The position numbers and the translations under genes are program-made. The notes beneath the pieces were generated by a model. It saw only the letters and a list, made by a program, of their open reading frames with translations, was not told where the DNA came from and ran no database searches. 64,000 bases of DNA from Clostridium thermobutyricum (lineage in GTDB: Bacteria > Bacillota > Clostridia > Ch29), in the NCBI GenBank assembly GCA_016842005.1, contig JAENYD010000002.1, forward strand, positions 62,001-126,000, written 5' to 3'. Shown piece after piece: positions 1 through 64,000 of the stretch (the first letter of the stretch is position 1; every line of letters begins with the position of its first letter).

Positions 1-288
1 GTAATGCTCGCATTAAAGATGCTGGATGGAGAGTTGCCGGTACCTGTGGAGAAGATGCATGTGGAGCTGCACTATCTGCATTCCCGCAACGGCGGTATAC
101 AACGGCTTGTCAAGAAGAAGGGGGAAATTGTTGAGGAAGGCGAAATCCTCGGTGAAATCTATGATGTGTTTGGGAACAAGATAGAAGAATTGAAGGCTCC
201 CTATAGGGGCGTTGTGATCGGCTTCTGGAGTGTTCCGGTTATCCGTCCTGGAGACTGGTGGTATCTATATGCCAAAATTCTGGATTGA
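1..288 (+). CDS. Aspartoacylase/succinylglutamate desuccinylase-like protein, 3' end only
   Basis: The reading frame is open from the first base, so only the last ~95 codons are present. The visible part has the C-terminal lipoyl-like barrel typical of the AstE/AspA zinc carboxypeptidase-like family: a run of short beta strands, the segment GGIQRLVKKKGEIVEEGEIL, then LKAPYRGVVIG and a PGDWWYLYA ending. The zinc-binding domain lies upstream, outside the window. Family members remove acyl groups from N-acyl amino acids. The genes that follow (two membrane proteins and an M20 amidohydrolase) fit an uptake and deacylation cluster, but the substrate is unknown. The family call rests on the C-terminal domain only. 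Confidence 0.7.
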   Translation, partial: VMLALKMLDGELPVPVEKMHVELHYLHSRNGGIQRLVKKKGEIVEEGEILGEIYDVFGNKIEELKAPYRGVVIGFWSVPVIRPGDWWYLYAKILD

Positions 289-353
289 TAATAACACCGG
301 TTTCTCACGGTGTTTATATAAAGGGACGCAATATTAAAAGAAGGAGGTATTTT

Positions 354-1049
354 ATGAATTATCAAGAAATTGCCAACAGTCCATTACTATGGATGGCATG
401 CGGACTCTGTGTAGGCCTTGTACTGTTTCAATCGGCTTTATTTGTTAGGAAATCAATTACTGTCGGCAGACAACTGGAAATCACTGATGCGCAAATGAAG
501 AGCGCTGTGAAGAGCAGTATCAGCTCGTCCATAGGACCATCTCTGGCTATTCTGGCCGGTATGGTATCTCTACTGGTGGCAATGGGCGGGCCTATCTCCT
601 GGTTCAGGCTCTCTTATATCGGTTCGGTTGCCTATGAACTGATGGCTGCCGGTTTCGGGGCTGATGCCGTGGGCGTAACCCTGGGTGGTCCGGACATGAA
701 TGCTGTAGCCTTTGCCAATGGCGTCTGGACTATGACACTGGGGTCCATTGGCTGGGTGTTGTTCACCGCCCTGGCCACTCCAAAGCTTGACCAGTTCCGC
801 AACGTTCTGGCAGGAGGAAGAAAAGCGATGCTTCCCATTGTATCTGCCGGTGCCATGTGCGGGGCATTCTCCTACCTGAGTCTGGACAGAGTATTCCGAT
901 TCAACAGTCAGACCACTGCTGCCGTATCAGGTTTTGTTATTATGTCTCTCTTCATGATTTACAACAAAAAGCATAAAAAGCAGTGGATCAAGGAATGGGC
1001 CTTTACAATTTCCATGTTTGCAGGCATGGCCATTTCCATCTTATTTTAG
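354..1049 (+). CDS. DUF5058 family membrane protein
   Basis: A 231-residue integral membrane protein with about six hydrophobic segments and a polar stretch after the first (residues ~28-55). It resembles the DUF5058 family, which is found next to a second membrane protein and an M20 peptidase. The ATG at 354 is preceded by a strong AAGGAGGT at 340-347; the frame is open further upstream to a GTG, but that has no ribosome binding site and overlaps the previous gene. The next gene starts 15 bases downstream. The two membrane proteins probably form a small-molecule transporter; this is inferred from co-location, not shown. Function is not established. Confidence 0.7.
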   Translation: MNYQEIANSPLLWMACGLCVGLVLFQSALFVRKSITVGRQLEITDAQMKSAVKSSISSSIGPSLAILAGMVSLLVAMGGPISWFRLSYIGSVAYELMAAGFGADAVGVTLGGPDMNAVAFANGVWTMTLGSIGWVLFTALATPKLDQFRNVLAGGRKAMLPIVSAGAMCGAFSYLSLDRVFRFNSQTTAAVSGFVIMSLFMIYNKKHKKQWIKEWAFTISMFAGMAISILF

Positions 1050-1063
1050 AGAGGAGGAACAAT

Positions 1064-1783
1064 ATGGATAATAATATGGAAAAAACCACTACCATGTATA
1101 ATGAGGAATATATTCCGTATATAATTAAATGGGGCAGGGCAACCAACCTGCTGGGTGTGCTTCTGGCCTTTGTGCCGGCTTTGATTTGCACATTCGTTTT
1201 TGACCTTCATCCCGGTATAGGCGCCATTACGGCAGGCTTTATCATGCAGGCCAGCGTGAGCGGTGTATTCTGGTTTGTAGAGCCTATTTCCTATTTCCCG
1301 GTCCTCGGGGTGCCGGCCACTTATATGTCCTTCCTTTCCGGTAATATAGGCAATCTGCGTTTGCCTGCGTCGGTGGCAGCCCTGGAGGCATCGGACATTG
1401 AACCTGGAACCGAAAAGGGTGCGGTTATCGCAACTATAGGTGTTGCCATTTCCATTATTGTCAATATTGCGATGCTTACAATCGGTGCTATTCTTGGGGC
1501 TTCGGTGCTGGGTATGATGCCGGCCGGTGTCGTTGCTGCCCTGAACAATATCCTGCCGGCACTGTTCGGTGCCATGCTGGCGCAGCAGTTCGTGGCCAAT
1601 CCTAAAATCGGTACGGTGGCTGTTATACTGGCCGGAACTATGATTGCACTGAATAAGGCCGGGGCTCTGTCTTTCCTTCCCGGATATCCGGTTTACCTGG
1701 TCATCATCGTATCTGTATTCGGCAGTATTTTAATCGGCAGAAAGATGCATGAAATGGGGTTGCTGGACAAAAAGACAGAATAA
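1064..1783 (+). CDS. Integral membrane protein, partner of the DUF5058 protein
   Basis: A 239-residue protein with a short charged N-terminus (residues 1-20) and about six membrane segments, including long Gly/Ala-rich helices at ~120-200. The ATG at 1064 follows GAGGAGG at 1051-1057. A longer frame from 983 would overlap the upstream gene and has no ribosome binding site. It is clearly co-transcribed with the DUF5058 gene and lies upstream of an AbgB-like amidohydrolase. The likely role is as second subunit of a transporter for an acylated amino acid or peptide-like compound. This is inferred from context only; no transporter signature is recognised. Confidence 0.6.
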   Translation: MDNNMEKTTTMYNEEYIPYIIKWGRATNLLGVLLAFVPALICTFVFDLHPGIGAITAGFIMQASVSGVFWFVEPISYFPVLGVPATYMSFLSGNIGNLRLPASVAALEASDIEPGTEKGAVIATIGVAISIIVNIAMLTIGAILGASVLGMMPAGVVAALNNILPALFGAMLAQQFVANPKIGTVAVILAGTMIALNKAGALSFLPGYPVYLVIIVSVFGSILIGRKMHEMGLLDKKTE

Positions 1784-1940
1784 CTGAGCGGAGGGAAATA
1801 ACCAGGACTTCTTTAACGGTATTCTAATATAATAATCATAATAGAATAATGAGGAAAGTTTTTCGTGGTTTTCTGCGGTGCAACAAATTCTTTGCAAGCA
1901 ACTATCGGTAGTGTTGATTATTTACAGGGGGAGGATCGCT

Positions 1941-3320
1941 ATGGGCAAAAAAACACTGTTTGACCTTATCGATCAAAATGAGAAAGTCTTAAAAGACATG
2001 GCCAGAACCATATGGGAAAATCCCGAAGGGGCTTTCAATGAGAAGAAGGCCTCCGGGTTGCAACGGGATTATCTGGCAAAGCAAGGTTTCAATATTATTG
2101 ATGTCCCTGACGTGGAAACTGCCTTTATAGCTGAAACAGGTCAAGGGAAGCCGGTAATAGGAATTCTGGGCGAATATGATGCCCTCCCGGGGATGTCCCA
2201 GAAAGTATCATCCGTAAAAGAAGCATATGACAACAGCGGATACGGGCATGGATGCGGCCACAATCTTCTGGGAACCGGTGGAGTGGGGGCTGTGGCAGCC
2301 CTCAAAGAACTGATGGAGACTGAACATATCAAAGGAACTCTCAGATATTATGGTTGTCCGGCCGAAGAGACACTGTCAGGGAAAGTGGTTATGGCCAGAA
2401 AAGGAGTTTTTGACGACCTTGACGCTTGTATCAGCTGGCATCCTGCAAGCATGAATGTGGTATGGGGCTGCAGTTTCCTTGCGGTGAATTCCATGAAATT
2501 TGCTTTCAAAGGTATTCCGGCCCATGCGGCGGCGGCACCCCAGGCCGGAAGAAGCGCCCTGGACGCAGTGGAACTGATGAATGTGGGAGCCAACTATCTC
2601 CGCGAGCATGTAATTGAGAAGGCGCGTATCCATTATGTAATAACCAACGGTGGTATGGCCCCCAATATCGTACCCGATAATGCAGAAGTCTGGTATTATG
2701 TGAGAGCTCCCAGAAGAGCAGATGTCAGGGAAATCACTGAACGGCTGAAAAAAATCGCCCAAGGGGCTGCCATGATGACCGAAACCACTATGGAATACGA
2801 GCTGGTTGCCGGTTGTTATGACGTTATTGCCAGCAAAACCTTGGGAGAGTTGATGCATAATAATATGGTTGAAGTGGGTCCGCCCAAATTCACCAAAGAA
2901 GATTATGAGTTCGGGTCCAAACTTTCGGCCCTTACCACCAAAGATGAAAAGAAGAAGGTAATGTCTACTTATTTTGCTCCGGACCATGTTTTGGATAAAG
3001 TTCTCTGCGATGAGATTATTGAGATAGATGACAGCGATCTCATAATGGCAGGTTCGGTAGACGCCGGCGATGTCAGCTATATAGTACCCTTTGCCCAGAT
3101 TACGGCAGCGACATGGCCGGTGGGTACTGCAGCCCATACCTGGATAGCTACCGCTTCCTCGGGTTCAGGTATTGGTATGAATGCCATGATGTTTGCAGCT
3201 AAAACCATGGCCGGGACTGTTTATGACCTGTTCAAGGACACTACCAAGGTCGATGCGGCCAAAGCGGAATTTGAGAAAAGGCTGGGTGGTTTCAAATATA
3301 TATCGCCCTTTGATGAATAG
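1941..3320 (+). CDS. M20 family amidohydrolase, AbgB-like
   Basis: A 459-residue metallohydrolase of the M20 peptidase/AbgB type. Visible family features are GILGEYDALPGM (first metal-site region, residues ~73-84), GYGHGCGHNLLGTG (~100-113, metal-binding His/Cys), PAEETLSGK (~139-147, catalytic and metal Glu) and the dimerisation lid with FKGIPAHAAAAP (~183-194). A late His lies in GTAAHTW (~395-401). AbgB hydrolyses p-aminobenzoyl-glutamate; relatives cleave other N-acyl amino acids or dipeptides. The ATG at 1941 follows GGGGGAGG at 1927-1934. The aspartoacylase-like gene and two membrane proteins upstream point to a scavenging pathway for an N-acylated amino acid. Confidence 0.85.
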   Translation: MGKKTLFDLIDQNEKVLKDMARTIWENPEGAFNEKKASGLQRDYLAKQGFNIIDVPDVETAFIAETGQGKPVIGILGEYDALPGMSQKVSSVKEAYDNSGYGHGCGHNLLGTGGVGAVAALKELMETEHIKGTLRYYGCPAEETLSGKVVMARKGVFDDLDACISWHPASMNVVWGCSFLAVNSMKFAFKGIPAHAAAAPQAGRSALDAVELMNVGANYLREHVIEKARIHYVITNGGMAPNIVPDNAEVWYYVRAPRRADVREITERLKKIAQGAAMMTETTMEYELVAGCYDVIASKTLGELMHNNMVEVGPPKFTKEDYEFGSKLSALTTKDEKKKVMSTYFAPDHVLDKVLCDEIIEIDDSDLIMAGSVDAGDVSYIVPFAQITAATWPVGTAAHTWIATASSGSGIGMNAMMFAAKTMAGTVYDLFKDTTKVDAAKAEFEKRLGGFKYISPFDE

Positions 3321-3332
3321 AGAATGAATGGA

Positions 3333-3392
3333 ACAGAAACTGGCGGAATACAATGATAAAGACAATTCTGTCATTGTATTCTGCCATTCTGT
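3333..3392 (+). terminator. Long hairpin after the M20 gene
   Basis: A nested inverted repeat begins 12 bases after the stop codon: ACAGAA (3333-3338) pairs with TTCTGT (3387-3392), and the 15-base arm 3342-3356 pairs with 3371-3385 with one mismatch. There is no clear T-run, so it may stabilise the mRNA end rather than act as a classical intrinsic terminator. Confidence 0.55.
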
Positions 3393-3580
3393 GCCAAGGA
3401 TAACTGGTTACCTTTGAAAAGATACCAGTATAGAATTATCATATATCCGGCTTTGATTTGCATTTCATTTCGAGGCTGTTTCACAGATTCAATTCCGCCT
3501 ATATACTGCAGTTTATGGGTGAATACGCCGTTGTCAAACCAAATTTCCCTTATCTTAAAAATTTTAAAAATGATGGTATT

Positions 3581-3659
3581 CGTTATCCCGTGACGTAGTG
3601 CCGCTTGCCTGCCCTTTAAGAGGACGGGAGTATTAGCGGCGGCAGTCATCGGGTAAAAT
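3581..3659 (+). repeat. Dispersed palindromic repeat, copy R1 (plus orientation)
   Basis: This is the core of the window's palindromic repeat family: left arm with GTTATCC and GACGTAGTGCCGCTT, apical hairpin GCCC-TTTAAGAGGACGGGAG, right arm TATTAGCGGCGG and GTCATCGGGTAAAAT. The arms pair with each other (CCGCTT with TTAGCGG; TTATCC with the end of the right arm). It lies in the 430-base gap between the M20 gene and the MoaD-like gene; the rest of that gap holds the hairpin at 3333-3392 and no supported gene. Confidence 0.75.
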
Positions 3660-3750
3660 AACAGTGGCGCAAATATTACAAAGGGGAGGAAGGAAAGAGG
3701 AAATTCATATAGAAATGTATTAACTACCATCAACTTGAGAGGGAGATGTC

Positions 3751-4020
3751 ATGATTATAAGGTTTTTAGCTCCTTTCGCCGAGGAACTGGGTGCCGGGGA
3801 GTGCAGTATTGAACTTCAGCGGCCCAAAACTCTGGAGGAACTGCTGGGCCTCCTGGCAGACCGCCATGCAGGATTTCGCAAATATATCAGTCGTGGAGAC
3901 CGGGACAATAATTACAGGCACAGTTTTGTATGCATAAGGGGTGGACGGATGCTGAAATTGCAGGATACGGTGGAGAATGACGATACGATTGAGATAATTG
4001 CTCCCATTATGGGAGGATAG
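3751..4020 (+). CDS. MoaD/ThiS-family ubiquitin-like sulfur carrier
   Basis: An 89-residue beta-grasp protein ending in the diagnostic Gly-Gly (IIAPIMGG). In MoaD and ThiS this tail is adenylated and thiocarboxylated so that the protein can donate sulfur, for molybdopterin in the case of MoaD. The ATG at 3751 follows GAGAGGGAG. The gene ends 17 bases before an aldehyde ferredoxin oxidoreductase, an enzyme that needs a tungsten-bis-pterin cofactor. MoaD-like genes commonly sit beside such oxidoreductases, so it probably serves cofactor sulfuration for that enzyme. The specific partner is inferred. Confidence 0.85.
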   Translation: MIIRFLAPFAEELGAGECSIELQRPKTLEELLGLLADRHAGFRKYISRGDRDNNYRHSFVCIRGGRMLKLQDTVENDDTIEIIAPIMGG

Positions 4021-4037
4021 ACGAAGGAGGTATATAT

Positions 4038-5888
4038 ATGCCGGGTGGCTACTGCGGGAAAATTCTGCGGGTAAATCTGACGGATGGAAGGATTGAAGAG
4101 CAGTCCCTGTCCGAAGAATTCCTGAGGGCTTATGTGGGGGGCAGCGGGATAGGGGCCAGGTTCCTGTACGACCTGACCGGCGCTTCCACAGACCCTCTGG
4201 GGGAAGAAAACCCCATGATATTTATGACCGGGCCTTTTGCCAATACATCCATACCCACTTCAGGCAGGCACCAGATTGTTTCCAGGTCGCCTCTCACGGG
4301 GGTATACGGTGAGAGCGATGCCGGAGGTACCTGGGGGGCCGGGCTCAAAAAGTGCGGTTACGACGGTGTCATAGTGGAAGGCTGCTCTCCGGGACCGGTC
4401 TATGTGCTTATAGAAGAAGGCAGAGCCCGGATAAGGGATGCGGCGTTTATCTGGGGCAGGGACACCTATGAAACCGATGAAATGCTGAAAGAGGTTCATG
4501 GTAAAGACATAACGGTATCCTGCATCGGGCCCGCCGGGGAAAAACTGGTCAAGCTGGCATCCATAATGCACGACGGCCGGGATGGGAGGGCCGCCGGGAG
4601 AACCGGCCTGGGGGCGGTGATGGGCTCCAAAAAGCTTAAGGCCATTGTGGTGGCCGGGGGTATGAAAACGGCGGTGGCGGACGGGGAAAGGCTCAAAGGA
4701 AGCATCAAGGGGCTGGCCCCCACCATTGTAAAAAATACGGCGGCCATGGGGAAATACGGTACCGCCAATACGGTAATCGGCGCATACAAATTAGGGGATT
4801 TTCCCATGCAGAACTGGAAGAAGTACAGCTGGAGCGGGGTGGAAAATGTGTCGGGTCCCCGGATGGCCGATACCATTCTTACGGGGAGATATTTTTGCCA
4901 CAGCTGCATAATAGGTTGCGGCAGGGAAGTGGAAATAAAGTCGGGACCCTATGCCATGAGGGGAGCGGGTCCTGAATACGAAACCATAGGCAGCCTGGGG
5001 GGCATGTGTCTGGTTGACAACCTGGAGGCCATAGCCTATGGCGGGGAACTGTGCAACCGGTACGGCATTGATACCATTTCCACCGGCAGTGCCATTGCCT
5101 TTGCCATGGAGCTATACGAAAAGGGATTGCTGACCAGGGAGGATACCGATGGGGTAGAACTCATCTGGGGCAGCGAAAAGTCTATGCTGGACATGGTTCA
5201 CAGGATTGGCAGGGGGGAGGGCTTCGGCCAGCTGCTGGGTGAGGGCGTAAGGGAAGCGGCCCGGAAGATTGGCGGCATGGCGGAAGAATATGCAGTCCAT
5301 GTGAAAGGCCTGGAGCTTCCGGCCCATGACCCCAGGGCCTTCAACAGCCTGGGGCTGGGTTATGCCGTGTCGGACAGGGGGGCCTGTCACGTGGCCGGTG
5401 CCAGCTATTTCTTCGAGAAGGCGGTAACAATGCCCGAGCTGGGTATTGACGAGGTAATGGACCGCCTGAGGACGGATGAGCAGGGAGAGTTTCAGATGAA
5501 GTCCCTGGACCTCATGAATATGATGGATTCTCTGAAACTGTGCAAGTTTATACTGTACGGCGGTGTCAAGACCAATCATATGAGGGAATGGCTGAAATAT
5601 GTTACGGGGTGGGATATGGATATTGACGAGTTCATGACAGCAGGAGAGAGAATATCCAATATTAAGAGGATGTTCAATGTAAGATGCGGCATGAGCAGGA
5701 AAGACGATACCCTGCCCCTCCGGATACTGACCGAACCCCATACCGAAGGGGGAGCGGCGGGCAACCTGCCTCCCCTGGGCAGGATGCTCAGCGAGTATTA
5801 TAATGCCAGGGGCTGGGATACCGACGGCATTCCAAAGGCGGAAACCCTTCAGAGATTGGGGCTTGCAGCCCTGGCTTCATCCCGGTGA
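4038..5888 (+). CDS. aor: Aldehyde ferredoxin oxidoreductase (tungsten pterin enzyme)
   Basis: A 616-residue protein of the usual AOR length. It oxidises aldehydes to carboxylic acids with ferredoxin as acceptor, in the cytoplasm of anaerobes. The N-terminal pterin-binding domain begins GGYCGKILRVNL and has TGPFANTSIPTSGR (residues ~64-77). The [4Fe-4S] cysteines are C287, C290 and C294 (CHSCIIGC), with the fourth at C502 in SLKLCKF, as in the family. The ATG at 4038 follows AAGGAGGT. Translation is probably coupled with the MoaD-like gene upstream. The physiological aldehyde is unknown; amino-acid-derived aldehydes are plausible in an amino-acid fermenter. Confidence 0.93.
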   Translation: MPGGYCGKILRVNLTDGRIEEQSLSEEFLRAYVGGSGIGARFLYDLTGASTDPLGEENPMIFMTGPFANTSIPTSGRHQIVSRSPLTGVYGESDAGGTWGAGLKKCGYDGVIVEGCSPGPVYVLIEEGRARIRDAAFIWGRDTYETDEMLKEVHGKDITVSCIGPAGEKLVKLASIMHDGRDGRAAGRTGLGAVMGSKKLKAIVVAGGMKTAVADGERLKGSIKGLAPTIVKNTAAMGKYGTANTVIGAYKLGDFPMQNWKKYSWSGVENVSGPRMADTILTGRYFCHSCIIGCGREVEIKSGPYAMRGAGPEYETIGSLGGMCLVDNLEAIAYGGELCNRYGIDTISTGSAIAFAMELYEKGLLTREDTDGVELIWGSEKSMLDMVHRIGRGEGFGQLLGEGVREAARKIGGMAEEYAVHVKGLELPAHDPRAFNSLGLGYAVSDRGACHVAGASYFFEKAVTMPELGIDEVMDRLRTDEQGEFQMKSLDLMNMMDSLKLCKFILYGGVKTNHMREWLKYVTGWDMDIDEFMTAGERISNIKRMFNVRCGMSRKDDTLPLRILTEPHTEGGAAGNLPPLGRMLSEYYNARGWDTDGIPKAETLQRLGLAALASSR

Positions 5889-5892
5889 GCGG

Positions 5893-5955
5893 TCAGGGGA
5901 CACACCTGCTGCAGCCTCGGTATTTTTGAGGGGCCAGAATGCGTCCTTGGGGATA
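5893..5955 (+). repeat. Degenerate copy of the apical B segment of the palindromic repeat
   Basis: The bases GGTCAGGGGACACACCTGCT and the following GGTATT match, with decay, the B segment seen intact at 9796-9846 and (inverted) at 30325-30390. It lies just after the aor stop codon. No palindromic arms are recognisable next to it. Confidence 0.5.
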
Positions 5956-6003
5956 ACCCAATCGGTTATGGAAGTAAGGGTATTTGCAGCATGAGGAGTC
6001 AAC

Positions 6004-6040
6004 AAATCAGGCGGAGATTTTTCAACCCCGCCTGATTTTT
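6004..6040 (+). terminator. Intrinsic terminator after aor
   Basis: The stem AAATCAGGCGG (6004-6014) pairs with CCGCCTGATTT (6028-6038), followed by T's. It lies between the convergent aor gene (plus) and the arsenic operon (minus). The inverted strand also has a short T-run, so it may act in both directions. Confidence 0.75.
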
Positions 6041-6080
6041 ACCTGCTTTCAAGGCAGATCCTGCACCTGCCGGCAGCAGT

Positions 6081-6380
6081 CTAACTGTTGGTCCCGTCCG
6101 AAATTTCCAGTTCAAATCTGCCGTATTCCTCCACATAAAAAGTTATCTTTTTGTCTTCTTCGCATTTTTCGAGGATCCTGTTCTCGACATAGAATGTAAT
6201 GTTGCCGACAATAAACCTGGTATAATCATCGGCGTTTTCCGGCTTCCCCATCGAACCCGATGGGCCTTCAAAAGCCATTCATCACCCTCTTATAACGTAG
6301 TCGGTCTTGATGGTCACAGCATCGCCTTTATTTTCAATAAAATCCAAAAACCACTGCGATGAGAGTTTTGCTTTCCTCAA
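6081..6380 (-). CDS. Candidate selenoprotein with tandem UGA (Sec-Sec), HesB-like small protein
   Basis: Read from TTG at 6380 (ribosome binding site GGGAGGGAG, 6383-6391) the frame gives 99 residues if the two consecutive TGA codons at 6284-6279 are read as selenocysteine (residues 33-34). Before them is LDFIENKGDAVTIKTDYVIRG; after them MAFEGPSGSMGKPENADDYT, then FIVGNITFYVENRILEK. Both halves look coding and resemble small HesB/IscA-like proteins that carry an adjacent Cys/Sec pair after a KGG-AVT-type strand and before a P-S-x-x-GKP segment. A SECIS-like hairpin starts two bases after the second TGA. The gene lies 67 bases after acr3 on the same strand. Ordinary calling would give only a 65-residue ORF from 6278. 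The alternative is a nonsense-mutated pseudogene, which the hairpin argues against. Confidence 0.75.
6241..6276 (-). promoter_or_regulatory. Bacterial SECIS-like hairpin
   Basis: On the minus strand the hairpin follows the tandem TGA. The lower stem is GGCTT (6276-6272) with AAGCC (6245-6241), with an asymmetric internal loop. The upper stem is a perfect 7 bp, CCCATCG with CGATGGG, closed by the loop GGTT (6257-6254). The loop starts 21 bases after the second TGA, in the range of bacterial SECIS elements, and has the GGU-type loop recognised by SelB. It lies inside the coding sequence, as bacterial SECIS elements do. Confidence 0.75.
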
Positions 6381-6447
6381 TATTCTCCCTCCCCTCTGCC
6401 GGACAGGAATGTGAATTTTATTTCGTTTCCTACGGCCTTATCGGATG

Positions 6448-7521
6448 TCAGTTTTGGATGGACTTCTGCGGGAACCAGTGCCCTGTCCTGTTTGCAATTC
6501 TTACAAGAGCCAGCATTACAGGTACTTCTACCAGTACGCCCACCACAGTTGCAAGGGCGGCACCCGATTCCAATCCGAACAGGGATATGGCAACGGCAAC
6601 CGCCAGTTCAAAGAAGTTACTGGCGCCAATCATTGCTGCAGGCGCAGCGATATTATGGTTGAGCTTCCATATCTTTGCCCAGGTATAGGCAATAAAGAAG
6701 ATGAAGAATGTCTGAATAATAAGGGGTACTGCAATCAATCCGATATGAAGGGGGTTACCCAGGATAATCTCACCCTGGAAAGAGAAGATGATAATCAGGG
6801 TGAGCAGTAATCCGACAATGGTGGTATTGTTAAATTTTTTAAGGAACACATTTTCAAAATACTCAATGCCTTTGTGGGCAATGACGTATTTCCTGGATAG
6901 ATATCCACCGGCCAGCGGAATTACCACAAAGAGAACCACCGACAGGAACAGTGTGTCGTAAGGCACCGATACATTGCTGACCCCAAGCAAAAATGCCACG
7001 ATGGGTGTAAATGCAACCAGCAGAATCAAGTCGTTTACTGCCACCTGAACCAGCGTATAAGCCGGATCCCCGTCAGTCAAATGGCTCCAGACAAATACCA
7101 TTGCAGTACAGGGAGCCGCTCCCAGCAGTACAGCCCCTGCCAGGTAGTCGGTGGCCAGGTCGGCGCCGATCCATGGTTTAAAGATAACCTTTAGAAACAA
7201 TACTGCTATTAAATACATGGTAAATGGTTTGATAAGCCAGTTGGTCACACAGGTTACCGTCAAACCCTTTGGTTTTTTTGTTGCCCTCACAATGCTGGAA
7301 AAGTCAATTTTCAGCATCATGGGATAGATCATAAGCCATATAAGTATGGCCACGGGGATGGAAACGTGAGCATATTCAAATCTGCTCAAAGTTTCGGGGA
7401 ATGCCGGGAATATCTGACCTATGACCACCCCTGCAATAATACATAATGCAACCCATATAGTAAGGTAGCGTTCAAAAAAGCCCAATCCACTCCCTTTGTT
7501 CTGTTGCTCCTGTTTTTCCAT
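6448..7521 (-). CDS. acr3: Arsenite efflux transporter, ACR3 family
   Basis: A 357-residue, ten-helix membrane protein that exports arsenite (and sometimes antimonite). The ACR3 signature [19 protein letters not shown] is present with the essential cysteine at residue 138, and the [13 protein letters not shown] signature occurs near residue 300. I chose ATG at 7521, preceded by AAAGGAG; a start at 7560 would overlap arsR. It follows arsR by 4 bases on the same strand and is followed by the candidate selenoprotein, so all three are probably one arsenite-induced transcript. Confidence 0.93.
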
Positions 7522-7525
7522 ATAA

Positions 7526-7873
7526 CTATTCTCCTTTCCTGTCTGTATCAATAAAGTCATGCCTGTTATTATCGCAATCCGAAGGGCAGAACTTTATGTC
7601 ATTACATCTGGTGTTGATAATCCTGTTCAGGTCCTCAAGGAAGCTGTTCATTTCATCGTAGTTTATTTTATAAAAACGCCATCTTCCTCTTTTCTCGGAC
7701 GTAATCAACCGGCTTTCAACCAGCACGCTCAGATGATGGGAAATTGTCGGCTGGGTCAGGTCCATATTTTCCTTGAAGTCGCATGCGCACAATTCCCTGC
7801 AGGCCAGCAGTTTAAGGATTTTTATCCGGCTTTCGTCGCACAGGGCCTTTAATTTTGACATTAATCGGTCCAT
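7526..7873 (-). CDS. arsR: ArsR-family arsenic-responsive repressor
   Basis: A 115-residue winged-helix repressor. It carries the metalloid-sensing ELCACDF motif (C29 and C31) next to the recognition helix [19 protein letters not shown] and the wing segment [12 protein letters not shown]. Cys residues at 90, 97 and 101 in the tail could contribute to binding. Binding of As(III) releases ArsR from DNA. The ATG at 7873 follows GAGGTG. It heads the arsR-acr3-selenoprotein operon, and a perfect palindrome 14 bases upstream of its start is the probable operator. Confidence 0.92.
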
Positions 7874-7886
7874 AGTATCACCTCAT

Positions 7887-7906
7887 ATATAGATAGCTAT
7901 CTATAT
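7887..7906. promoter_or_regulatory. Probable ArsR operator
   Basis: A perfect 20-base palindrome, ATATAGATAGCTATCTATAT, lies just upstream of arsR. ArsR repressors bind such imperfect or perfect dyads over their own promoters. Assigning it to ArsR rests on position. Confidence 0.75.
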
Positions 7907-8184
7907 GTTGGATTTTAATATATTATTTATTAAAAATCAATAGGCAAAATAATTTTACCAATTTTTGTCCGATGGCTACCGCTGTGTGGATAATATAATA
8001 AGGGAGCAATACAGGAAGAAAGGTAAACTCATTAAGAATATATGAGTTAATCGTAATTAATATCAAGACTTACAGGAGGTGTCCGAAATTGTCCCAAAGT
8101 CCGTGGAAATTGAGGGGGCGTTCCTGACGACAGTTTGTTAAACTGTTGGTTGGGAAAACCTGATAACGAAAGGAGACGCCACCA
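7907..8184. other. Gap between the ars operator and the IS256 fragment
   Basis: AT-rich to about 8070, then the left flank of the IS256-like element (8070-8184) with the transposase ribosome binding site AAAGGAG at 8169-8175. No gene is supported. The exact IS end could not be fixed because the right end is lost. Confidence 0.5.
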
Positions 8185-8976
8185 ATGGAATTATACTATG
8201 GACAGCAAGGGGAGGTAAATGAAAGCTTACATTTAACTGTAGATTTTTCAGAACTTGAGGAAATGGCACGGAACGGGCTGCTGTCATTATCAGTGGAATT
8301 GGGTATCAAGGCATTAAAGATTATGCTTGAAGATGAGGTTATCTCATATGCCGGAGAGAAAGGCAGGCATAACCCATCAAGGACTGCATACCGGCATGGG
8401 CATGAAAAAACCAACGTTGTTTTAGGCGGTCAGAAGATAGCATTACAAAAGCCCAGGGTCAGGACTAAAGACGGAAGCGGAGAATTGCCCCTGGAAACAC
8501 TTATACAGTTCCAAACAGAGGATCTACTCAATAATGCAGCATTAAAAAGGATCCTTCATGGTGTATCTGTTAGAAACTACAGGCATACCCTGGATGAAAT
8601 ACCCGAAGGCTCCCATTCAACCTCAAAGAGCAGCATAAGCAGAAGGTTTACAAAAGAAACAGAAAAGCTTATGCAGGAATTCATAAATCGCCGGATAGAG
8701 GATTATTATCCTGTAATAATGATGGATGGAGTAACGACAGGAGATTATCTGGTTATTGTGGCCCTTGGCATATCAAAGGCGGGCAAGAAAAAAGTCCTTG
8801 GCATAATAGAAGGGTCCACCGAAAACGCTAAGATATGCACGGACCTTATTCAGAACATGATTAAGAGAGGTTTGGATGCTGAAGAAAACAGGCTATTCGT
8901 ACTGGATGGAGGTAAAGGGCTGCATAAAGCAGTTGACAGACAAAGGGACAGGGATTTGTCTGGTAACATAAGGTAA
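8185..8976 (+). pseudogene. IS256-family (Mutator) transposase, 3'-truncated
   Basis: The frame matches the N-terminal ~250 residues of an IS256 transposase (usual length ~400). It has the zinc-finger-like N-terminal region, the segment TAYRHGHEKTNVVLGGQKIA and the first catalytic Asp in YPVIMMDGVTTGDYLVIVA (residues ~175-193). Similarity stops after FVLDGGKGLHKAV near 8938. From there the DNA reads as a short inverted-repeat sequence (8937-8962) that recurs at 45950-45966. The second Asp/Glu and C-terminal domain are missing, so it cannot transpose. Confidence 0.85.
8937..8962. repeat. Short inverted-repeat segment at the IS256 breakpoint
   Basis: AGACAA and TTGTCT flank GGGACAGGGA. Nearly the same sequence occurs at 45950-45966 inside repeat copy R8. 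Its position at the exact point where transposase similarity ends suggests a deletion or insertion at a repeat. Confidence 0.55.
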
Positions 8977-9013
8977 CATAAACAAACCATCGGAGGTAAT
9001 TAACCTTCCCTTG

Positions 9014-9907
9014 AGGATGTCCTTTTAGAAGAAGAGCAGGTAGGCGTTGATGCACCCCTCCAGGTCCTTCCTTTACGGCCTGCCGTGGGAAGGCAATGAA
9101 GACATATACCAGACCTTCGGCTATGACGGTGACGGTAACAGGCTGTTCTCCACCGTAACCATAACAAAATATGCACCGCCCTTTGAAGAAGACATGCCCC
9201 TGCCTCCCGGCAGGGAAAAGGACAATAGCGGCAAAGGCAGGGGAAACAGCGGGAGCAGTAAAGACAGCAGTAAAGACAAGAGTAAGGGTAACAGCAGTGA
9301 CAAAGGCAGGGACAACAACGGTAACGCTTACGGCAAGACAAAAGAAAAGACCAACAACGGCCTGCACCTGGGCTGGTACAATAGGCCTGACCACCCCCAC
9401 TACCCCGGGGATATGCCTCCCGGCTGGCAGGTAGAAGAAGAATTCAGGGCGACAAACTACGTGAACGACATAAACAGGGAATACCCTGAAGTGCTCATGG
9501 TATCCGATGCGGAAGGGAGCTATACGGCATCATATCTATACGGTTATGAGCGTATAATGGCCAAGAACGTGGAAGGCATTCAGCCCGATAGGTTCGATCC
9601 CTTATACTACCTATATGACGGCCTTGGAAGCGCAGCACAGCTTGTAAACAACAACGGTGAAGTATGGAACAAATTCATGTATGAACCCTACGGCAGGCCC
9701 AGGGCGGCAGGCAAGCTCCTTTTAAACAGGCACAAGGAAGAGCTGTTGCACGTACCCTTCGGCTTCACCGGAGAAGCCCACGACTTCTACACAGGGGACA
9801 CACCTGCTGAAGCTTTTGTATTCCTCTGTGGACAGGAATGTCCCCAACTAAAGATAAGCGGCGCTACGTCCCTGGATAACGGTGGGGCGAAAGGAAGTAC
9901 AAATTGA
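9014..9907 (+). pseudogene. RHS/YD-repeat protein fragment
   Basis: The frame is open from about 9014. It encodes YD-type repeat pieces (FGYDGDGNRLFSTVT; YYLYDGLGSAAQLVNNNGEV; FMYEPYGRPRAAG; FGFTGEAHDFYTG) separated by a very polar Gly/Ser/Lys/Asp/Asn-rich linker (~residues 55-100 from 9047). RHS proteins are large secreted or surface polymorphic-toxin scaffolds; here neither the long repeat N-terminus nor the hallmark core end (YLRARYYDP) is present. From ~9796 on the frame runs through repeat copy R2, which supplies the last ~35 residues and the stop. No convincing start or ribosome binding site exists. This is a decayed fragment. Confidence 0.75.
9796..9888 (-). repeat. Dispersed palindromic repeat, copy R2 with apical B segment (minus orientation)
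   Basis: Bases 9796-9846 are the B segment, with the inverted ends GGGGACA and TGTCCCC and the interior motifs CACCTGCTGAAGC and TCTGTGGACAGGAA. Bases 9849-9888 are the repeat's left arm in inverted form (GATAAGCGGCGCTACGTCCC, then GGATAACGG). The opposite palindrome arm is not seen. The same arrangement occurs in R4. Confidence 0.75.
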
Positions 9908-9988
9908 GGATGCTGATGTTAATAAAAGTCTTGACCGGATTTGCAATAGCTTACATTATAGGTTTTATCTATAGAGGAAGGGATTTTC

Positions 9989-10216
9989 ATGGTAATCAAA
10001 GTCTTAGGTTCAGGCTGCGCAAACTGCAAGAAACCGGAAGCCAATGTAAGGGAAGCAGTTGCACAACTGGGAATTGAGGCTGCAGTGGAAAAGGTGGAGG
10101 ATGTTAAGGATATTGTTGCTTATGGTGTAATGAGAACACCTGCTCTGGTGGTGGATGAGCAGGTGAAGGTAATGGGCAAGGTGCCTTCGGTTGAAGAAAT
10201 AAAGAAGTATCTGTAG
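9989..10216 (+). CDS. Thioredoxin-fold small redox protein (TM0996/MTH895-like)
   Basis: A 75-residue glutaredoxin-like protein with the redox motif CANC at residues 10-13 and the cis-proline segment GVMRTPALVVD (~46-56), giving a minimal thioredoxin fold. Proteins of this type often accompany arsenic resistance genes or YraQ-type permeases. Here it lies 2.1 kb from the arsR operon, separated by transposon debris, and points away from it. Just upstream (9916-9984) a short hydrophobic frame may be a relic of a permease. The ribosome binding site AGAGGAAGGG precedes the ATG. Its partner protein is unknown. Confidence 0.8.
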   Translation: MVIKVLGSGCANCKKPEANVREAVAQLGIEAAVEKVEDVKDIVAYGVMRTPALVVDEQVKVMGKVPSVEEIKKYL

Positions 10217-10490
10217 AGGATATGCTATGGAGGTGTTGGCTTTTGCAGTTTCCAGCTTCTTTGCAGAGGCGGGAAGTCAGAGATAGAGCAAGGGGTTAGA
10301 AGGGAGAAAAGGGAAGTGGGGAGGGGTGAAGGAGTTGGCCTGTACGAGGTCGGCCAAGTACCTCCCCCCAATCTGGCATATTTCATCCGGCACCCCGACT
10401 GTCTCAGCTAACATGTATTAGGGACGTTCCTGTCTACCGGACAGTGAGACAATAGATGCAGGAATTCCAGCAAGGTAATATTGTCTTACT

Positions 10491-12419
10491 CTACTGCTTT
10501 TGAACAGCACTGCCAGATTTCTTCCAAAAATGCTGGAAGGCGCATATGACCAGAATTATGCCAATTCCTATTAGGTCGGTTATGCCGCCGGGTCTTATCA
10601 GTGAAAGGGCGGAGACCAGGAGCAGCAGGCGTTCCAGCAGGCTGCATCTTTTCAGCAGCCAGCCCTCAATGGCGCTGGCAAGGGCAATAACCCCCACGGC
10701 TGCAGTCACCGCTACTATGACTATCTTTACTATGCTGCTGTTCATGCCGAGCAGTGAAGGGTTCATGACGAACATATAAGGTATCAGAAATCCTGCAGAA
10801 GCCATTTTGAAAGCCTCCACCCCGGTCCTGTTTATGTCTCCACCCGATATGCCGGAAGCCGCAAAGGCGGCCAGGGCCACCGGAGGAGTAACATTGGCCA
10901 TCATGGCGAAATAGAACACGAAGAAGTGGGAAACCATAAGGGGAATCCCCAGCTGTGACAGGGCAGGGGCCGCCATTGTGGCTGTAAGGATGTACGCGGG
11001 GATTGAAGGCATGCCGAGGCCCAGGATAATGCAGGAAATCATTGTGAAGAACAGGGTGAGCAGCAGATTTCCCCCGGCCCAGTTGATTATGGAGCCGGCC
11101 AGCTTTGTGCCGAAGCCTGTCAGGGTGCACACACCGACGATTATCCCCACTACGGCGCAGGCCACAGCAACACTGAGGCAATTTCTCGCTCCCTCTCCCA
11201 GGGCCTCTATTATTTTAACCGGTGTCATCCGGGTCTCTTTTCTGAACCAGCTTACGACAACAGAGGTTATTATGGCAAAGAAGGCGGCATAGGTGGGGGT
11301 GTACCCCTTTACGAGGAAATATACCAGTACCACCAGGGGGATAAAGAGGTAGGACCTGGTTTTGAGCAACTGGCCCAGGTTGGGTATTTCGGATGGGTCC
11401 ATTCCTCTCAGGTTTTTTCTGGACGCCCTGAAATACACCATGGTCAGGGCGGTGATATAATACAGCAGGGCGGGAATGATGGCGGCATACATAATGTTCA
11501 CGTACTGTATACCCAGGGTTTCCGCCATGATAAATGCGGCGGCGCCCATAACGGGCGGGAGTATCTGACCGCCGCAGGATGCAGCCGCTTCCACTCCCCC
11601 GGCGAATTCCGGCGAATAGCCTATCCTTTTCATAAGAGGTATTGTAAAGCTGCCTGTTGTGACGACATTGGCCACTGCAGCCCCGTTAATGGACCCCATG
11701 AAGCCGCTGGATATGACCGCTACCTGGGCAGGTCCCCCTCTTGTCCTTCCTGCTATGGCGATAGCCAGACTGTTGAAAAAATCCCCTACTCCCGATTTGA
11801 GCAGGAAAGCCCCGAATATAATAAACAATATGAGATACTGGGCGGATACACCTATGGGCGTCCCGTATATGCCTTCGGTGGTCAGGTACATGTATTCCAG
11901 TATTTCCTTGAATGAAAAGCCCCGGTGGGCCAGTCTTCCTGCGACCATATTTCCATAGTGGGCATAAAGCAGGAAAACCACCGATATAACCGGGAGTACC
12001 CAGCCCATTACCCGGCGTCCCGCTTCCAGCACCAGAAGAATGAGTATTGCCCCAATTGCAAGGTCCGTGGTATTTGGTATCCCTGCCCTCATTACTATTT
12101 CACGGTAATTATGCACGATATAATAGGATGTGAAGAAGCTGAGGGCTATGAGGCACCCGTCAACGATGTTCAATAATTTAAAATGCTTTTTCGCCGGCGG
12201 GTATAGGAAAAAGATCAGGACCAGCATGAATGTTACGTGGACCGACCTGTGCTGCAGGGCTACAGGAGTGCCGAATCTTGCGGTATAAAGATGGTATAGA
12301 GACATGGAAACAGCAATTGACATTACCGCATACCGTAAAATCCCCTGCATATCCCTTGTTCTTGAGGACCTGTCGTACTTCTTTATGGTTTCATTTACCA
12401 CTGTTTGATCTGTATGCAA
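10491..12419 (-). CDS. TRAP transporter fused permease, 4TM/12TM (TAXI type)
   Basis: A 642-residue fusion of the small (DctQ-like) and large (DctM-like) membrane subunits of a TRAP transporter. The N-terminal quarter carries ~4-5 helices; the rest is the large DctM-like domain, with GFMGSINGAAVANVVTTGSF and GGVEAAASCGGQILPPVMGA as hallmark stretches near residues 240-300. It uses a sodium or proton gradient with a periplasmic-type binding protein. The TTG at 12419 is preferred because GGGGGAGGA ends 6 bases before it; an in-frame TTG at 12476 lies inside the upstream gene. Its partners are the TAXI lipoprotein and DUF1850 protein immediately upstream. Substrate unknown; dicarboxylates or amino acids are usual. 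Confidence 0.92.
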   Translation of the reverse strand: MHTDQTVVNETIKKYDRSSRTRDMQGILRYAVMSIAVSMSLYHLYTARFGTPVALQHRSVHVTFMLVLIFFLYPPAKKHFKLLNIVDGCLIALSFFTSYYIVHNYREIVMRAGIPNTTDLAIGAILILLVLEAGRRVMGWVLPVISVVFLLYAHYGNMVAGRLAHRGFSFKEILEYMYLTTEGIYGTPIGVSAQYLILFIIFGAFLLKSGVGDFFNSLAIAIAGRTRGGPAQVAVISSGFMGSINGAAVANVVTTGSFTIPLMKRIGYSPEFAGGVEAAASCGGQILPPVMGAAAFIMAETLGIQYVNIMYAAIIPALLYYITALTMVYFRASRKNLRGMDPSEIPNLGQLLKTRSYLFIPLVVLVYFLVKGYTPTYAAFFAIITSVVVSWFRKETRMTPVKIIEALGEGARNCLSVAVACAVVGIIVGVCTLTGFGTKLAGSIINWAGGNLLLTLFFTMISCIILGLGMPSIPAYILTATMAAPALSQLGIPLMVSHFFVFYFAMMANVTPPVALAAFAASGISGGDINRTGVEAFKMASAGFLIPYMFVMNPSLLGMNSSIVKIVIVAVTAAVGVIALASAIEGWLLKRCSLLERLLLLVSALSLIRPGGITDLIGIGIILVICAFQHFWKKSGSAVQKQ

Positions 12420-12450
12420 TTTACTTCCTCCCCCTGAAAAAATGTCTGCT

Positions 12451-12927
12451 TCAATATATGCGTATTTCTTCCTCAACTGTTAAGGTTATTTCCGCCCAGT
12501 TTCCGGCTGTATCCACCAGGTTGATTTTTTTGTCCCCGATGGTAAGATAGTGGGGCGATATGGATGAGACAATAAAACGGATATCCCTGTACCTTTTATT
12601 TATGTTTCGGTATATTATGAAACCTTTTTCGATATCCACCGACCATCCCTTTTCAAGTACCGAGGGAACCCCCGGGCCGGTAGAGGGTACCCGCATCTCG
12701 GTTAAAATCAGTTCACCGCTTTCGGATATGGTGAATATGTTTTCCCACGGTTCCAGTTCACTGGAATGGATAAAAGTAATTTCAAACTGTTCTCCCGTCC
12801 TTACGGGAATGGCCATGAGGATTCTGCCGCTGGGGTCCAGCAGAAAGAGATGTTTGGACGGACAGTATGAAAAGAATATGAGTGCCGCTGTCAAAATCAC
12901 CAATAGCACAAGCATTGTTCTTGACAT
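12451..12927 (-). CDS. DUF1850 protein, TRAP-associated
   Basis: A 158-residue protein with an N-terminal membrane anchor or uncleaved signal (residues 4-22, LVLLVILTAALIFFSYC) and a beta-rich extracellular domain. It contains FEITFIHSSELEPWENIFTI, typical of DUF1850, which is found almost only between TAXI binding proteins and fused TRAP permeases. Function is unproven; it may be an accessory subunit. It lies between the two TRAP genes with 31 bases to the next start. The ATG at 12927 has no strong ribosome binding site, so translation may depend on readout from the hairpin-containing leader. Confidence 0.8.
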   Translation of the reverse strand: MSRTMLVLLVILTAALIFFSYCPSKHLFLLDPSGRILMAIPVRTGEQFEITFIHSSELEPWENIFTISESGELILTEMRVPSTGPGVPSVLEKGWSVDIEKGFIIYRNINKRYRDIRFIVSSISPHYLTIGDKKINLVDTAGNWAEITLTVEEEIRIY

Positions 12928-12935
12928 ATAAACAC

Positions 12936-12963
12936 GGAGCGGTTATCCGGAAATAACCGCTCC
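12936..12963 (-). terminator. Intercistronic hairpin between TAXI binding protein and DUF1850
   Basis: A perfect 11-bp stem (12936-12946 with 12953-12963) with a 6-base loop and no long T-run follows the binding-protein gene. Such hairpins commonly stabilise the upstream mRNA so that the binding protein is made in excess over the permease, a role inferred here. Confidence 0.7.
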
Positions 12964-12986
12964 CCTACCCTCCGTAACATAATAGC

Positions 12987-13994
12987 TTACTCGACTATGC
13001 CTTTTTCTTTGTAAAATCGTTCAACGCCGGGGTGCAGTGGAAGCACCATAGCCTCTGTGGCGGTTTCAATCTTGATTTCTTTGGCCGCCGCATGGTATTC
13101 GGACAGTTTGTCGAGGTTTTCATACATGACCGATACCAGTTTGTACGCCAGATCTTCATCAACGTCCTTGTTAATCAGTATGTAGTTTTTCATTGCCACG
13201 GTTTTAACCGGCCGGTCAACGCCTTTGTATGTCCCGCCCGGAATTTCTTTCGAGAGATATATGGGGAATTCTTCCCTCAGTTTGTCCACTATTGCGGGGT
13301 CAATGGGTATTATTTTGATATCCTGGGTGGTGGCCAGTTCGGTTATAGCAGCTATGGGCAAGCCTCCTGTGAGAAAACCGGCGTCGATGTTCTTGTTTGC
13401 CAGCTGCTCGCAGGTTTCTGCATAACTCAGGTAATCAGCCTTGGCAAGGTCCTCATAGGTTATGTCGTGAGCTGCAAGTATTGCCCTGGCATTAAGCTCT
13501 GTGCCGCTGCCCGGGGCGCCTACTCCCACCCTCTTGCCTTTCAGGTCCCAGACGGTTTCGATACCGCTGTCTTTAGTGGCTATCAGCTGGACAAAATTGG
13601 TATGGGCTGAAGCGAAGCCCATTACGTTTGCCAGAGGGGCCTCGAACATTTCAATGCCCCTGTTGCCGTAAAAACATACGTCACTCATGGCAAAAGCCAG
13701 TTCGGCCGTACCTTCGTCAACCATCCTGTTGTTGATGACCGAGGCCCCGGTGGAAGCCACGGTAACATTGACCTCCGGTATGTTTGAGTTCCAGATTTCA
13801 GCCAGACCGGTTGCTATGGTATGATAGGGTCCTCCCGCTCCTCCCGTTGCTATTGTGAATTCAAGCTTTTGGGCCTGTTGTTCTCCTGATTGGGCGTCCT
13901 GGCTGCCTGTACTTTTCTGACATCCGGTGAAGGCCAGCACAACTGCCAGTAATATTACCAGCGCAAACACTGATAAACCTCTGAAAGTCTTCAT
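12987..13994 (-). CDS. TAXI-family TRAP transporter solute-binding lipoprotein
   Basis: A 335-residue lipoprotein. The signal peptide ends in VLAFTGC (lipobox, Cys at ~25), then a polar Ser/Gln linker, then the TAXI-type binding domain starting FTIATGGAGGPYHTIATGLA. It also has VVASTGASVINNRMVDEGTAELAF-like content and KRVGVGAPGSGTELNARAIL (~154-173). It delivers substrate to the fused permease. First gene of the operon. The ATG at 13994 follows a purine-rich stretch with GGGGG. The ligand cannot be told from sequence; known TAXI ligands include glutamate and other organic acids. Confidence 0.92.
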   Translation of the reverse strand: MKTFRGLSVFALVILLAVVLAFTGCQKSTGSQDAQSGEQQAQKLEFTIATGGAGGPYHTIATGLAEIWNSNIPEVNVTVASTGASVINNRMVDEGTAELAFAMSDVCFYGNRGIEMFEAPLANVMGFASAHTNFVQLIATKDSGIETVWDLKGKRVGVGAPGSGTELNARAILAAHDITYEDLAKADYLSYAETCEQLANKNIDAGFLTGGLPIAAITELATTQDIKIIPIDPAIVDKLREEFPIYLSKEIPGGTYKGVDRPVKTVAMKNYILINKDVDEDLAYKLVSVMYENLDKLSEYHAAAKEIKIETATEAMVLPLHPGVERFYKEKGIVE

Positions 13995-14112
13995 GAAATA
14001 CCCCCTGTCTATATTTTAAATTAAATTATATCTTTACATGGACAGGGGGTAAAGGGAAGGGGAATGAACGGCATTTACCGGGAATGAAAGGGCAAAAAAA
14101 AGGAATGGGAGT

Positions 14113-14871
14113 TCAAACTCCCAGGACCTTTTTGAACGACTTGATATTGTTCCTGGTTACCTGGATTTGCAAATCGCTGTATCCTTCCATCACAACCATG
14201 TATGTGCTGTTGAACCAGGGGATTATTTCCTTGATTTTTCTGAGGTTGATGAGATAACTTCTATGGGGTTTAAAGAAATAGTAAGGTTTGAGTTTCTCTT
14301 CCAGCTCTTTGAGAGAATACCCGGATTTGAATGCGCCGTTTTGCGACCTTATGAGGGTCTTTTTGCCCTGGGCCTCCACCACTACAATTTCACTGTAGTC
14401 TATGAGTATAAGACGGGAATTCTGCTCTACCGCTATCCTGTTCAGGCCTTTCAGGGCGGCGATATTGTTTATGTCGTTCCTGATGGTCTGTACGGCTTTT
14501 TCCCTGTCGGTGAACAGTTCATTAATCCTCCGGATGGTTTTGTGCAGGCGTTTTTCTGAAAAGGGCTTGAGTATGTAATCCAGGGCATTTATCTCAAAAG
14601 CCTTCAGGGCATATTCGTCGTATGCCGTAACAAAGATTATTTTTGGGGGTTTTTCCATATCATACAGCTTTTCCACCACTTCAAACCCGTTCATGTCGTT
14701 AAGCTGGATATCAAGAAAAACTATATCGGGACGTATCCTGCTGCAGAGTTCTACAGTCCTTCTGCCGCTGGAAGCGGTCCCGCATACCTCGATTTCCGGA
14801 ATTTTTTCAAGCATGTAATAAAGCTCGGTTACACTGAGCTCTTCGTCATCTACGATTAAAGCCCTGAGCAT
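14113..14871 (-). CDS. LytTR-family response regulator
   Basis: A 252-residue regulator: receiver domain (residues ~3-120) with acidic pocket VDDEE, phospho-accepting D54 in FLDIQLND and K102 in LKPF; then a LytTR DNA-binding domain (~148-248) with EVVVVEAQGKKTLI-like strands and the FFKPHRSYLINL segment. I chose ATG at 14871 because GGGAGGT lies 7 bases upstream; an ATG at 14877 is too close to it. It is the partner of the LytS-like kinase directly upstream, and may control the adjacent TRAP operon on the same strand. Confidence 0.92.
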   Translation of the reverse strand: MLRALIVDDEELSVTELYYMLEKIPEIEVCGTASSGRRTVELCSRIRPDIVFLDIQLNDMNGFEVVEKLYDMEKPPKIIFVTAYDEYALKAFEINALDYILKPFSEKRLHKTIRRINELFTDREKAVQTIRNDINNIAALKGLNRIAVEQNSRLILIDYSEIVVVEAQGKKTLIRSQNGAFKSGYSLKELEEKLKPYYFFKPHRSYLINLRKIKEIIPWFNSTYMVVMEGYSDLQIQVTRNNIKSFKKVLGV

Positions 14872-14909
14872 AAACATCACCTCCCGGGGACAGGGCAGGT
14901 CCATAGGAT

Positions 14910-16607
14910 CTATGCAGTCGCAGCTTTATGACGGGGTAAAACTATGGTAACACTGGTTCCTGCACCCCTCTTGCTTGTGATGGTATACCGGTGGTCTTCG
15001 CCGAAAATATGGCGCAGCCGTTCCCGGACATTGTATACACCTATTGAATCGGTAAATTCCATGTTCAGAAATTTTTTCAGGGTGGTTTCATCCATGCCCA
15101 CACCATTGTCTTCTACCACTATGCAGCATTTTTCCCCGTGGTTTTCAGCCCTGATGACAATTGTTCCCCCTTCGTCCTTGGGCAGGATACCGTGTATGAC
15201 AGCGTTTTCCACCAGGGGCTGAATGGTCAGGGGAGGAATCAGGCATTCCAGGTCTCTGTCTATCCGGTATTCAACATTCAGTTTATTGTTAAACCTCACT
15301 TTTTCAATGGAAAGATATGATTTCACATGTTCCAGTTCCTTGTATATGTCAATCAGTTCTTCATTGTTTTTTCTAAGGTTCTGCCTGTAATACTTGGCCA
15401 GTTCCCTGGTCACTTCCCGGGCGGCACTGGGATTTACCCTGCACAGTATGGAAATGGTGTTAAGGGTATTGAACAAAAAGTGGGGGTTCATCTGGGACTG
15501 AAGTATTCTGAGTTCCGCCTTTGTGAGCAGTTTGGACTGCTCTTCCAGTTTGCTCAGCTCCAGCTGGGTGGAAAACAACTGTGCCAGCCCCAGCCCCAGT
15601 TCAACATCTACGTTGGAGATGAGGTTTTCACCACTTCTGTACAGTTTCAGGGTTCCTATGACCTTGTTCTGTTCCCGGAGGGGAACAATAAAAGCCGATT
15701 TCAGCGGGCAGCCGTTATGGCCGCATTCAATCTCTTCCCCTGTCTGGGCGATATAATGCCGCTGCTCTGCAATGACCCGTTTTGTCAGTTCTGTCATTGG
15801 CCTGGAACCCGGTATGTGATGGTTTTCACCCATACCCACATGGGCCAGAATTTGATGCCTGTCAGTGAGGGCCACAGCGGCAAAATCGGTCATGGAGCAG
15901 ATTATCTCCGCGGTTTTTTGTGCCGTTTCCCTGTTGATGCCTTTTCGCAGATAGGGGAGGGTCCTGTCGGCGATGTTCAGGGTCACCTTGGCCTGGTATG
16001 CACTCACTTTTTCCTGTTCCTTGAAAATACCTTCTATGACCGCTATGAACAGGGCCAGTCCTATGCTGTTGACGGTAACCATGGGTATGGTTATGAACTT
16101 CACCAGGGTGACGGCATCGGCAAAAGGCCGTGCAAGCAGGAGGACCATTGTTTTCCGGAACAGTTCGCCGGTTATTCCCGCATAAAGGCCGTAAAGGGAT
16201 TTTACATTCTTGTTTCGCACCCAGTAGTATGCAAGCCCTGATCCGATGCCTTCCAGAATGGTGGAAACGCTGCAGGCCACACTGGTAAACCCCCCGGGGT
16301 CAATGAAGTACCTGTGTATACCCGCCATGAGGCCGGCGCCGGTACCTACAAAGGGTCCCGCCAGGAGGCCTCCCGAGACCACCCCGATAATCCTGGTATT
16401 GACCAGGGCCCCGTTGAAAGGCACGCTGAAATAGCTGCCCAGCATTCCCAGCCCACCGAAAATCAGTGTCAGGACTATCTTATCCTTCAGATTGATGTGC
16501 TGTTTGGTTATAAGCTTTCTGAACAGGCCGGTTCTTGACAGCATCAGGGCCAGCATCATCAGTATTCCCAGACACTGGGCAAGGCGGAAAATAAGTTCCT
16601 TTATCAT
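14910..16607 (-). CDS. LytS-type sensor histidine kinase
   Basis: A 565-residue membrane kinase. About five or six N-terminal helices form a 5TMR-LYT sensor (signature NTRIIGVVSGGLLAGPFVGT, residues ~70-89). A GAF-like domain follows (~210-340) with cysteines in ECGHNGCPLKS, then the His_kinase domain with the phospho-histidine in QMNPHFLFNTLNTIS and an HATPase (LVENAVIHGI; VVEDNGVGM). The ATG at 16607 has GAGGTG upstream. It phosphorylates the LytTR regulator 38 bases downstream. Relatives sense pyruvate or small metabolites; the signal here is unknown. Confidence 0.92.
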   Translation of the reverse strand: MIKELIFRLAQCLGILMMLALMLSRTGLFRKLITKQHINLKDKIVLTLIFGGLGMLGSYFSVPFNGALVNTRIIGVVSGGLLAGPFVGTGAGLMAGIHRYFIDPGGFTSVACSVSTILEGIGSGLAYYWVRNKNVKSLYGLYAGITGELFRKTMVLLLARPFADAVTLVKFITIPMVTVNSIGLALFIAVIEGIFKEQEKVSAYQAKVTLNIADRTLPYLRKGINRETAQKTAEIICSMTDFAAVALTDRHQILAHVGMGENHHIPGSRPMTELTKRVIAEQRHYIAQTGEEIECGHNGCPLKSAFIVPLREQNKVIGTLKLYRSGENLISNVDVELGLGLAQLFSTQLELSKLEEQSKLLTKAELRILQSQMNPHFLFNTLNTISILCRVNPSAAREVTRELAKYYRQNLRKNNEELIDIYKELEHVKSYLSIEKVRFNNKLNVEYRIDRDLECLIPPLTIQPLVENAVIHGILPKDEGGTIVIRAENHGEKCCIVVEDNGVGMDETTLKKFLNMEFTDSIGVYNVRERLRHIFGEDHRYTITSKRGAGTSVTIVLPRHKAATA

Positions 16608-16768
16608 GATACACCTCGATGGAGATAGTTTTGCCGACAGAGTACAATGCATATCTGTCCCGGGGATATTTTTCGACATTATACCGGTAAAACCCTTCTT
16701 TATTTGTTGAAGGAAAATAAAGAGCCATATAGAATTGTTTTTTTAAACAGACATGGGAAGTGGGGCGT
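16608..16768. promoter_or_regulatory. Divergent promoter region of the LytS and AraC genes
   Basis: This 161-base gap separates the divergently transcribed lytS-like and araC-like genes and must hold both promoters. I do not see an unambiguous -35/-10 pair or a clear dyad in it. Confidence 0.4.
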
Positions 16769-18043
16769 ATGGACGACAGGTATCTGAACTTTCACACGGG
16801 ATGGTTCGGCGATAAAAATTTCCGGCTCATGCATGACATGATGAGAAGGGAGTTCGTGTACAGTGTTATTCATGATGACATAACCAGTGCCTTTGATGTG
16901 GAAAAATACCGGAAGGTGCTGGACATGGTCCATTTTCCCACGGTGGCAATGGTTGTCCAGGTGGATGGCAAAACGGGAGAAAAACCGGATAAGGACCTGT
17001 TCAAGAAGAGAAGAAAGATTGCCTTTGCAAAACTGTGCAGACACCTTGATGATGCCAATGACGGATTGATAGCCATACTGGGCAGGAACAGCATAAATGC
17101 AGTTGTTGCGGGAGACCGGGAGATTGTCATACTGCTGCCGGTGGTGGAGGAAGAAGCGGAAAGGCAGATTGTGCTTTCCAGGAGATACGCCGGATATATA
17201 AAGGTCATTATGGAGAGACACGCAGGTTTTACCCTGTCCATAGGTATAGGCAGTAATTATACGGATGTAAAAAGCCTCAGCAGGTCCTATAAAGAAGCCT
17301 GTCAGGCACTGAAATACAAATTTTATAAAGGCAACAGCGCCATAATCCATTATATGGATATTGATGCCCGCTGTGAAGGGAATATACGTTTTTTTGTCGA
17401 AAGGGAGACCAGGCTTGTTGAGGATATAAGGAAAAACGATTTTGACGGGGTTATCGGTACAGTAAAGAGTCTGTTCAGCTTTGCGGAAAGAAAAAACAGG
17501 ATAATGCCGGAGACTTTCAAGGTAAGGATACTGGAAATGCTTACGGTGATTTCCCGTACTGCGATTGACCTGGGGGTGGACCCCGGGCTTATGCTGTCCC
17601 TGAAGGTGCGGGTGGGCAATGAGATTGAGGAGCGGATAACTGCAGAGGAGATGCAGAAGTGGCTGCTGGATATAATTCAGGTAATACTTGATGCTATAGA
17701 CAGGATACAGCAGGACAGTGCGGTAAAAATGGTCAACAGGGCAAAAGTCTATATAGAAAAGAATTACTTCAGGGATATATCCCTTGAAGAGGCAGCACGG
17801 TATGTGAATATCAGCCCTTTTTACCTGAGCCATATATTCAGGGAAGTGACAGGTTCAAGCTTTACAAATTACCTGACCGGGGTAAGGATCGAAAAGGCGC
17901 AGAATATGCTGAGGTCCGGGGATATGCCGGTGTATGAAATCAGCGGCCGGGTGGGATACCAGGACCCCAATTACTTCAGCAGGATTTTTAAACGGGTTGT
18001 AGGGCAGAGCCCCCTGCAATTCCGGAAGGGAAATAAAGCATAA
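16769..18043 (+). CDS. AraC-family transcriptional regulator with N-terminal PucR/CdaR-like region
   Basis: A 424-residue regulator. The C-terminal ~100 residues carry two helix-turn-helix motifs: SLEEAARYVNISPFYLSHIF and VYEISGRVGYQDPNYFSRIF, ending SPLQFRKG. The central region (~150-270, including LSIGIGSNYTDVKSLSRSYK and EACQALKYKFYKG) resembles the degenerate GGDEF-like segment seen in CdaR and in AraC regulators of two-component type. The N-terminal part has no receiver aspartate, so it is not a classical response regulator. An in-frame GTG at 16760 is an alternative start. It lies just upstream of and points toward the Liv-type ABC operon, its probable target. Confidence 0.85.
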   Translation: MDDRYLNFHTGWFGDKNFRLMHDMMRREFVYSVIHDDITSAFDVEKYRKVLDMVHFPTVAMVVQVDGKTGEKPDKDLFKKRRKIAFAKLCRHLDDANDGLIAILGRNSINAVVAGDREIVILLPVVEEEAERQIVLSRRYAGYIKVIMERHAGFTLSIGIGSNYTDVKSLSRSYKEACQALKYKFYKGNSAIIHYMDIDARCEGNIRFFVERETRLVEDIRKNDFDGVIGTVKSLFSFAERKNRIMPETFKVRILEMLTVISRTAIDLGVDPGLMLSLKVRVGNEIEERITAEEMQKWLLDIIQVILDAIDRIQQDSAVKMVNRAKVYIEKNYFRDISLEEAARYVNISPFYLSHIFREVTGSSFTNYLTGVRIEKAQNMLRSGDMPVYEISGRVGYQDPNYFSRIFKRVVGQSPLQFRKGNKA

Positions 18044-18137
18044 TAATGCTATAATTCGCAAATGAATACAGAGGTATTGGATGCGGACCGCAGAAACATA
18101 CAAAGTAAATATTCAGCAAATTGAAGGAGGTATATCA

Positions 18138-19316
18138 ATGACATGCAAATCAGGCAGAACCCTTTTGGTTGTTGTACTGCTTTTTAGTCTGGTGCTGTTT
18201 GCTTTCGGGTGCAGCAAGCCGGAAACCGCACAGGAACCGGTTAAGGTCGGTTTCTATGCACCGGTTACAGGGCCTGCTGCGGCAGATGGTGAAAGCGTAC
18301 TTAATGCCGCCAAGCTTGCAGTGAAGAAGATTAACGAAGCCGGCGGTATTGATGGAAGAGAAGTGGTCCTTGTGGACTACGACGACGGCCTTGATACCAA
18401 GCAGGCGGTGAGCATCGCACAAAAGCTTACAACCAAGGACGGGGTCGTCGCAGTGGTAAGCGGTTCCTACAGCGGGACCACCAGGGCGTCTGCTCCCATA
18501 TACCAGGAGGCAGGTATTCCGATGATTTCGGCCTATGCCATACACCCTGATATAACAAAAGCGGGAGACTTCATTTTCAGGCAGTCTTTCATGGGTGAGG
18601 TGCAGGGCAGGGCCGGAGCAAAAGTAGCCGTAGATATGCTGGGGGCGAAGAGGATAAGCATACTCCATGTGGATATCGATTTCGGCAAAACCCTTTCGGC
18701 ATCATTTACCGAAAAGGCGACAGAGATGGGGGCTGAAATAGTATCTGTGGACTCCTTCTCCATGGGAGAAAGGGAATTTACCCCGGTACTTACCAAGATC
18801 AAGCAACTCAATCCGGATTTGGTCTATATACCCGCCTATGCCGGGGAAGGTGCCCAGATAATAAGGCAGGCAAAGGACCTGGGTATTGACATACAGTTCC
18901 TGGGGACCGAAGGTATAGACTCCACAATGCAGTTTCTCAAAGTTGCCGGTGAAGCAGCCGATGGAGTTGTTATCACCACCAACCTGAACCGTGATTCCGA
19001 CCGTGAGGAAGTCCGGGACTTCATTGAGAGCTACAATGCGGAATACGGCTTCAAACCTGATATGGTGGCGGCATCCACCTATGACGCCTTTACCGTACTG
19101 TTCCACGTTATGAAGGAAAAAGGTACGGATCCCCAGACCATAAAAGAGGGAATACGCCAGATCAAGGACTTCCCCGCCGTAACAGGCATCATTAAAGGAT
19201 ACAACGAACTGGGAGAGGTTGAAAAGACTGTTCAGGTGCAGATTGTGAAAGACGGAGAATTCCATTACTATAATGAAATTGCGGATCAGGAAATAATAGC
19301 AGCACCAACTGAATAA
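18138..19316 (+). CDS. Branched-chain-amino-acid-type ABC substrate-binding lipoprotein (LivK-like)
   Basis: A 392-residue lipoprotein: signal peptide with lipobox LFAFGC (Cys ~23), then a type-I periplasmic binding fold of the Leu/Ile/Val family (VKVGFYAPVTGPAAADGESV at ~35; VVSGSYSGTTRASAPIYQEA at ~110; GAKRISILHVD at ~175). The ATG at 18138 follows GAAGGAGGT. It heads a five-gene transport set with two permeases and two ATPases, and urocanate hydratase follows the last ATPase. The ligand may therefore be histidine or urocanate, which is an inference from gene order. Confidence 0.92.
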   Translation: MTCKSGRTLLVVVLLFSLVLFAFGCSKPETAQEPVKVGFYAPVTGPAAADGESVLNAAKLAVKKINEAGGIDGREVVLVDYDDGLDTKQAVSIAQKLTTKDGVVAVVSGSYSGTTRASAPIYQEAGIPMISAYAIHPDITKAGDFIFRQSFMGEVQGRAGAKVAVDMLGAKRISILHVDIDFGKTLSASFTEKATEMGAEIVSVDSFSMGEREFTPVLTKIKQLNPDLVYIPAYAGEGAQIIRQAKDLGIDIQFLGTEGIDSTMQFLKVAGEAADGVVITTNLNRDSDREEVRDFIESYNAEYGFKPDMVAASTYDAFTVLFHVMKEKGTDPQTIKEGIRQIKDFPAVTGIIKGYNELGEVEKTVQVQIVKDGEFHYYNEIADQEIIAAPTE

Positions 19317-19328
19317 ACGGGATTCCCG

Positions 19329-19394
19329 GTTTCAGGTTTAACCCCATTTGAAGCTTAAAAACCGTTATCCAGGGACGATAGCCATGGGATAAAC
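19329..19394 (+). repeat. Dispersed palindromic repeat, copy R3 (plus orientation, internally deleted)
   Basis: TTTCAGGTTTAACCCCATTTGAAGC, then AAACCGTTATCCAGGGACG, is the left part of the family; GATAGCCATGGGATAAA is its right end. The apical hairpin is missing, leaving TTATCC paired with GGGATAA. It lies between the LivK-like and LivH-like genes. (The motif is split here; together it spans 19329-19394.). Confidence 0.7.
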
Positions 19395-19564
19395 CGGGAC
19401 AGGTACCGTATGCGGCACTTTCCCGTATACGGTACCGTAAATTTTTTTAAGCTGATCCCCGGCCATTCCGGCCTGCTTCCGGTGTTCTGACCGGTAAGCC
19501 CCGGTGAGGCTGAAGGCCGAGACAGGCCCATTTTCAAACATCAAGCGGATAAGGAGACACTGTT

Positions 19565-20425
19565 ATGATACTGCAGCAGATTATTAACGGCATAGTAATA
19601 GGAAGTGCGTATGCCCTGACAGCCATGGGGGCCACCCTGGTATACGGTATCCTGAGGATACTAGATATTGCCAATGCCGGGGCCTATGCCATAGGGGCCT
19701 ATGCAGGAATGTATCTGTACCAGGCTACGGGCAATCTCCCGGTGGCCTTTGCAGGGGCAATTCTATTGACCGGATTTTTCGGTGTTGTTGTACAGAAGCT
19801 TTTATATGTACCGCTGCTGGACAAGCCGGGAATAGTCCCCCTTATAGCCAGTATAGGGCTTTTCATATTCATACAGGACCTGCTGAGGCTTATTGCCGGC
19901 CCTCTGATAAGGGAGTTCGATGCGCAGATTCCCTTTGAAGGTTTCAAAACGCAGGATTTCACCATTAACGGCATATGGATACTGATTATGCTGCTTACCG
20001 CATTTTTACTGATGACACTGTGGTATATACTCAACAGGACCAGGATAGGTCTTGCCTGGAGGTCAACCGCCCAGGACCTGGAGATTTCCAAGGCTATGGG
20101 TGTCAATGTAAACAGGGTGGTGGCCTTTAATTACCTGCTGGGATACGGATTTGCCGCATCGGCAGGTATAATGATAGGACTGCTGTACAACTCGGTATTT
20201 CCCACCATGGGAGATGTACCGGCATATAAGATGCTGGCCATAATTGTCCTGGGGGGACTGGGCAATCCCCTGGGGACGGTGATTGCAGCCCTCCTGATAG
20301 GGCTTGTCGAGACCCTGGTTGCGGGATATGTGGGCTTCTTCCTTCCCAGGGACGCCATAGCCTTCGTTGCCCTTATAATTATCCTGCTTGTAAAACCCAA
20401 AGGCCTGCTGGGCAAAAAAGCGTAA
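19565..20425 (+). CDS. livH: ABC transporter permease, LivH family
   Basis: A 286-residue membrane protein with about eight helices and the LivH pattern: LQQIINGIVIGSAYALTAMG at the N-terminus, the EAA-like loop RSTAQDLEISKAMGVNVNRV (~170-189) and the C-terminal LLVKPKGLLGKK. It forms the translocation channel with LivM. The ATG at 19565 follows AAGGAG. The 248-base gap to the binding-protein gene holds repeat R3, so read-through or a second promoter is needed. Confidence 0.93.
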   Translation: MILQQIINGIVIGSAYALTAMGATLVYGILRILDIANAGAYAIGAYAGMYLYQATGNLPVAFAGAILLTGFFGVVVQKLLYVPLLDKPGIVPLIASIGLFIFIQDLLRLIAGPLIREFDAQIPFEGFKTQDFTINGIWILIMLLTAFLLMTLWYILNRTRIGLAWRSTAQDLEISKAMGVNVNRVVAFNYLLGYGFAASAGIMIGLLYNSVFPTMGDVPAYKMLAIIVLGGLGNPLGTVIAALLIGLVETLVAGYVGFFLPRDAIAFVALIIILLVKPKGLLGKKA

Positions 20426-20450
20426 ATTCTGAGAAAAGGATGTTGCCTGC

Positions 20451-21365
20451 ATGTATGAAATAGTTGTTGGTATCAATGTTGGTATTTTTGTTTTGCTTGC
20501 TCTGAGCCTGAATATCATTACCGGTTATACCGGGCAGCCTTCTCTTGGTCATGCCGCCTTTTTCGGCATCGGCGCATATGCTGCGGCTGTGGTTACCGGC
20601 AAGATGGGTCTGAGTTTCTGGATTGCCCTGCCGCTGGCTGCTGTTATTACCGGTATTATAGGTATCCTCCTTGGATTTGCCAGCCTGAGGGTAAAAGAAG
20701 ATTTTCTGGCTATAACCACCATAGGTATCAATTTTGTAATGGTGGCTATTTTTCATTATACCCCATATCTCGGCGCTTCCTTCGGCATGTCGGTGGACAG
20801 GCCGGAAGTCATGGGAGTTCAGATGAATAATTATCATTTTTTGGGGCTGGTACTTATTCTCATAGTCCTTGTGTGCCTGTTTTCCAGGCGTATCCAAAAA
20901 TCCTGGATAGGCCTTGCCCTGGGAGGGATAAGAAACAATGAAGAGGCTGCCGCTTCTGTAGGTATTGATATCAGCAGGTTCAAGATAATCGCCTTTACCA
21001 TGGGAACCTCTATTGCGGGGCTGACCGGCGCCGTATACGCCCATTACATGACTTTCATATATTCCAGCGATTTTGCCTTTGCCACGTCCATAACAATACT
21101 GTCCATGCTGGTGGTAGGAGGCATGGGAACTATCAGGGGCCCGGTGGTGGGAGCGATTATCCTGGGTCTGGCCCCCGAGCTGTTCCGGTTTATTTCGGAT
21201 TACAGGATGCTGGTATACGGGGCAATCCTTGTGCTGATGATGAGATTTCAGCCCCAGGGACTGCTGGGAGAGGACAGTTTTATATGGACCAGGCTGAAGG
21301 GTTTCCGGAATAGGAATGCTGGGGTGAATACCCCGGGAGAGAGGAGTGCGGCCGGTGGGCAATAA
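20451..21365 (+). CDS. livM: ABC transporter permease, LivM family
   Basis: A 304-residue permease. Diagnostic stretches are LALSLNIITGYTGQPSLGHA (residues ~16-35), the coupling loop RNNEEAAASVGIDISRFKII (~162-181) and VVGGMGTIRGPVVGAIILG (~221-239). The C-terminal tail after ~285 is polar. The ATG at 20451 has a weak GAAAAGGA upstream. Its 3' end overlaps the start of the ATPase gene, giving coupled translation. Confidence 0.93.
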   Translation: MYEIVVGINVGIFVLLALSLNIITGYTGQPSLGHAAFFGIGAYAAAVVTGKMGLSFWIALPLAAVITGIIGILLGFASLRVKEDFLAITTIGINFVMVAIFHYTPYLGASFGMSVDRPEVMGVQMNNYHFLGLVLILIVLVCLFSRRIQKSWIGLALGGIRNNEEAAASVGIDISRFKIIAFTMGTSIAGLTGAVYAHYMTFIYSSDFAFATSITILSMLVVGGMGTIRGPVVGAIILGLAPELFRFISDYRMLVYGAILVLMMRFQPQGLLGEDSFIWTRLKGFRNRNAGVNTPGERSAAGGQ

Positions 21366-22122
21366 AAACGGGATACTGGAAGTAAGGAATCTGAAGAAGC
21401 ATTTTGGCGGGCTGAAAGCCCTGGATGATGTGACTTTTAAGGTAATGAGAGGAGAAACCCTGGGGATAATAGGTCCCAACGGTGCCGGTAAAACCACTCT
21501 CTTCAATACCGTATGCGGGGTTTATGCGCCTACGGCAGGGGGGATAATTCTCGGGGATAAGGAAATCCAGGGCATGAAACCCCATCAGATTGCCCGGATG
21601 GGTATAGCCCGTACCTTTCAGATAGTTCACCCCTTCAGGGATATGACTGTCCTTGACAATGTGATTATGGCCCTGGGCAGGGAGAATTACTGCGGGTTCT
21701 TTAACATCTTTAAAATAAGCCGGACCCGGGAAAATACCGGCAGGGCAAAAGAACTGCTGAGCAGGGTGGGACTGATGAATTACCGCCATAAGAAGGCGGA
21801 AAATCTCAGTCTCGGTTATAAGAGAAGGCTTGAAATAGCCAGGGCCCTGGCCCTTGACCCTGTAATACTGATGCTGGACGAGCCCTGTGCCGGGCTGAGC
21901 TATGATGCCACCCAGGATTTTATGGAAATGATACTGCAGCTGAAGGAGCAGAAGATTACCATAGTGATGGTTGAACACAATATGGCGGTGGCAATGGGAG
22001 TGAGCGACAGGATTGTGGTGCTCAACTACGGCAAAAAGATAGCCGAGGGGTCGCCGGACCAGGTGAAAAAGGACCCCTACGTCATAGAGGCTTATCTGGG
22101 GAAGGATGATGAAAGTGCTTAG
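21355..22122 (+). CDS. livG: ABC transporter ATP-binding protein, LivG family
   Basis: A 255-residue ATPase with Walker A GPNGAGKTT (residues ~37-45), a LivG-type insert after Q-loop region (TFQIVHPFRDMTVLDNVIMA), signature LSLGYKRRLEIARALA and Walker B VILMLDEPCAGLS. The signature is LSLGY rather than LSGGQ, a variation seen in LivG proteins. GTG at 21355 is chosen with GAGAGG upstream; a GTG at 21346 is too near the ribosome binding site. It overlaps livM at its start and the LivF gene at its end. Confidence 0.92.
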   Translation: MGNKNGILEVRNLKKHFGGLKALDDVTFKVMRGETLGIIGPNGAGKTTLFNTVCGVYAPTAGGIILGDKEIQGMKPHQIARMGIARTFQIVHPFRDMTVLDNVIMALGRENYCGFFNIFKISRTRENTGRAKELLSRVGLMNYRHKKAENLSLGYKRRLEIARALALDPVILMLDEPCAGLSYDATQDFMEMILQLKEQKITIVMVEHNMAVAMGVSDRIVVLNYGKKIAEGSPDQVKKDPYVIEAYLGKDDESA

Positions 22123-22819
22123 GCTGGAGAATATCGATGCGTATTATGGTCAGTCGCAGGCCCTGGATGATGTCAGTATAAATATTAATGAAGGGGAGTT
22201 TGTAACCATAATAGGGGCGAACGGGGCGGGGAAGACTACCATTATGAAGTGCATCATGGGGCTTCACAGACCCAAAAACGGCAGAATATATTATAGAGAA
22301 AGGGATATAACAGAGTTGAAGGCCTGGGACAGGGCTGCCCTGGGAATAGGTTACATACCCGAAGGCAGGCGGGTTTTCCCGGATTTGAGCGTTGCACAGA
22401 ACCTGAAAATGGGCGGATACAGGATTTCAGATAAAAAGAGGCTGGAGGTGAATATGGAAAGATGTTTCAATCTTTTTCCCCGGCTGAAAGAGAGAAGAAA
22501 TCAGGCAGCCAGAACCATGAGCGGAGGGGAGCAGCAGATGCTGGCCATTGCCCGGGCACTGATGTCCGACCCCAGGCTGCTTTTAATAGATGAGATATCC
22601 ATGGGACTTATGCCTATACTTGTTAATCATTCTCTGGAGATTATTAAAAAGCTCCACCAGGAAGGCATTACGGTACTTCTTGTGGAACAGAATGCCAGCA
22701 AAGCCCTTAAAGTGGCAGACAGGGGTTATGTGCTGGAAACCGGAAGGATAACCATACATGATACCGCTGAGAACCTGAGGAACAGAGAGGAGATTATACA
22801 GGCCTATCTGGGCGGATAA
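22106..22819 (+). CDS. livF: ABC transporter ATP-binding protein, LivF family
   Basis: A 237-residue ATPase with Walker A GANGAGKTT (residues ~37-45), the LivF hallmark GYIPEGRRVFPDLSVAQNL (~88-106), signature MSGGEQQMLAIARALM (~138-153) and Walker B LLLIDEISMGLMP. Starts are possible at 22106 and 22109. It overlaps livG by 17 bases and ends 24 bases before urocanate hydratase, so the enzyme gene is very probably in the same transcript. Confidence 0.93.
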   Translation: MMKVLRLENIDAYYGQSQALDDVSININEGEFVTIIGANGAGKTTIMKCIMGLHRPKNGRIYYRERDITELKAWDRAALGIGYIPEGRRVFPDLSVAQNLKMGGYRISDKKRLEVNMERCFNLFPRLKERRNQAARTMSGGEQQMLAIARALMSDPRLLLIDEISMGLMPILVNHSLEIIKKLHQEGITVLLVEQNASKALKVADRGYVLETGRITIHDTAENLRNREEIIQAYLGG

Positions 22820-22843
22820 TATTGTTGTGGAAGGAGTGTTGTT

Positions 22844-24880
22844 ATGTCTGGCAACAGTGATATTTCAAAGGCCATGACCGTAAAGCTTGACGATATTTTT
22901 CCCGAGCTGCCCCAAATGCCGCCGTTTGAAGAAGGTATAAGGCGCGCTCCCAAGAGGGAGTTTACGCTGAACAGGGAAGAGACAGAGCTTGCATTAAAAA
23001 ATGCCCTGAGGTATATACCGGAGAAATGGCATAAGGAGCTGGCTCCCGAATTTCTGAATGAGCTTTTGACAAGGGGCAGGATATACGGCTACCGGTTCAG
23101 GCCCCGGGGCGGTATAAAAGGTAAGCCCATAGATGAATACAGGGGAGCATGTATAGAGGGCAGGGCCTTCCAGGTAATGATAGATAACAATCTGGACTTT
23201 GACATAGCCCTGTACCCCTATGAGCTGGTAACTTACGGCGAGACAGGACAGGTGTGCCAGAACTGGATGCAGTACTGCCTCATAAAGCGATACCTGGAGA
23301 TAATGACCCGTGACCAGACCCTTGTGGTAATGTCCGGTCATCCCCTGGGGCTATTTAAGTCATCTCCCCAATCTCCCCGGGTGATTATAACGAACGCCCT
23401 TATGGTAGGCATGTACGATGACCAGGATAACTGGCACAGGGCCATGGCACTGGGAGTGGCCAACTACGGCCAGATGACCGCCGGAGGGTGGATGTATATA
23501 GGGCCCCAGGGCATAGTGCACGGTACCTATTCCACCATCCTGAATGCGGGCAGGGATAAGCTGGGCATACCCGCAGAAAGAGACCTGGCAGGACATCTGT
23601 ATGTTACCTCCGGTCTGGGGGGCATGAGCGGTGCCCAGGGCAAGGCAGTGGAGATAGCGGGCGGTGTGGGGATAATAGCCGAGGTGGATTATTCAAGGAT
23701 TAAGACCCGGTACGACCAGGGCTGGGTGAGCAAAGTAACCGCCAGTCCCGGGGAGGCATTCTCCCTGGCCGGAGAATACAAGCAAAAGAAGCAGGGTATG
23801 GCCATAGCATTCCACGGCAACATAGTGGATTTGCTGGAATATGCGGCAGACAACAATATTCATATAGACCTGCTGTCCGACCAGACATCATGCCATGCAG
23901 CCTATGACGGCGGGTACTGCCCCCAGGGACTTACTTTCGAAGAAAGAACGGAGCTTTTGAAAACCGATAAGGCAAGGTTCAGACAGCTGGTGGATAAATC
24001 CCTGCGGCATCACTTTGAACTCATAAAGACACTGACGGACAGGGGCGTATACTTCTTCGATTACGGCAACAGCTTCATGAAAGCGGTATATGACGCAGGG
24101 GTGAAGGAGATATGCAAAAACGGGCAGAACCCCATGGACGGGTTCATATTCCCTTCATACGTAGAGGATATAATGGGCCCGGTGCTCTTTGACTACGGCT
24201 ACGGTCCCTTCAGGTGGGTATGTCTCAGCGGCAGGGAAGAGGACCTCATTAAGACAGACAAAGCCGCTATGGCCTGCATAGACCCCGACAGGCGGTTCCA
24301 GGACAGGGACAATTACGTATGGATAAGGGATGCGCAGAAAAACAGGCTGGTGGTGGGTACAAAGGCCAGGATACTCTACCAGGACGCCATGGGCAGGATG
24401 AACATTGCCCTGAAATTCAACGAGATGGTACGAAAAGGTGAGATAGGCCCTGTTATGCTGGGCAGAGACCACCATGATACCGGGGGTACAGATTCACCCT
24501 TCAGGGAGACATCCAACATAAAAGACGGCAGCAACATAATGGCAGACATGGCCACCCACTGTTTTGCAGGTAATGCCGCCCGGGGCATGAGCCTGGTGGC
24601 CCTCCACAACGGCGGCGGCGTAGGCATAGGCAAGGCCATAAACGGCGGTTTCGGCCTGGTCCTGGACGGTAGTGAACGGGTGGATGACATAATAAGGAGC
24701 GCTATGCCCTGGGATGTGATGTGCGGTGTGGCAAGGCGTGCCTGGGCCAGAAACAGCAACTCCATAGAGACATGCATGGAATATAATGCGGCACGGAAGG
24801 ATACAGACCATATAACACTGCCCTATATAGCCGATGAGGATATGGTGAAGGACCTGGTGGCAGAGGTGTTTGGGGGATAA
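22844..24880 (+). CDS. hutU: Urocanate hydratase (long form)
   Basis: A 678-residue urocanase, the second enzyme of histidine breakdown, which converts urocanate to imidazolone propionate with tightly bound NAD+. Family features are GRAFQVMIDNNLDFDIALYP (~107-126), MYIGPQGIVHGTY (~223-235), the NAD-binding GLGGMSGAQGKAVEIAGG (~255-272), the active-site region DQTSCHAAYDGGYCPQG (~346-362) and NGGGVGIGKAINGGFGLV (~591-608). It is longer than the ~555-residue enzyme of Pseudomonas or Bacillus and matches the long form I associate with anaerobes. No other hut gene is in the window. Co-location with the Liv-type transporter points to a histidine or urocanate uptake-and-use operon. Confidence 0.93.
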   Translation: MSGNSDISKAMTVKLDDIFPELPQMPPFEEGIRRAPKREFTLNREETELALKNALRYIPEKWHKELAPEFLNELLTRGRIYGYRFRPRGGIKGKPIDEYRGACIEGRAFQVMIDNNLDFDIALYPYELVTYGETGQVCQNWMQYCLIKRYLEIMTRDQTLVVMSGHPLGLFKSSPQSPRVIITNALMVGMYDDQDNWHRAMALGVANYGQMTAGGWMYIGPQGIVHGTYSTILNAGRDKLGIPAERDLAGHLYVTSGLGGMSGAQGKAVEIAGGVGIIAEVDYSRIKTRYDQGWVSKVTASPGEAFSLAGEYKQKKQGMAIAFHGNIVDLLEYAADNNIHIDLLSDQTSCHAAYDGGYCPQGLTFEERTELLKTDKARFRQLVDKSLRHHFELIKTLTDRGVYFFDYGNSFMKAVYDAGVKEICKNGQNPMDGFIFPSYVEDIMGPVLFDYGYGPFRWVCLSGREEDLIKTDKAAMACIDPDRRFQDRDNYVWIRDAQKNRLVVGTKARILYQDAMGRMNIALKFNEMVRKGEIGPVMLGRDHHDTGGTDSPFRETSNIKDGSNIMADMATHCFAGNAARGMSLVALHNGGGVGIGKAINGGFGLVLDGSERVDDIIRSAMPWDVMCGVARRAWARNSNSIETCMEYNAARKDTDHITLPYIADEDMVKDLVAEVFGG

Positions 24881-24955
24881 GATTATTTTCCCGGGAGATA
24901 CCCCGGGACGTTGTTTAATAATAAAACCATACCGGGACATGGTTTATTCCGAAAA

Positions 24956-24984
24956 AAAGGCGTGGCTGTTGGTGCCACGCCTTT
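24956..24984 (+). terminator. Intrinsic terminator after hutU
   Basis: An 11-bp stem AAAGGCGTGGC (24956-24966) with GCCACGCCTTT (24974-24984) and a 7-base loop ends the liv-hutU operon. Confidence 0.85.
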
Positions 24985-25107
24985 GACATTAACCATACAG
25001 TAACCGGGTTAATGTGAATGCAGCGGTCATGGCCATATAAGAAACAACAATACATGCTGCAATATTAATTCATTGCAAAACTGCGGCGAGAAAATAGTAA
25101 AATTATA

Positions 25108-25136
25108 TTGACAAAATGTAAATAGTATTTTACAAT
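25108..25136 (+). promoter_or_regulatory. Promoter with embedded dyad operator for the DUF2178/XRE pair
   Basis: TTGACA (25108-25113) and TACAAT (25131-25136) are 17 bases apart. The inverted repeat TGTAAA-N6-TTTACA (25117-25134) sits between them and overlaps the -10. Similar half-sites (GTAAAA, TTTAC) follow to 25155. Autoregulation by the XRE protein of the operon is likely but inferred. Confidence 0.75.
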
Positions 25137-25167
25137 AAGTAAAAATACATTTACGTGAGGTGTCGAT

Positions 25168-25578
25168 ATGTCCAGGAAGGTATTTGTAGCATTAAGTATT
25201 GCTGTTGTTATGGGGATAGGGTTTGTAGCAGGAAGTGCGGTTTCGACGGGAAATGTTGTCCTGCCGGTACTGGCAATGGCTGCCGGTATTATTCTGCTGC
25301 GATTGTTCAGGGGCAAGGTAAAGGAAGTGGTGGAAGATGAGAGGAGCTACAGGATAAGCGAAAAGGCCTCCAGGAATGCCATTCAGGTTTTCGGGATATC
25401 AGCCGCTGTGCTGGGGTCCGTGTTGATAGCTCTGGGCAGCAGAGGGACGGCAGGTATCTCTCAGGCCGGCTATACATTGTCTTATTCGGTATGTTCTCTG
25501 CTGATTATATACCAGGGATTTTACTGGTACTACAATAAGAGATGCGGAAGCGGTGGGAAAAATGAAGAACAGGATTAA
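25168..25578 (+). CDS. DUF2178-like four-helix membrane protein
   Basis: A 136-residue protein with four hydrophobic segments (~5-25, 30-45, 75-92, 100-120) and the conserved cytosolic loop VVEDERSYRISEKASRNAIQ between helices 2 and 3. Genes of this type are typically paired with a small XRE regulator, as here: the next gene overlaps its 3' end by 17 bases. The ATG at 25168 follows GTGAGGTG. Function unknown. Confidence 0.75.
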   Translation: MSRKVFVALSIAVVMGIGFVAGSAVSTGNVVLPVLAMAAGIILLRLFRGKVKEVVEDERSYRISEKASRNAIQVFGISAAVLGSVLIALGSRGTAGISQAGYTLSYSVCSLLIIYQGFYWYYNKRCGSGGKNEEQD

Positions 25579-25759
25579 AGTCTACAGGGCCATGAACGAC
25601 CTGACCCAGGCCGACCTGGCTGAGAAGCTGGGGATAACCAGGCAGACACTGATAGCCATCGAGAAGGAAAAATACAACCCCTCCCTGGAGCTGGCATTCA
25701 AGATATCCAGATTTTTCCGGGTGCCTATTGAGGATGTGTTTATATACGAGCAGGAGTAA
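25562..25759 (+). CDS. Small XRE-family regulator, YozG-like
   Basis: A 65-residue single-domain helix-turn-helix protein: TQADLAEKLGITRQTLIAIE is the HTH, followed by KYNPSLELAFKISRFFRVPI. This short form with an N-terminal KNRIKVYR is typical of regulators paired with small membrane proteins. The ATG at 25562 is preferred to an in-frame GTG at 25553. Its likely target is the dyad promoter upstream of the DUF2178 gene. Confidence 0.88.
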   Translation: MKNRIKVYRAMNDLTQADLAEKLGITRQTLIAIEKEKYNPSLELAFKISRFFRVPIEDVFIYEQE

Positions 25760-26002
25760 GGAAACATCCTGGTGTTGCAAACATCACAGGCAGCAGATGG
25801 TGTTAAGAGGTCCTGCAATCACATACCGACAGTCTATACGGCCTGTGAAGCAGGATTTCTTTGAATGTTTGCCCGGAAAGATATATAATTGAAGATATCG
25901 AGATATGAATGTAATATACAATAACAGGTGCTGTATGAATGATGCAATCAAAGGCAGCCTGCAACGGCTGTTAAGTTTGAGCAGCAGGCGGAGGAATGAG
26001 AT

Positions 26003-27376
26003 TTGGGACAGAAGAGACAGAACAACAGGCTGGGTACAGAACCCATAGTACCGTTATTGTTCAGACTGGCGGTACCTTCGATATTATCCATGTTTATTCA
26101 GTCACTCTACAATGTGGTTGACAGCATATTTGTGGCAAGGCTGAGTGAAGACGCCCTGGCGGGACTTTCCCTGGCCTTCCCCGTCCAGATGGTGCTGATA
26201 GCCATATCGGTGGGTACCGGTGTGGGAGCAAGCTCTTTGATATCCAGGCTTCTGGGGCAGGGAAGGGAGGAAAGGGCGTCCAATGCAGCGGAACACGTAC
26301 TGTTTATAGCAGTTTTTTACGGTTTGGTGGCAGGAGCTGCAGGCATGTTTTTTTCAAGGAGCATGATAGGCGCTTTCACAGACAATTCAGCACTGATAGA
26401 TTACGGTTCCCGCTACATAAAAATAATACTGGCAGGCTCCACAGCCCTTTTTATACCTATGATAGCCAACAATATTCTCCGGGGTGAGGGGAACACCTTC
26501 ATACCCATGGTTACCATGCTGATAGGGTCTGTCTTGAATATCATAATGGACCCCCTGCTTATATTCGGTCTGGGGCCTTTTCCCAGAATGGGGGTGGAGG
26601 GAGCTGCCCTGGCAACCGTATTATCCAGGATAATCAGCGGTGCTTTTATCATATATATGCTTTTCAAGGGGGAAAACCAGATCAGACTGCATCTGAAAAA
26701 TTTCCGGTTTGACCCCTCCATTGTAAAGGGCATTTATGAAGTGGGATTTCCCGCCATGACCATGCAGATACTGGCTTCGGTCATGATAGCGGGTCTGAAC
26801 CGTATACTGGACGGCTACAGCGCCACTGCCATTGCTGCCATGGGTATTTATTTCCGGCTGCAGTCCTTTGTCTTCATGCCGGTATTCGGGCTGAATCAGG
26901 GGTATATGCCCATAATCGGGTACAACTACGGGCACAATAACCCGGACAGAATGAAAAAGGCGATGAGGTTCGGCCTTATTATTGCATTTATTTTTACATT
27001 TACAGGCTTCCTGGTATTCCAGATATTTCCCACACAGCTTATCATGCTGTTCAACAGCAGTCCCCAGCTTTTATCCATAGGGAAGAATGCACTCACCAGG
27101 ATAAGCTTTGCCTTTCCCGTAATAGGCCCTGCCATAATAGGTTCGACAACCTTCCAGGCGGTGGGCATTGGCATACCCAGCCTGATACTGTCCTTTAACA
27201 GGCAGATTGTGCTGCTCCTGCCCCTGGCCTATATCCTGGGGAAAATCGGAGGACTGGACCTCCTGTGGTACGCATTCCCTGTAGCTGAATTGGTTTCTGC
27301 CGTCATCATGGTAGTCTGGCTCAGGAAGCTGCTCAGGAAACTGTTTGAGGATATGGAGGGCAGGGCACGGGAATAG
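26003..27376 (+). CDS. MATE-family multidrug efflux transporter
   Basis: A 457-residue, twelve-helix antiporter. The MATE pattern is clear in both halves: PLLFRLAVPSILSMFIQSLYNVVDSIFVA (residues ~17-45, split here by memory of family) and FPAMTMQILASVMIAGLN (~249-266), with GEGNTFIPMVTMLIGSVLNI at ~165-184. It exports cationic compounds against Na+ or H+. The start is TTG at 26003, supported by GGAGGA 7 bases upstream; the nearby ATG is out of frame. It stands alone. Confidence 0.92.
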   Translation: MGQKRQNNRLGTEPIVPLLFRLAVPSILSMFIQSLYNVVDSIFVARLSEDALAGLSLAFPVQMVLIAISVGTGVGASSLISRLLGQGREERASNAAEHVLFIAVFYGLVAGAAGMFFSRSMIGAFTDNSALIDYGSRYIKIILAGSTALFIPMIANNILRGEGNTFIPMVTMLIGSVLNIIMDPLLIFGLGPFPRMGVEGAALATVLSRIISGAFIIYMLFKGENQIRLHLKNFRFDPSIVKGIYEVGFPAMTMQILASVMIAGLNRILDGYSATAIAAMGIYFRLQSFVFMPVFGLNQGYMPIIGYNYGHNNPDRMKKAMRFGLIIAFIFTFTGFLVFQIFPTQLIMLFNSSPQLLSIGKNALTRISFAFPVIGPAIIGSTTFQAVGIGIPSLILSFNRQIVLLLPLAYILGKIGGLDLLWYAFPVAELVSAVIMVVWLRKLLRKLFEDMEGRARE

Positions 27377-27627
27377 CCGGTGTCCGGCTTGAATTATTCA
27401 CTTATCTCTTCTCACCTTCGTACCCTGCAGCGAGATGGTGGGCAACATTGCCGGTGAAAAGCTATACCATTTAAGCAGACCCTCGAGGCCCGTCCCTTTT
27501 ATTACACAACTTAGATGGGAAGCTGTTTTAGAATCATATGTACATTGGTCCCTGTTATCATAGGTCAAACAAGGTAGTAGCCTGAAAGGGCGGGAAGTAT
27601 GATAAGAGTCAGGAAGGGACTGTTATC

Positions 27628-28044
27628 TCAACTGATAAATTTGTTTATTTTCGCTGTATATTTTTTATAGGTGCTGATAAATTTAGAAATGTTTTCATAA
27701 ATGATTCTGTTGTCTATTTTTTCGTACTCATGAATTAACCTGTTTCTGATTCCTGTTGTAGGAGCAATAGAGTATGCAAAATCCTCATCCAATACCTCAA
27801 GTTCAATAAGGTCAATAAAAGAATTGTAATAATCACTGGCCGGCTGCTTGCCCAGAGAAGAAAGCAGAATATTATTTATATCCAGAGCCAAGTCCACCAT
27901 TAATTGAATTAATCTCTCAGTTGAATATCTAATCATAATATTTTTCTGATACTCTTCGAAGGAATAATGGGATAGATTATCCAGCTCTTCCAGATGGGAC
28001 AATAATTTTATAAGCTTCTCTCTGATAATTTCAGTTTTAACCAT
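27628..28044 (-). CDS. hepT: HepT-like toxin (DUF86/HEPN domain RNase)
   Basis: A 138-residue HEPN-domain protein. The RNase motif RX4HXY is present as R100-N-R-L-I-H105-E-Y107. HepT is the toxin of the HepT/MntA type VII toxin-antitoxin systems and cleaves RNA (tRNA in studied cases). ATG at 28044 is chosen because AAAGGA lies 8 bases upstream; an ATG at 28053 is too close to it. It follows mntA by 12 bases on the same strand. An IS30 fragment nearby marks this as an accessory region. Confidence 0.88.
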   Translation of the reverse strand: MVKTEIIREKLIKLLSHLEELDNLSHYSFEEYQKNIMIRYSTERLIQLMVDLALDINNILLSSLGKQPASDYYNSFIDLIELEVLDEDFAYSIAPTTGIRNRLIHEYEKIDNRIIYENISKFISTYKKYTAKINKFIS

Positions 28045-28056
28045 AATGCACATCCT

Positions 28057-28443
28057 TTATTGAGCGAATTCATTGATTTTTTGATTCAGATATTCTTTCC
28101 GCTTGTCTCTAAGGTGTTTTGTATCTGCGTATCTGGCGGAAGCAAGGAGTTTAAATTTTAAAAAAGAATCATTTTCTTCATAAACCGGTTTTCCGGTACA
28201 TGCGACCTCGTACATAAGGAGAGGGTTAGCCTTTTTCAAGTCAATCAGATGGAGATTATCCTTTCCAAAGTGGGTGATGAAGTCGGTCAATAACTCATCC
28301 GTATCTTCAAGAGTTAAAGTTTTTGATGGATAAAAGGCAATATCAATATCGCTGTTTTTGCCGAATCTTTTTGTTCCGAAAGAACCGAAGATTATGATGA
28401 GTTTTATTTTGTATTTTTCAGCTATATAGTTAAGGCTCATCAT
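28057..28443 (-). CDS. mntA: MntA-like nucleotidyltransferase antitoxin
   Basis: A 128-residue minimal nucleotidyltransferase with the motif GSX10DXD: G20-S21 and D32, D34 in GSFGTKRFGKNSDID. MntA antitoxins inactivate HepT by attaching AMP residues to its catalytic tyrosine (Y107 in the adjacent HepT would be the target). The ATG at 28443 follows AGAGGTG. The order antitoxin-toxin and tight spacing match known pairs. Confidence 0.88.
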   Translation of the reverse strand: MMSLNYIAEKYKIKLIIIFGSFGTKRFGKNSDIDIAFYPSKTLTLEDTDELLTDFITHFGKDNLHLIDLKKANPLLMYEVACTGKPVYEENDSFLKFKLLASARYADTKHLRDKRKEYLNQKINEFAQ

Positions 28444-28581
28444 TCTAGCACCTCTTTTTCTCTTACAAGGATTGTACCATAAACTAGCATTATTTTCTAT
28501 TACTTTCAGTTAAGAAAAAATGGTTCATTGTAAAATGAAACGCAACAGGACAAAAAAGTAGAACCACAGCGAGAAACCTAG

Positions 28582-29022
<441 letters not shown>

Positions 29023-29058
29023 GTTCGGAACTCCTTTTAATTTTTTATTAAAAAAATA

Positions 29059-29106
29059 TTGACAAGGACAGGGTTAATGCATTATAATAGAAATGTAATA
29101 ATTACA
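29059..29106 (+). promoter_or_regulatory. Promoter and PerR-type operator of the perR-rubrerythrin operon
   Basis: TTGACA (29059-29064) and TATAAT (29083-29088) are 18 bases apart. The dyad TGTAATAATTACA (29094-29106) overlies the expected transcription start and resembles a Fur/PerR box in its AT-rich 6-1-6 form. Autoregulation by the downstream gene is inferred. Confidence 0.75.
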
Positions 29107-29176
29107 AATATAAAAATATTATAAAATTGTAACACTGGCAAAAGATTTCCCTGGAAAAGGAGGGAGGTTTATTAAA

Positions 29177-29593
29177 CTGTCTAAGGAAAATATAGCCGAG
29201 CATCTGTCCGGGCACGGAATAAAACCGTCCTATCCAAGGATAAGGATTTTGGAGTATCTGGTAACAAAACGCAGCCATCCTACCGCGGATGAAATATACA
29301 GCAGTCTGGTCAAGGAAATGCCTACACTGTCCAGGACAACGGTGTACAATACGTTAAATATTCTCATAGGAGCCAATATTGTAAGAGTTGTGACGATTGA
29401 GGAACATGAGGCGAGATACGATGCGGACATCACCGACCACGGACATTTTAAATGCGAACGATGCGGCACCATTTATGATTTCCGCATTGATACCGATGCT
29501 ATAAGAACAGAAGAACTGAAAAACTTTAAGATCAATGAGAAGGATGTGTATTACAGGGGCATTTGTGCAAAATGTCTCGGCAATATAGAATAA
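29177..29593 (+). CDS. perR: Fur-family regulator, PerR-like, with probable CTG start
   Basis: A 138-residue Fur-family protein: winged helix (HGIKPSYPRIRILEYLVTKR, then SHPTADEIYSSL and LSRTTVYNTLNIL), dimer domain with metal ligands (HEARYDADITDHGHFKCERCG) and a structural zinc site CERC / CAKC. The family N-terminus (SKENIAEHLSGHGIKP) begins right after CTG at 29177, 9 bases after GGGAGG; there is no ATG, GTG or TTG in frame before 29249, and a start at 29249 would remove the first helices. CTG (or ATT at 29171) is therefore the probable start. Co-transcription with rubrerythrin supports a peroxide-response role. Confidence 0.85.
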   Translation: MSKENIAEHLSGHGIKPSYPRIRILEYLVTKRSHPTADEIYSSLVKEMPTLSRTTVYNTLNILIGANIVRVVTIEEHEARYDADITDHGHFKCERCGTIYDFRIDTDAIRTEELKNFKINEKDVYYRGICAKCLGNIE

Positions 29594-29617
29594 TAAAATT
29601 TGAGATGGAGGGATATT

Positions 29618-30202
29618 ATGAAATCATTAAAGGGGACAAAAACTGCAGAGAACTTGATGAAGGCATTTGCCGGAGAATCCCAGGCAAGAAACAGGTATAC
29701 CTACTATGCATCCACGGCCAGAAAAGAAGGATATGTGCAGATATCCAATATATTTATGGAAACAGCGGAAAATGAAAAGGAGCATGCAAAGAGATTTTTC
29801 AAGTTTCTGAATGAAAGCCTTAAAGGGGAAGCTGTAGAGATAAACGCAGCATACCCTGTTTCCCTGGGAGATACCAGGTCAAACCTTCTGGCAGCAGCCA
29901 ATGGGGAGAACGAAGAATGGTCGGACCTGTATCCTGAGTTTGCAAAGGTAGCCGATGAAGAGGGTTTTCCTGATGTAGCTGTGGTCTTCAGGAAAATTGC
30001 AGAAGTGGAAAAACATCACGAAGAAAGATACAGGAAGCTGCTGGACAACCTGGAAAATGGTTCGGTGTTCAAGAAAGCTGGCACCGTTAAATGGAAGTGT
30101 AACAATTGCGGATACATTCATGAAGGAGAGAGCGCTCCGGAATCATGCCCTGCATGCGCACACCCCCAGAGTTATTTTGAGGTGCTTGTAGAAGCATATT
30201 GA
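29618..30202 (+). CDS. rbr: Rubrerythrin
   Basis: A 194-residue diiron/rubredoxin protein that reduces hydrogen peroxide in anaerobes. The four-helix ferritin-like domain (residues ~1-140) carries iron ligands in [32 protein letters not shown] and [11 protein letters not shown]. The C-terminal rubredoxin-like domain has CNNCGY and CPAC (~158-177). The ATG at 29618 follows TGGAGGG, 24 bases after perR. Confidence 0.95.
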
Positions 30203-30230
30203 TGTTCCGGGTATTAATATCACAGATAGA

Positions 30231-30432
30231 CAGGATTATCGGTTTTGGGTGGGGGTTTAACCCCGTCTGAAGCATAGAAACCGTTATCCATGAGCGTAGC
30301 ACCGCTTATCTGCAGCCGAGGACATTCCGATGGGGACATTCCTGTCCACAGAGGGATACCGGGGCTTCAGCAGGTGTGTCCCCTGACCTCTGACAGGAGG
30401 GGAGTATCAAGGGCTGTAGCCATAGGATAAAG
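30231..30432 (+). repeat. Dispersed palindromic repeat, copy R4 with apical B segment (plus orientation)
   Basis: Left end GACAGGATTATCGG, hairpin GGGTGGGGGTTTAACCCC, then AAACCGTTATCC and GCGTAGCACCGCTTATC. The B segment follows in inverted form (30325-30390), bounded by GGGGACATTCC and GTGTCCCC. The right arm is GGAGTATCAAGGGCTGTAGC and CATAGGATAAAG. It fills most of the 425-base gap after rubrerythrin. Confidence 0.8.
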
Positions 30433-30477
30433 GCTGGCTAAAAAGGTAAAAATACAATATGACATAATATCAGGGTG

Positions 30478-30513
30478 AAAGGATACAGCTTAGGGGTTGT
30501 ATCCTTTAGCTTT
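30478..30513 (+). terminator. Intrinsic terminator
   Basis: AAAGGATACA (30478-30487) pairs with TGTATCCTTT (30498-30507), followed by AGCTTTTT. It is the likely end of the perR-rbr transcript, beyond repeat R4. Confidence 0.7.
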
Positions 30514-30628
30514 TTGCCCTTAAAGCTAATATCGCTTATTCCTGTTCAACTGGCACATATCTGGGACATTATCATATACCGCTGAATACACTATAGAAGA
30601 GAGACCAATATGCGGGCGGGGTGATTAA

Positions 30629-31237
30629 GTGAATGGAATACAACTGCCGGTCAGTATAAGGACCATGAGGCTCTTCTGGCCCAATCTGAATGTTTATTAT
30701 CCGGCGGTATATGGTTTGAAGAATGCTATGGTGCAGCAAAAGATAAACACCGATATACTGGATCAGACAGACAGATTAATCAGGGACCAGGGGTATTACC
30801 AGAACCCCATGACCCAGATTACCGGCTATTATGAGATCAAAACCAACGAGAGAAACATACTCAGCCTTACCCAGACAAACTATGCCTTTTCCGGAGGGGC
30901 TCACGGATTAACCATAATGAAGTCCCTGACTTTTGACGTGACATCCGGCAAATCCTATCAACTGAAAGAACTGTTCAGGGATGGCAGCGATTATGTCAGG
31001 ATACTGTCGGAGATAGTGGGGGCACAGATCAGGAAGAGGGATTTACCCCTTCTGGAAGAGTATACGGGGATAAGGCCCGACCAGGATTATTATATAGCCG
31101 ACAAATGTCTTGTCCTGTATTACCAGCTGTACCAACTGCTTCCCTATGTTTTCGGATTCCCTTACTTTCCCATATCCGTATATGAGATAGAGGATATTAT
31201 TGACGAGGACGGACCGCTGGGAAGGATGGTATGGTAA
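30629..31237 (+). CDS. DUF3298/DUF4163-like protein
   Basis: A 202-residue protein without a signal peptide. The stretch NYAFSGGAHGLTIMKSLTFD, then TSGKSYQLKELFRDGSDY, is typical of DUF3298 (RsiV-like) domains, and the C-terminus ends with PYFPISVYEIEDIIDEDGP. Such domains occur in secreted or anti-sigma proteins; here the lack of an export signal makes it unusual. Start is GTG at 30629 after GGGGTGA. Role unknown. Confidence 0.75.
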   Translation: MNGIQLPVSIRTMRLFWPNLNVYYPAVYGLKNAMVQQKINTDILDQTDRLIRDQGYYQNPMTQITGYYEIKTNERNILSLTQTNYAFSGGAHGLTIMKSLTFDVTSGKSYQLKELFRDGSDYVRILSEIVGAQIRKRDLPLLEEYTGIRPDQDYYIADKCLVLYYQLYQLLPYVFGFPYFPISVYEIEDIIDEDGPLGRMVW

Positions 31238-31261
31238 AAGAATACAATACTGAGATTGAAT

Positions 31262-31285
31262 ATCCCTGTCCAGGGGATTTTTTTT
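31262..31285 (+). terminator. Probable intrinsic terminator
   Basis: A short stem ATCCC (31262-31266) with GGGAT (31274-31278), followed by a run of eight T's, lies 25 bases after the DUF3298-like gene. Confidence 0.55.
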
Positions 31286-31452
31286 GATATTCCTTATTGT
31301 TTTTACCCCTGTATTGGCATATCCTAAATATGTAACCGGCGGGGAACAGTCCCTGACAGAGGGATAATTAGCGCTGGCGGGATATACCGGGCGGCAAGGG
31401 AGACAAACCAAATGTCCGCATGTCCGGGATATTAGCAGAGAGGAGAAACAGT

Positions 31453-31983
31453 ATGCCTTATACTGTTGTACTGTTGTTTGATGAAGAAACCGAGAAATAC
31501 ATATACGGGATTTGGGACCATTTGAACCGTACGGGGCTTAACAAATACATGCTGGACTCCGGCGGGAAGCCCCATATTACCCTGGCTATATATGATACGG
31601 TTGATTACAGCCGGTTCAGAGAAAGGGTTGAGCGTTTTTTTGAAGATATGAGGAGTTTTCCCCTCAGGTTTTCTTCTGTCGGCATGTTTCCGGGAGGGCA
31701 GAGTACGGTTTTCATTGCACCTACAGTTACCGGTCACCTGCTGGATGTGCATAACCGGTTCCATCACGCTTTGAAAGATTACGCCCATCTTGCATGGGAG
31801 CATTACAGGCCAGGGGTATGGGTACCCCACTGCACCATTTCCATGGATACCGATTATGAAACTGCCATAGAAATATTGAAGTTGTTCAATGGAAGGTTCC
31901 GGGGAATGACAGCGCAGGTCATTGCTGCTGCTATCGTTAAATTCAGACCTATAGAGTACATGCTGCATATGAAACTGGAATGA
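31453..31983 (+). CDS. 2H phosphoesterase / 2'-5' RNA ligase family protein
   Basis: A 176-residue protein with the two His-x-Thr motifs of the 2H phosphoesterase superfamily: PHITLAIY (residues ~37-44) and PHCTISMD (~121-128). Related proteins open or form 2',5'- or cyclic phosphodiester bonds in RNA or nucleotides. The ATG at 31453 follows GAGAGGAG. No partner is evident in the neighbourhood. Confidence 0.85.
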   Translation: MPYTVVLLFDEETEKYIYGIWDHLNRTGLNKYMLDSGGKPHITLAIYDTVDYSRFRERVERFFEDMRSFPLRFSSVGMFPGGQSTVFIAPTVTGHLLDVHNRFHHALKDYAHLAWEHYRPGVWVPHCTISMDTDYETAIEILKLFNGRFRGMTAQVIAAAIVKFRPIEYMLHMKLE

Positions 31984-32051
31984 TGACAGTAAGCTAAAGG
32001 ATGTATAAACTTTATTGAATGCCGTGAATAAAAAGCTCAGCAGATTAAGCG

Positions 32052-32104
32052 GGCATAACAACAACGCTGCTCCCCGGAGAAGAGAGTAGCGTTGTTGTTA
32101 TGCC
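32052..32104. terminator. Long bidirectional hairpin
   Basis: A perfect 17-bp stem (32052-32068 with 32088-32104) with a 19-base loop lies at the stop codon of the beta-propeller gene (minus) and 70 bases after the 2H phosphoesterase gene (plus). It probably terminates or stabilises both convergent transcripts. Confidence 0.7.
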
Positions 32105-33324
32105 TATTTGATTGTTTCGGACAGCATATACAGGCTGCCGTCATGGCTGCCGAACAGTACCTTGTTTTGATATACCGCTGCGGAAGAGTATATGTTTCCG
32201 CCTGTCTCAAATTCCCAGACTTTTTGTCCGGTATTACAGTCCACCCCGTAGAACCTCCCGTCCAGGCCGCCAAAGTATACCATACCGTTTGCCAGCGATG
32301 GAGAGGAATACACTGCATGCCTGCCGGTCCAGAACCTCCACTTTTGCTCGCCGGTGCCGGCGTCCAGGGCATACAGGTTCCCGTCGTAGGCCCCGAAGTA
32401 TACGGTGCCTTCTTCAATGGCGGGAGAAGACCACACCAGGGTGCCGGTTGTATTGAACTTCCATACCTCCCGGCCGGTTTCACAGTCTACAGCGTAAAAT
32501 ATGCCGTCCATACCGCCGAAATACGCCTTGCCGTCCCACAGGGCGGGGGATGAGTAGATGCTGTCCTTTGCCCTGAACTTCCATATCTCTTCGCCGGTTT
32601 TCCTGTCCAGGGCGTATAAATATCCGTCATAACTGCCGATATATACCTTATTTTGGTCCACCGCAGGGGATGATCCCACCATCTCTCCGGTATTAAAGCT
32701 CCATTTCTCGTCTCCTGTCGTGGTGTCCACAGCATAAACCATGCCGTCAAAGCTGCCAAAGTATGCCGTTCCATCCTCTATGGCAGGGGAGGATTCAATA
32801 CCCCCTGATGCGGTAAACCTCCATTTTTCCTCTCCTGTTGCGGCATCCAGGGCGTACAGGTTAGAGTTATGGGTGCCGAAGTATACTGTGCCGTCGGCTA
32901 CAGCAGGGGAGGAGCGCACCGCATTTTCCGCTTTGAATTTCCACTTTTCTTCTCCGGTCTCCAGGTCGGCTGCGTAAAGATATCCGTCCCTGCCGCCGAA
33001 GTATACTGTGTCATCGGCTACGGCAGGGGTGGAATAAATAAAGTCGCTGGTTTTGAATTTCCACTGCAGTTCCGGTTGCATGGCGATGCCCGGTGCATCA
33101 TATGTACCTGTTCTCCAGGTGTTCCCCCTGAACATTACCGGAGGACCGGATCCGCTTTGACCATTGGGTGCAGTATCGGCGGGTTGACCGTTGTCCTCCA
33201 TATCCTGACCTTCAGACGGCGTACCGGCAGTGCCCCTGTCGTCACCGTACCCGGAGCATCCTGCCGTAACGCCTATAAGGGATATAACCACAAGCAGCAG
33301 TATGATATATCTGGATCTGAGCAT
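32104..33324 (-). CDS. PQQ-like beta-propeller lipoprotein
   Basis: A 406-residue lipoprotein: signal peptide with lipobox VTAGC (Cys ~23), a low-complexity linker (~25-65), then seven to eight ~40-residue propeller blades of the form SSPAV-x-DGTVYFGS-x-DG-LYA-D-x-TGEEKW-F. These are the tryptophan-docking repeats seen in PQQ enzymes, BamB and related surface proteins. No PQQ-ligand set can be identified, so it is likely a structural or binding protein on the cell surface. The repeats make the DNA internally repetitive. Confidence 0.88.
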   Translation of the reverse strand: MLRSRYIILLLVVISLIGVTAGCSGYGDDRGTAGTPSEGQDMEDNGQPADTAPNGQSGSGPPVMFRGNTWRTGTYDAPGIAMQPELQWKFKTSDFIYSTPAVADDTVYFGGRDGYLYAADLETGEEKWKFKAENAVRSSPAVADGTVYFGTHNSNLYALDAATGEEKWRFTASGGIESSPAIEDGTAYFGSFDGMVYAVDTTTGDEKWSFNTGEMVGSSPAVDQNKVYIGSYDGYLYALDRKTGEEIWKFRAKDSIYSSPALWDGKAYFGGMDGIFYAVDCETGREVWKFNTTGTLVWSSPAIEEGTVYFGAYDGNLYALDAGTGEQKWRFWTGRHAVYSSPSLANGMVYFGGLDGRFYGVDCNTGQKVWEFETGGNIYSSAAVYQNKVLFGSHDGSLYMLSETIK

Positions 33325-33442
33325 TCTTACCGACCTCCCGGTTATCTTGTCCGTTTATTGAAGCTATCCGTATTATCATTTATATGACTAACTGGTTATT
33401 GTCAGAATATCTGTCTTTCCACTACCAATCCCTGGCTGTACT

Positions 33443-33880
33443 TTACCACCATGTAAAGTGTATCGTATCTTCTGTCGGGGTAACATTGACATTATAATCC
33501 GACCTGTCCGGTTCTATTGGATTCCCCCTGGCATCTACCGGATCAGTCACTTCCATCTGCCAGCGTTCCACCATCCGGTCCTTACCCTTCCGGCTTTCCA
33601 GGAATACCTCTTCTATCGTGTATTGAGGATTTGCCGGTCTCATCTCATGAAGAGCGGCGGATATACTTATCCTGTCGAGGGTTACGCTGCCGTGCAGTAT
33701 GCCGAAAAGGTTGTGGCTGAGACTCACCAGGTTGAAGTTGTACTTGTCACTGTTGCGTACCGTACCGTCTTCTTTCATGGATATATAGTAGTCAATTCTC
33801 AGGTCTCTGTCTGTTTTTATCTTCTCTTCCACCACCGCCACAGAGGTTTTGCTGTCTGCTTCCCTGGTTCGGACGGGAGT
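33443..33880 (-). pseudogene. Uncharacterised gene, probably 5'-truncated by repeat R5
   Basis: The frame is open from 33880 with no ATG; the first possible start is GTG at 33841 without a ribosome binding site, giving 132 residues. The protein is beta-rich and polar (LRIDYYISMKEDGTVRNSDK; HGSVTLDRISISAALHEMRP; ends EDTIHFTWW) and not recognised. Repeat copy R5 begins 11 bases upstream of the open frame, so the original 5' part was probably lost when the repeat arrived. It could also be a short intact gene with an unusual start. Confidence 0.45.
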
Positions 33881-33890
33881 TCGTTTTCAT

Positions 33891-34012
33891 ATTATCCGAT
33901 GACTAACTCTGCTAATACCCCGTTCTCTCAGACGGGAGACAAGCGGCGTTGCGTCCCCGAATAGCGGGTTCTAAGCTTCAGCCGGGATTAAAAGCCTGCC
34001 TGAAGCCAAGCA
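33891..34012 (-). repeat. Dispersed palindromic repeat, copy R5 (minus orientation)
   Basis: A nearly full copy in inverted form: ATTATCCGATGACTAA (right end), apical CCGTTCTCTCAGACGGGAG, CAAGCGGCGTTGCGTCCCC, then AAGCTTCAGCCGGGATTAAA and GCCTGCCTGAAGCCAAGCAT (left end). Arms pair as in the other copies. Confidence 0.8.
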
Positions 34013-34025
34013 TCCTTTTTACTTT

Positions 34026-34062
34026 TCCAAGCAGGCTACCCTGGGGTCTTAAACCAGAAAGC
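34026..34062. repeat. Inverted repeat downstream of R5
   Basis: CAAGCAGGCT pairs with AGCCTGCTTG around a loop. It may be a decayed second hairpin of the same repeat family or a terminator for the 34204-34678 operon. Confidence 0.4.
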
Positions 34063-34203
34063 CTGCTTGCTCTTGGAAGTAGGCGCAGGCTTTGGGTGAA
34101 GAATAATTGCCCCGTACTTTGTCTTGTCTGTTCTAGGGTTTGGGTTGGTAACATATTCCTGATATAATTAGACGCATGTTAAGCGTCCTTTGTTCCATGG
34201 GGT

Positions 34204-34299
34204 CTACATGCCCCTCAGGATGGTCATCAGGAGCATGGGCAGTACCAGCATAGCTGCCAGGAAGATAGCTATACTTCTGGCCACCGTTTTTTTATCCAT
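34204..34299 (-). CDS. 31-residue single-span membrane peptide
   Basis: ATG at 34299 with GGGAGAG upstream, encoding a short basic N-terminus (MDKKTVARS) and one hydrophobic helix (IAIFLAAMLVLPMLLMTIL) before RGM and stop. It lies 19 bases after an XRE regulator on the same strand. Size and layout recall small stress-associated membrane peptides such as Prli42 of Bacilli, but similarity is too weak to assign. Composition, ribosome binding site and position support it as a gene. Confidence 0.55.
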   Translation of the reverse strand: MDKKTVARSIAIFLAAMLVLPMLLMTILRGM

Positions 34300-34318
34300 A
34301 GGGCATCTCTCCCGTTCA

Positions 34319-34678
34319 TTATTTCTTCAGACTTCCGTCAGGGTTGTATTTCTGTCTTAAAAGCTGGATATATTCTTCAACCTTACTGATATCCTCCCGG
34401 CACAACCCCGATGTATCAAGGCAGCGATAATCGGAGGTCCTGTCCCGGAGGCCGTCTTTAACTACGTCAGCACGGCGGATATCGGTTCTTCCCAGCAGAT
34501 AATCCACCGATACATTGAAATAGTCTGCCAGTTTCAGTATCATTTCCGCATCCGGCATCCTCTTTTGGAGCTCATACTGGGACAATGCCTGGCTTGTTAT
34601 ATTGAAAATGCCTGCCAGTTCGGTCTGAGATATGTTTTTTTCTTTCCTCAGTTGTCTGAGCCGTTCTCCGAAGGACAT
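34319..34678 (-). CDS. XRE-family transcriptional regulator
   Basis: A 119-residue protein with a helix-turn-helix (FGERLRQLRKEKNISQTELA; IFNITSQALSQYELQKRMPD) at residues 3-60 and a ~55-residue C-terminal extension with two cysteines. MSFGERL at 34678 is the start that fits the family; the open frame upstream is hydrophobic and not coding-like. It is divergent from another small XRE gene (34933) across a 254-base gap that holds their promoters. Confidence 0.85.
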   Translation of the reverse strand: MSFGERLRQLRKEKNISQTELAGIFNITSQALSQYELQKRMPDAEMILKLADYFNVSVDYLLGRTDIRRADVVKDGLRDRTSDYRCLDTSGLCREDISKVEEYIQLLRQKYNPDGSLKK

Positions 34679-34932
34679 CCCGATTACCACCTGTAAACAG
34701 ACTGTTAATAATAATATAGCATTTAAGTGTGTATAGCTAAACGTTTTAAACGAAATGATTAGAATTATACAAAACACACCTTGAATTAAACATTATGTTT
34801 ATAGTATAATCAAATAAAGTTAGCATTATGCTCTATTATCCTGTTTTGTGCCGTGCTACCAGGGATGAGGGGGACTATATCTGAAGGCATTCAACAATTT
34901 GTTTGACATATCAGACCTGAAGGAGGTATTAT

Positions 34933-35169
34933 ATGGCTGGCAGTGTCAGGATTAAGAATCGTATACAGGAATACAGGGAGAGGCTGGGCATGGCCAGGGA
35001 CCAGCTGGCGGAAGAGCTTAATATATCCGACTGGTACCTGGGCAAGCTGGAGAGGCAGGAGTTTTCACCGGGCCTTGATATTATGATCAGGATATGCACC
35101 TATTTTGACAGGGAAGTGAATGAAGTGTTCTATATTGACAGAGGGGTGGAAGAAAGCCTGTTGGAATAG
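34933..35169 (+). CDS. Small XRE-family regulator
   Basis: A 78-residue single-domain helix-turn-helix protein (MARDQLAEELNISDWYLGKLE) followed by SPGLDIMIRICTYFDREVNEVFYID. The N-terminal RIKNRIQEYRERL is like the YozG-type regulator at 25562. The ATG at 34933 follows GAAGGAGGT. Target unknown; it may act on the divergent XRE promoter. Confidence 0.85.
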   Translation: MAGSVRIKNRIQEYRERLGMARDQLAEELNISDWYLGKLERQEFSPGLDIMIRICTYFDREVNEVFYIDRGVEESLLE

Positions 35170-35183
35170 TTTCCTCTTCAAGT

Positions 35184-35585
35184 TCAACGTAGCAACGGGA
35201 TACTGCCGGTAACCCGGTTTACACTGCCGGCAGCACCGAAGATACACAGCCCCAGATATCTCAGGTCTGACTCATTGGTATTTCCGAGGGCTTCCGAGTA
35301 TTCTTCGTACTTTGTTGAGCGCTGGGCGACATCCGTAAAATCAATACAGTTAAGGGTATTATCCTCAATACCTTTTTGCCGCATTTTCCTTATTTCTTCC
35401 CGGTTGGTCTTCAGTATGGGTATGGGTATCTTTGTAATACCGGGGTGAATGGTTCCGCTGGCATCGTAAATATCGGGGCCTATGGCATCACGCAGGTTTG
35501 GGGCTGCACTCATGGCGAGAACCGCTGCTGTGTTTGCCAGGAGACCAACCGGGAGTTCCTTATCCAGCACTATAACAATCTTCAT
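35184..35585 (-). CDS. DUF2000 family protein
   Basis: A 133-residue protein starting MKIVIVLDKELPVGLLANTA, the characteristic DUF2000 opening, with VLAMSAAPNL, GITKIPIPIL and a C-terminal CIFGAAGSVNRVTGSIPLL. The fold resembles PTH2-like peptidyl-tRNA hydrolases, but activity is not known. The ATG at 35585 follows GGAGGAAAT. An in-frame upstream extension to 35663 lacks a ribosome binding site. Confidence 0.8.
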   Translation of the reverse strand: MKIVIVLDKELPVGLLANTAAVLAMSAAPNLRDAIGPDIYDASGTIHPGITKIPIPILKTNREEIRKMRQKGIEDNTLNCIDFTDVAQRSTKYEEYSEALGNTNESDLRYLGLCIFGAAGSVNRVTGSIPLLR

Positions 35586-35684
35586 TGATATTTCCTCCTT
35601 TTCTATATTTCTTTCCACAAGTTTGGAGGGAAATCCGGAATTAAGGCTTGTAAAAAATTGCACTACAGGCCCTATGGGTTGTTT

Positions 35685-36101
35685 CTATTCACCTATAATC
35701 TTCACCAGTACTCTTTTGGGCCTTTTGCCGTCAAATTCGCCATAGAATATCTGTTCCCAGGGTCCGAAGTCCAGTTTGCCGCCGGTTATGGCCACAACAG
35801 CCTCCCTGCCCATTACCTGGCGTTTAAGATGGGCGTCAGCGTTATCCTCATATCCATTATGGTGATACTGGCTGTAAGGTTTCTCCGGGGCCAGTTTTTC
35901 CAGAAAGTTTTCGAAGTCCTTATGAAGTCCCCTTTCGTCATCGTTGATGAATACGCTGGCGGTAATATGCATGGCGTTGACAAGGACAAGACCTTCTTTT
36001 ACGCCACTTTCCCTGATGCATTCTTCCACCTGAGGGGTGATGTTAATGTATTCCCGCCTTTCCCTGGTGTTAAACCAGAGTTCCTTCCTGTATGACTTCA
36101 T
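35685..36101 (-). CDS. yjbQ: YjbQ family protein (UPF0047)
   Basis: A 138-residue protein with the UPF0047 pattern: the N-terminal [26 protein letters not shown] (residues ~46-57), the metal-site [16 protein letters not shown] (~90-106) and the end [27 protein letters not shown]-like tail. Some homologues show weak thiamine-phosphate synthase activity; the true role is unclear. ATG at 36101 is 6 bases after GGGAGGT; the ATG at 36107 is too close to it. Confidence 0.9.
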
Positions 36102-36370
36102 GTGCATACCTCCCTGACAGGCCGGTTAAGACCATGTTATTAATATGCTAATTGAATACTTATATGTATACCCCCGGGCTTGATTTAATTATATGATAAA
36201 TTGCATTGTATTATAAAGTGAAACTTCTATCAGTTGGTTGATCGTTGATGAGACATTGCCATATAATATACAGGAGAAACAATTACAGAGAATATAATCG
36301 CCAATTCTGGATTAACGCGCATACTGGAGCAAACTGACAATAGTATTATAACAAACAGATATAAACAGGA
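36102..36370. other. Non-coding gap upstream of repeat R6
   Basis: AT-rich sequence between yjbQ and repeat R6. It holds the yjbQ upstream region; no gene, hairpin or clear promoter was recognised. Confidence 0.4.
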
Positions 36371-36501
36371 TTCTTGGCTCCAGGCAGGTTTGCTTTTTAA
36401 CCCCTGTCTGACGCTTGGAAACCGTTATCCGGAGACGTAGCGCAGCTTATCTTCCGCCTAAGAGGATGGGAGTATTAGCGGCGGTAGTCATCGGACAAAA
36501 T
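36371..36501 (+). repeat. Dispersed palindromic repeat, copy R6 (plus orientation, most complete)
   Basis: Left end CAGGATTCTTGGCTCCAGG, first hairpin GGCAGG...CCCCTGTCTG, then AAACCGTTATCCGGAGACG, GCGCAGCTTATCTTCCGCC, apical TAAGAGG, and right arm GGAGTATTAGCGGCGGTAG with TCATCGGACAAAATG. This copy defines the family borders used here. Confidence 0.85.
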
Positions 36502-36543
36502 GCGATCAGGCAGAGCCGGGCCTTTTTCAGGCAGCAGGGAATA

Positions 36544-36585
36544 AAAATCCTGTGGGACGCGATACAATCCCACAGGATTTTTTGG
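36544..36585 (+). terminator. Strong intrinsic terminator in the leader of the cation efflux gene
   Basis: A perfect 14-bp stem (36544-36557 with 36568-36581) followed by T's lies 34 bases before the CDF start, with no plus-strand gene upstream for 1.4 kb. The position suggests attenuation of the downstream gene. Two CAGGCAG motifs (36507-36513, 36528-36534) precede it. Confidence 0.75.
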
Positions 36586-36618
36586 TAATATTAATAATAG
36601 GTTGGGAGTGTAAGGCTG

Positions 36619-38690
<2,072 letters not shown>

Positions 38691-38783
38691 GGACCGGGAA
38701 CAGCCGGTCTTTATAATTTTTAATATAGATATTAATTTTTATCAATTTTATTAAAAATAACGTTAATAAAATTAATAAAAATA

Positions 38784-38811
38784 TTGACATTATTAATATT
38801 TAGCGTATAAT
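38784..38811 (+). promoter_or_regulatory. Promoter of the DUF2089-SHOCT operon
   Basis: TTGACA (38784-38789) and TATAAT (38806-38811), 16 bases apart. Just upstream the 11-base inverted repeat AATTTTATTAA (38744-38754) / TTAATAAAATT (38763-38773) is a possible operator. Confidence 0.75.
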
Positions 38812-38852
38812 AGTATCAGATGAACATTTTCTGGCTGGTCAGCGGGGCCGGC

Positions 38853-38909
38853 CAGGGGCTCCATACATAAACCGTCGCCGGGGTTCAGGGCGGGAAGTCG
38901 TGTAAAGGA
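38853..38909 (+). repeat. Partial duplication of the methyltransferase 3' region
   Basis: CAGGGGCTCCATACATAA and the following ~40 bases match 38531-38587 inside the methyltransferase gene with a few substitutions and one deletion. The copy lies in the leader of the DUF2089 gene and ends at its ribosome binding site. Confidence 0.75.
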
Positions 38910-38919
38910 GGGTAAGCCG

Positions 38920-39285
38920 ATGAGAGATGCTTTGGGAAAATGCCCGGTATGCGGAGAACATATGGAAGTGACCAGATTGTACTGTGACCATTGCAATACC
39001 GTTATAGAGGGAAATTTCACCCTTTGCAGATTCTGCAGGCTTTCAAAGGAGCAGAAAAGATTTGTTGAGACTTTTATAAAGTGCAGGGGAAACATCAAGG
39101 AAGTCGAAAAGGATCTGGGTATTTCATATCCCACCGTTCGCAGCAAACTGGATGATGTCATTTCCGCCCTGGGTTATTCGGTCAGGCATCCCGGGAACCA
39201 AGAACAGAAAAAGTCAGTCCTGGATATGTTCAATCGGGGGGAAATCAGCTATGAAGAGGCACTTAAACAATTGAAAGAATGTTGA
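38920..39285 (+). CDS. DUF2089 zinc-ribbon regulator
   Basis: A 121-residue protein: an N-terminal zinc ribbon with CPVCGEHM and CDHCNT (residues ~8-26) and a further CRFCRL pair, then a helix-turn-helix-like region KEVEKDLGISYPTVRSKLDD (~63-82), then a short SHOCT-like tail (SVLDMFNRGEISYEEALKQL). DUF2089 proteins are probable transcription factors that sit before a SHOCT/DUF4097-type gene, as here. The ATG at 38920 follows AAAGGAGGG. Its stop overlaps the next frame. Confidence 0.88.
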   Translation: MRDALGKCPVCGEHMEVTRLYCDHCNTVIEGNFTLCRFCRLSKEQKRFVETFIKCRGNIKEVEKDLGISYPTVRSKLDDVISALGYSVRHPGNQEQKKSVLDMFNRGEISYEEALKQLKEC

Positions 39286-39299
39286 TGGGAGGTAGAATG

Positions 39300-39680
39300 A
39301 TGAGGGAAGAGGCCATGCAAATTCTTAAAATGGTGGAGGAAGGTAAAGTTACCGCAGAACAGGCTGCCCGGCTTATGGAGGCCGCCAGCCTTCCCGAGGG
39401 GCCTGAAGACAGTGCCGCACCAGTGCAGGGCAGGGCCAAATGGCTGAAGGTGCGGGTTTATGACGTCAACAGCAATAAGAAGAAGGTTAATGTCAGTATC
39501 CCTCTGTCTCTGGTTTCTGTAGGGCTGAAACTGGGGATGAAGTTCGGGCTGGACAAAGAAGAACTGAAAGGCTTCGACTTCAATGAAGTTATCCAGATGA
39601 TTCAGGCCGGAGAAGAAGGCAAGCTGGTAGATGTCACGGATGAAGAGAGCGGTGAAAAAGTTGAGGTCTTTGTGGAATGA
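39300..39680 (+). CDS. SHOCT-like domain protein
   Basis: A 126-residue protein. The N-terminal motif EAMQILKMVEEGKVTAEQAA is a SHOCT-like oligomerisation helix pair; the middle (KWLKVRVYDVNSNKKKVNVS) resembles the start of DUF4097/YvlB-type proteins, without the long adhesin-like beta domain. ATG at 39300 is 6 bases after GGGAGGT; other in-frame ATGs at 39279-39297 are less well placed. It is co-transcribed with the DUF2089 gene. Confidence 0.8.
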   Translation: MREEAMQILKMVEEGKVTAEQAARLMEAASLPEGPEDSAAPVQGRAKWLKVRVYDVNSNKKKVNVSIPLSLVSVGLKLGMKFGLDKEELKGFDFNEVIQMIQAGEEGKLVDVTDEESGEKVEVFVE

Positions 39681-39707
39681 CCTGCTGCGGTGCAGCAGGT
39701 CATTCCA
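39673..39707. terminator. Bidirectional terminator shared by two convergent genes
   Basis: A perfect 16-bp stem with a 3-base loop (39673-39688 with 39692-39707). The stem encodes the last codons and stop (GTG GAA TGA) of both convergent genes, so both proteins end in Val-Glu. Confidence 0.8.
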
Positions 39708-40911
39708 CTTTCGCAATTTTACAGGGCTGCGGTTGGACAGCACCGGCCGGCAGCAGTCCTGTCAGTATGCAGGCCAAAACAATTGGAACAAGCATATACA
39801 TAAGTGAAGCAGTAATGCCCAGCATATCTCCCAGGTAACCCTGGAACAGCGCTCCCAGTCCTCCCAGACCGCCTCCCAGGCCCATTATTATGCCTGTGGC
39901 GAAGGTTGCGTTGTAAGGCATGAAGTTTCTGGCCATTACTACATTTATGGGATTGGACAGAGCCAGAAGAAAACCCACCAGTGTAAAAGCCAGGAGAGAT
40001 GTCAGACCCCATCCGGATACCGTTAATCCCAGGCTGACGGCCGCCATGACCATGGATATCAGGAATACCTTTTTGCCGTCCAGCCTGTCGGATAAGACAC
40101 CTCCTGTTATCACACCCGAGGATGCAAGGATGAGGTGTACGATAAGTACTATGCTGAATAAATCACGGCTGACATACCGGGGGGCAAAGAGGTCAATGCC
40201 GTAAGTGACCAGAGAAACCCGTATCCACTGTTTTAGTGCCGCGATGGCGGTAAGTAAGACCATCCATTTCATAACGGACAAATCTCCGGTCCCTTCCGGC
40301 TTATCCGGGCTTTTAACTTCAGGTACGGCTAGGTCCACCCTGTGCACTCCGCCAAGGTACATGGCAAAGGCGGTTATAATTCCCGGTATCATAAAGTATG
40401 TCAGTTTTTCAAGACCAAATCGGTTGACAAAAGGAATGGCAAGGGGCGTCAATGCAATGGCAGCTCCGCCGATGGTCATGAAAAGCGAAAGGCTTGTTCC
40501 CGATCTGCTTTTGTTAAGTTCAATGGCTACGGAAGACCCCAGGGGATGATAGAGGGCCGAAGCCGTTCCACCTATCATCAGGACCATGATAAGCAGTATG
40601 TAATTGCTTACAATTGCTGAAATACTGATCCAGAAAGAAATCCACACAACAGACAGAATCAACAGCCATCCCTTGCCGTATCTGTTCAGCACAAGGCCTA
40701 TAAGGGGCTGCAGCCAGGTACCGCTGGCAATCATTATGAAGGCTATAAACCCCTGTTGTGCCATGGTAAGGGACAGGGCTTCCCTGAAGGCATAGGAGAT
40801 GGGCTGAATTATGGAGATATAAAAATCATTTACGAAATGACCTGCAGAAATGGCCATTAATTTGGCTGTATTTTCATGATTGCGCACCGTCAGTTTTGTC
40901 TTTTTCATCAT
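39700..40911 (-). CDS. MFS transporter, fosmidomycin-resistance (Fsr) type
   Basis: A 403-residue, twelve-helix major facilitator. The Fsr-like opening ISAGHFVNDFYISIIQPISY, then SGTWLQPLIGLVLNRYGKGW, and GGTASALYHPLGSSVA (residues ~113-128) are typical. Family members export fosmidomycin or related phosphonates and other drugs; the natural substrate is unknown. The ATG at 40911 follows GGAG. Confidence 0.88.
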   Translation of the reverse strand: MMKKTKLTVRNHENTAKLMAISAGHFVNDFYISIIQPISYAFREALSLTMAQQGFIAFIMIASGTWLQPLIGLVLNRYGKGWLLILSVVWISFWISISAIVSNYILLIMVLMIGGTASALYHPLGSSVAIELNKSRSGTSLSLFMTIGGAAIALTPLAIPFVNRFGLEKLTYFMIPGIITAFAMYLGGVHRVDLAVPEVKSPDKPEGTGDLSVMKWMVLLTAIAALKQWIRVSLVTYGIDLFAPRYVSRDLFSIVLIVHLILASSGVITGGVLSDRLDGKKVFLISMVMAAVSLGLTVSGWGLTSLLAFTLVGFLLALSNPINVVMARNFMPYNATFATGIIMGLGGGLGGLGALFQGYLGDMLGITASLMYMLVPIVLACILTGLLPAGAVQPQPCKIAKVE

Positions 40912-41020
40912 CGTGTTCTCCGTTCAATTATGAGATGCTTTAATAATAACATATCAGACGCAAAAATAGAATTATTGATTCTGATTCCCTGTTTCGGAAT
41001 GAAAACCCAAACAAAAATTA

Positions 41021-41082
41021 TTGACATATGCCCATAACAGTGGTATTATTTAATCGAAAGCGATATGGGCATAAGCCCATAT
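41021..41082 (+). promoter_or_regulatory. Promoter and repeated TATGGGCATA operators of the DUF5320 operon
   Basis: TTGACA (41021-41026) and TATTAT (41044-41049) are 17 bases apart. TATGCCCATA fills the spacer (41027-41036). Downstream, ATATGGGC-ATAA-GCCCATAT (41063-41082) is a perfect dyad whose left half contains the exact inverse of the spacer site. Two sites bracketing the start suggest cooperative repression; the regulator is not known. Confidence 0.75.
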
Positions 41083-41129
41083 ACCTGAAAATACTGGTGG
41101 AAAAGCCTGATAGGAAGGGAGGGATTACT

Positions 41130-41378
41130 GTGCCCAGGTTTGACGGGACCGGTCCTGATGGAATGGGACCTATGACAGGCCGAGGAATGGGATACTGCAT
41201 TACACGGGTAAGTGATGTTCTGCCGCCGGGTTTTCGACGGGGATTAAGGAGATATCCTTATGCACTTCCTGCGGTCTCTCTGCTTTACTATTTAGGCAAA
41301 AGGCGCGGATGGCCGGCGATTGGAATGGGGTACAGACAGGGAGGCGGATGGGGACGCAGAAACAGAATTGGATTGTAA
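41130..41378 (+). CDS. DUF5320-like small protein
   Basis: An 82-residue protein opening MPRFDGTGPDGMGPMTGRGM, the signature of DUF5320, followed by GYC and a basic Arg/Gly/Tyr-rich tail. Such genes cluster with NifX/Mrp-like proteins and radical SAM genes. GTG at 41130 is the start, with AAGGGAGGG upstream; the frame runs further up without a ribosome binding site. Function unknown. Confidence 0.8.
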   Translation: MPRFDGTGPDGMGPMTGRGMGYCITRVSDVLPPGFRRGLRRYPYALPAVSLLYYLGKRRGWPAIGMGYRQGGGWGRRNRIGL

Positions 41379-41416
41379 AGTAAAAGGGATAAAATTCTGA
41401 AAGGAGGCTGGTACAC

Positions 41417-41758
41417 ATGCCAGGAGGAGACAGAACAGGCCCTGAAGGCATGGGACCTATGACAGGCAGAAGGATGGGTTACTGTGCAGGGTTTGGTGTT
41501 CCCGGATATGTATATGGTCCGGGAAGATTTTTCGGAAGAGGTTTCGGAAGAGGTTTCGGCAGGGGATTTGGCAGGGGCTTCATGAATATGTATTGGTACA
41601 CAGGTTTACCTGTATGGGCCCGTTACGGAGTGCCGGAGGTCACCCCGGAAGATGAAAAAGCCCTGCTGAGAAACGAAAGAAAAATCCTGGAAGAACAGTT
41701 GAAACAGCTTAATGAGAGGCTGGATGACCTGGAAGGCAAAGATGGCGGCAGCGATTAA
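41417..41758 (+). CDS. DUF5320 protein with coiled-coil tail
   Basis: A 113-residue protein: MPGGDRTGPEGMGPMTGRRM at the N-terminus, four tandem GRGF units (residues ~39-55) and a C-terminal coiled coil (PEDEKALLRNERKILEEQLK, then QLNERLDDLEG). It is paralogous to the gene before it. The ATG follows AAAGGAGG. The cluster with DUF134 and a radical SAM protein suggests a role in metal-cluster or cofactor handling, not established. Confidence 0.85.
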   Translation: MPGGDRTGPEGMGPMTGRRMGYCAGFGVPGYVYGPGRFFGRGFGRGFGRGFGRGFMNMYWYTGLPVWARYGVPEVTPEDEKALLRNERKILEEQLKQLNERLDDLEGKDGGSD

Positions 41759-41768
41759 ACAGATAATG

Positions 41769-41820
41769 CAACATACAAACAAGAAGCGGATTGAAGTATT
41801 CGCTTCTTGTTTGTATGTTG
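41769..41820 (+). terminator. Perfect 20-bp hairpin after the DUF5320 genes
   Basis: Arms 41769-41788 and 41801-41820 are perfectly complementary around a 12-base loop, without a T-run. It is a strong structure at the end of the DUF5320 pair. Confidence 0.7.
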
Positions 41821-41867
41821 AAGAAAAGACATGGCCAAATCCATACGGTCAGAAACACACCGGTGAT

Positions 41868-41916
41868 AAACAGGATACTTGGCTTCAGATGGAGTTTTAA
41901 CCCCATCCGATTAAGG
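41868..41916 (+). repeat. Dispersed palindromic repeat, copy R7 (plus orientation, left end only)
   Basis: AAACAGGATACTTGGCTTCAG, then ATGGAGTTTTAACCCCATCCGA, is the left end and first hairpin of the family. The main palindrome is absent. (Positions cover both pieces.). Confidence 0.7.
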
Positions 41917-42015
41917 CGAAATGTTCGGTTATAGCTGAAGATATAGGTGTAATCATAAAGGATTATGTGTTTACCTGCAGATAGAAATTTTGCTTCATTT
42001 AAGGAGGATAATATT

Positions 42016-42954
42016 ATGAGAGTATATGGGCCTGTTCCTTCCAGAAGACTGGGACGCAGTCTGGGAGTTAACAATATACCGTATAAAATCTGTCCCTATT
42101 CTTGTGTATACTGCCAGATAGGGCGGACTAACAGACTGCATACAGAAAGGCGGATATTTTATCAACCGGAGGAGATTGTAAGAGAGGTTGAAGATAAAAT
42201 AGAAAAACATAGAAATATGGGGGAGCATATAGATTATATCAGCTTTGTACCGGACGGAGAACCGACACTGGACAAAAATCTGGGTGCCGTACTTCAATCG
42301 GTGAAGTCCCTGGGGATTAAAACGGCTGTTATTACAAATGCATCCCTTATATGGAGGGAAGATGTGAGGGAAGACCTATTCAAGGCTGACCTGGTTTCTC
42401 TGAAGGTAGATGCTGTCACCGAAGGGATATGGAAAAGAATAAACAGACCAAGGGGAACTCTTGAGTTGCAGCGCATATTGCAGGGGAGTATTGACTTTGC
42501 CGGTCAATATGACGGGATATGTTTAACCGAAACAATGCTGGTAAAGGGTGTGAATGACGATAAAGACAGCATATCGGAAATAGCAGACTTCCTGGCAAGG
42601 CTGAAACCTGACAGGGCATATATATCCATTCCCACAAGACCTCCTGCAGAAAAGGGGGTTTACCCGCCCGGAGAAGAAACTGTGAACCTGGCATACAATG
42701 TATTTTCCGGGAGACTTGGGGATGTGGAATACCTGATAGGTTACGAAGGAAATGCCTTTGCTTATACAGGCAATGTGGAGGAGGACCTTTTAAGCATAAC
42801 CTCCGTTCATCCCATGAGAGAGGAAGCGGTAAGGGAGTTTCTGTCAAAAGCAGGGACCGGATGGGACACTGTAGAGGAATTAATCTCACGGAATAAACTT
42901 GTAAAGCTGCAATATGAGGGTAAGGTATTTTTTATGAGAAAACTGAACGGATAA
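42016..42954 (+). CDS. Radical SAM protein
   Basis: A 312-residue radical SAM enzyme. The cluster motif CX3CX2C is CPYSCVYC (residues ~26-33), preceded by VYGPVPSRRLGRSLGVNNIP, a pattern of a small Firmicute/archaeal subfamily; DYISFVPDGEPTLDKNLG (~74-91) is the GGE-like region. The C-terminal ~60 residues are a small winged-helix-like domain (MREEAVREFLSKAGTGWDTV). The reaction is unknown. The ATG at 42016 follows AAGGAGG. Confidence 0.88.
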   Translation: MRVYGPVPSRRLGRSLGVNNIPYKICPYSCVYCQIGRTNRLHTERRIFYQPEEIVREVEDKIEKHRNMGEHIDYISFVPDGEPTLDKNLGAVLQSVKSLGIKTAVITNASLIWREDVREDLFKADLVSLKVDAVTEGIWKRINRPRGTLELQRILQGSIDFAGQYDGICLTETMLVKGVNDDKDSISEIADFLARLKPDRAYISIPTRPPAEKGVYPPGEETVNLAYNVFSGRLGDVEYLIGYEGNAFAYTGNVEEDLLSITSVHPMREEAVREFLSKAGTGWDTVEELISRNKLVKLQYEGKVFFMRKLNG

Positions 42955-43032
42955 GGAGACATATACTTTTACCAACCGATGAATAATGATAATATAAAGA
43001 ATAAGAAGCCTTTGTCAGAAGGAAGTGAAATA

Positions 43033-43521
43033 ATGCCAAGACCTACCAAATGGAGAAGAGTTGAGTTCATACCCGATGTCAGGAGATTTGTACCAAGGGG
43101 TATCCCGGAAAGGGAACTTGAAGAGAATATTTTAAAAATAGAAGAACTGGAGGCTCTGCGGCTTAAGGACCTGGAGGAGCTTGACCAGGAGCAGTGTGCT
43201 GGGAGGATGGAGATATCCCGCCAGACCTTCCAGCGTATACTGGGTTCGGCCCGCCGTAAGATGGCGGACGCCCTTGTCAACGGGAAAAGCGTCAGCATAG
43301 AGGGGGGGAATTTCACCCGTAATATCTGCCCTCTGAGGTGTCTTAACTGCGGCAGGGAATGGGACGAAAGCTATGAGAACTTCGAAAAGGCCATGCAGGG
43401 TGTATACCAGTGCCCCTACTGCGGTTCCGGCGAACTGGAGTGTGCTACGGGCCAAAGGGGACGGTTCTGCAGGGGGCACTGCAGGAGACAGGGAAGGAAC
43501 AGGAGAGGTTTTTCAGAATAG
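43033..43521 (+). CDS. DUF134 family DNA-binding protein
   Basis: A 162-residue protein of the DUF134/UPF0251 family: the N-terminal MPRPTKWRRVEFIPDVRRFV, a sigma-70 region-4-like helix-turn-helix (LEELDQEQCAGRMEISRQTF, residues ~46-65; QRILGSARRKMADALV), and a C-terminal zinc ribbon with CPLRCLNCG and CPYCGSG. It is a likely regulator of the DUF5320/radical SAM cluster. An in-frame ATG at 42979 lacks a ribosome binding site. Confidence 0.88.
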   Translation: MPRPTKWRRVEFIPDVRRFVPRGIPERELEENILKIEELEALRLKDLEELDQEQCAGRMEISRQTFQRILGSARRKMADALVNGKSVSIEGGNFTRNICPLRCLNCGREWDESYENFEKAMQGVYQCPYCGSGELECATGQRGRFCRGHCRRQGRNRRGFSE

Positions 43522-43533
43522 GAGGAGATACCA

Positions 43534-43995
43534 ATGAGCGCTAAAAGTAAATATACTCTGGTTGCACGTCTGAGAATAGCTGTACTGACTATTGGAATAC
43601 TGCTTATCGGTTATATGATGTACAGCAATCATGAAATAAGGATTGAACATGTATTACTGCTGATAATATTTTCGGCTTGCCTTATACTGCTCTCAACTCT
43701 GACAGTAGAGATAAAGGCAGATGTTCTGGAAATACGTTTTGGGATTGGTGTCATCCGGGAGAAATTCCCTTTAAAGAATATCAAATCCTGTCAACCCACA
43801 AAGAACTCATGGTTTTTCGGCCGCGGGATAAGAAGGATGAAGAACGGTTGCATTTATAATGTTGCGGGGCGTTCGGTTATTGAGCTGCAGATGAAAGACG
43901 GAAATATATACAGGATAGGTTCAGACAGGCCTGAAGAACTGTCAGAAGCCATTATGCGGGCGGTTAAAAGCAAAACTGCTGTGGCTTCGAAATAA
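43534..43995 (+). CDS. Small membrane protein with PH-like domain
   Basis: A 153-residue protein with two N-terminal helices (~11-30, 38-55) and a beta-rich C-terminal region (VEIKADVLEIRFGIGVIREK; KNIKSCQPTKNSWFFGRGIR) like bacterial PH (bPH) domains. The ATG follows AGGAGGAG, 12 bases after DUF134. Function unknown. Confidence 0.65.
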   Translation: MSAKSKYTLVARLRIAVLTIGILLIGYMMYSNHEIRIEHVLLLIIFSACLILLSTLTVEIKADVLEIRFGIGVIREKFPLKNIKSCQPTKNSWFFGRGIRRMKNGCIYNVAGRSVIELQMKDGNIYRIGSDRPEELSEAIMRAVKSKTAVASK

Positions 43996-44021
43996 CGGAG
44001 AATGTCTTCGGAGGTGGGCGT

Positions 44022-45155
44022 ATGAAAATAGTCATAGCCCCGGATTCTTTCAAGGGCAGCCTTACAGCCGGAAAAGCGGCAGAGGCCATCAGGAAAGGGG
44101 TATTCAGGATTTTTCCGGAGTGTACCGTTGACCTGGTTCCTGTGGCTGATGGAGGCGAAGGCACGGTTGATGCCCTTGTTGCCGCCACTGGAGGGAGACT
44201 GGTGAAGGCAAGGGTTCAGGGACCTTTGATGGAGGAAGTGGACAGCAGTTTCGGCATACTGGGAGATGACCGGACGGCGGTGATAGAAATGGCCTCCGCC
44301 TCCGGGCTCACCCTGGTTCCTGCAAGCATGAGGAATCCCATGATTACCACCACTTATGGAACAGGACAGCTGATTTTGAAGGCCCTGGATATGGGCTGTC
44401 GCAGCTTTATAATAGGCATAGGGGGCAGCGCTACCGTTGACGGGGGGACAGGTATGGCTGATGCCCTGGGAATAAGGTTTCTTGACCGGGAAGGCCGGCC
44501 GATACCTCCTGGAGGCGGTGGTATTGAAAGGCTCCACTGTATAGACACGGAAGGACTGGACAGCAGGATTAAAAAATCCACCTTTCGTATTGCCTGCGAT
44601 GTGGATAACCCTTTGTGCGGTGAGAAGGGGGCTGCCAGGATTTTTGGACCCCAGAAGGGTGCCACACCGGGGATGGTGGAGGTATTGGACAGGAACCTGG
44701 CCCACCTGGGCAGGATGATGCTTGAGACCACCGGCATAGACGTGCGGGATTACCCGGGTTCTGGTGCTGCCGGAGGCCTGGGGGCAGGTCTGATGGCCTT
44801 TCTGGACGCCGCACCGGAGCCGGGAGTGGATATAGTGCTGGAGGCTGTAGGTTTTGAGGACAGGGTGAAGGATGCAGACCTGGTTATTACCGGTGAGGGG
44901 CGTATAGACGGCCAGACCCTTCACGGAAAGGCCCCCATGGGAGTGGCAGGAATAGCCGGCAAATACGGTGTACCGGTTATCGCTGTTGCGGGGAGCATCG
45001 GGGAGGACACGGCACTGCTGTACCGGAACGGATTTTCGGCTATTGTAGGGATATGCCCATCTCCCATGCCCCTGGAGGATGCCCTGAGAAATGCAGCAGG
45101 TCTGCTGGTCGATGCCGTGGAAAGAGCCATGAGATTGGTAAAACTTAAGATATGA
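44022..45155 (+). CDS. glxK: Glycerate kinase (GlxK/GarK family)
   Basis: A 377-residue kinase that phosphorylates D-glycerate, feeding it to glycolysis. The family opening MKIVIAPDSFKGSLTAGKAA, VADGGEGTVDAL (residues ~42-53), GIGGSATVDGGTGMADALG (~130-148) and the C-terminal ITGEGRIDGQTLHGKAP (~289-305) are all present. Full length. The ATG follows GGAGGTGG. Whether the product is 2- or 3-phosphoglycerate cannot be read from sequence; this class usually makes 2-phosphoglycerate. Confidence 0.94.
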   Translation: MKIVIAPDSFKGSLTAGKAAEAIRKGVFRIFPECTVDLVPVADGGEGTVDALVAATGGRLVKARVQGPLMEEVDSSFGILGDDRTAVIEMASASGLTLVPASMRNPMITTTYGTGQLILKALDMGCRSFIIGIGGSATVDGGTGMADALGIRFLDREGRPIPPGGGGIERLHCIDTEGLDSRIKKSTFRIACDVDNPLCGEKGAARIFGPQKGATPGMVEVLDRNLAHLGRMMLETTGIDVRDYPGSGAAGGLGAGLMAFLDAAPEPGVDIVLEAVGFEDRVKDADLVITGEGRIDGQTLHGKAPMGVAGIAGKYGVPVIAVAGSIGEDTALLYRNGFSAIVGICPSPMPLEDALRNAAGLLVDAVERAMRLVKLKI

Positions 45156-45238
45156 TTTGCGAAAGACCGGAAAACACGTTGACAATGTTCTTTGAGACGG
45201 TTTTGAAAGCACGCAACAGCAGTTTTAACATCAATTTA

Positions 45239-45266
45239 AAATTCTGACATTATGTCAGAATTTTTT
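45239..45266 (+). terminator. Intrinsic terminator after glycerate kinase
   Basis: Stem AAATTCTGACA (45239-45249) with TGTCAGAATTT (45253-45263), a 3-base loop and a T-run. Confidence 0.85.
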
Positions 45267-45373
45267 GATTGAAAAAAACAGGCTGGATTTCACTTTAATT
45301 GGCATAATAAATATCTTTCTTAATCAAAAAATATATAATAGCATCAAAATGATGGGAGGGATAGTCTGCATAT

Positions 45374-45889
45374 ATGAAAAATAAATGGTTTCCGATTTTG
45401 CTGGTGGTTGTTCTGACGGTTTCGGTTTTGGCAGCCTGTACTCCGCGGCAAAGAACGGTACCACAGCCTTCTCCGGAAAACCAGAACGACATGACGCCCC
45501 AGAATAATACCCAGATAACGCCCAATGACAACAGCAGGATAGCTGATACCATCGCAAATGAAGTCGAAAGGATCGAAGGCGTTGAAAGGGCAACGGTTGT
45601 CGTGAACAACAATACCGCTTACGTGGCTGTGGACCTGGATAATGATATAAAGGGTGCGAGAACAGATGCTGTTAAGGAAGAGGTTGTCAACAGGGTAAGA
45701 AACATTGACCTGTCTGCAACAAGGGTGGGTGCATACAGGACAATAACAAAAGTCTACGTTACCTCCGACATGGACACCTATACACGTCTCCAGGACTATG
45801 CCAGGGATATAAGGCAGGGAAAACCTATTTCCGGAATGATTGATGAAATACAGGAAATGTTCAGAAGGTCAGCACCCGAGAGTGACTAA
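45374..45889 (+). CDS. YhcN/YlaJ-family sporulation lipoprotein
   Basis: A 171-residue lipoprotein: signal peptide with lipobox VLAAC (Cys ~22), a Pro/Gln/Asn-rich linker, then the YhcN/YlaJ domain (IADTIANEVERIEGVERATV, then VVNNNTAYVAVDLD and a C-terminal TDMDTYTRLQDYARDIRQGK-like helix). In Bacillus such proteins are spore-associated. The ribosome binding site GGGAGGG is rather far (~13 bases) from the ATG at 45374. Confidence 0.85.
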   Translation: MKNKWFPILLVVVLTVSVLAACTPRQRTVPQPSPENQNDMTPQNNTQITPNDNSRIADTIANEVERIEGVERATVVVNNNTAYVAVDLDNDIKGARTDAVKEEVVNRVRNIDLSATRVGAYRTITKVYVTSDMDTYTRLQDYARDIRQGKPISGMIDEIQEMFRRSAPESD

Positions 45890-45891
45890 AG

Positions 45892-45970
45892 ATAAACAGG
45901 CTTGTAAGCTTCAGGTGGGGTTCCCATCTGAAGCTTAGCCAGACAAGGGGACAGGGACTTGTCTGTTTGG
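45892..45970 (+). repeat. Dispersed palindromic repeat, copy R8 (plus orientation, partial)
   Basis: Left end ATAAACAGGCTTGTAAGC, first hairpin AGCTTCAGGTGGGG with CCCATCTGAAGCT, then AGACAAGGGGACAGGGACTT and GTCTG, the short inverted repeat also found at 8937-8962. The main palindrome is missing. Confidence 0.65.
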
Positions 45971-46092
45971 AAAGTAGCAGAAAGTAGTATATATAAAAAC
46001 AGGATCAGACCTGAAATATTCACTTATGTTTATAGCATCATGATATTTTTAGCCTCATCGCAGGTGGTGGAATGGCTGTAGTTAATAGGAAT

Positions 46093-46126
46093 AAGAGCTG
46101 ACAGGAGAAGCTCTTTTTTTTTTTTT
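46093..46126 (+). terminator. Strong intrinsic terminator
   Basis: AAGAGCT (46093-46099) pairs with AGCTCTT (46109-46115), followed by a run of about twelve T's. It lies ~200 bases after the YhcN-like gene; the intervening sequence is repeat R8 and unassigned DNA, so a small transcript cannot be excluded. Confidence 0.8.
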
Positions 46127-46518
46127 GCTGTATAACGGAAATCACCTGCTTATCTTAGGGGGCGGTGGTCATGATTATTTGCGAAAATTTAATAAAAAAT
46201 GGTTCATCAACGACTTTTGTGAAAAATGAGGTGTAATGAATTTTTGATATGCAAATTATACCATGTGGACTTACGAAACCTTTATAAATACTAACTTTCA
46301 CAAAAGTCACTGGCAATAGTTACATGCTAAAAATCGCTTGACCACAAAATTCAACGTTGGACCTAAAAAATTAATGAAAACTGAGAATCAAGCATAGATA
46401 ATGATATACAGAATTTTTTACTTAATAACATCCGGTGGTGAACGATCTTGTAAAATGATATAATATACCAGTAATGAGTTCGCATGTTATTCTTCAAAGT
46501 GGAATAGAGGACCAGTCA
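46127..46518. other. AT-rich gap with a 13-base inverted repeat
   Basis: GACTTTTGTGAAA (46212-46224) and its exact inverse (46296-46308) bound a 97-base segment without coding potential, like the ends of a small non-autonomous element. TATAAT near 46459-46464 may be the -10 of the DUF5665 gene. No gene is supported. Confidence 0.5.
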
Positions 46519-46848
46519 ATGAAAGGGGATGAGAATGTCTTGAGCAATAAATCTGCAGAAACGGATATGGGAAAGGTTGAAAAATGTATTGAAGATATTA
46601 ACTTGAAATTAAATAAGATTAAATTACATTCATTTATAGAGAATATCGACTCCCATAAGGATTTCATGGTTTATAATTTTTTTATAGGTGTGGTCAGGGG
46701 GTTTGGTATGGCGGTAGGTTTTACCATACTCGGCGCCATTCTTATTTATTTCCTGCAGAAGATAGTCCTGCTCAATATACCGGTGCTGGGGGATTTTATA
46801 AGCGATATTGTGCGGATTGTGCAGGAAAATCTGAACACAGGAAGGTAA
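46519..46848 (+). CDS. DUF5665 family membrane protein
   Basis: A 109-residue protein: a charged N-terminal half with a short coiled coil (MGKVEKCIEDINLKLNKIKL), then NFFIGVVRGFGMAVGFTILG and a second hydrophobic stretch, ending in an amphipathic helix. The RGxGxAxG segment is typical of DUF5665. ATG at 46519 has AGAGGA 8 bases upstream; an ATG at 46474 lies almost on the promoter. Function unknown. Confidence 0.75.
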   Translation: MKGDENVLSNKSAETDMGKVEKCIEDINLKLNKIKLHSFIENIDSHKDFMVYNFFIGVVRGFGMAVGFTILGAILIYFLQKIVLLNIPVLGDFISDIVRIVQENLNTGR

Positions 46849-46851
46849 CAT

Positions 46852-46890
46852 AAAAAAGAGTCCTCTTATGAAAAGAGGACTCTTTTTTTT
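46852..46890. terminator. Bidirectional intrinsic terminator
   Basis: The stem GAGTCCTCTT (46858-46867) with AAGAGGACTC (46873-46882) is flanked by A6 and T8, so it can end both the DUF5665 gene (plus) and the holin-like gene (minus). Confidence 0.9.
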
Positions 46891-47275
46891 ACATCGCCCT
46901 GCCGGGTATTATAGCATCCACTATGCCGAATACCAGGGCACCTATCAGCGCTCCCAGGATAGTCACATTAAATCCGGTAACAAAGAACTGGGTTGCATAT
47001 ATGATTATAGCTGCCAGGATAAATCCTATAATGCCCTTGCCGAAGGGAGAGGCGTTTACACCTGAAACCCGGGATACCAGGTAATCTATCAGAGTCAAAA
47101 CTGCTGCAGCTATTACCAGGGTGACAATGCCGCTGATGCGGAACCCGGGCGTTAGAAATGCTGTGATGGCAAGCACTACTGATGCTACTATGAGCCTGAT
47201 CAGTATTCCTCCTATGTCAATGCCTGCATCCTTTCCCTGAGTCCTTTCATTTCTGTTCCTTTCTTGTTCTGCCAT
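46889..47275 (-). CDS. Phage-holin-family-like four-helix membrane protein
   Basis: A 128-residue protein with a polar N-terminus (1-18) and four hydrophobic helices; contains GGILIRLIVASVVLAITAFL and GFNVTILGALIGALVFGIVD, as in the phage holin (DUF360-like) family common on Firmicute chromosomes. It is not in a prophage context, so a lytic role is unlikely. Function unknown. Confidence 0.75.
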   Translation of the reverse strand: MAEQERNRNERTQGKDAGIDIGGILIRLIVASVVLAITAFLTPGFRISGIVTLVIAAAVLTLIDYLVSRVSGVNASPFGKGIIGFILAAIIIYATQFFVTGFNVTILGALIGALVFGIVDAIIPGRAM

Positions 47276-47358
47276 CTATCCACACTCCTTCTAAAGAATG
47301 TATGCATTAATAGTATGGTTAATATTTTTATAAATATTCAGGGAGTTTGGTCAGGCAG

Positions 47359-47850
47359 TCACTGTATTTTTGTTATAATAAGCGCAATAAGTCCTGCTAA
47401 GGGAGGGAAAATAAGGGTGCTGACTATTCTCACCAGGGTAAACAACGGGCTTACCAGTGCAATCTCATAGGGCCAGTTGCCTATACTCCACATGGACCAT
47501 CCTGCAATAAAGCTGACTGTGGTGGGAATGCCCGCCCCGGCGCGATATATGGAATAAATTATAGGAAAAGCCACATAAGGTCCGCCCGGTATCAGGGCTC
47601 CGGCCACCGATCCGATAAGCAGGCCTTTGAAACCTGCCTCCTCTCCCAGGAACTCACTGACAATTTCCCGGGGGAGAACGGTTTCCAGCAGCCCCGCCAG
47701 GAGAAAAGCGGATACCAGGAGGGGAAGCATATTGATAAGGGTTTTACCTCCTTTTATTATGCCTTTTTTTGCAGTTTCTCTGTCCCTTCTGGCTGCTATT
47801 GCAAGCAGCACTGCAGCAATTACCAGCATTAAAACGGTGGATGACAGCAT
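47359..47850 (-). CDS. Half-size permease of the YraQ/DUF318 type, second copy
   Basis: A 163-residue protein with about four helices. The motif GALIPGGPYVAFPIIYSIYR (residues ~85-104) matches half of a YraQ/ArsP-like permease. It is paralogous to the gene immediately upstream, whose stop overlaps this ATG (TAATG). The two halves probably pair in the membrane to form one full permease. Substrate unknown. Confidence 0.8.
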   Translation of the reverse strand: MLSSTVLMLVIAAVLLAIAARRDRETAKKGIIKGGKTLINMLPLLVSAFLLAGLLETVLPREIVSEFLGEEAGFKGLLIGSVAGALIPGGPYVAFPIIYSIYRAGAGIPTTVSFIAGWSMWSIGNWPYEIALVSPLFTLVRIVSTLIFPPLAGLIALIITKIQ

Positions 47851-48398
47851 TATGCCTCACTCCCTTCCTGGCGGGATGTTACATCTCTTTGTATTCTTTC
47901 GTATGTCTTGCTGAACAGATGCTGGGCTATCAAACCGGCCAGCGGCGGAAAGAGCAGGGTGGCAGTAAACCGTATCAGGGTGAGGCGGGGGCCCATAAGG
48001 GCTATTTCCATCGGAATGCGGCTGAGACTCCACAGGTTTTTGCCCACTATGAATGATATCATGGGTCCCAGGGCAGCTCCCGAACTGATGAAAGATACAA
48101 CCAGAGGGAAGTATACGTAAGGGCCTCCCGGTATTATGGCCCCTGCGATTCCCGCAATAAAATATCCTTTTATTCCCGATTTGTCTCCCAGCATTTTTCC
48201 TATGAATTCACGGGGTGCCAGTACCTGTACCAGTCCTGCCACCAGAAAGGCAGCCAGCAGCAGGGGGAGAACACTGTAAAACACCGAAACGGCACCCTTT
48301 ATCCCTGCAAGAACGTTTCCGGGGCCTCCCTGCATATAGGATATGACGGCCAGCACTGCGACAGCTATTGTCAAGCCCAGGGTAGTCTTTTTCTGCAA
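47850..48398 (-). CDS. Half-size permease of the YraQ/DUF318 type, first copy
   Basis: A 182-residue protein with four to five helices and the motif GAIIPGGPYVYFPLVVSFIS (~100-119), aligning along its length with the next gene. It has its own cytosolic tail (HLFSKTYERIQRDVTSRQEG). TTG at 48398 is the start, with GAAGGA upstream. Full-length relatives (ArsP, YraQ) move organoarsenicals or unknown metabolites. Confidence 0.8.
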   Translation of the reverse strand: MQKKTTLGLTIAVAVLAVISYMQGGPGNVLAGIKGAVSVFYSVLPLLLAAFLVAGLVQVLAPREFIGKMLGDKSGIKGYFIAGIAGAIIPGGPYVYFPLVVSFISSGAALGPMISFIVGKNLWSLSRIPMEIALMGPRLTLIRFTATLLFPPLAGLIAQHLFSKTYERIQRDVTSRQEGSEA

Positions 48399-48655
48399 AT
48401 TTCCTTCACTCCATTCATTTTCCGATTAAAACTGTTTAATCCTATTATACATCAATCTCTACCGGTATTATCAAAACTTATAGGATAATACGGTGGTTAG
48501 CTCTTTTACTTTTGAGCATAGGACTTAGAATCTTGTTTATGAAATAGGAACTGATAATTTTACATTTTTCTAACCCTTCTATAACAGGCAATTAACACGA
48601 CGATATTAAAATTAAGACAGATAAACAGATAAATAAATATAAGCGGGTGATTATA

Positions 48656-49174
48656 ATGAGCAGGATTGCCTGGTATGTAAAGAACAGTGAAGTACAGTTG
48701 TTCTATTTGCTGAACAGAAAGATACACTGTTATTTGCTGGATGTGGTAATGAGGGGTGTGACACATTTGGGATCTATAGGGTTTTCCATCATGTTTCCCA
48801 TTGTCCTCTTTCTCTCCAACAGCCAGCAGACCAGACAACTGGGATTGCAGGTCGCCCTGGCACTGTCATTAAGCCAGATTGTCGTTCAACTGGTGAAAAG
48901 GATGGTTAACAGACCCCGGCCGTACAAGGCCCTTGAGAATGCTATAGCAGTGAAGCCCCCTTCCTGTAAGTATTCTTTTCCATCCGGCCATACCTGTGCG
49001 GCCTTCTCTATGGCTTTTGTGCTGTCCAACAGTATTCCCGATTTTGGATTTGTTTTTCTGTTGCTGGCTTCGTTGGTGGGGATTTCCCGCATATATCTCG
49101 GATTTCACTATCCTACCGATGTATTGGCAGGATTTGGGATAGCCCATATTTCATTAATAGCAGCTTTAATATAA
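48656..49174 (+). CDS. PAP2-family membrane phosphatase
   Basis: A 172-residue, five- to six-helix lipid phosphatase. All three PAP2 motifs are visible: KRMVNRPRP (KX6RP, ~82-90), PSGHT (~107-111) and SRIYLGFHYPTD (SRX5HX3D, ~145-156). It dephosphorylates a lipid such as undecaprenyl pyrophosphate or phosphatidic acid. ATG at 48656 is chosen over GTG at 48647. It is followed after 19 bases by a glycosyltransferase, suggesting a joint role in glycolipid synthesis. Confidence 0.9.
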   Translation: MSRIAWYVKNSEVQLFYLLNRKIHCYLLDVVMRGVTHLGSIGFSIMFPIVLFLSNSQQTRQLGLQVALALSLSQIVVQLVKRMVNRPRPYKALENAIAVKPPSCKYSFPSGHTCAAFSMAFVLSNSIPDFGFVFLLLASLVGISRIYLGFHYPTDVLAGFGIAHISLIAALI

Positions 49175-49193
49175 ATAATGTGAGGGGGATACT

Positions 49194-50342
49194 ATGAGGA
49201 TTGCCATTTTTTCGGATACATTTCTGCCCCAGATAAATGGTGTAACCAAAACCCTTTCCCGGATGAAGGACTACATGGACAAAAATGCAATCGATTACAA
49301 GTTTATGATACCGGGTGAGCAGACAACTAATAATTATTTTGAACAGACTATTTCATTTCAAAGTTACAGTTTTTTCCTGTATCCCGGATGTAAGGTTTCA
49401 TTTCCGCATTACCAGCGGGTAAAAGAAGCTATGGACGGGTTCAGACCTGACATTATCCACCTGGTAACCCCTTTTTCCCTCGGACTTATGGGTATGAAAT
49501 ATGCACGAGACAACGATATACCTATTGTTTCTTCATATCATACTAATTTCCCTCAATATCTGAAACACTATAACCTCCAGTTCCTTGAGCCAGCCCTATG
49601 GCATTTTTTCAGGTGGTTTCACTCCTACAGTCATATAAATTTCTGTCCTTCCATGGATACACTGGTATTGTTAAAGGGAAAAGGCATCCAGGACCTTGAG
49701 ATATGGGGAAGAGGAATAGATGTATCAAGATTTTCACCGGATAACCGCAGTGAAAAAATACGATCGGAATATACTGACGGCCGGGAGGTTATACTTCTAT
49801 ATGTGGGAAGGCTGGCTCCCGAGAAGGAGCTGGATGTCCTGATGGCTGCGGCGGACATTATGAATAAAAAAGGTCTGAAGTTCAGGCTTGTGATTGTGGG
49901 TGACGGTCCCTCCAGGCAGAGTCTGGAGGCTCTAGACATACCCAATGTGACTTTCGCAGGGTACAAGTCAGGTGGGGAACTGCAGGAGATTTATGCGTCG
50001 GCTGACCTATTCGCATTTCCTTCAAGCACTGAAACTTATGGAAATGTGATACTCGAAGCGATGGCATCAGGCCTTCCGGTAGTTGCAGCAGGAGCGGGAG
50101 GGGTAAAGGAAAACCTGGTCAGCATGTACAACGGCATCGCCTTTGAGCCCGGCAGCGAAACAGATATGGCAAGCGCAATGGAGGTACTGATTTCAAATGA
50201 AAATTTAAGGACAAGGCTGGGACGGAATGCAAGAACCCACTCTCTGTCCAGAAACTGGGACAGTGTCTTTGCGGGATTACTCCGCAGGTATGATGAGATA
50301 ATAAATATCTGGCGGCATAATAGAAGGAATTTGCCTGCATAG
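49194..50342 (+). CDS. Glycosyltransferase family 4 (glycolipid mannosyl/glucosyl-transferase type)
   Basis: A 382-residue GT-B enzyme. The opening MRIAIFSDTFLPQINGVTKT is typical of GT4 enzymes that glycosylate diacylglycerol or phosphatidylinositol. LLYVGRLAPEKELDVLMAA (~200) starts the nucleotide-sugar domain and FPSSTETYGNVILEAMASGL (~276-295) holds the EX7E motif. The ATG follows GAGGGGG. Paired with the PAP2 phosphatase. Sugar and acceptor are not readable from sequence. Confidence 0.9.
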   Translation: MRIAIFSDTFLPQINGVTKTLSRMKDYMDKNAIDYKFMIPGEQTTNNYFEQTISFQSYSFFLYPGCKVSFPHYQRVKEAMDGFRPDIIHLVTPFSLGLMGMKYARDNDIPIVSSYHTNFPQYLKHYNLQFLEPALWHFFRWFHSYSHINFCPSMDTLVLLKGKGIQDLEIWGRGIDVSRFSPDNRSEKIRSEYTDGREVILLYVGRLAPEKELDVLMAAADIMNKKGLKFRLVIVGDGPSRQSLEALDIPNVTFAGYKSGGELQEIYASADLFAFPSSTETYGNVILEAMASGLPVVAAGAGGVKENLVSMYNGIAFEPGSETDMASAMEVLISNENLRTRLGRNARTHSLSRNWDSVFAGLLRRYDEIINIWRHNRRNLPA

Positions 50343-50353
50343 TTTAAAAAAAT

Positions 50354-50572
50354 TTGTCATTAATAGGTCTGGTTATTAATAGTATACTAAAGGTACTGAT
50401 CGGAAGGACATGGGAAAGCGACATTGATTTTGCGCTTATTCCAATGGAATTCCGACCGGTACTTTCATTTTATCCCGGTGCAGCAGTTAAATCAGTCTTC
50501 CTTAAAGGATTAACAGAACATATAGAGAATATCTATACAAACGACAAACGGCCGGGAATATTTTATGACTAA
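50354..50572 (+). other. Unassigned open frame between GT4 gene and repeat R9
   Basis: A 72-residue frame from TTG at 50354 (no ribosome binding site). It contains ESDIDFALIPMEFRPVLSFY and ends inside repeat R9. It may be the remnant of a gene cut by the repeat, or chance. No family recognised. Confidence 0.25.
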
Positions 50573-50685
50573 CGCCGCCAATACTTTCCGCCCTTTAAGG
50601 CATGAGATAAGCGGCTGTACGTCCCTGGATGCCAGTTTTTAAGCATCAGGTGGAGTCAAAATCCCCTTTGAAGCCAAGAACCCTG
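50561..50685 (-). repeat. Dispersed palindromic repeat, copy R9 (minus orientation)
   Basis: TATGACTAACGCCGCCAATA (right end), apical CTTTCCGCCCTTTAAGGC, GATAAGCGGCTGTACGTCCC, then AAGCATCAGGTGGAGTC and GGCTTC-type left end AAGCCAAGAACCCTGTTAAT. It runs to within 35 bases of the histidine kinase start and supplies a false upstream extension of that gene. Confidence 0.8.
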
Positions 50686-50718
50686 TTAATCCGGCCGGAG
50701 TCTAGAAAGGAATTTCCG

Positions 50719-51855
50719 GTGAATAGGAATTTGGTCATTTCCAAAACCCTGCTAAATCTTGTGATATTTCTCCTGGCCCTGTCTTTTGAAGGGGCGTCTC
50801 CAGAGCGTACGGCTGTCCTGGTGATGGTATTTGCCGGACTTACAGCATGGGGGTTTGTCAGGCTTTTTGTACCCCGGGTCCGGTCATGGGGGTTAGGGAT
50901 GGATATTGCCTTCATATATCTTCTGGAATACCAGTCCAAATACCTGGTTAACTATTTTTTTCATATTTTATATATACCTATAATACTGGAAGCGGGAATA
51001 AGCCTTGACCGGAAAAAGGCGAACCTGGTGGCGGTAGCGGCAGCCTTTGCGGCCCTGTCCAAATTTATGGTGGTTATGAAGTATGAATTCAATGGGGCAA
51101 CGCTGTCCCAGCTGCTCTTCAATCTGTTCGCCCTGGCCTTTCTTATAACCCTTTTGAACTACGGCAAACTCCAGCAGGAGGAAAGGCAGAAGAGTCAGCT
51201 GCTGTACAATGAGCTGGCGGAAGCGTACCGGAAGCTGAAGGACCTGTCCTGCCAGAAGGAAAAGGCAGCGGTGCTGGAGGAGAGGAACAGGATAGCCAGG
51301 GATATTCATGATAGCCTTGGTCACCGTCTTATTTCGCTGATCATGCAGTTAGAAATGGGTAAGCAGTATCGGGATACAAACCCGGAGAAGATGGAAGAAC
51401 TGCTGGACAGGTGTGCCCGGGGAGCCCGGGAGGCCCTGACCGATACCCGGAAGGCTGTCAAGGCCCTTAAAGGGGATGAAAATCCGGGGATTGAGGGTAT
51501 ACTGCAGATGATAAACGAATTCCGGAGGGATACGGGGATAGACATACAGGCGGATATTTCGGTACCGGACCTGACGCCGGAAGCAGGCAGGGTATTGTAC
51601 AGAGTTGTACAGGAGGCAATTACCAATGCGGTCAGACATGGGCAGGCCACCTTTATCCGTGTCGGAATAGGTTCTGACGGCAACAGGATTTCGTTTGAGG
51701 TGAAAGACAATGGTTCCGGGGGAGAATATACTGAAGGTTTTGGCATCAGGAACATGAGAGGCAGGATTGAAGAACTTGGAGGAACATTGAAAATCGATGC
51801 CGGAAACGGCTTCGGTATTATGGGTGAATTTCGGTTGAGGGGTGTCAGAGAGTGA
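50719..51855 (+). CDS. NarL-type sensor histidine kinase
   Basis: A 378-residue kinase with about five to six N-terminal helices (residues ~5-150), a coiled-coil linker and a HisKA_3 domain: VLEERNRIARDIHDSLGHRL, phospho-His in RDIHDSLGH (~192-200). The HATPase domain follows (VVQEAITNAVRHG, ~298-310; FEVKDNGSGG). GTG at 50719 with AAAGGA 7 bases upstream is the start; the frame upstream to 50629 is repeat R9. Its GTGA overlap with the regulator gene shows coupling. The signal is unknown. Confidence 0.9.
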   Translation: MNRNLVISKTLLNLVIFLLALSFEGASPERTAVLVMVFAGLTAWGFVRLFVPRVRSWGLGMDIAFIYLLEYQSKYLVNYFFHILYIPIILEAGISLDRKKANLVAVAAAFAALSKFMVVMKYEFNGATLSQLLFNLFALAFLITLLNYGKLQQEERQKSQLLYNELAEAYRKLKDLSCQKEKAAVLEERNRIARDIHDSLGHRLISLIMQLEMGKQYRDTNPEKMEELLDRCARGAREALTDTRKAVKALKGDENPGIEGILQMINEFRRDTGIDIQADISVPDLTPEAGRVLYRVVQEAITNAVRHGQATFIRVGIGSDGNRISFEVKDNGSGGEYTEGFGIRNMRGRIEELGGTLKIDAGNGFGIMGEFRLRGVRE

Positions 51856-52496
51856 TCAGAGTGGGTATTGTTGACGACCAGGAGATTATGAGACAGGGGA
51901 TGAAGGTCATTCTTTCAGTTCAGGATGACATGGAAGTTGTAGGTGAAGGCAGTCACGGCATGGAGGGCTACAGACTTTGTGAGACACACGTGGTGGATGT
52001 CCTGCTGATGGATGTGCGGATGCCGGTTATGGACGGAGTGGAGGCTACAAGGAGAATAATGCGGGATTTTCCCGATGTCAGGATAATAATACTTACCACC
52101 TTTGACGAAGACGAGTACATTTTTCAGGCGTTGAAATACGGTGCTTCAGGGTACCTCCTGAAGGATGCCGCACCCGAAGAGATAGCGGAGGCCATCAGGG
52201 ACGTATACAGGGGCGGAGCCCGGATACAGCCCCGGGTGGCTGCAAAGGTAGTGGAGCGGTTCAGGCATATGGAAGACAGGAAACCGGACAGCGACCCGAG
52301 GATAAAAACCCTCACCGGACGCGAGAGGGATATCATACAGCTGGTGGGAGAAGGCAAAAGTAACAGGGAGATAGCAAAACAGCTCTTTATTTCAGAAGGG
52401 ACCGTAAAGAATCATGTTACAAACATTCTGGTCAAACTGGACCTGAGGGACAGGACCCAGCTCGCCATTTTCGCCATAAAGAACGGGCTTGTATGA
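51852..52496 (+). CDS. NarL/FixJ-family response regulator
   Basis: A 214-residue regulator: receiver with D54 in LLMDVRMPVMDG and acidic pocket VDDQE, and a LuxR-type helix-turn-helix (LTGRERDIIQLVGEGKSNRE, IAKQLFISEGTVKNHVTNIL, ~150-190). GTG start overlapping the kinase stop. The lipoprotein and ABC-2 exporter genes that follow on the same strand are the probable targets. Confidence 0.93.
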   Translation: MIRVGIVDDQEIMRQGMKVILSVQDDMEVVGEGSHGMEGYRLCETHVVDVLLMDVRMPVMDGVEATRRIMRDFPDVRIIILTTFDEDEYIFQALKYGASGYLLKDAAPEEIAEAIRDVYRGGARIQPRVAAKVVERFRHMEDRKPDSDPRIKTLTGRERDIIQLVGEGKSNREIAKQLFISEGTVKNHVTNILVKLDLRDRTQLAIFAIKNGLV

Positions 52497-52598
52497 CTTT
52501 TGTCATAATACCGTACAATAAAATATTACTTTATGTAGAAGCTGCCCATCCTCCCGGGATGTAAAATAGTACTGGAAAGTGGGAGGAGGGTGTTTTTT

Positions 52599-53600
52599 AT
52601 GAAAAAAATAATTGCATTTGTCTGTATTTTGTTACTGATGCCGGTCATCACAGGCGGTTGCAGTACAAAGAGCGATTACCAGTTGTATATGGAGGCCGTC
52701 GAGAGGACCGGGGCGGTGGAGAAGGGGAAAATGTCCATGGATATGGACATGAGGATGGAATTCAACCGGGAAGGTCTTACGGAGGATGCGGAGAAATACC
52801 TGGACTTATTTAAAGATATATCGGCAGGTATTATAGGGCAGTTTGACAAAACCAGGGAAGAAAGCCTTACCGATATATTCATCAAAGGCGGAGACCTGGG
52901 TCTGGATGCCAAAATATATTCCAAAGGGGATATAGCCTATATCATTACCCCACTGATACCCAAGATACTGGTGGTAAAGGGGGAGGAACTGATAGGGCTG
53001 GGTAAAGGAAAGGTTAACCGGGACCATATACCGAAACCGTCGAAGGAGAGCCTGGAGAAAGTGGAAAAGATATGGACCGGGCTGTACGACCGGGAGAATG
53101 TGGCGGCTATTGAAGATATTGTCCTTGATACCCCGGAAGGAAAGGTAAAGGCCAGGAAATTCCGGATAACCCTGTCGGATGAACAGTTGAAACCGGCCAT
53201 AAGAGAAACCATGACGGTTTTTATGGAAGACCGGCAGCTGGTGGAAGGACTTAGAGATATGATGAAGCCGGAAGCAGGGGAATTCACTGTTGATGACATG
53301 CTGAAAATAAATCAGGAGATGCTGGATGGGGCCACTATAAATAATTTCAGCCAGGTTGCCTATATTGACAGGGATAACTATGTGATAGAGGAAAGGGTTG
53401 ATATTGACATTACGTTTGGCTATAGCCGGCCCGGAGCTGTCACAGGATACAGCTTCAGCATGATTATGAGGAAATGGGACCTTAACAGGGAGCCGGAAAT
53501 ACATTTTCCCGATGTTACGGCGGAGAACAGTACCACCCTGGACCAGCTGTCGGATAAGTATCCGGATTTCTTTGAGGTCATGAAGGAGGAGAAGCGTTAA
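52599..53600 (+). CDS. Lipoprotein of the ABC-2 exporter operon
   Basis: A 333-residue lipoprotein (lipobox VITGGC, Cys ~21). The mature part is alternating helix and strand and includes MSMDMDMRMEFNREGL and a C-terminal SRPGAVTGYSFSMIMRKWDL, similar in layout to LolA/LppX-like carriers of hydrophobic ligands, but not a clear family match. ATG at 52599 is 8 bases after GGAGGAGGG. Its stop overlaps the ATPase start (TAATG), so it belongs to the exporter. It may bind the exported compound outside the membrane. Confidence 0.7.
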   Translation: MKKIIAFVCILLLMPVITGGCSTKSDYQLYMEAVERTGAVEKGKMSMDMDMRMEFNREGLTEDAEKYLDLFKDISAGIIGQFDKTREESLTDIFIKGGDLGLDAKIYSKGDIAYIITPLIPKILVVKGEELIGLGKGKVNRDHIPKPSKESLEKVEKIWTGLYDRENVAAIEDIVLDTPEGKVKARKFRITLSDEQLKPAIRETMTVFMEDRQLVEGLRDMMKPEAGEFTVDDMLKINQEMLDGATINNFSQVAYIDRDNYVIEERVDIDITFGYSRPGAVTGYSFSMIMRKWDLNREPEIHFPDVTAENSTTLDQLSDKYPDFFEVMKEEKR

Positions 53601-54532
53601 TGCTTATAGAGGCGGTCAATCTCAGAAAGCATTACGGCAGGATAAAAGCCGTTGACGGTATAGACCTGGAAGTAAGGGAAGGGGAAATTCTGGGTATACT
53701 GGGACCCAACGGTGCTGGAAAATCCACGACCATATCAATGATATCCACTCTGATTAAACCGGATGAGGGGAAGATAATGTTCAGAGGTAGAAACATTGTT
53801 GATGACCCCCGCGTTATCAGGAATATCCTGGGGATGGTTCCCCAGGATGTAGCCCTTTATCCGGACCTTTCCGCCTTGGAGAACCTGAGATTCTTCGGGA
53901 GGCTGTACGGGCTGAAAGGCAGTGAACTGGATAAAAGAATAAAAGAAGTGCTTGATATCCTCGGACTTAACGGGAGAGCCGGGGACAGTATCAAAAAGTA
54001 TTCCGGAGGGATGAAACGCAGGGTCAATATAGGGGCTGCCCTGCTGCACCATCCCCGGATCCTTGTAATGGATGAGCCTACCGTAGGCATTGACCCCCAG
54101 TCCAGGAAACACATACTGGAAACGGTTAAAGGGCTGAATGCCCGGGGAATGACCATTATCTATACCAGTCATTACATGGAAGAGGTGGAGGCCCTGTGTG
54201 ACCGGATATATATAATGGACTACGGCAGGATAATTGCCTCGGGTACCGGGGAACAGCTGAAAAGACTGATAGATAAGGACGATACCGTTGAAATACAGGT
54301 TGACAAGGCAACCGACCAATTCATCAGACAGCTTAAAGGCAATGTAAAGGTAAAGCATGTTGATGTGAGGGGTAATAACATAATCCTGATATCCAGCGGC
54401 GGAAGCAGTATCCTGCCCGATGTATTCGAAACGGCTGTGGGGAATGATGTGAAAATGCTGTCGGTTCAGGTCAAAACCCCTACCCTGGAGGATGTTTTCT
54501 TGCACCTGACCGGTCGGGGCTTAAGGGATTAG
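53600..54532 (+). CDS. ABC exporter ATP-binding protein (ABC-2 type)
   Basis: A 310-residue ATPase with Walker A GPNGAGKST (residues ~38-46), Q-loop MVPQDVALY, signature YSGGMKRRVNIGAALLHHP (~134-152) and Walker B ILVMDEPTVGIDPQSR, of the drug/NodI type. The C-terminal ~90 residues include the typical tail ending VKTPTLEDVFLHLTGRGLRD. It energises the two permeases downstream. Confidence 0.94.
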   Translation: MLIEAVNLRKHYGRIKAVDGIDLEVREGEILGILGPNGAGKSTTISMISTLIKPDEGKIMFRGRNIVDDPRVIRNILGMVPQDVALYPDLSALENLRFFGRLYGLKGSELDKRIKEVLDILGLNGRAGDSIKKYSGGMKRRVNIGAALLHHPRILVMDEPTVGIDPQSRKHILETVKGLNARGMTIIYTSHYMEEVEALCDRIYIMDYGRIIASGTGEQLKRLIDKDDTVEIQVDKATDQFIRQLKGNVKVKHVDVRGNNIILISSGGSSILPDVFETAVGNDVKMLSVQVKTPTLEDVFLHLTGRGLRD

Positions 54533-54542
54533 GGGGGATAGT

Positions 54543-55871
54543 ATGCTTTTATCCATGATACGGAAAGATTTGCTTGTCAGCTTTAAGGACAAAAAATCCC
54601 TCATGATAACCCTGCTCATGCCTGCCATACTCACCACCATACTCGGGTTTGCCTTTGCGGGACTGATGGGGGACAGGGTCACCATAGGAACGGCTGATGT
54701 AGCCATAGTAAACCTGTGTGACCGTCAGGAGGATATTGAAAGAATAGAGGCCTTTCTGGGAGGAACCATTATGGAGGGTCAGCTGGATGAAGGGCAGCGG
54801 AGCAGGATGATGGAGTTTGTGGAGGGTTATGATATTAATGAGATGTTTTTCGGGGAAGTGCTGGGAAACACCGGAGTGAGCAGGTTTCTAAAGTACAGGG
54901 AAATGACCCTGGAAGATGCCCGAGAGGCGGTGGAAAACAGGCGGATTACCGCCATGGTGGTTATCCCTGAAAAGTTTGTCTATAATACCTTTATCAATAT
55001 GCTGATGCCTTTCAGAAATCCTGTGAAAATCGAGATTGTCAAAAATCCCGACCAGACCCTGAAGGCGGATGTGGTGGAAGGGATACTGAAAGGTTTCACC
55101 GATGCCCTATCGGCAGGGATAATAGCTAAAAATACGCTACTGGAAGTCGCCATAGAAAACAACGTGGGGGACAAGGCGTACCGGGAGCTGGAGTATATCA
55201 TAGAAGACATTTACTCTGCAGGGGTGAAGGACATACAACTGGCACATATGACCGAAGAAGGCAAGAAGACGGTGTCCAGTTTCCAGTATTACGCCGTGGG
55301 TATGGCGATGATGTTTATCCTGTATGTTGCTGCCGACGGTGCTCAGTATGCCATTGATGAGCTGCGGAACAACACTTACAGGCGGGTGGTCCTGACCAAT
55401 GCCGGATTAGAAAGGATATTTATGTCCAGGTTTGTTTCAACCGTCATTTTTGCCCTGTTCCAGGTGAGCATTCTTATTCTATACAGTAAGCTGGTCCTGA
55501 AAATCGACTGGGGAAGTCCGGGGGATGTGACAGTCCTGGTCCTGTTTCTCGCCTTAGCTATCGGAGGTATAGCGGTACTCCTGTCGGCCGTTAATTTGAG
55601 GCTTAAAAATGAGAAGGCCTCGCTGGTGTTCCAGGCAGGGGTGATACAGTTCAGCGCACTGGCTGGAGGGAGTTTTTTCCCTGTCAGCGGTATTCCCATC
55701 CTGCGCAGGCTGGGCGGGTTTACTGTCAACGGAGCGGCTATGGAGGGTTTTCTCAGGCTGATGAGGGGATATCATATTACCGATATAGCAGGTACGCTGT
55801 TAATGCTGGTCTTCATTACAGGTATGTGTTTTGCAGCGGGAGCGGGCATTGCAGCAGGGATTAAGGAGTGA
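54543..55871 (+). CDS. ABC-2 family permease, first
   Basis: A 442-residue permease: one N-terminal helix (~20-40), a large extracellular domain (~45-245), then five helices (~255-435). The last segment has GGSFFPVSGIPILRRLGGF, typical of ABC-2 permeases. The ATG at 54543 follows GGGGGGA. Its gene overlaps the GTG-containing leader of the next permease, and they probably form a heterodimer. Confidence 0.88.
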   Translation: MLLSMIRKDLLVSFKDKKSLMITLLMPAILTTILGFAFAGLMGDRVTIGTADVAIVNLCDRQEDIERIEAFLGGTIMEGQLDEGQRSRMMEFVEGYDINEMFFGEVLGNTGVSRFLKYREMTLEDAREAVENRRITAMVVIPEKFVYNTFINMLMPFRNPVKIEIVKNPDQTLKADVVEGILKGFTDALSAGIIAKNTLLEVAIENNVGDKAYRELEYIIEDIYSAGVKDIQLAHMTEEGKKTVSSFQYYAVGMAMMFILYVAADGAQYAIDELRNNTYRRVVLTNAGLERIFMSRFVSTVIFALFQVSILILYSKLVLKIDWGSPGDVTVLVLFLALAIGGIAVLLSAVNLRLKNEKASLVFQAGVIQFSALAGGSFFPVSGIPILRRLGGFTVNGAAMEGFLRLMRGYHITDIAGTLLMLVFITGMCFAAGAGIAAGIKE

Positions 55872-55876
55872 CTGGT

Positions 55877-57070
55877 ATGTGGAAGATAGTATATGTGAGA
55901 CTGCTGAATCTTCGTAAAAACTATATACCCTATCTGATTATGCTGGCCTTTCCTCTTATTTTCACCTTCATCTTCGGAGCGATGATAGAAGGGGGAGCGG
56001 GACAGATGCTGCTGCCCGTTGTTGACAGGGACAATTCGGAATACTCCGCAATGCTTGTCAGGGAACTGGAAAACCTGGGAACCTATGAGGTCAGACTTTC
56101 AGGGGAAGAAGAGCTTAAGCGCATTGTTGCTGAAAACAGGGCGGACATGGGACTGATAATACCCGGTGATTTCCAGGAGACGATGGACAGCGATAAGACT
56201 CCCCGTCTGGACCTGGTAATCACTACCGAGAGTACGGGACTGTACTCCTTTGAGGGCGTACTGAGGGGATGCATACAGAAAATCGCATACAATTTTCATA
56301 TTATCAACAATACGGTTGAGGCGGTGGCAAAATATGTACAGCTGGGTGAGGACGAAAGAGAGCGGCTTAAGGAAAGGGTTGAATTTCTGGCAAATGAGAA
56401 GTGGGAGAATAAAGTTCCAATAACGGTAAAGAGTACAATATCCCGGGCAGGGGGCAGCATGGCGGATTTGGACGGATATACCCAGAGCTCCATTGGATTT
56501 ACCATAGCCTTTTCCATGTTTACATTTATCTTTGCGGTAGGAGAGATTCTCGATGAAAAGAGAAATAAGGTCTGGCACCGCATAAATATTTCACCCCTGT
56601 CCAAATTACAGATATACAGTGGGAATCTTATATATGCCTGCGCTCTGGGTTTAAGCCAGATGCTGATACTGGCGGTCATAGGCGACCGGGTGCTGGGGGT
56701 CAACTGGAGCGGCAACATACCGGGAGTCCTGGTGATGCTGACAACCTTCACTTTCAGTACGGTTGCCCTGGGGCTGCTGATGTCCACCCTGGTGAAGAGC
56801 AACCAGCAGCTTCAGGTACTGGCGCCGGTGGTACTGGTAAGCACCGGTATGATAGGGGGATGCTACTGGCCCCTTGAGATTGTGAGCTCCAGGATACTTC
56901 TGACGGCCTCCAGACTGGTACCCCAGGGATGGGCGATGAAGGGCCTAAAAGATATTATCGTCTATAATCAGGGATTTGAGGCGGTGTATCTGCCTTCGGC
57001 CGTACTGGTACTGATGGGGGTCATATTTATGGGACTGGCATTGCAGGTGAGTGAGAAGCTAGTGAAGTGA
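55877..57070 (+). CDS. ABC-2 family permease, second
   Basis: A 397-residue permease with the same layout as the gene before: N-terminal helix (YIPYLIMLAFPLIFTFIFGA), extracellular domain, then five helices with GGCYWPLEIVSSRILLTASR and VPQGWAMKGLKDIIVY. ATG at 55877 lies 8 bases after AAGGAG; an in-frame GTG at 55868 is an alternative. Cargo unknown; drug, peptide or lipid are usual. Confidence 0.88.
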   Translation: MWKIVYVRLLNLRKNYIPYLIMLAFPLIFTFIFGAMIEGGAGQMLLPVVDRDNSEYSAMLVRELENLGTYEVRLSGEEELKRIVAENRADMGLIIPGDFQETMDSDKTPRLDLVITTESTGLYSFEGVLRGCIQKIAYNFHIINNTVEAVAKYVQLGEDERERLKERVEFLANEKWENKVPITVKSTISRAGGSMADLDGYTQSSIGFTIAFSMFTFIFAVGEILDEKRNKVWHRINISPLSKLQIYSGNLIYACALGLSQMLILAVIGDRVLGVNWSGNIPGVLVMLTTFTFSTVALGLLMSTLVKSNQQLQVLAPVVLVSTGMIGGCYWPLEIVSSRILLTASRLVPQGWAMKGLKDIIVYNQGFEAVYLPSAVLVLMGVIFMGLALQVSEKLVK

Positions 57071-57161
57071 CCTTTTTTCATTATTTTGATTATTTTGTGA
57101 TATAATTTTTGTGAATTCTCTTTTTGTGATACATGCACAAAGAAGAAGGGGGATGCTGTTC

Positions 57162-58931
57162 ATGTATGAGCTGTACGAATGGTTACTGAATGCGGCAGAT
57201 AAATATATTGGAACAATATATAAAAACAGCGGGCAAAAATCTGCAATTCTGTTTATTTTAAATAAAAAGGAAGAAGTAATCAGTAAATACGGCTCCATTG
57301 ACGAAATCAAAATAAATGAAAGCCTCAATAAAGGCAAAGCTCTAACAGAAGAAAAATTGGTAGAGCTGCTAAAAGAAGCGGATAGAAATAAACGGCCTCA
57401 AAAAATACTTTCAGGCAATTTTTTGAATTCCAACAAGCATATAGTTGCCTATGCAAGTCCTATCATAATCAAAAATGATACTATCGGGTTTTTCCTGGTT
57501 ATAGCCCTTGAAACATCCCCCCTGGATGTATTTATATCTAATCTGGAACTGACTAATATTTTCTTGCAGGACTTATATAGCGGGAAAATAGAAGAAAAAA
57601 AATTAATGCAAGAGTATAAATATGAGAAATCACTGGCGGAAATGATCCCTATGGGATACATGGCAGTGGATAGGGAAGGAATTATAAAATATCTTAACAA
57701 ACCGGCTTTCGATATCTTGGGAGTCGGGGAAGAGGCAATAGGGAAAAACCTGCGGGAAATAACCGATTTTGAACCGGAACTCTTTGAAGTATTGGAAACA
57801 GGAGTGGGCTGGACAGATAAAGAGTTCATAATAGATATGAAAACTAAAAAAAATCTTCATCTGGTTAAAACCTGTGTTCCTGTGTTTGACAATGAAAACA
57901 ACGTTATTGGGGTCATAGATACCTTTAATGAAATAAAAAACGTAAAGAACCTGGTTAATAAGATTACCGGGGCTAAAGCAAGATTTACCTTTGATAATAT
58001 AATTTATACAAGTGATAAGATGGATAGAGTGGTGAGATTTGCAAAAAAAATAGCGTCATACGATTCTTCGGTATTAATTCAAGGAGAGAGTGGAACAGGA
58101 AAAGAACTTTTTGCTCATTCAATACATCAGTATAGTAATAGAAGAAAGGGACCTTTTGTTACGATAGATTGTTCTGCATTACCCCATGACCTGATAGAGA
58201 GCGAACTTTTCGGTTATGTGGAAGGAGCGTTTACTGGAGCCAGGAGAGGAGGAAGACCCGGGAAGTTCGAAATGGGTAATGGTGGGACAATTTTTCTGGA
58301 TGAGATTGGAGAAATGCTACCTGAAACCCAAAAAAAATTACTAAGAGTTTTGCAAACGCATACCATAACCCGTATCGGAGACCATGTGCCTATATCTATT
58401 GATATAAGGGTTATTGCGGCCACAAACAGGAATCTTGAGGAAGAGGTAAAAGAAAAGAACTTTAGAGAGGACCTTTTTTACAGATTAAACGTAATCCATC
58501 TACAAGTCCCTTCATTAAGAGAAAGAAAAGAAGATATCATTCCTGTGGCAGAGTTTTTTGTTAAAGAAATTGGTAACAGGATAGGGAAAGAAAATGTATA
58601 CCTGGCGGAAGACGTGAAAGATATATTACAGGCTTACCATTGGCCGGGCAATATCAGACAATTGAATAATGTAATCGAAAGATGTATGAATCTTGTGGAG
58701 GGAAAGATTATTACAAGAGACCTTTTGCCGAGCAGTATATTTGACAATAATATGCGTTTGCATGATAGAGATATTATTTCCGGATTATCCAATTTTGAAA
58801 AATTGGAGAGAGAAGGAATAATGAATATGCTTCACAGGTGTAATGGAAATAAAACAAAAGCTGCTCAGGAGCTGGGCATCGCAAGAAGTACGCTATATTT
58901 GAAAATGGATAAATATAATATTGAGGGATAG
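57162..58931 (+). CDS. Sigma-54-dependent transcriptional activator with PAS domain
   Basis: A 589-residue activator: N-terminal sensory region (~1-140), a PAS domain (~145-260; MGYMAVDREGIIKYLNKPAF), AAA+ domain with Walker A GESGTGKE (~308-315) and the sigma-54 contact loop GAFTGA (~355), Walker B GGTIFLDEIGEM, and a C-terminal Fis-type helix-turn-helix (NKTKAAQELGIARSTLYLKM). ATG at 57162 follows GAAGGGGG by 9 bases; in-frame starts at 57111 and 57153 are less likely. It lies directly upstream of a -24/-12 promoter and the BKACE operon, which it very probably controls. Confidence 0.93.
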   Translation: MYELYEWLLNAADKYIGTIYKNSGQKSAILFILNKKEEVISKYGSIDEIKINESLNKGKALTEEKLVELLKEADRNKRPQKILSGNFLNSNKHIVAYASPIIIKNDTIGFFLVIALETSPLDVFISNLELTNIFLQDLYSGKIEEKKLMQEYKYEKSLAEMIPMGYMAVDREGIIKYLNKPAFDILGVGEEAIGKNLREITDFEPELFEVLETGVGWTDKEFIIDMKTKKNLHLVKTCVPVFDNENNVIGVIDTFNEIKNVKNLVNKITGAKARFTFDNIIYTSDKMDRVVRFAKKIASYDSSVLIQGESGTGKELFAHSIHQYSNRRKGPFVTIDCSALPHDLIESELFGYVEGAFTGARRGGRPGKFEMGNGGTIFLDEIGEMLPETQKKLLRVLQTHTITRIGDHVPISIDIRVIAATNRNLEEEVKEKNFREDLFYRLNVIHLQVPSLRERKEDIIPVAEFFVKEIGNRIGKENVYLAEDVKDILQAYHWPGNIRQLNNVIERCMNLVEGKIITRDLLPSSIFDNNMRLHDRDIISGLSNFEKLEREGIMNMLHRCNGNKTKAAQELGIARSTLYLKMDKYNIEG

Positions 58932-58947
58932 ATGACTTTCAGTATTT

Positions 58948-59022
58948 GGTTTATCTGATGGCTAGCGCCGTTAATACTTCCGCCTTCTTAGGCGGGAGGC
59001 AAGCGACGCTGCGCCCCTGTTT
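58948..59022 (-). repeat. Dispersed palindromic repeat, copy R10 (minus orientation)
   Basis: TTTATCTGATGGCTAGCGCC (right end), GTTAATACTTCCGCCTTCTT with AGGCGGGAGGCAAGCGACGC. The apical stem TCCGCC/GGCGGG and the arm GGCTAGCGCCGTTAA with GCAAGCGACGCTGCGCC are intact; the left end (first hairpin) is missing. Confidence 0.75.
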
Positions 59023-59062
59023 ATAGATATACTCTGAATGTCTTTTTTTTTTTGCGAAAATT

Positions 59063-59117
59063 TGTCCGATAATACTACACTGTCCGAAAATAGTCCGAAT
59101 ATCATACACTGTTCAAA
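59063..59117 (+). promoter_or_regulatory. Probable upstream activator sites for the sigma-54 operon
   Basis: TGTCCGA at 59063-59069 and 59081-59087, AGTCCGA at 59092-59098 and a direct repeat TACACTGTCCGAA (59076-59088) / TACACTGTTCAAA (59105-59117). They lie 75-130 bases upstream of the -24 element, the usual place for enhancer-type sites of sigma-54 activators. Confidence 0.55.
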
Positions 59118-59191
59118 CAAAATCAAAATAGAAATCATAATGAGTGTATTGAGATTTCTGATGTTCATGGAAGTAAAAAAATTATTAGCTG

Positions 59192-59208
59192 TTGGCATAA
59201 TAATTGCT
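59192..59208 (+). promoter_or_regulatory. Sigma-54 (-24/-12) promoter of the BKACE operon
   Basis: TTGGCATAATAATTGCT matches the TTGGCAC-N5-TTGCT consensus with correct spacing of GG and GC. Transcription would start near 59220, ahead of the ATG at 59247. Confidence 0.85.
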
Positions 59209-59246
59209 GAATATAGGTACAGCAGAAAAATAGAAAGGGGATATGT

Positions 59247-60068
59247 ATGAGCAAACTAATCGTAACAGTAGCAACTACCGGGGCCTGGCCAACTAAAGAT
59301 GACACACCCTATGTGCCAATTGATCCACCAGAAATCGCAGAGGAAGTATACAAATGCTGGAAGGCAGGTGCAGCCATAGCCCACATACATGTAAGGGATG
59401 ACGAAGGGATACCTTCAATGAATTTCGAGAAGTTTGAAGAAACGGTAAAATTGATTCGTGAACGTTGTGATATTGTAATTAATCTTACAACTTCGGGGGG
59501 GATTGGCTTTACGGATGAAGAAAGGATGAAGCCGTTTATCGAATTAAAACCGGAAATGGCATCTTATGATGCAGGTTCTATGAACTGGATGCATCAGACT
59601 GTTTTCATGAATAGCCCTGAATTTCTTGAAAAATTAGGCAGAAAGATGAAAGAAAATAATGTAAAGCCTGAGCTGGAGATTTTTGATACAGGCATGGTAT
59701 ATAATACGCTGTATTATTTACAAAAAGGCGTATTAGAAGAACCTCTTCATTATCAGTTTGTTTTGGGGGCACCTGGAGGAATGGCTGCTACTACAGAGAA
59801 TCTGTTATATCTCAAAAATTTGATTCCAAAGGGGTCTACCTGGTCAGCTTTTGGCATAGGCAAAATGCATCTTCCCATTTTATTTACAACAGTCGCATTA
59901 GGCGGGCATGTGAGGGTTGGAATGGAAGATAATATTTATTACTCAAAGGGGGTGTTAGCTAAATCAAATGCTGAGTTTGTAGAAAGAGTAAGAAGAATAG
60001 CCAGAGAGGCAGGCAGGGAGATTGCAACGCCCGATGAAGCCCGGGAAATACTGGGGCTAAAAATATAG
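59247..60068 (+). CDS. Beta-keto acid cleavage enzyme (BKACE family)
   Basis: A 273-residue TIM-barrel enzyme that condenses a beta-keto acid with acetyl-CoA and cleaves it to acetoacetate plus a new CoA ester. The opening KLIVTVATTGAWPTKDDTPY, zinc ligands in AHIHVRD (residues ~46-52), INLTTSGGIG (~78-87) and GGHVRVGMEDNIYY (~221-234) are family hallmarks. The ATG follows GAAAGGGG. Substrates of the family include 3-keto-5-aminohexanoate, dehydrocarnitine and others; the adjacent dehydrogenase probably makes the keto acid. Confidence 0.92.
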   Translation: MSKLIVTVATTGAWPTKDDTPYVPIDPPEIAEEVYKCWKAGAAIAHIHVRDDEGIPSMNFEKFEETVKLIRERCDIVINLTTSGGIGFTDEERMKPFIELKPEMASYDAGSMNWMHQTVFMNSPEFLEKLGRKMKENNVKPELEIFDTGMVYNTLYYLQKGVLEEPLHYQFVLGAPGGMAATTENLLYLKNLIPKGSTWSAFGIGKMHLPILFTTVALGGHVRVGMEDNIYYSKGVLAKSNAEFVERVRRIAREAGREIATPDEAREILGLKI

Positions 60069-60085
60069 TTTCGGAGAGGAAGCGG

Positions 60086-61039
60086 ATGGAATTCATGATT
60101 ACAAAAATTGCTGTACTGGGTGCAGGCACAATGGGTCATGGTATAGCAGAAGCTTTTGCAATGTACGGATATGATGTTCATTTATATGAAACAGATAAGA
60201 ATAAGCGGGACACAGTTAAAGAGGAGATTAAGAAAGAGCTGGAAATACTGGCAGAGGAAGATTTGATTAAAAGTGAAGACATCCCATCTATCCTGGACAG
60301 AATAAAATTGTACTCAAATTTAAAAGCAGCTGTCCAAGATAGAGATTATGTCATTGAAGCTGTACCAGAAATTTTAGAGCTTAAACAGGAGATATTCAAA
60401 CTTTTAGATGAGTTTTGTCCTGAACATACTATTCTGGCAAGTAACACATCCAGTCTGAAAATGGATGAAATGATGCTAGAAGTATCTGATGACAGGAAAA
60501 AACGTATGATCATCAACCACTGGTATAATCCGCCACATTTAATGCCCATCATAGAATTATCATTTTTCGGGAATATGCCTGAAGATATTTATAAAGAAGT
60601 TGAGCAGTTGTATATTTCTATCGGGAAACAAACGGTTAAAGTATTAAAAGATGTACCGGGTCTTGTGGCTAATAGAATCCAGCAGGGTGTAGCAAGAGAA
60701 GTATTCTCATTGATAGAAATGGGTGTTGCGGCACCAGAAGATATTGATAAAGCATTGAAATTCGGGCCTGCATTCAGGTATGCAACAACAGGTCAGTTAG
60801 AAATTGCTGATTTTGGTGGTTTAGATATATGGTGCATTGTAGGAGACAATTTATTGAAGGTAATGGACAATTCAAAATGCGCCAATGCTTTATTAAGGCA
60901 AAAAGTAGAAGAAGGTAAACTTGGCATCAAATCTGGCGAAGGATTCTACAAATATTCTGTTTCTGAAGTCAATGAGATCAAGAAAAAGTACACCAAAAAA
61001 TTGATTCGTCAATTGAAAGCATCCAAATTCTATATATAA
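60086..61039 (+). CDS. 3-hydroxyacyl-CoA dehydrogenase family protein
   Basis: A 317-residue NAD-dependent dehydrogenase. Rossmann motif GAGTMGHG (residues ~13-20), ASNTSSLKMDEM (~127-138), the catalytic His/Glu region INHWYNPPHLMPIIEL (~149-164) and the C-terminal domain with DVPGLVANRIQQ. The NHWYNPPH variant is closer to L-carnitine/hydroxy-acid dehydrogenases than to classical HBD enzymes. Together with BKACE it would oxidise a beta-hydroxy acid to the beta-keto acid that BKACE cleaves. It starts 18 bases after BKACE; ATG at 60095 is an alternative start. Confidence 0.88.
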   Translation: MEFMITKIAVLGAGTMGHGIAEAFAMYGYDVHLYETDKNKRDTVKEEIKKELEILAEEDLIKSEDIPSILDRIKLYSNLKAAVQDRDYVIEAVPEILELKQEIFKLLDEFCPEHTILASNTSSLKMDEMMLEVSDDRKKRMIINHWYNPPHLMPIIELSFFGNMPEDIYKEVEQLYISIGKQTVKVLKDVPGLVANRIQQGVAREVFSLIEMGVAAPEDIDKALKFGPAFRYATTGQLEIADFGGLDIWCIVGDNLLKVMDNSKCANALLRQKVEEGKLGIKSGEGFYKYSVSEVNEIKKKYTKKLIRQLKASKFYI

Positions 61040-61157
61040 AAAGCAATCATACAAGGGTCAAAAACAGGCGGATTTCAAATGGTATTTTGCTGTCATATGA
61101 AGGATATTGAGGGTTTTAATCAACTCAAATCAAAAAATAAACAAGGGGGAATTGAAT

Positions 61158-62504
61158 ATGTTATGGAAATTCTCGAAAAAATTCCAATTTGCGGCTGACA
61201 AAATTATTCCGGATTCTTTTGTTTTTTGTATTATTCTTACTTTGATTGTATTCGCATTGGGTTTAGTATTAACGGACACCGGTATATTAGATATGGTGCT
61301 GCATTGGTACAGTGGTTTATGGACAATGATTGCTTTTGCATTCCAGATGTCATTCATGGTTGTTTGCTGCGGTGCTGCAGCCAAGGCACCCCAAATAGAG
61401 AAACTGCTGACTAAGCTGGCTAAGTTGCCAAAGTCAAGAGAAATAGCCATGGTGATTTTATTGGTTTTCGGATTCGCTTCAAGTTTGATTAACTGGGCAT
61501 TTTCGTTAATCTTGACCCCAATTCTTGCCATGAAGCTTTCCAGGCATGTAAAAGGACTGCATTTTCCTTTAATGATAGCAGCAGGGTATTCAACTATGAT
61601 ATTGGGGCAATGCTGGTGTCCGGTCGCTTCAGTGTATGCACTAATTGCATCCAAAGGGCATTTTATGGAAGAGGCCATTGGTGTTATTACTCAATCAACA
61701 TCAGTATATAATCCGGTCAATACTGTATTATTCTTCATTTTAGCCGGTGTTACAGTTTTGCTTGGAGTTTTGACAAAGCCTTCGGATGATGAAGTAGTTG
61801 TTTATGAAGGGGGAGGGAATGATTTAACTGCCACAACAGTTGAAGCTGAAAATACTGAAATTACATTAGCGGATAGAATGAATAACAGCAGATTTTTGAT
61901 GATTATCCTTGGGATTGCCGGTTTTGTGTACATTGTCCATTCTTTTGCAACTAAAGGGTTCATTCCTTCATTAAATTTTAATTTTGTGATATTCCTTTTC
62001 TTAACCTTAAATACTTTCTTATACAATACACCGCAGAAATTTGTGGCAGCGTTTAGAGATTCCATGAAGCCCGCCACCCAAGTCATGATGCAGTTCCCCT
62101 TCTACGGAGGGATTATGGGTATGATGTCAGGTTCCGGGTTAACACTTATCCTGGCAGACGCACTGGTCCAAGTCGCCACAGTAAAAACTCTGCCATTCTT
62201 TGCATATTTGTCATCATCCATTATTAACCTGTTTGTGCCTTCCCAAGGGGGACAGTGGATTGTCCAAGGACCTATCCTGGTTAAGGCAGCACAAGCAATG
62301 AATGCCGATTTGCCGTTGATAATCAATGCATTTGTTTATGGCGATGAAGCAACCAACCTGATTCAACCGCTGTATGTCATACCTGCGCTTTCATTAGTAG
62401 GCATGAAGCTTAAACATGTATGGGGGTTTATGGCATTCATCTGGTTTGCATGGTTTATTGTTACTTCAATAGGGCTTCTGACACTTCCGGCAATTTTAAT
62501 GTAA
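61158..62504 (+). CDS. AtoE-family short-chain fatty acid transporter
   Basis: A 448-residue membrane protein with about ten to twelve helices of the AtoE type: opening KKFQFAADKIIPDSFVFCII, SFMVVCCGAAAKAPQIEKLL, LINWAFSLILTPILAMKLSR and NLFVPSQGGQWIVQGPILVK. It imports short-chain acids such as acetoacetate or butyrate. ATG at 61158 follows AGGGGGA. Third gene of the sigma-54 operon; it may import the hydroxy acid or export acetoacetate. Confidence 0.9.
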   Translation: MLWKFSKKFQFAADKIIPDSFVFCIILTLIVFALGLVLTDTGILDMVLHWYSGLWTMIAFAFQMSFMVVCCGAAAKAPQIEKLLTKLAKLPKSREIAMVILLVFGFASSLINWAFSLILTPILAMKLSRHVKGLHFPLMIAAGYSTMILGQCWCPVASVYALIASKGHFMEEAIGVITQSTSVYNPVNTVLFFILAGVTVLLGVLTKPSDDEVVVYEGGGNDLTATTVEAENTEITLADRMNNSRFLMIILGIAGFVYIVHSFATKGFIPSLNFNFVIFLFLTLNTFLYNTPQKFVAAFRDSMKPATQVMMQFPFYGGIMGMMSGSGLTLILADALVQVATVKTLPFFAYLSSSIINLFVPSQGGQWIVQGPILVKAAQAMNADLPLIINAFVYGDEATNLIQPLYVIPALSLVGMKLKHVWGFMAFIWFAWFIVTSIGLLTLPAILM

Positions 62505-62700
62505 ATATTGCTAATAGCATAAGTAATCCTGCCGGTCAAGCGTACTTTCAGCATACGGGCTGCGGAGGCAAAAAAACCATAGATATCCATACAAATACGT
62601 CAAATATTTTGTACGCTGCCAATGCGCTCTACAAGCCGTACGATATTCATGCAGCAATCATAGAAGGCAGGCAGTTTCCTATATCTTTGATGCACAGCAG
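62505..62700. other. Gap with possible gene remnant
   Basis: Between AtoE and the nitroreductase terminator. One frame (about 62555-62700, plus) reads HTGCGGKKTIDIHTNTSNIL, IIEGRQFPISLMHS, which looks protein-like but has no start or ribosome binding site and no recognised family. It may be a pseudogene piece. Confidence 0.3.
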
Positions 62701-62734
62701 AAAGCCGCCCTGTTTCATCAGACAGGGCGGCTTT
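62701..62734. terminator. Bidirectional intrinsic terminator
   Basis: AAAGCCGCCCTGT (62701-62713) pairs with ACAGGGCGGCTTT (62722-62734), with A's and T's outside. It separates the convergent AtoE operon and nitroreductase gene. Confidence 0.85.
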
Positions 62735-62755
62735 TATCTTTTTTGTCGCAGAGGA

Positions 62756-63259
62756 CTATCGTTGGAATTGTTCCCTGTGCAGCACTTCATCCAGGCTGCG
62801 CTTACTTTTCACAGGATTCTCCGCCGGGTATCCCAGTGAGATGAGGGATACCAGGGTATATTCCTGCGGGACCGAAAGCAGCCGGGCTATGTCTTCCCCG
62901 TATTCCTTGCCATGGCCTGCCACCCAGCAGGAACCTATACCGTGGGCCTTGGCAGCCACCATTATATTCTGGGTTGCCGCAGAACAGTCTTCCAGGAAAT
63001 ATTTTTCACCTTTTTTGCCGAATACCGCCACGCAGGCCGGGGCATCAGCTATAAACCTGCCATAGGTGGCCTTTTGGGCAATATCCCTGCGCTTTTGTCT
63101 GTCGGTAACCAGTACGAAGGCCCAGGGCTGCTTGTTGTTGGCGGTAGCAGCCATCATGCCGCATTTTATAATATCCTCAAGAATTTCGCCGGGCACCTGC
63201 TTATCCAGGTATTTTCTCACGCTTCTTCTTTCTTTCAGTGCCTGTATTGCATCCATCAT
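62756..63259 (-). CDS. Nitroreductase family protein
   Basis: A 167-residue FMN-dependent reductase. ALKERRSVRKYLDKQVPGEI is the N-terminal FMN-binding motif, AATANNKQPWAFVLV follows (~39-53), and the C-terminal GIGSCWVAGHGKEYG and SLISLGYPAENP are typical. It reduces nitro or quinone compounds with NAD(P)H. ATG at 63259 has GAAGGGAG upstream. No operon partner is evident. Confidence 0.9.
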   Translation of the reverse strand: MMDAIQALKERRSVRKYLDKQVPGEILEDIIKCGMMAATANNKQPWAFVLVTDRQKRRDIAQKATYGRFIADAPACVAVFGKKGEKYFLEDCSAATQNIMVAAKAHGIGSCWVAGHGKEYGEDIARLLSVPQEYTLVSLISLGYPAENPVKSKRSLDEVLHREQFQR

Positions 63260-63427
63260 GATCGCTCCCTTCCGTTATTTTCCCAGGGACAAGGGGATGA
63301 TTCTTCTGTCCCTTTTCTGCTTTCTCCCGGTTTAACCACCCGTGGAGAAGGTCCACACTGGTAGCAGTTCCATTTTATTGTTTCCCTGTTGATATGATTT
63401 AAAACATGCAGGTTACCACCGCGGCAA

Positions 63428-64000
63428 TCACAGGACAACCGTCTGCTGCCGGGAGATGGCAGGGAGAATGACATTATAAGGCTGCAGTATATCCACGTCT
63501 ATGTCAAAGACGTTCCTGATATTTTTTGCTGTCAGTGCCCTGCGGGGAGAACCGGATGACACTACCCTGCCCTCCTTCATCAGGACAACACTGTCGCAGT
63601 AACGGGCTGCCAGGTTTATATCGTGCAATACTACCAGGGCGGTAATGTTCATGGTATGACACAGAGTGCCTATCAGATTGATGATGCTGATCTGGTGCTT
63701 GATATCCAGGTGGGATACCGGTTCATCCATCAGCAGAATAACAGGTTTTTGGGCAAGAGCCCGGGCAATGAATACCCTCTGTCTTTCACCGCCGCTCAGC
63801 TGGTTTGCTATCCTGTTTTTCAGGTCCCATGTCCGGGTGAGTTCCATGGCTTCCCTGACCGCTTCGCGGTCTTCCCGGCTCTCACGCTGGAAGCGTTTCA
63901 GATAAGGCATTCTGCCCATCATTACTACATCGTAGGCTGTAAAGCTGAATTCGGTGATGGACTCCTGGGGTACATAGCCTATTAGTTTTGCCTTTTCTTT
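63428..64000 (-). CDS. ABC transporter ATP-binding protein, FecE/BtuD type, 5' end outside window
   Basis: The frame is open to the window's edge, so the start and Walker A are not visible. Seen are the Q-loop IGYVPQES, the family segment SFTAYDVVMMGRMPYLKRFQ, signature LSGGERQRVFIARALAQKP, Walker B VILLMDEPVSHLDIKHQ and the switch His in VVLHDINLAARYCD. This is the iron-siderophore/hemin/cobalamin importer class. The C-terminal ~70 residues include NVFDIDVDILQPYNVILPAI. Binding protein and permease are expected to lie to the right. Confidence 0.92.
   Translation of the reverse strand, partial: KEKAKLIGYVPQESITEFSFTAYDVVMMGRMPYLKRFQRESREDREAVREAMELTRTWDLKNRIANQLSGGERQRVFIARALAQKPVILLMDEPVSHLDIKHQISIINLIGTLCHTMNITALVVLHDINLAARYCDSVVLMKEGRVVSSGSPRRALTAKNIRNVFDIDVDILQPYNVILPAISRQQTVVL

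Follow-up and report, generated by a model that had tools for sequence, protein, structure and literature searches.

The tandem-Sec gene at 6081..6380 (minus strand) of the 64,000-nucleotide stretch of Clostridium thermobutyricum DNA analyzed here (the window) most plausibly, with a probability of about nine in ten on the evidence of sequence, specifies a 99-residue IscA/HesB-like protein whose adjacent UGA codons are decoded as Sec33-Sec34 by way of one hairpin, placing a vicinal pair at the family's Cys/Sec site. The limits of the gene, read-through of its UGA pair, the hairpin and the presence of Sec machinery are strongly supported; that Sec occupies both positions of the pair, that the gene is co-transcribed with its neighbors, and what chemistry the pair performs, we infer. 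It is also very likely that this gene represents an obligate Sec-Sec dyad lineage, with one SECIS for adjacent UGAs, that is kept in all sampled genes of six families and confers a diselenide/diselenol site absent from other sampled family members. Accounts of Sec insertion in bacteria pair one SECIS with one UGA. The conserved gene family described here seems to require two successive insertions from a single hairpin, and natural sequence thereby offers a test of processivity, of the rebinding of SelB and of how much variation in spacing is tolerated.

The reading frame opens with TTG at 6380-6378, runs for 32 codons to TGA TGA at 6284-6279 and continues for 65 codons to TAG at 6083-6081, the same frame that a preliminary description of this DNA had given. 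The TTG is preceded by AGGGGAGGGAGAATA, with a ribosome binding site (the AGGGGAGGGAG region) at 6382..6395 of the minus strand. Homologues have similar purine-rich sites: in each of 15 tandem-Sec genes a start codon with such a site upstream of it precedes the pair by about 26-33 codons. The start and ribosome binding site proposed earlier for position 6380 are thus borne out by the sequence and paralleled in relatives. ORF calling with UGA as stop recovers no more than the C-terminal two thirds of the protein (a 65-codon ORF), and the earlier warning that ordinary annotation would lose the N-terminal third together with the active residues is accurate for a table-11 reading.

That the mechanical call returns exactly this 65-codon ORF, and that an ATG (6278) directly follows the second TGA, recommends a split into two ordinary genes, of which the first, a leader or small ORF of 32 codons, would end in TGA TGA and the second, of 65 codons, would start at that ATG. 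A start codon after the pair is, however, confined to the window copy among 14 tandem genes compared (the codon after the second TGA being AGC, CAT, ACG, AAC, AAT or TTT in the others), and the homologues' own ribosome site and start lie ~30 codons upstream of the pair. Homologues with starts equivalent to 6278 had been named beforehand as evidence that would count against a single gene; on examination, none starts there. Protein-level selection is equal on the two sides of the TGAs (dN between the window and G002 is 0.34 before and 0.34 after, by the Nei-Gojobori method, with dS saturated), and by this measure the gene is coding across both. In alignments with single-Sec and Cys homologues the two halves also make up a single domain, and AlphaFold2 folds them as one. 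A split gene starting at 6278 is rejected on the homologues, selection and the predicted fold, and the two-gene reading as a whole is very improbable.

The read-through protein matches the NF041239 model (the CC/Se motif family, Moorella selenoprotein-related) across both TGAs, over residues 13-74 (E 3.7e-10), with 39.8 bits, which is 0.2 bits below the family's curated threshold of 40 bits; the part downstream of the TGAs scores 18.9 bits by itself. All 15 aligned members match the model at E <= 0.001. When a profile of the UU group is compared with the non-UU members of NF041239 (hhalign), the probability is 99.6 (E 2e-23) and the pair columns align. By these matches the tandem-Sec proteins are a UU subfamily of NF041239. 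Residues 33-34, which the preliminary description had suggested comparing with a Cys-Cys or Cys-Sec pair, fall in the family's Cys/Sec pair columns, and its proposal of a double-Sec version of the CC/Se-motif family takes concrete form as a UU clade of 17 genes within NF041239. AlphaFold2, supplied with a 15-row alignment, predicts one domain with pLDDT 86.6. The leading structural matches are all IscA/SufA/HesB proteins, with modest scores (Foldseek best E 5.4e-3, VIA Z 5.3), and the earlier assignment to HesB/IscA-like small proteins agrees with this predicted fold at the same modest level. A PDB sequence search with the protein returned nothing significant.

The window's genome carries selA, selB, selD and tRNA-Sec(tca), which is the full selABCD set that it had been proposed to look for. 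Its selD is itself a selenoprotein gene, with an in-frame TGA. The loop of its likely hairpin lies ~32 nt after that UGA (by eye; L029, G000:C21:169370-170293), and spacing tolerance in this genome may therefore be wide. Matches to selA over the cut-off occur in 14/14 other tandem-bearing genomes (all 15, with the window genome), and genome G309, which has the CC form of the family, has no selA match over the cut-off. Thus the gene presents what is looked for in a selenoprotein gene, namely an in-frame UGA, a SECIS within the limits of the bacterial model and selA/selB/selC/selD in the genome, and Sec insertion at the tandem is, by these genomic criteria, feasible.

Decoding of UGA by something other than Sec, such as near-cognate Trp or a reassigned UGA, would also keep the frame open, in the sense that UGA-UGA is not a stop under a UGA = Trp code. 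This is scarcely credible in a genome that holds tRNA-Sec(tca), selA, selB and selD, and several homologous genes terminate at an ordinary TGA. The pair in relatives is Cys/Sec, or has Ala, Gly or Ser at one place; it is never Trp. The conservation of a SECIS hairpin downstream likewise speaks for Sec.

This hairpin has an upper stem-loop, CCCATCG-GGTT-CGATGGG, at 6247..6264 of the minus strand, within a 36-nt structure (6241..6276, minus strand) that is closed by a 5-bp lower stem, GGCTT/AAGCC. The upper stem of 7 bp forms in all 13 aligned genes of the main lineage, with 100% of cells paired, and two of its pairs show double-sided (compensatory) changes. The covariation score is 0.355, vs 0.195 in shuffles and <=0.06 when slid, and where an amino-acid change alters one arm, the third positions of Pro and Ser codons on the opposite arm change with it. 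Synonymous sites in the stem-loop are nearly frozen: in comparisons with the window gene its seven codons show 0-1 synonymous change in ~6 sites, vs 26-29 in ~30 elsewhere. Just 1.2-6.7% of synonymous recodings per gene give such a hairpin. As measured by these comparisons, the hairpin is more than chance. The lower stem is another matter; across homologues 66% of its cells pair and 2/5 pairs mostly fail, so that of the 36-base SECIS-like hairpin first described, the upper stem and GGTT loop stand, and the 5-bp lower stem is, on present alignments, specific to the window copy and outside the conserved element. (The TUU branch of three genes, described below, was left out of the 13-gene alignment; L036, alone folded of that branch, has a shorter hairpin.) Rfam has no match in the region of the gene.

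A published model of bacterial SECIS elements specifies a loop of 3-9 nt, a stem of 4-16 bp, G in the first two loop positions, a distance from UGA to loop of 16-37 nt and an MFE of at most -7.5 (PMC13188914). The hairpin of the tandem genes has a 4-nt loop, a 7-bp stem, the loop G and a folding energy of -9.6 to -13.2 kcal/mol; in the window its loop begins 24 nt and 21 nt after the first and second UGA, respectively, and it lies within the published limits for both. The loop begins ~23 nt after the UGA in most UC and U-x-G relatives, and 20-21 nt after it in the CU relative L011 of the same genome. Since 24 nt and 21 nt are close to the distances in UC and CU relatives, respectively, one hairpin is near working distance for each UGA, and we infer that it serves both.

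TGA TGA occurs at the same place in 17 homologous genes, including that of the window, from 15 genomes of six taxonomic families. (The others are L034 in G003, L035 and L036 in G002, L037 in G005, L075 in G416, L076 in G330, L077 in G306, L078 in G435, L079 in G396, L080 and L102 in G136, L081 in G205, L082 in G172, L083 in G282, L084 in G103 and L088 in G462.) When the pair columns are masked, a tree of 49 members of the family unites all 17 UU genes in one clade (support 100/98), and the UU state needs one change of state. The other sampled NF041239 members have UC, U-A/G/S (U-x-G), CGU, CU or CC at the pair. Because U was treated as Cys in the search profile, it would also have picked up members of the UU clade that have Cys; none with Cys at the pair occurs among the 398 genomes, of one phylum, that were sampled. 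Within the UU clade, a more divergent second branch with a T-U-U motif (L036 at 6530-6814, L084 at 6686-6940, and L102) has support 98/94, and genomes G002 and G136 hold both tandem branches. L088 has C-U-U in place of G-U-U, through one base substitution immediately ahead of the tandem. The window's own genome also has a CU paralogue of the family (L011, G000:C55:63182-63457), with a hairpin at matching distance. A search of a plasmid collection yielded no match for the tandem-Sec gene.

In the mechanism favored here, the single hairpin would recruit SelB and Sec-tRNA for both UGAs, with SelB delivering Sec-tRNA twice. Two successive Sec insertions should cost yield, and the amount of full-length product may therefore be small. 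That product would present a vicinal diselenol/diselenide on an IscA-like frame, near the place of the IscA cluster cysteine Cys35. As a reducing or metal-binding group, a vicinal diselenol would be rare in biology; that the tandem is strictly conserved although recoding two codons is costly implies that the benefit is strong. The most likely role of the Sec-Sec pair is that of a redox or metal/metalloid-binding dyad, which may have been recruited to arsenite resistance in the window's lineage and to other pathways elsewhere.

The window gene lies 67 nt downstream of acr3 (6448..7560, minus strand; arsenite efflux transporter, TIGR00832, E 7.7e-119, over the cut-off), which is in turn overlapped by a gene for an arsR/smtB-type repressor (7526..7873, minus strand; NF033788, E 2.2e-25, over the cut-off). 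A search of the 67-nt gap found no promoter-like match, and a terminator-like hairpin with a T-rich tail lies downstream of the gene (6001..6038, minus strand; -22.8 kcal/mol, z -5.5); together these make co-transcription with arsR-acr3 likely, and the tandem-Sec gene is probably the last gene of that unit. Beyond arsR lie a transposase-like ORF (8185-8976, plus strand; by eye) and then a gene encoding a thioredoxin-like protein of the MTH895/ArsE family (9989-10216, plus strand; TIGR00412); this ars neighbor may have been parted from arsR by a mobile element. The window further contains a NiCo riboswitch (36492-36562, plus strand; 41.3 bits vs a gathering score of 37).

As(III) is a ligand of vicinal dithiols, and tighter binding is to be expected of selenols. 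The protein could accordingly be imagined as a dedicated arsenic factor whose selenolate pair binds As(III) and either passes it to Acr3 or buffers it. The gene adjoins arsR and acr3 in three of the four genomes of the window's family: L034 and L035, like the window gene, have both as neighbors, in differing orders and with a metallophosphoesterase gene, before the tandem-Sec gene. Against this, no ars genes are found among the identified neighbors of L037, in the fourth genome of the family, or of the genomes outside it. The same pair is conserved in genomes without ars neighbors, and the ancestral role is therefore probably not arsenic-specific; arsenic is one local use at most. Of what the preliminary description had proposed, the linkage to arsR and acr3 holds in this family and an arsenic-specific role finds no counterpart outside it. 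In the window's operon the role that suggests itself most naturally is arsenite handling, and even there a dedicated arsenic function is unlikely.

Service to tungsten aldehyde:ferredoxin oxidoreductases (AOR) or their cofactor, as redox partner or in sulfur/selenium delivery, is the corresponding suggestion for other lineages, tentative to the same degree, and the two are equally plausible. In the f83 and f134 genomes examined the tandem-Sec gene is preceded by an AOR gene, in most cases together with one for a ferredoxin, and followed by an iron-hydrogenase-like gene; L036 has a tungsten AOR, ferredoxin and a ThiS/MoaD-type protein upstream, along with an apparent FeoB (by eye). The gaps between AOR and tandem-Sec genes are roughly 280-360 nt, which does not favor such a link, nor does the orientation of the window's own AOR gene (4038-5888), nearby but convergent. 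No AOR lies near L034, L035, L037, L075, L076 or L084 (the neighbor of L075 is a NifU-like gene; L076 and L084 have other genes). Directly before the window's AOR gene is a small ORF (3751-4020, plus strand) that is MoaD/ThiS-like by eye and ends in GG; it has no NCBIfam match at 1e-8. The neighboring genes differ between lineages, and the neighborhood therefore points to no single function; a general redox or metal-binding role that has been recruited repeatedly would fit both the arsenic and the AOR surroundings.

Among known systems, NF041239 is the closest: it shares the domain over its full length, the position of the pair and the place of the SECIS. NF041239 is listed with one Sec, in the motif CxxU (PMC13188914 Table 1, 2026), whereas the tandem-Sec proteins would have Sec in both places of the pair and make up a clade of their own. 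NCBIfam (June 2026) offers no dedicated model that the tandem-Sec proteins match, and none closer than NF041239. The likeness to IscA/SufA/HesB (PF01521) lies in the predicted fold and in the Sec pair, which falls at or beside IscA Cys35 in a profile alignment of low probability (the match to E. coli IscA/SufA is weak). Unlike these proteins, the tandem-Sec clade lacks the C-terminal CGC of IscA; a Pfam search of the window protein gives no match up to E 1, and PF01521 has none in 26 genomes (its own and 25 relatives, searched in six frames), the model finding matches in 9/14 controls. It is because of the missing CGC and unmatched PF01521 that the tandem-Sec protein is not filed as an IscA member. 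HesB-like selenoproteins (TIGR01911) and IscA_HesB_Se (NF038090) likewise place Sec on an IscA-like frame, but the tandem-Sec protein does not match the former up to E 1 in an NCBIfam scan and matches the latter far under its cut-off (16.1 vs 85 bits). The Prx-like UxxU and other double selenoproteins also have two Sec per bacterial protein, but none is listed with a UU motif, which is absent from all 119 families of the same listing (PMC13188914 Table 1). The literature searched holds no bacterial Sec-Sec precedent (an earlier mention of the tandem is possible); the sole Sec-Sec protein found there is algal PDI_e, with the motif GUGUU, called the first by its authors (PMC7539508). It has the Sec-Sec in common with the proteins proposed here, but is eukaryotic, belongs to another family and follows eukaryotic SECIS logic.
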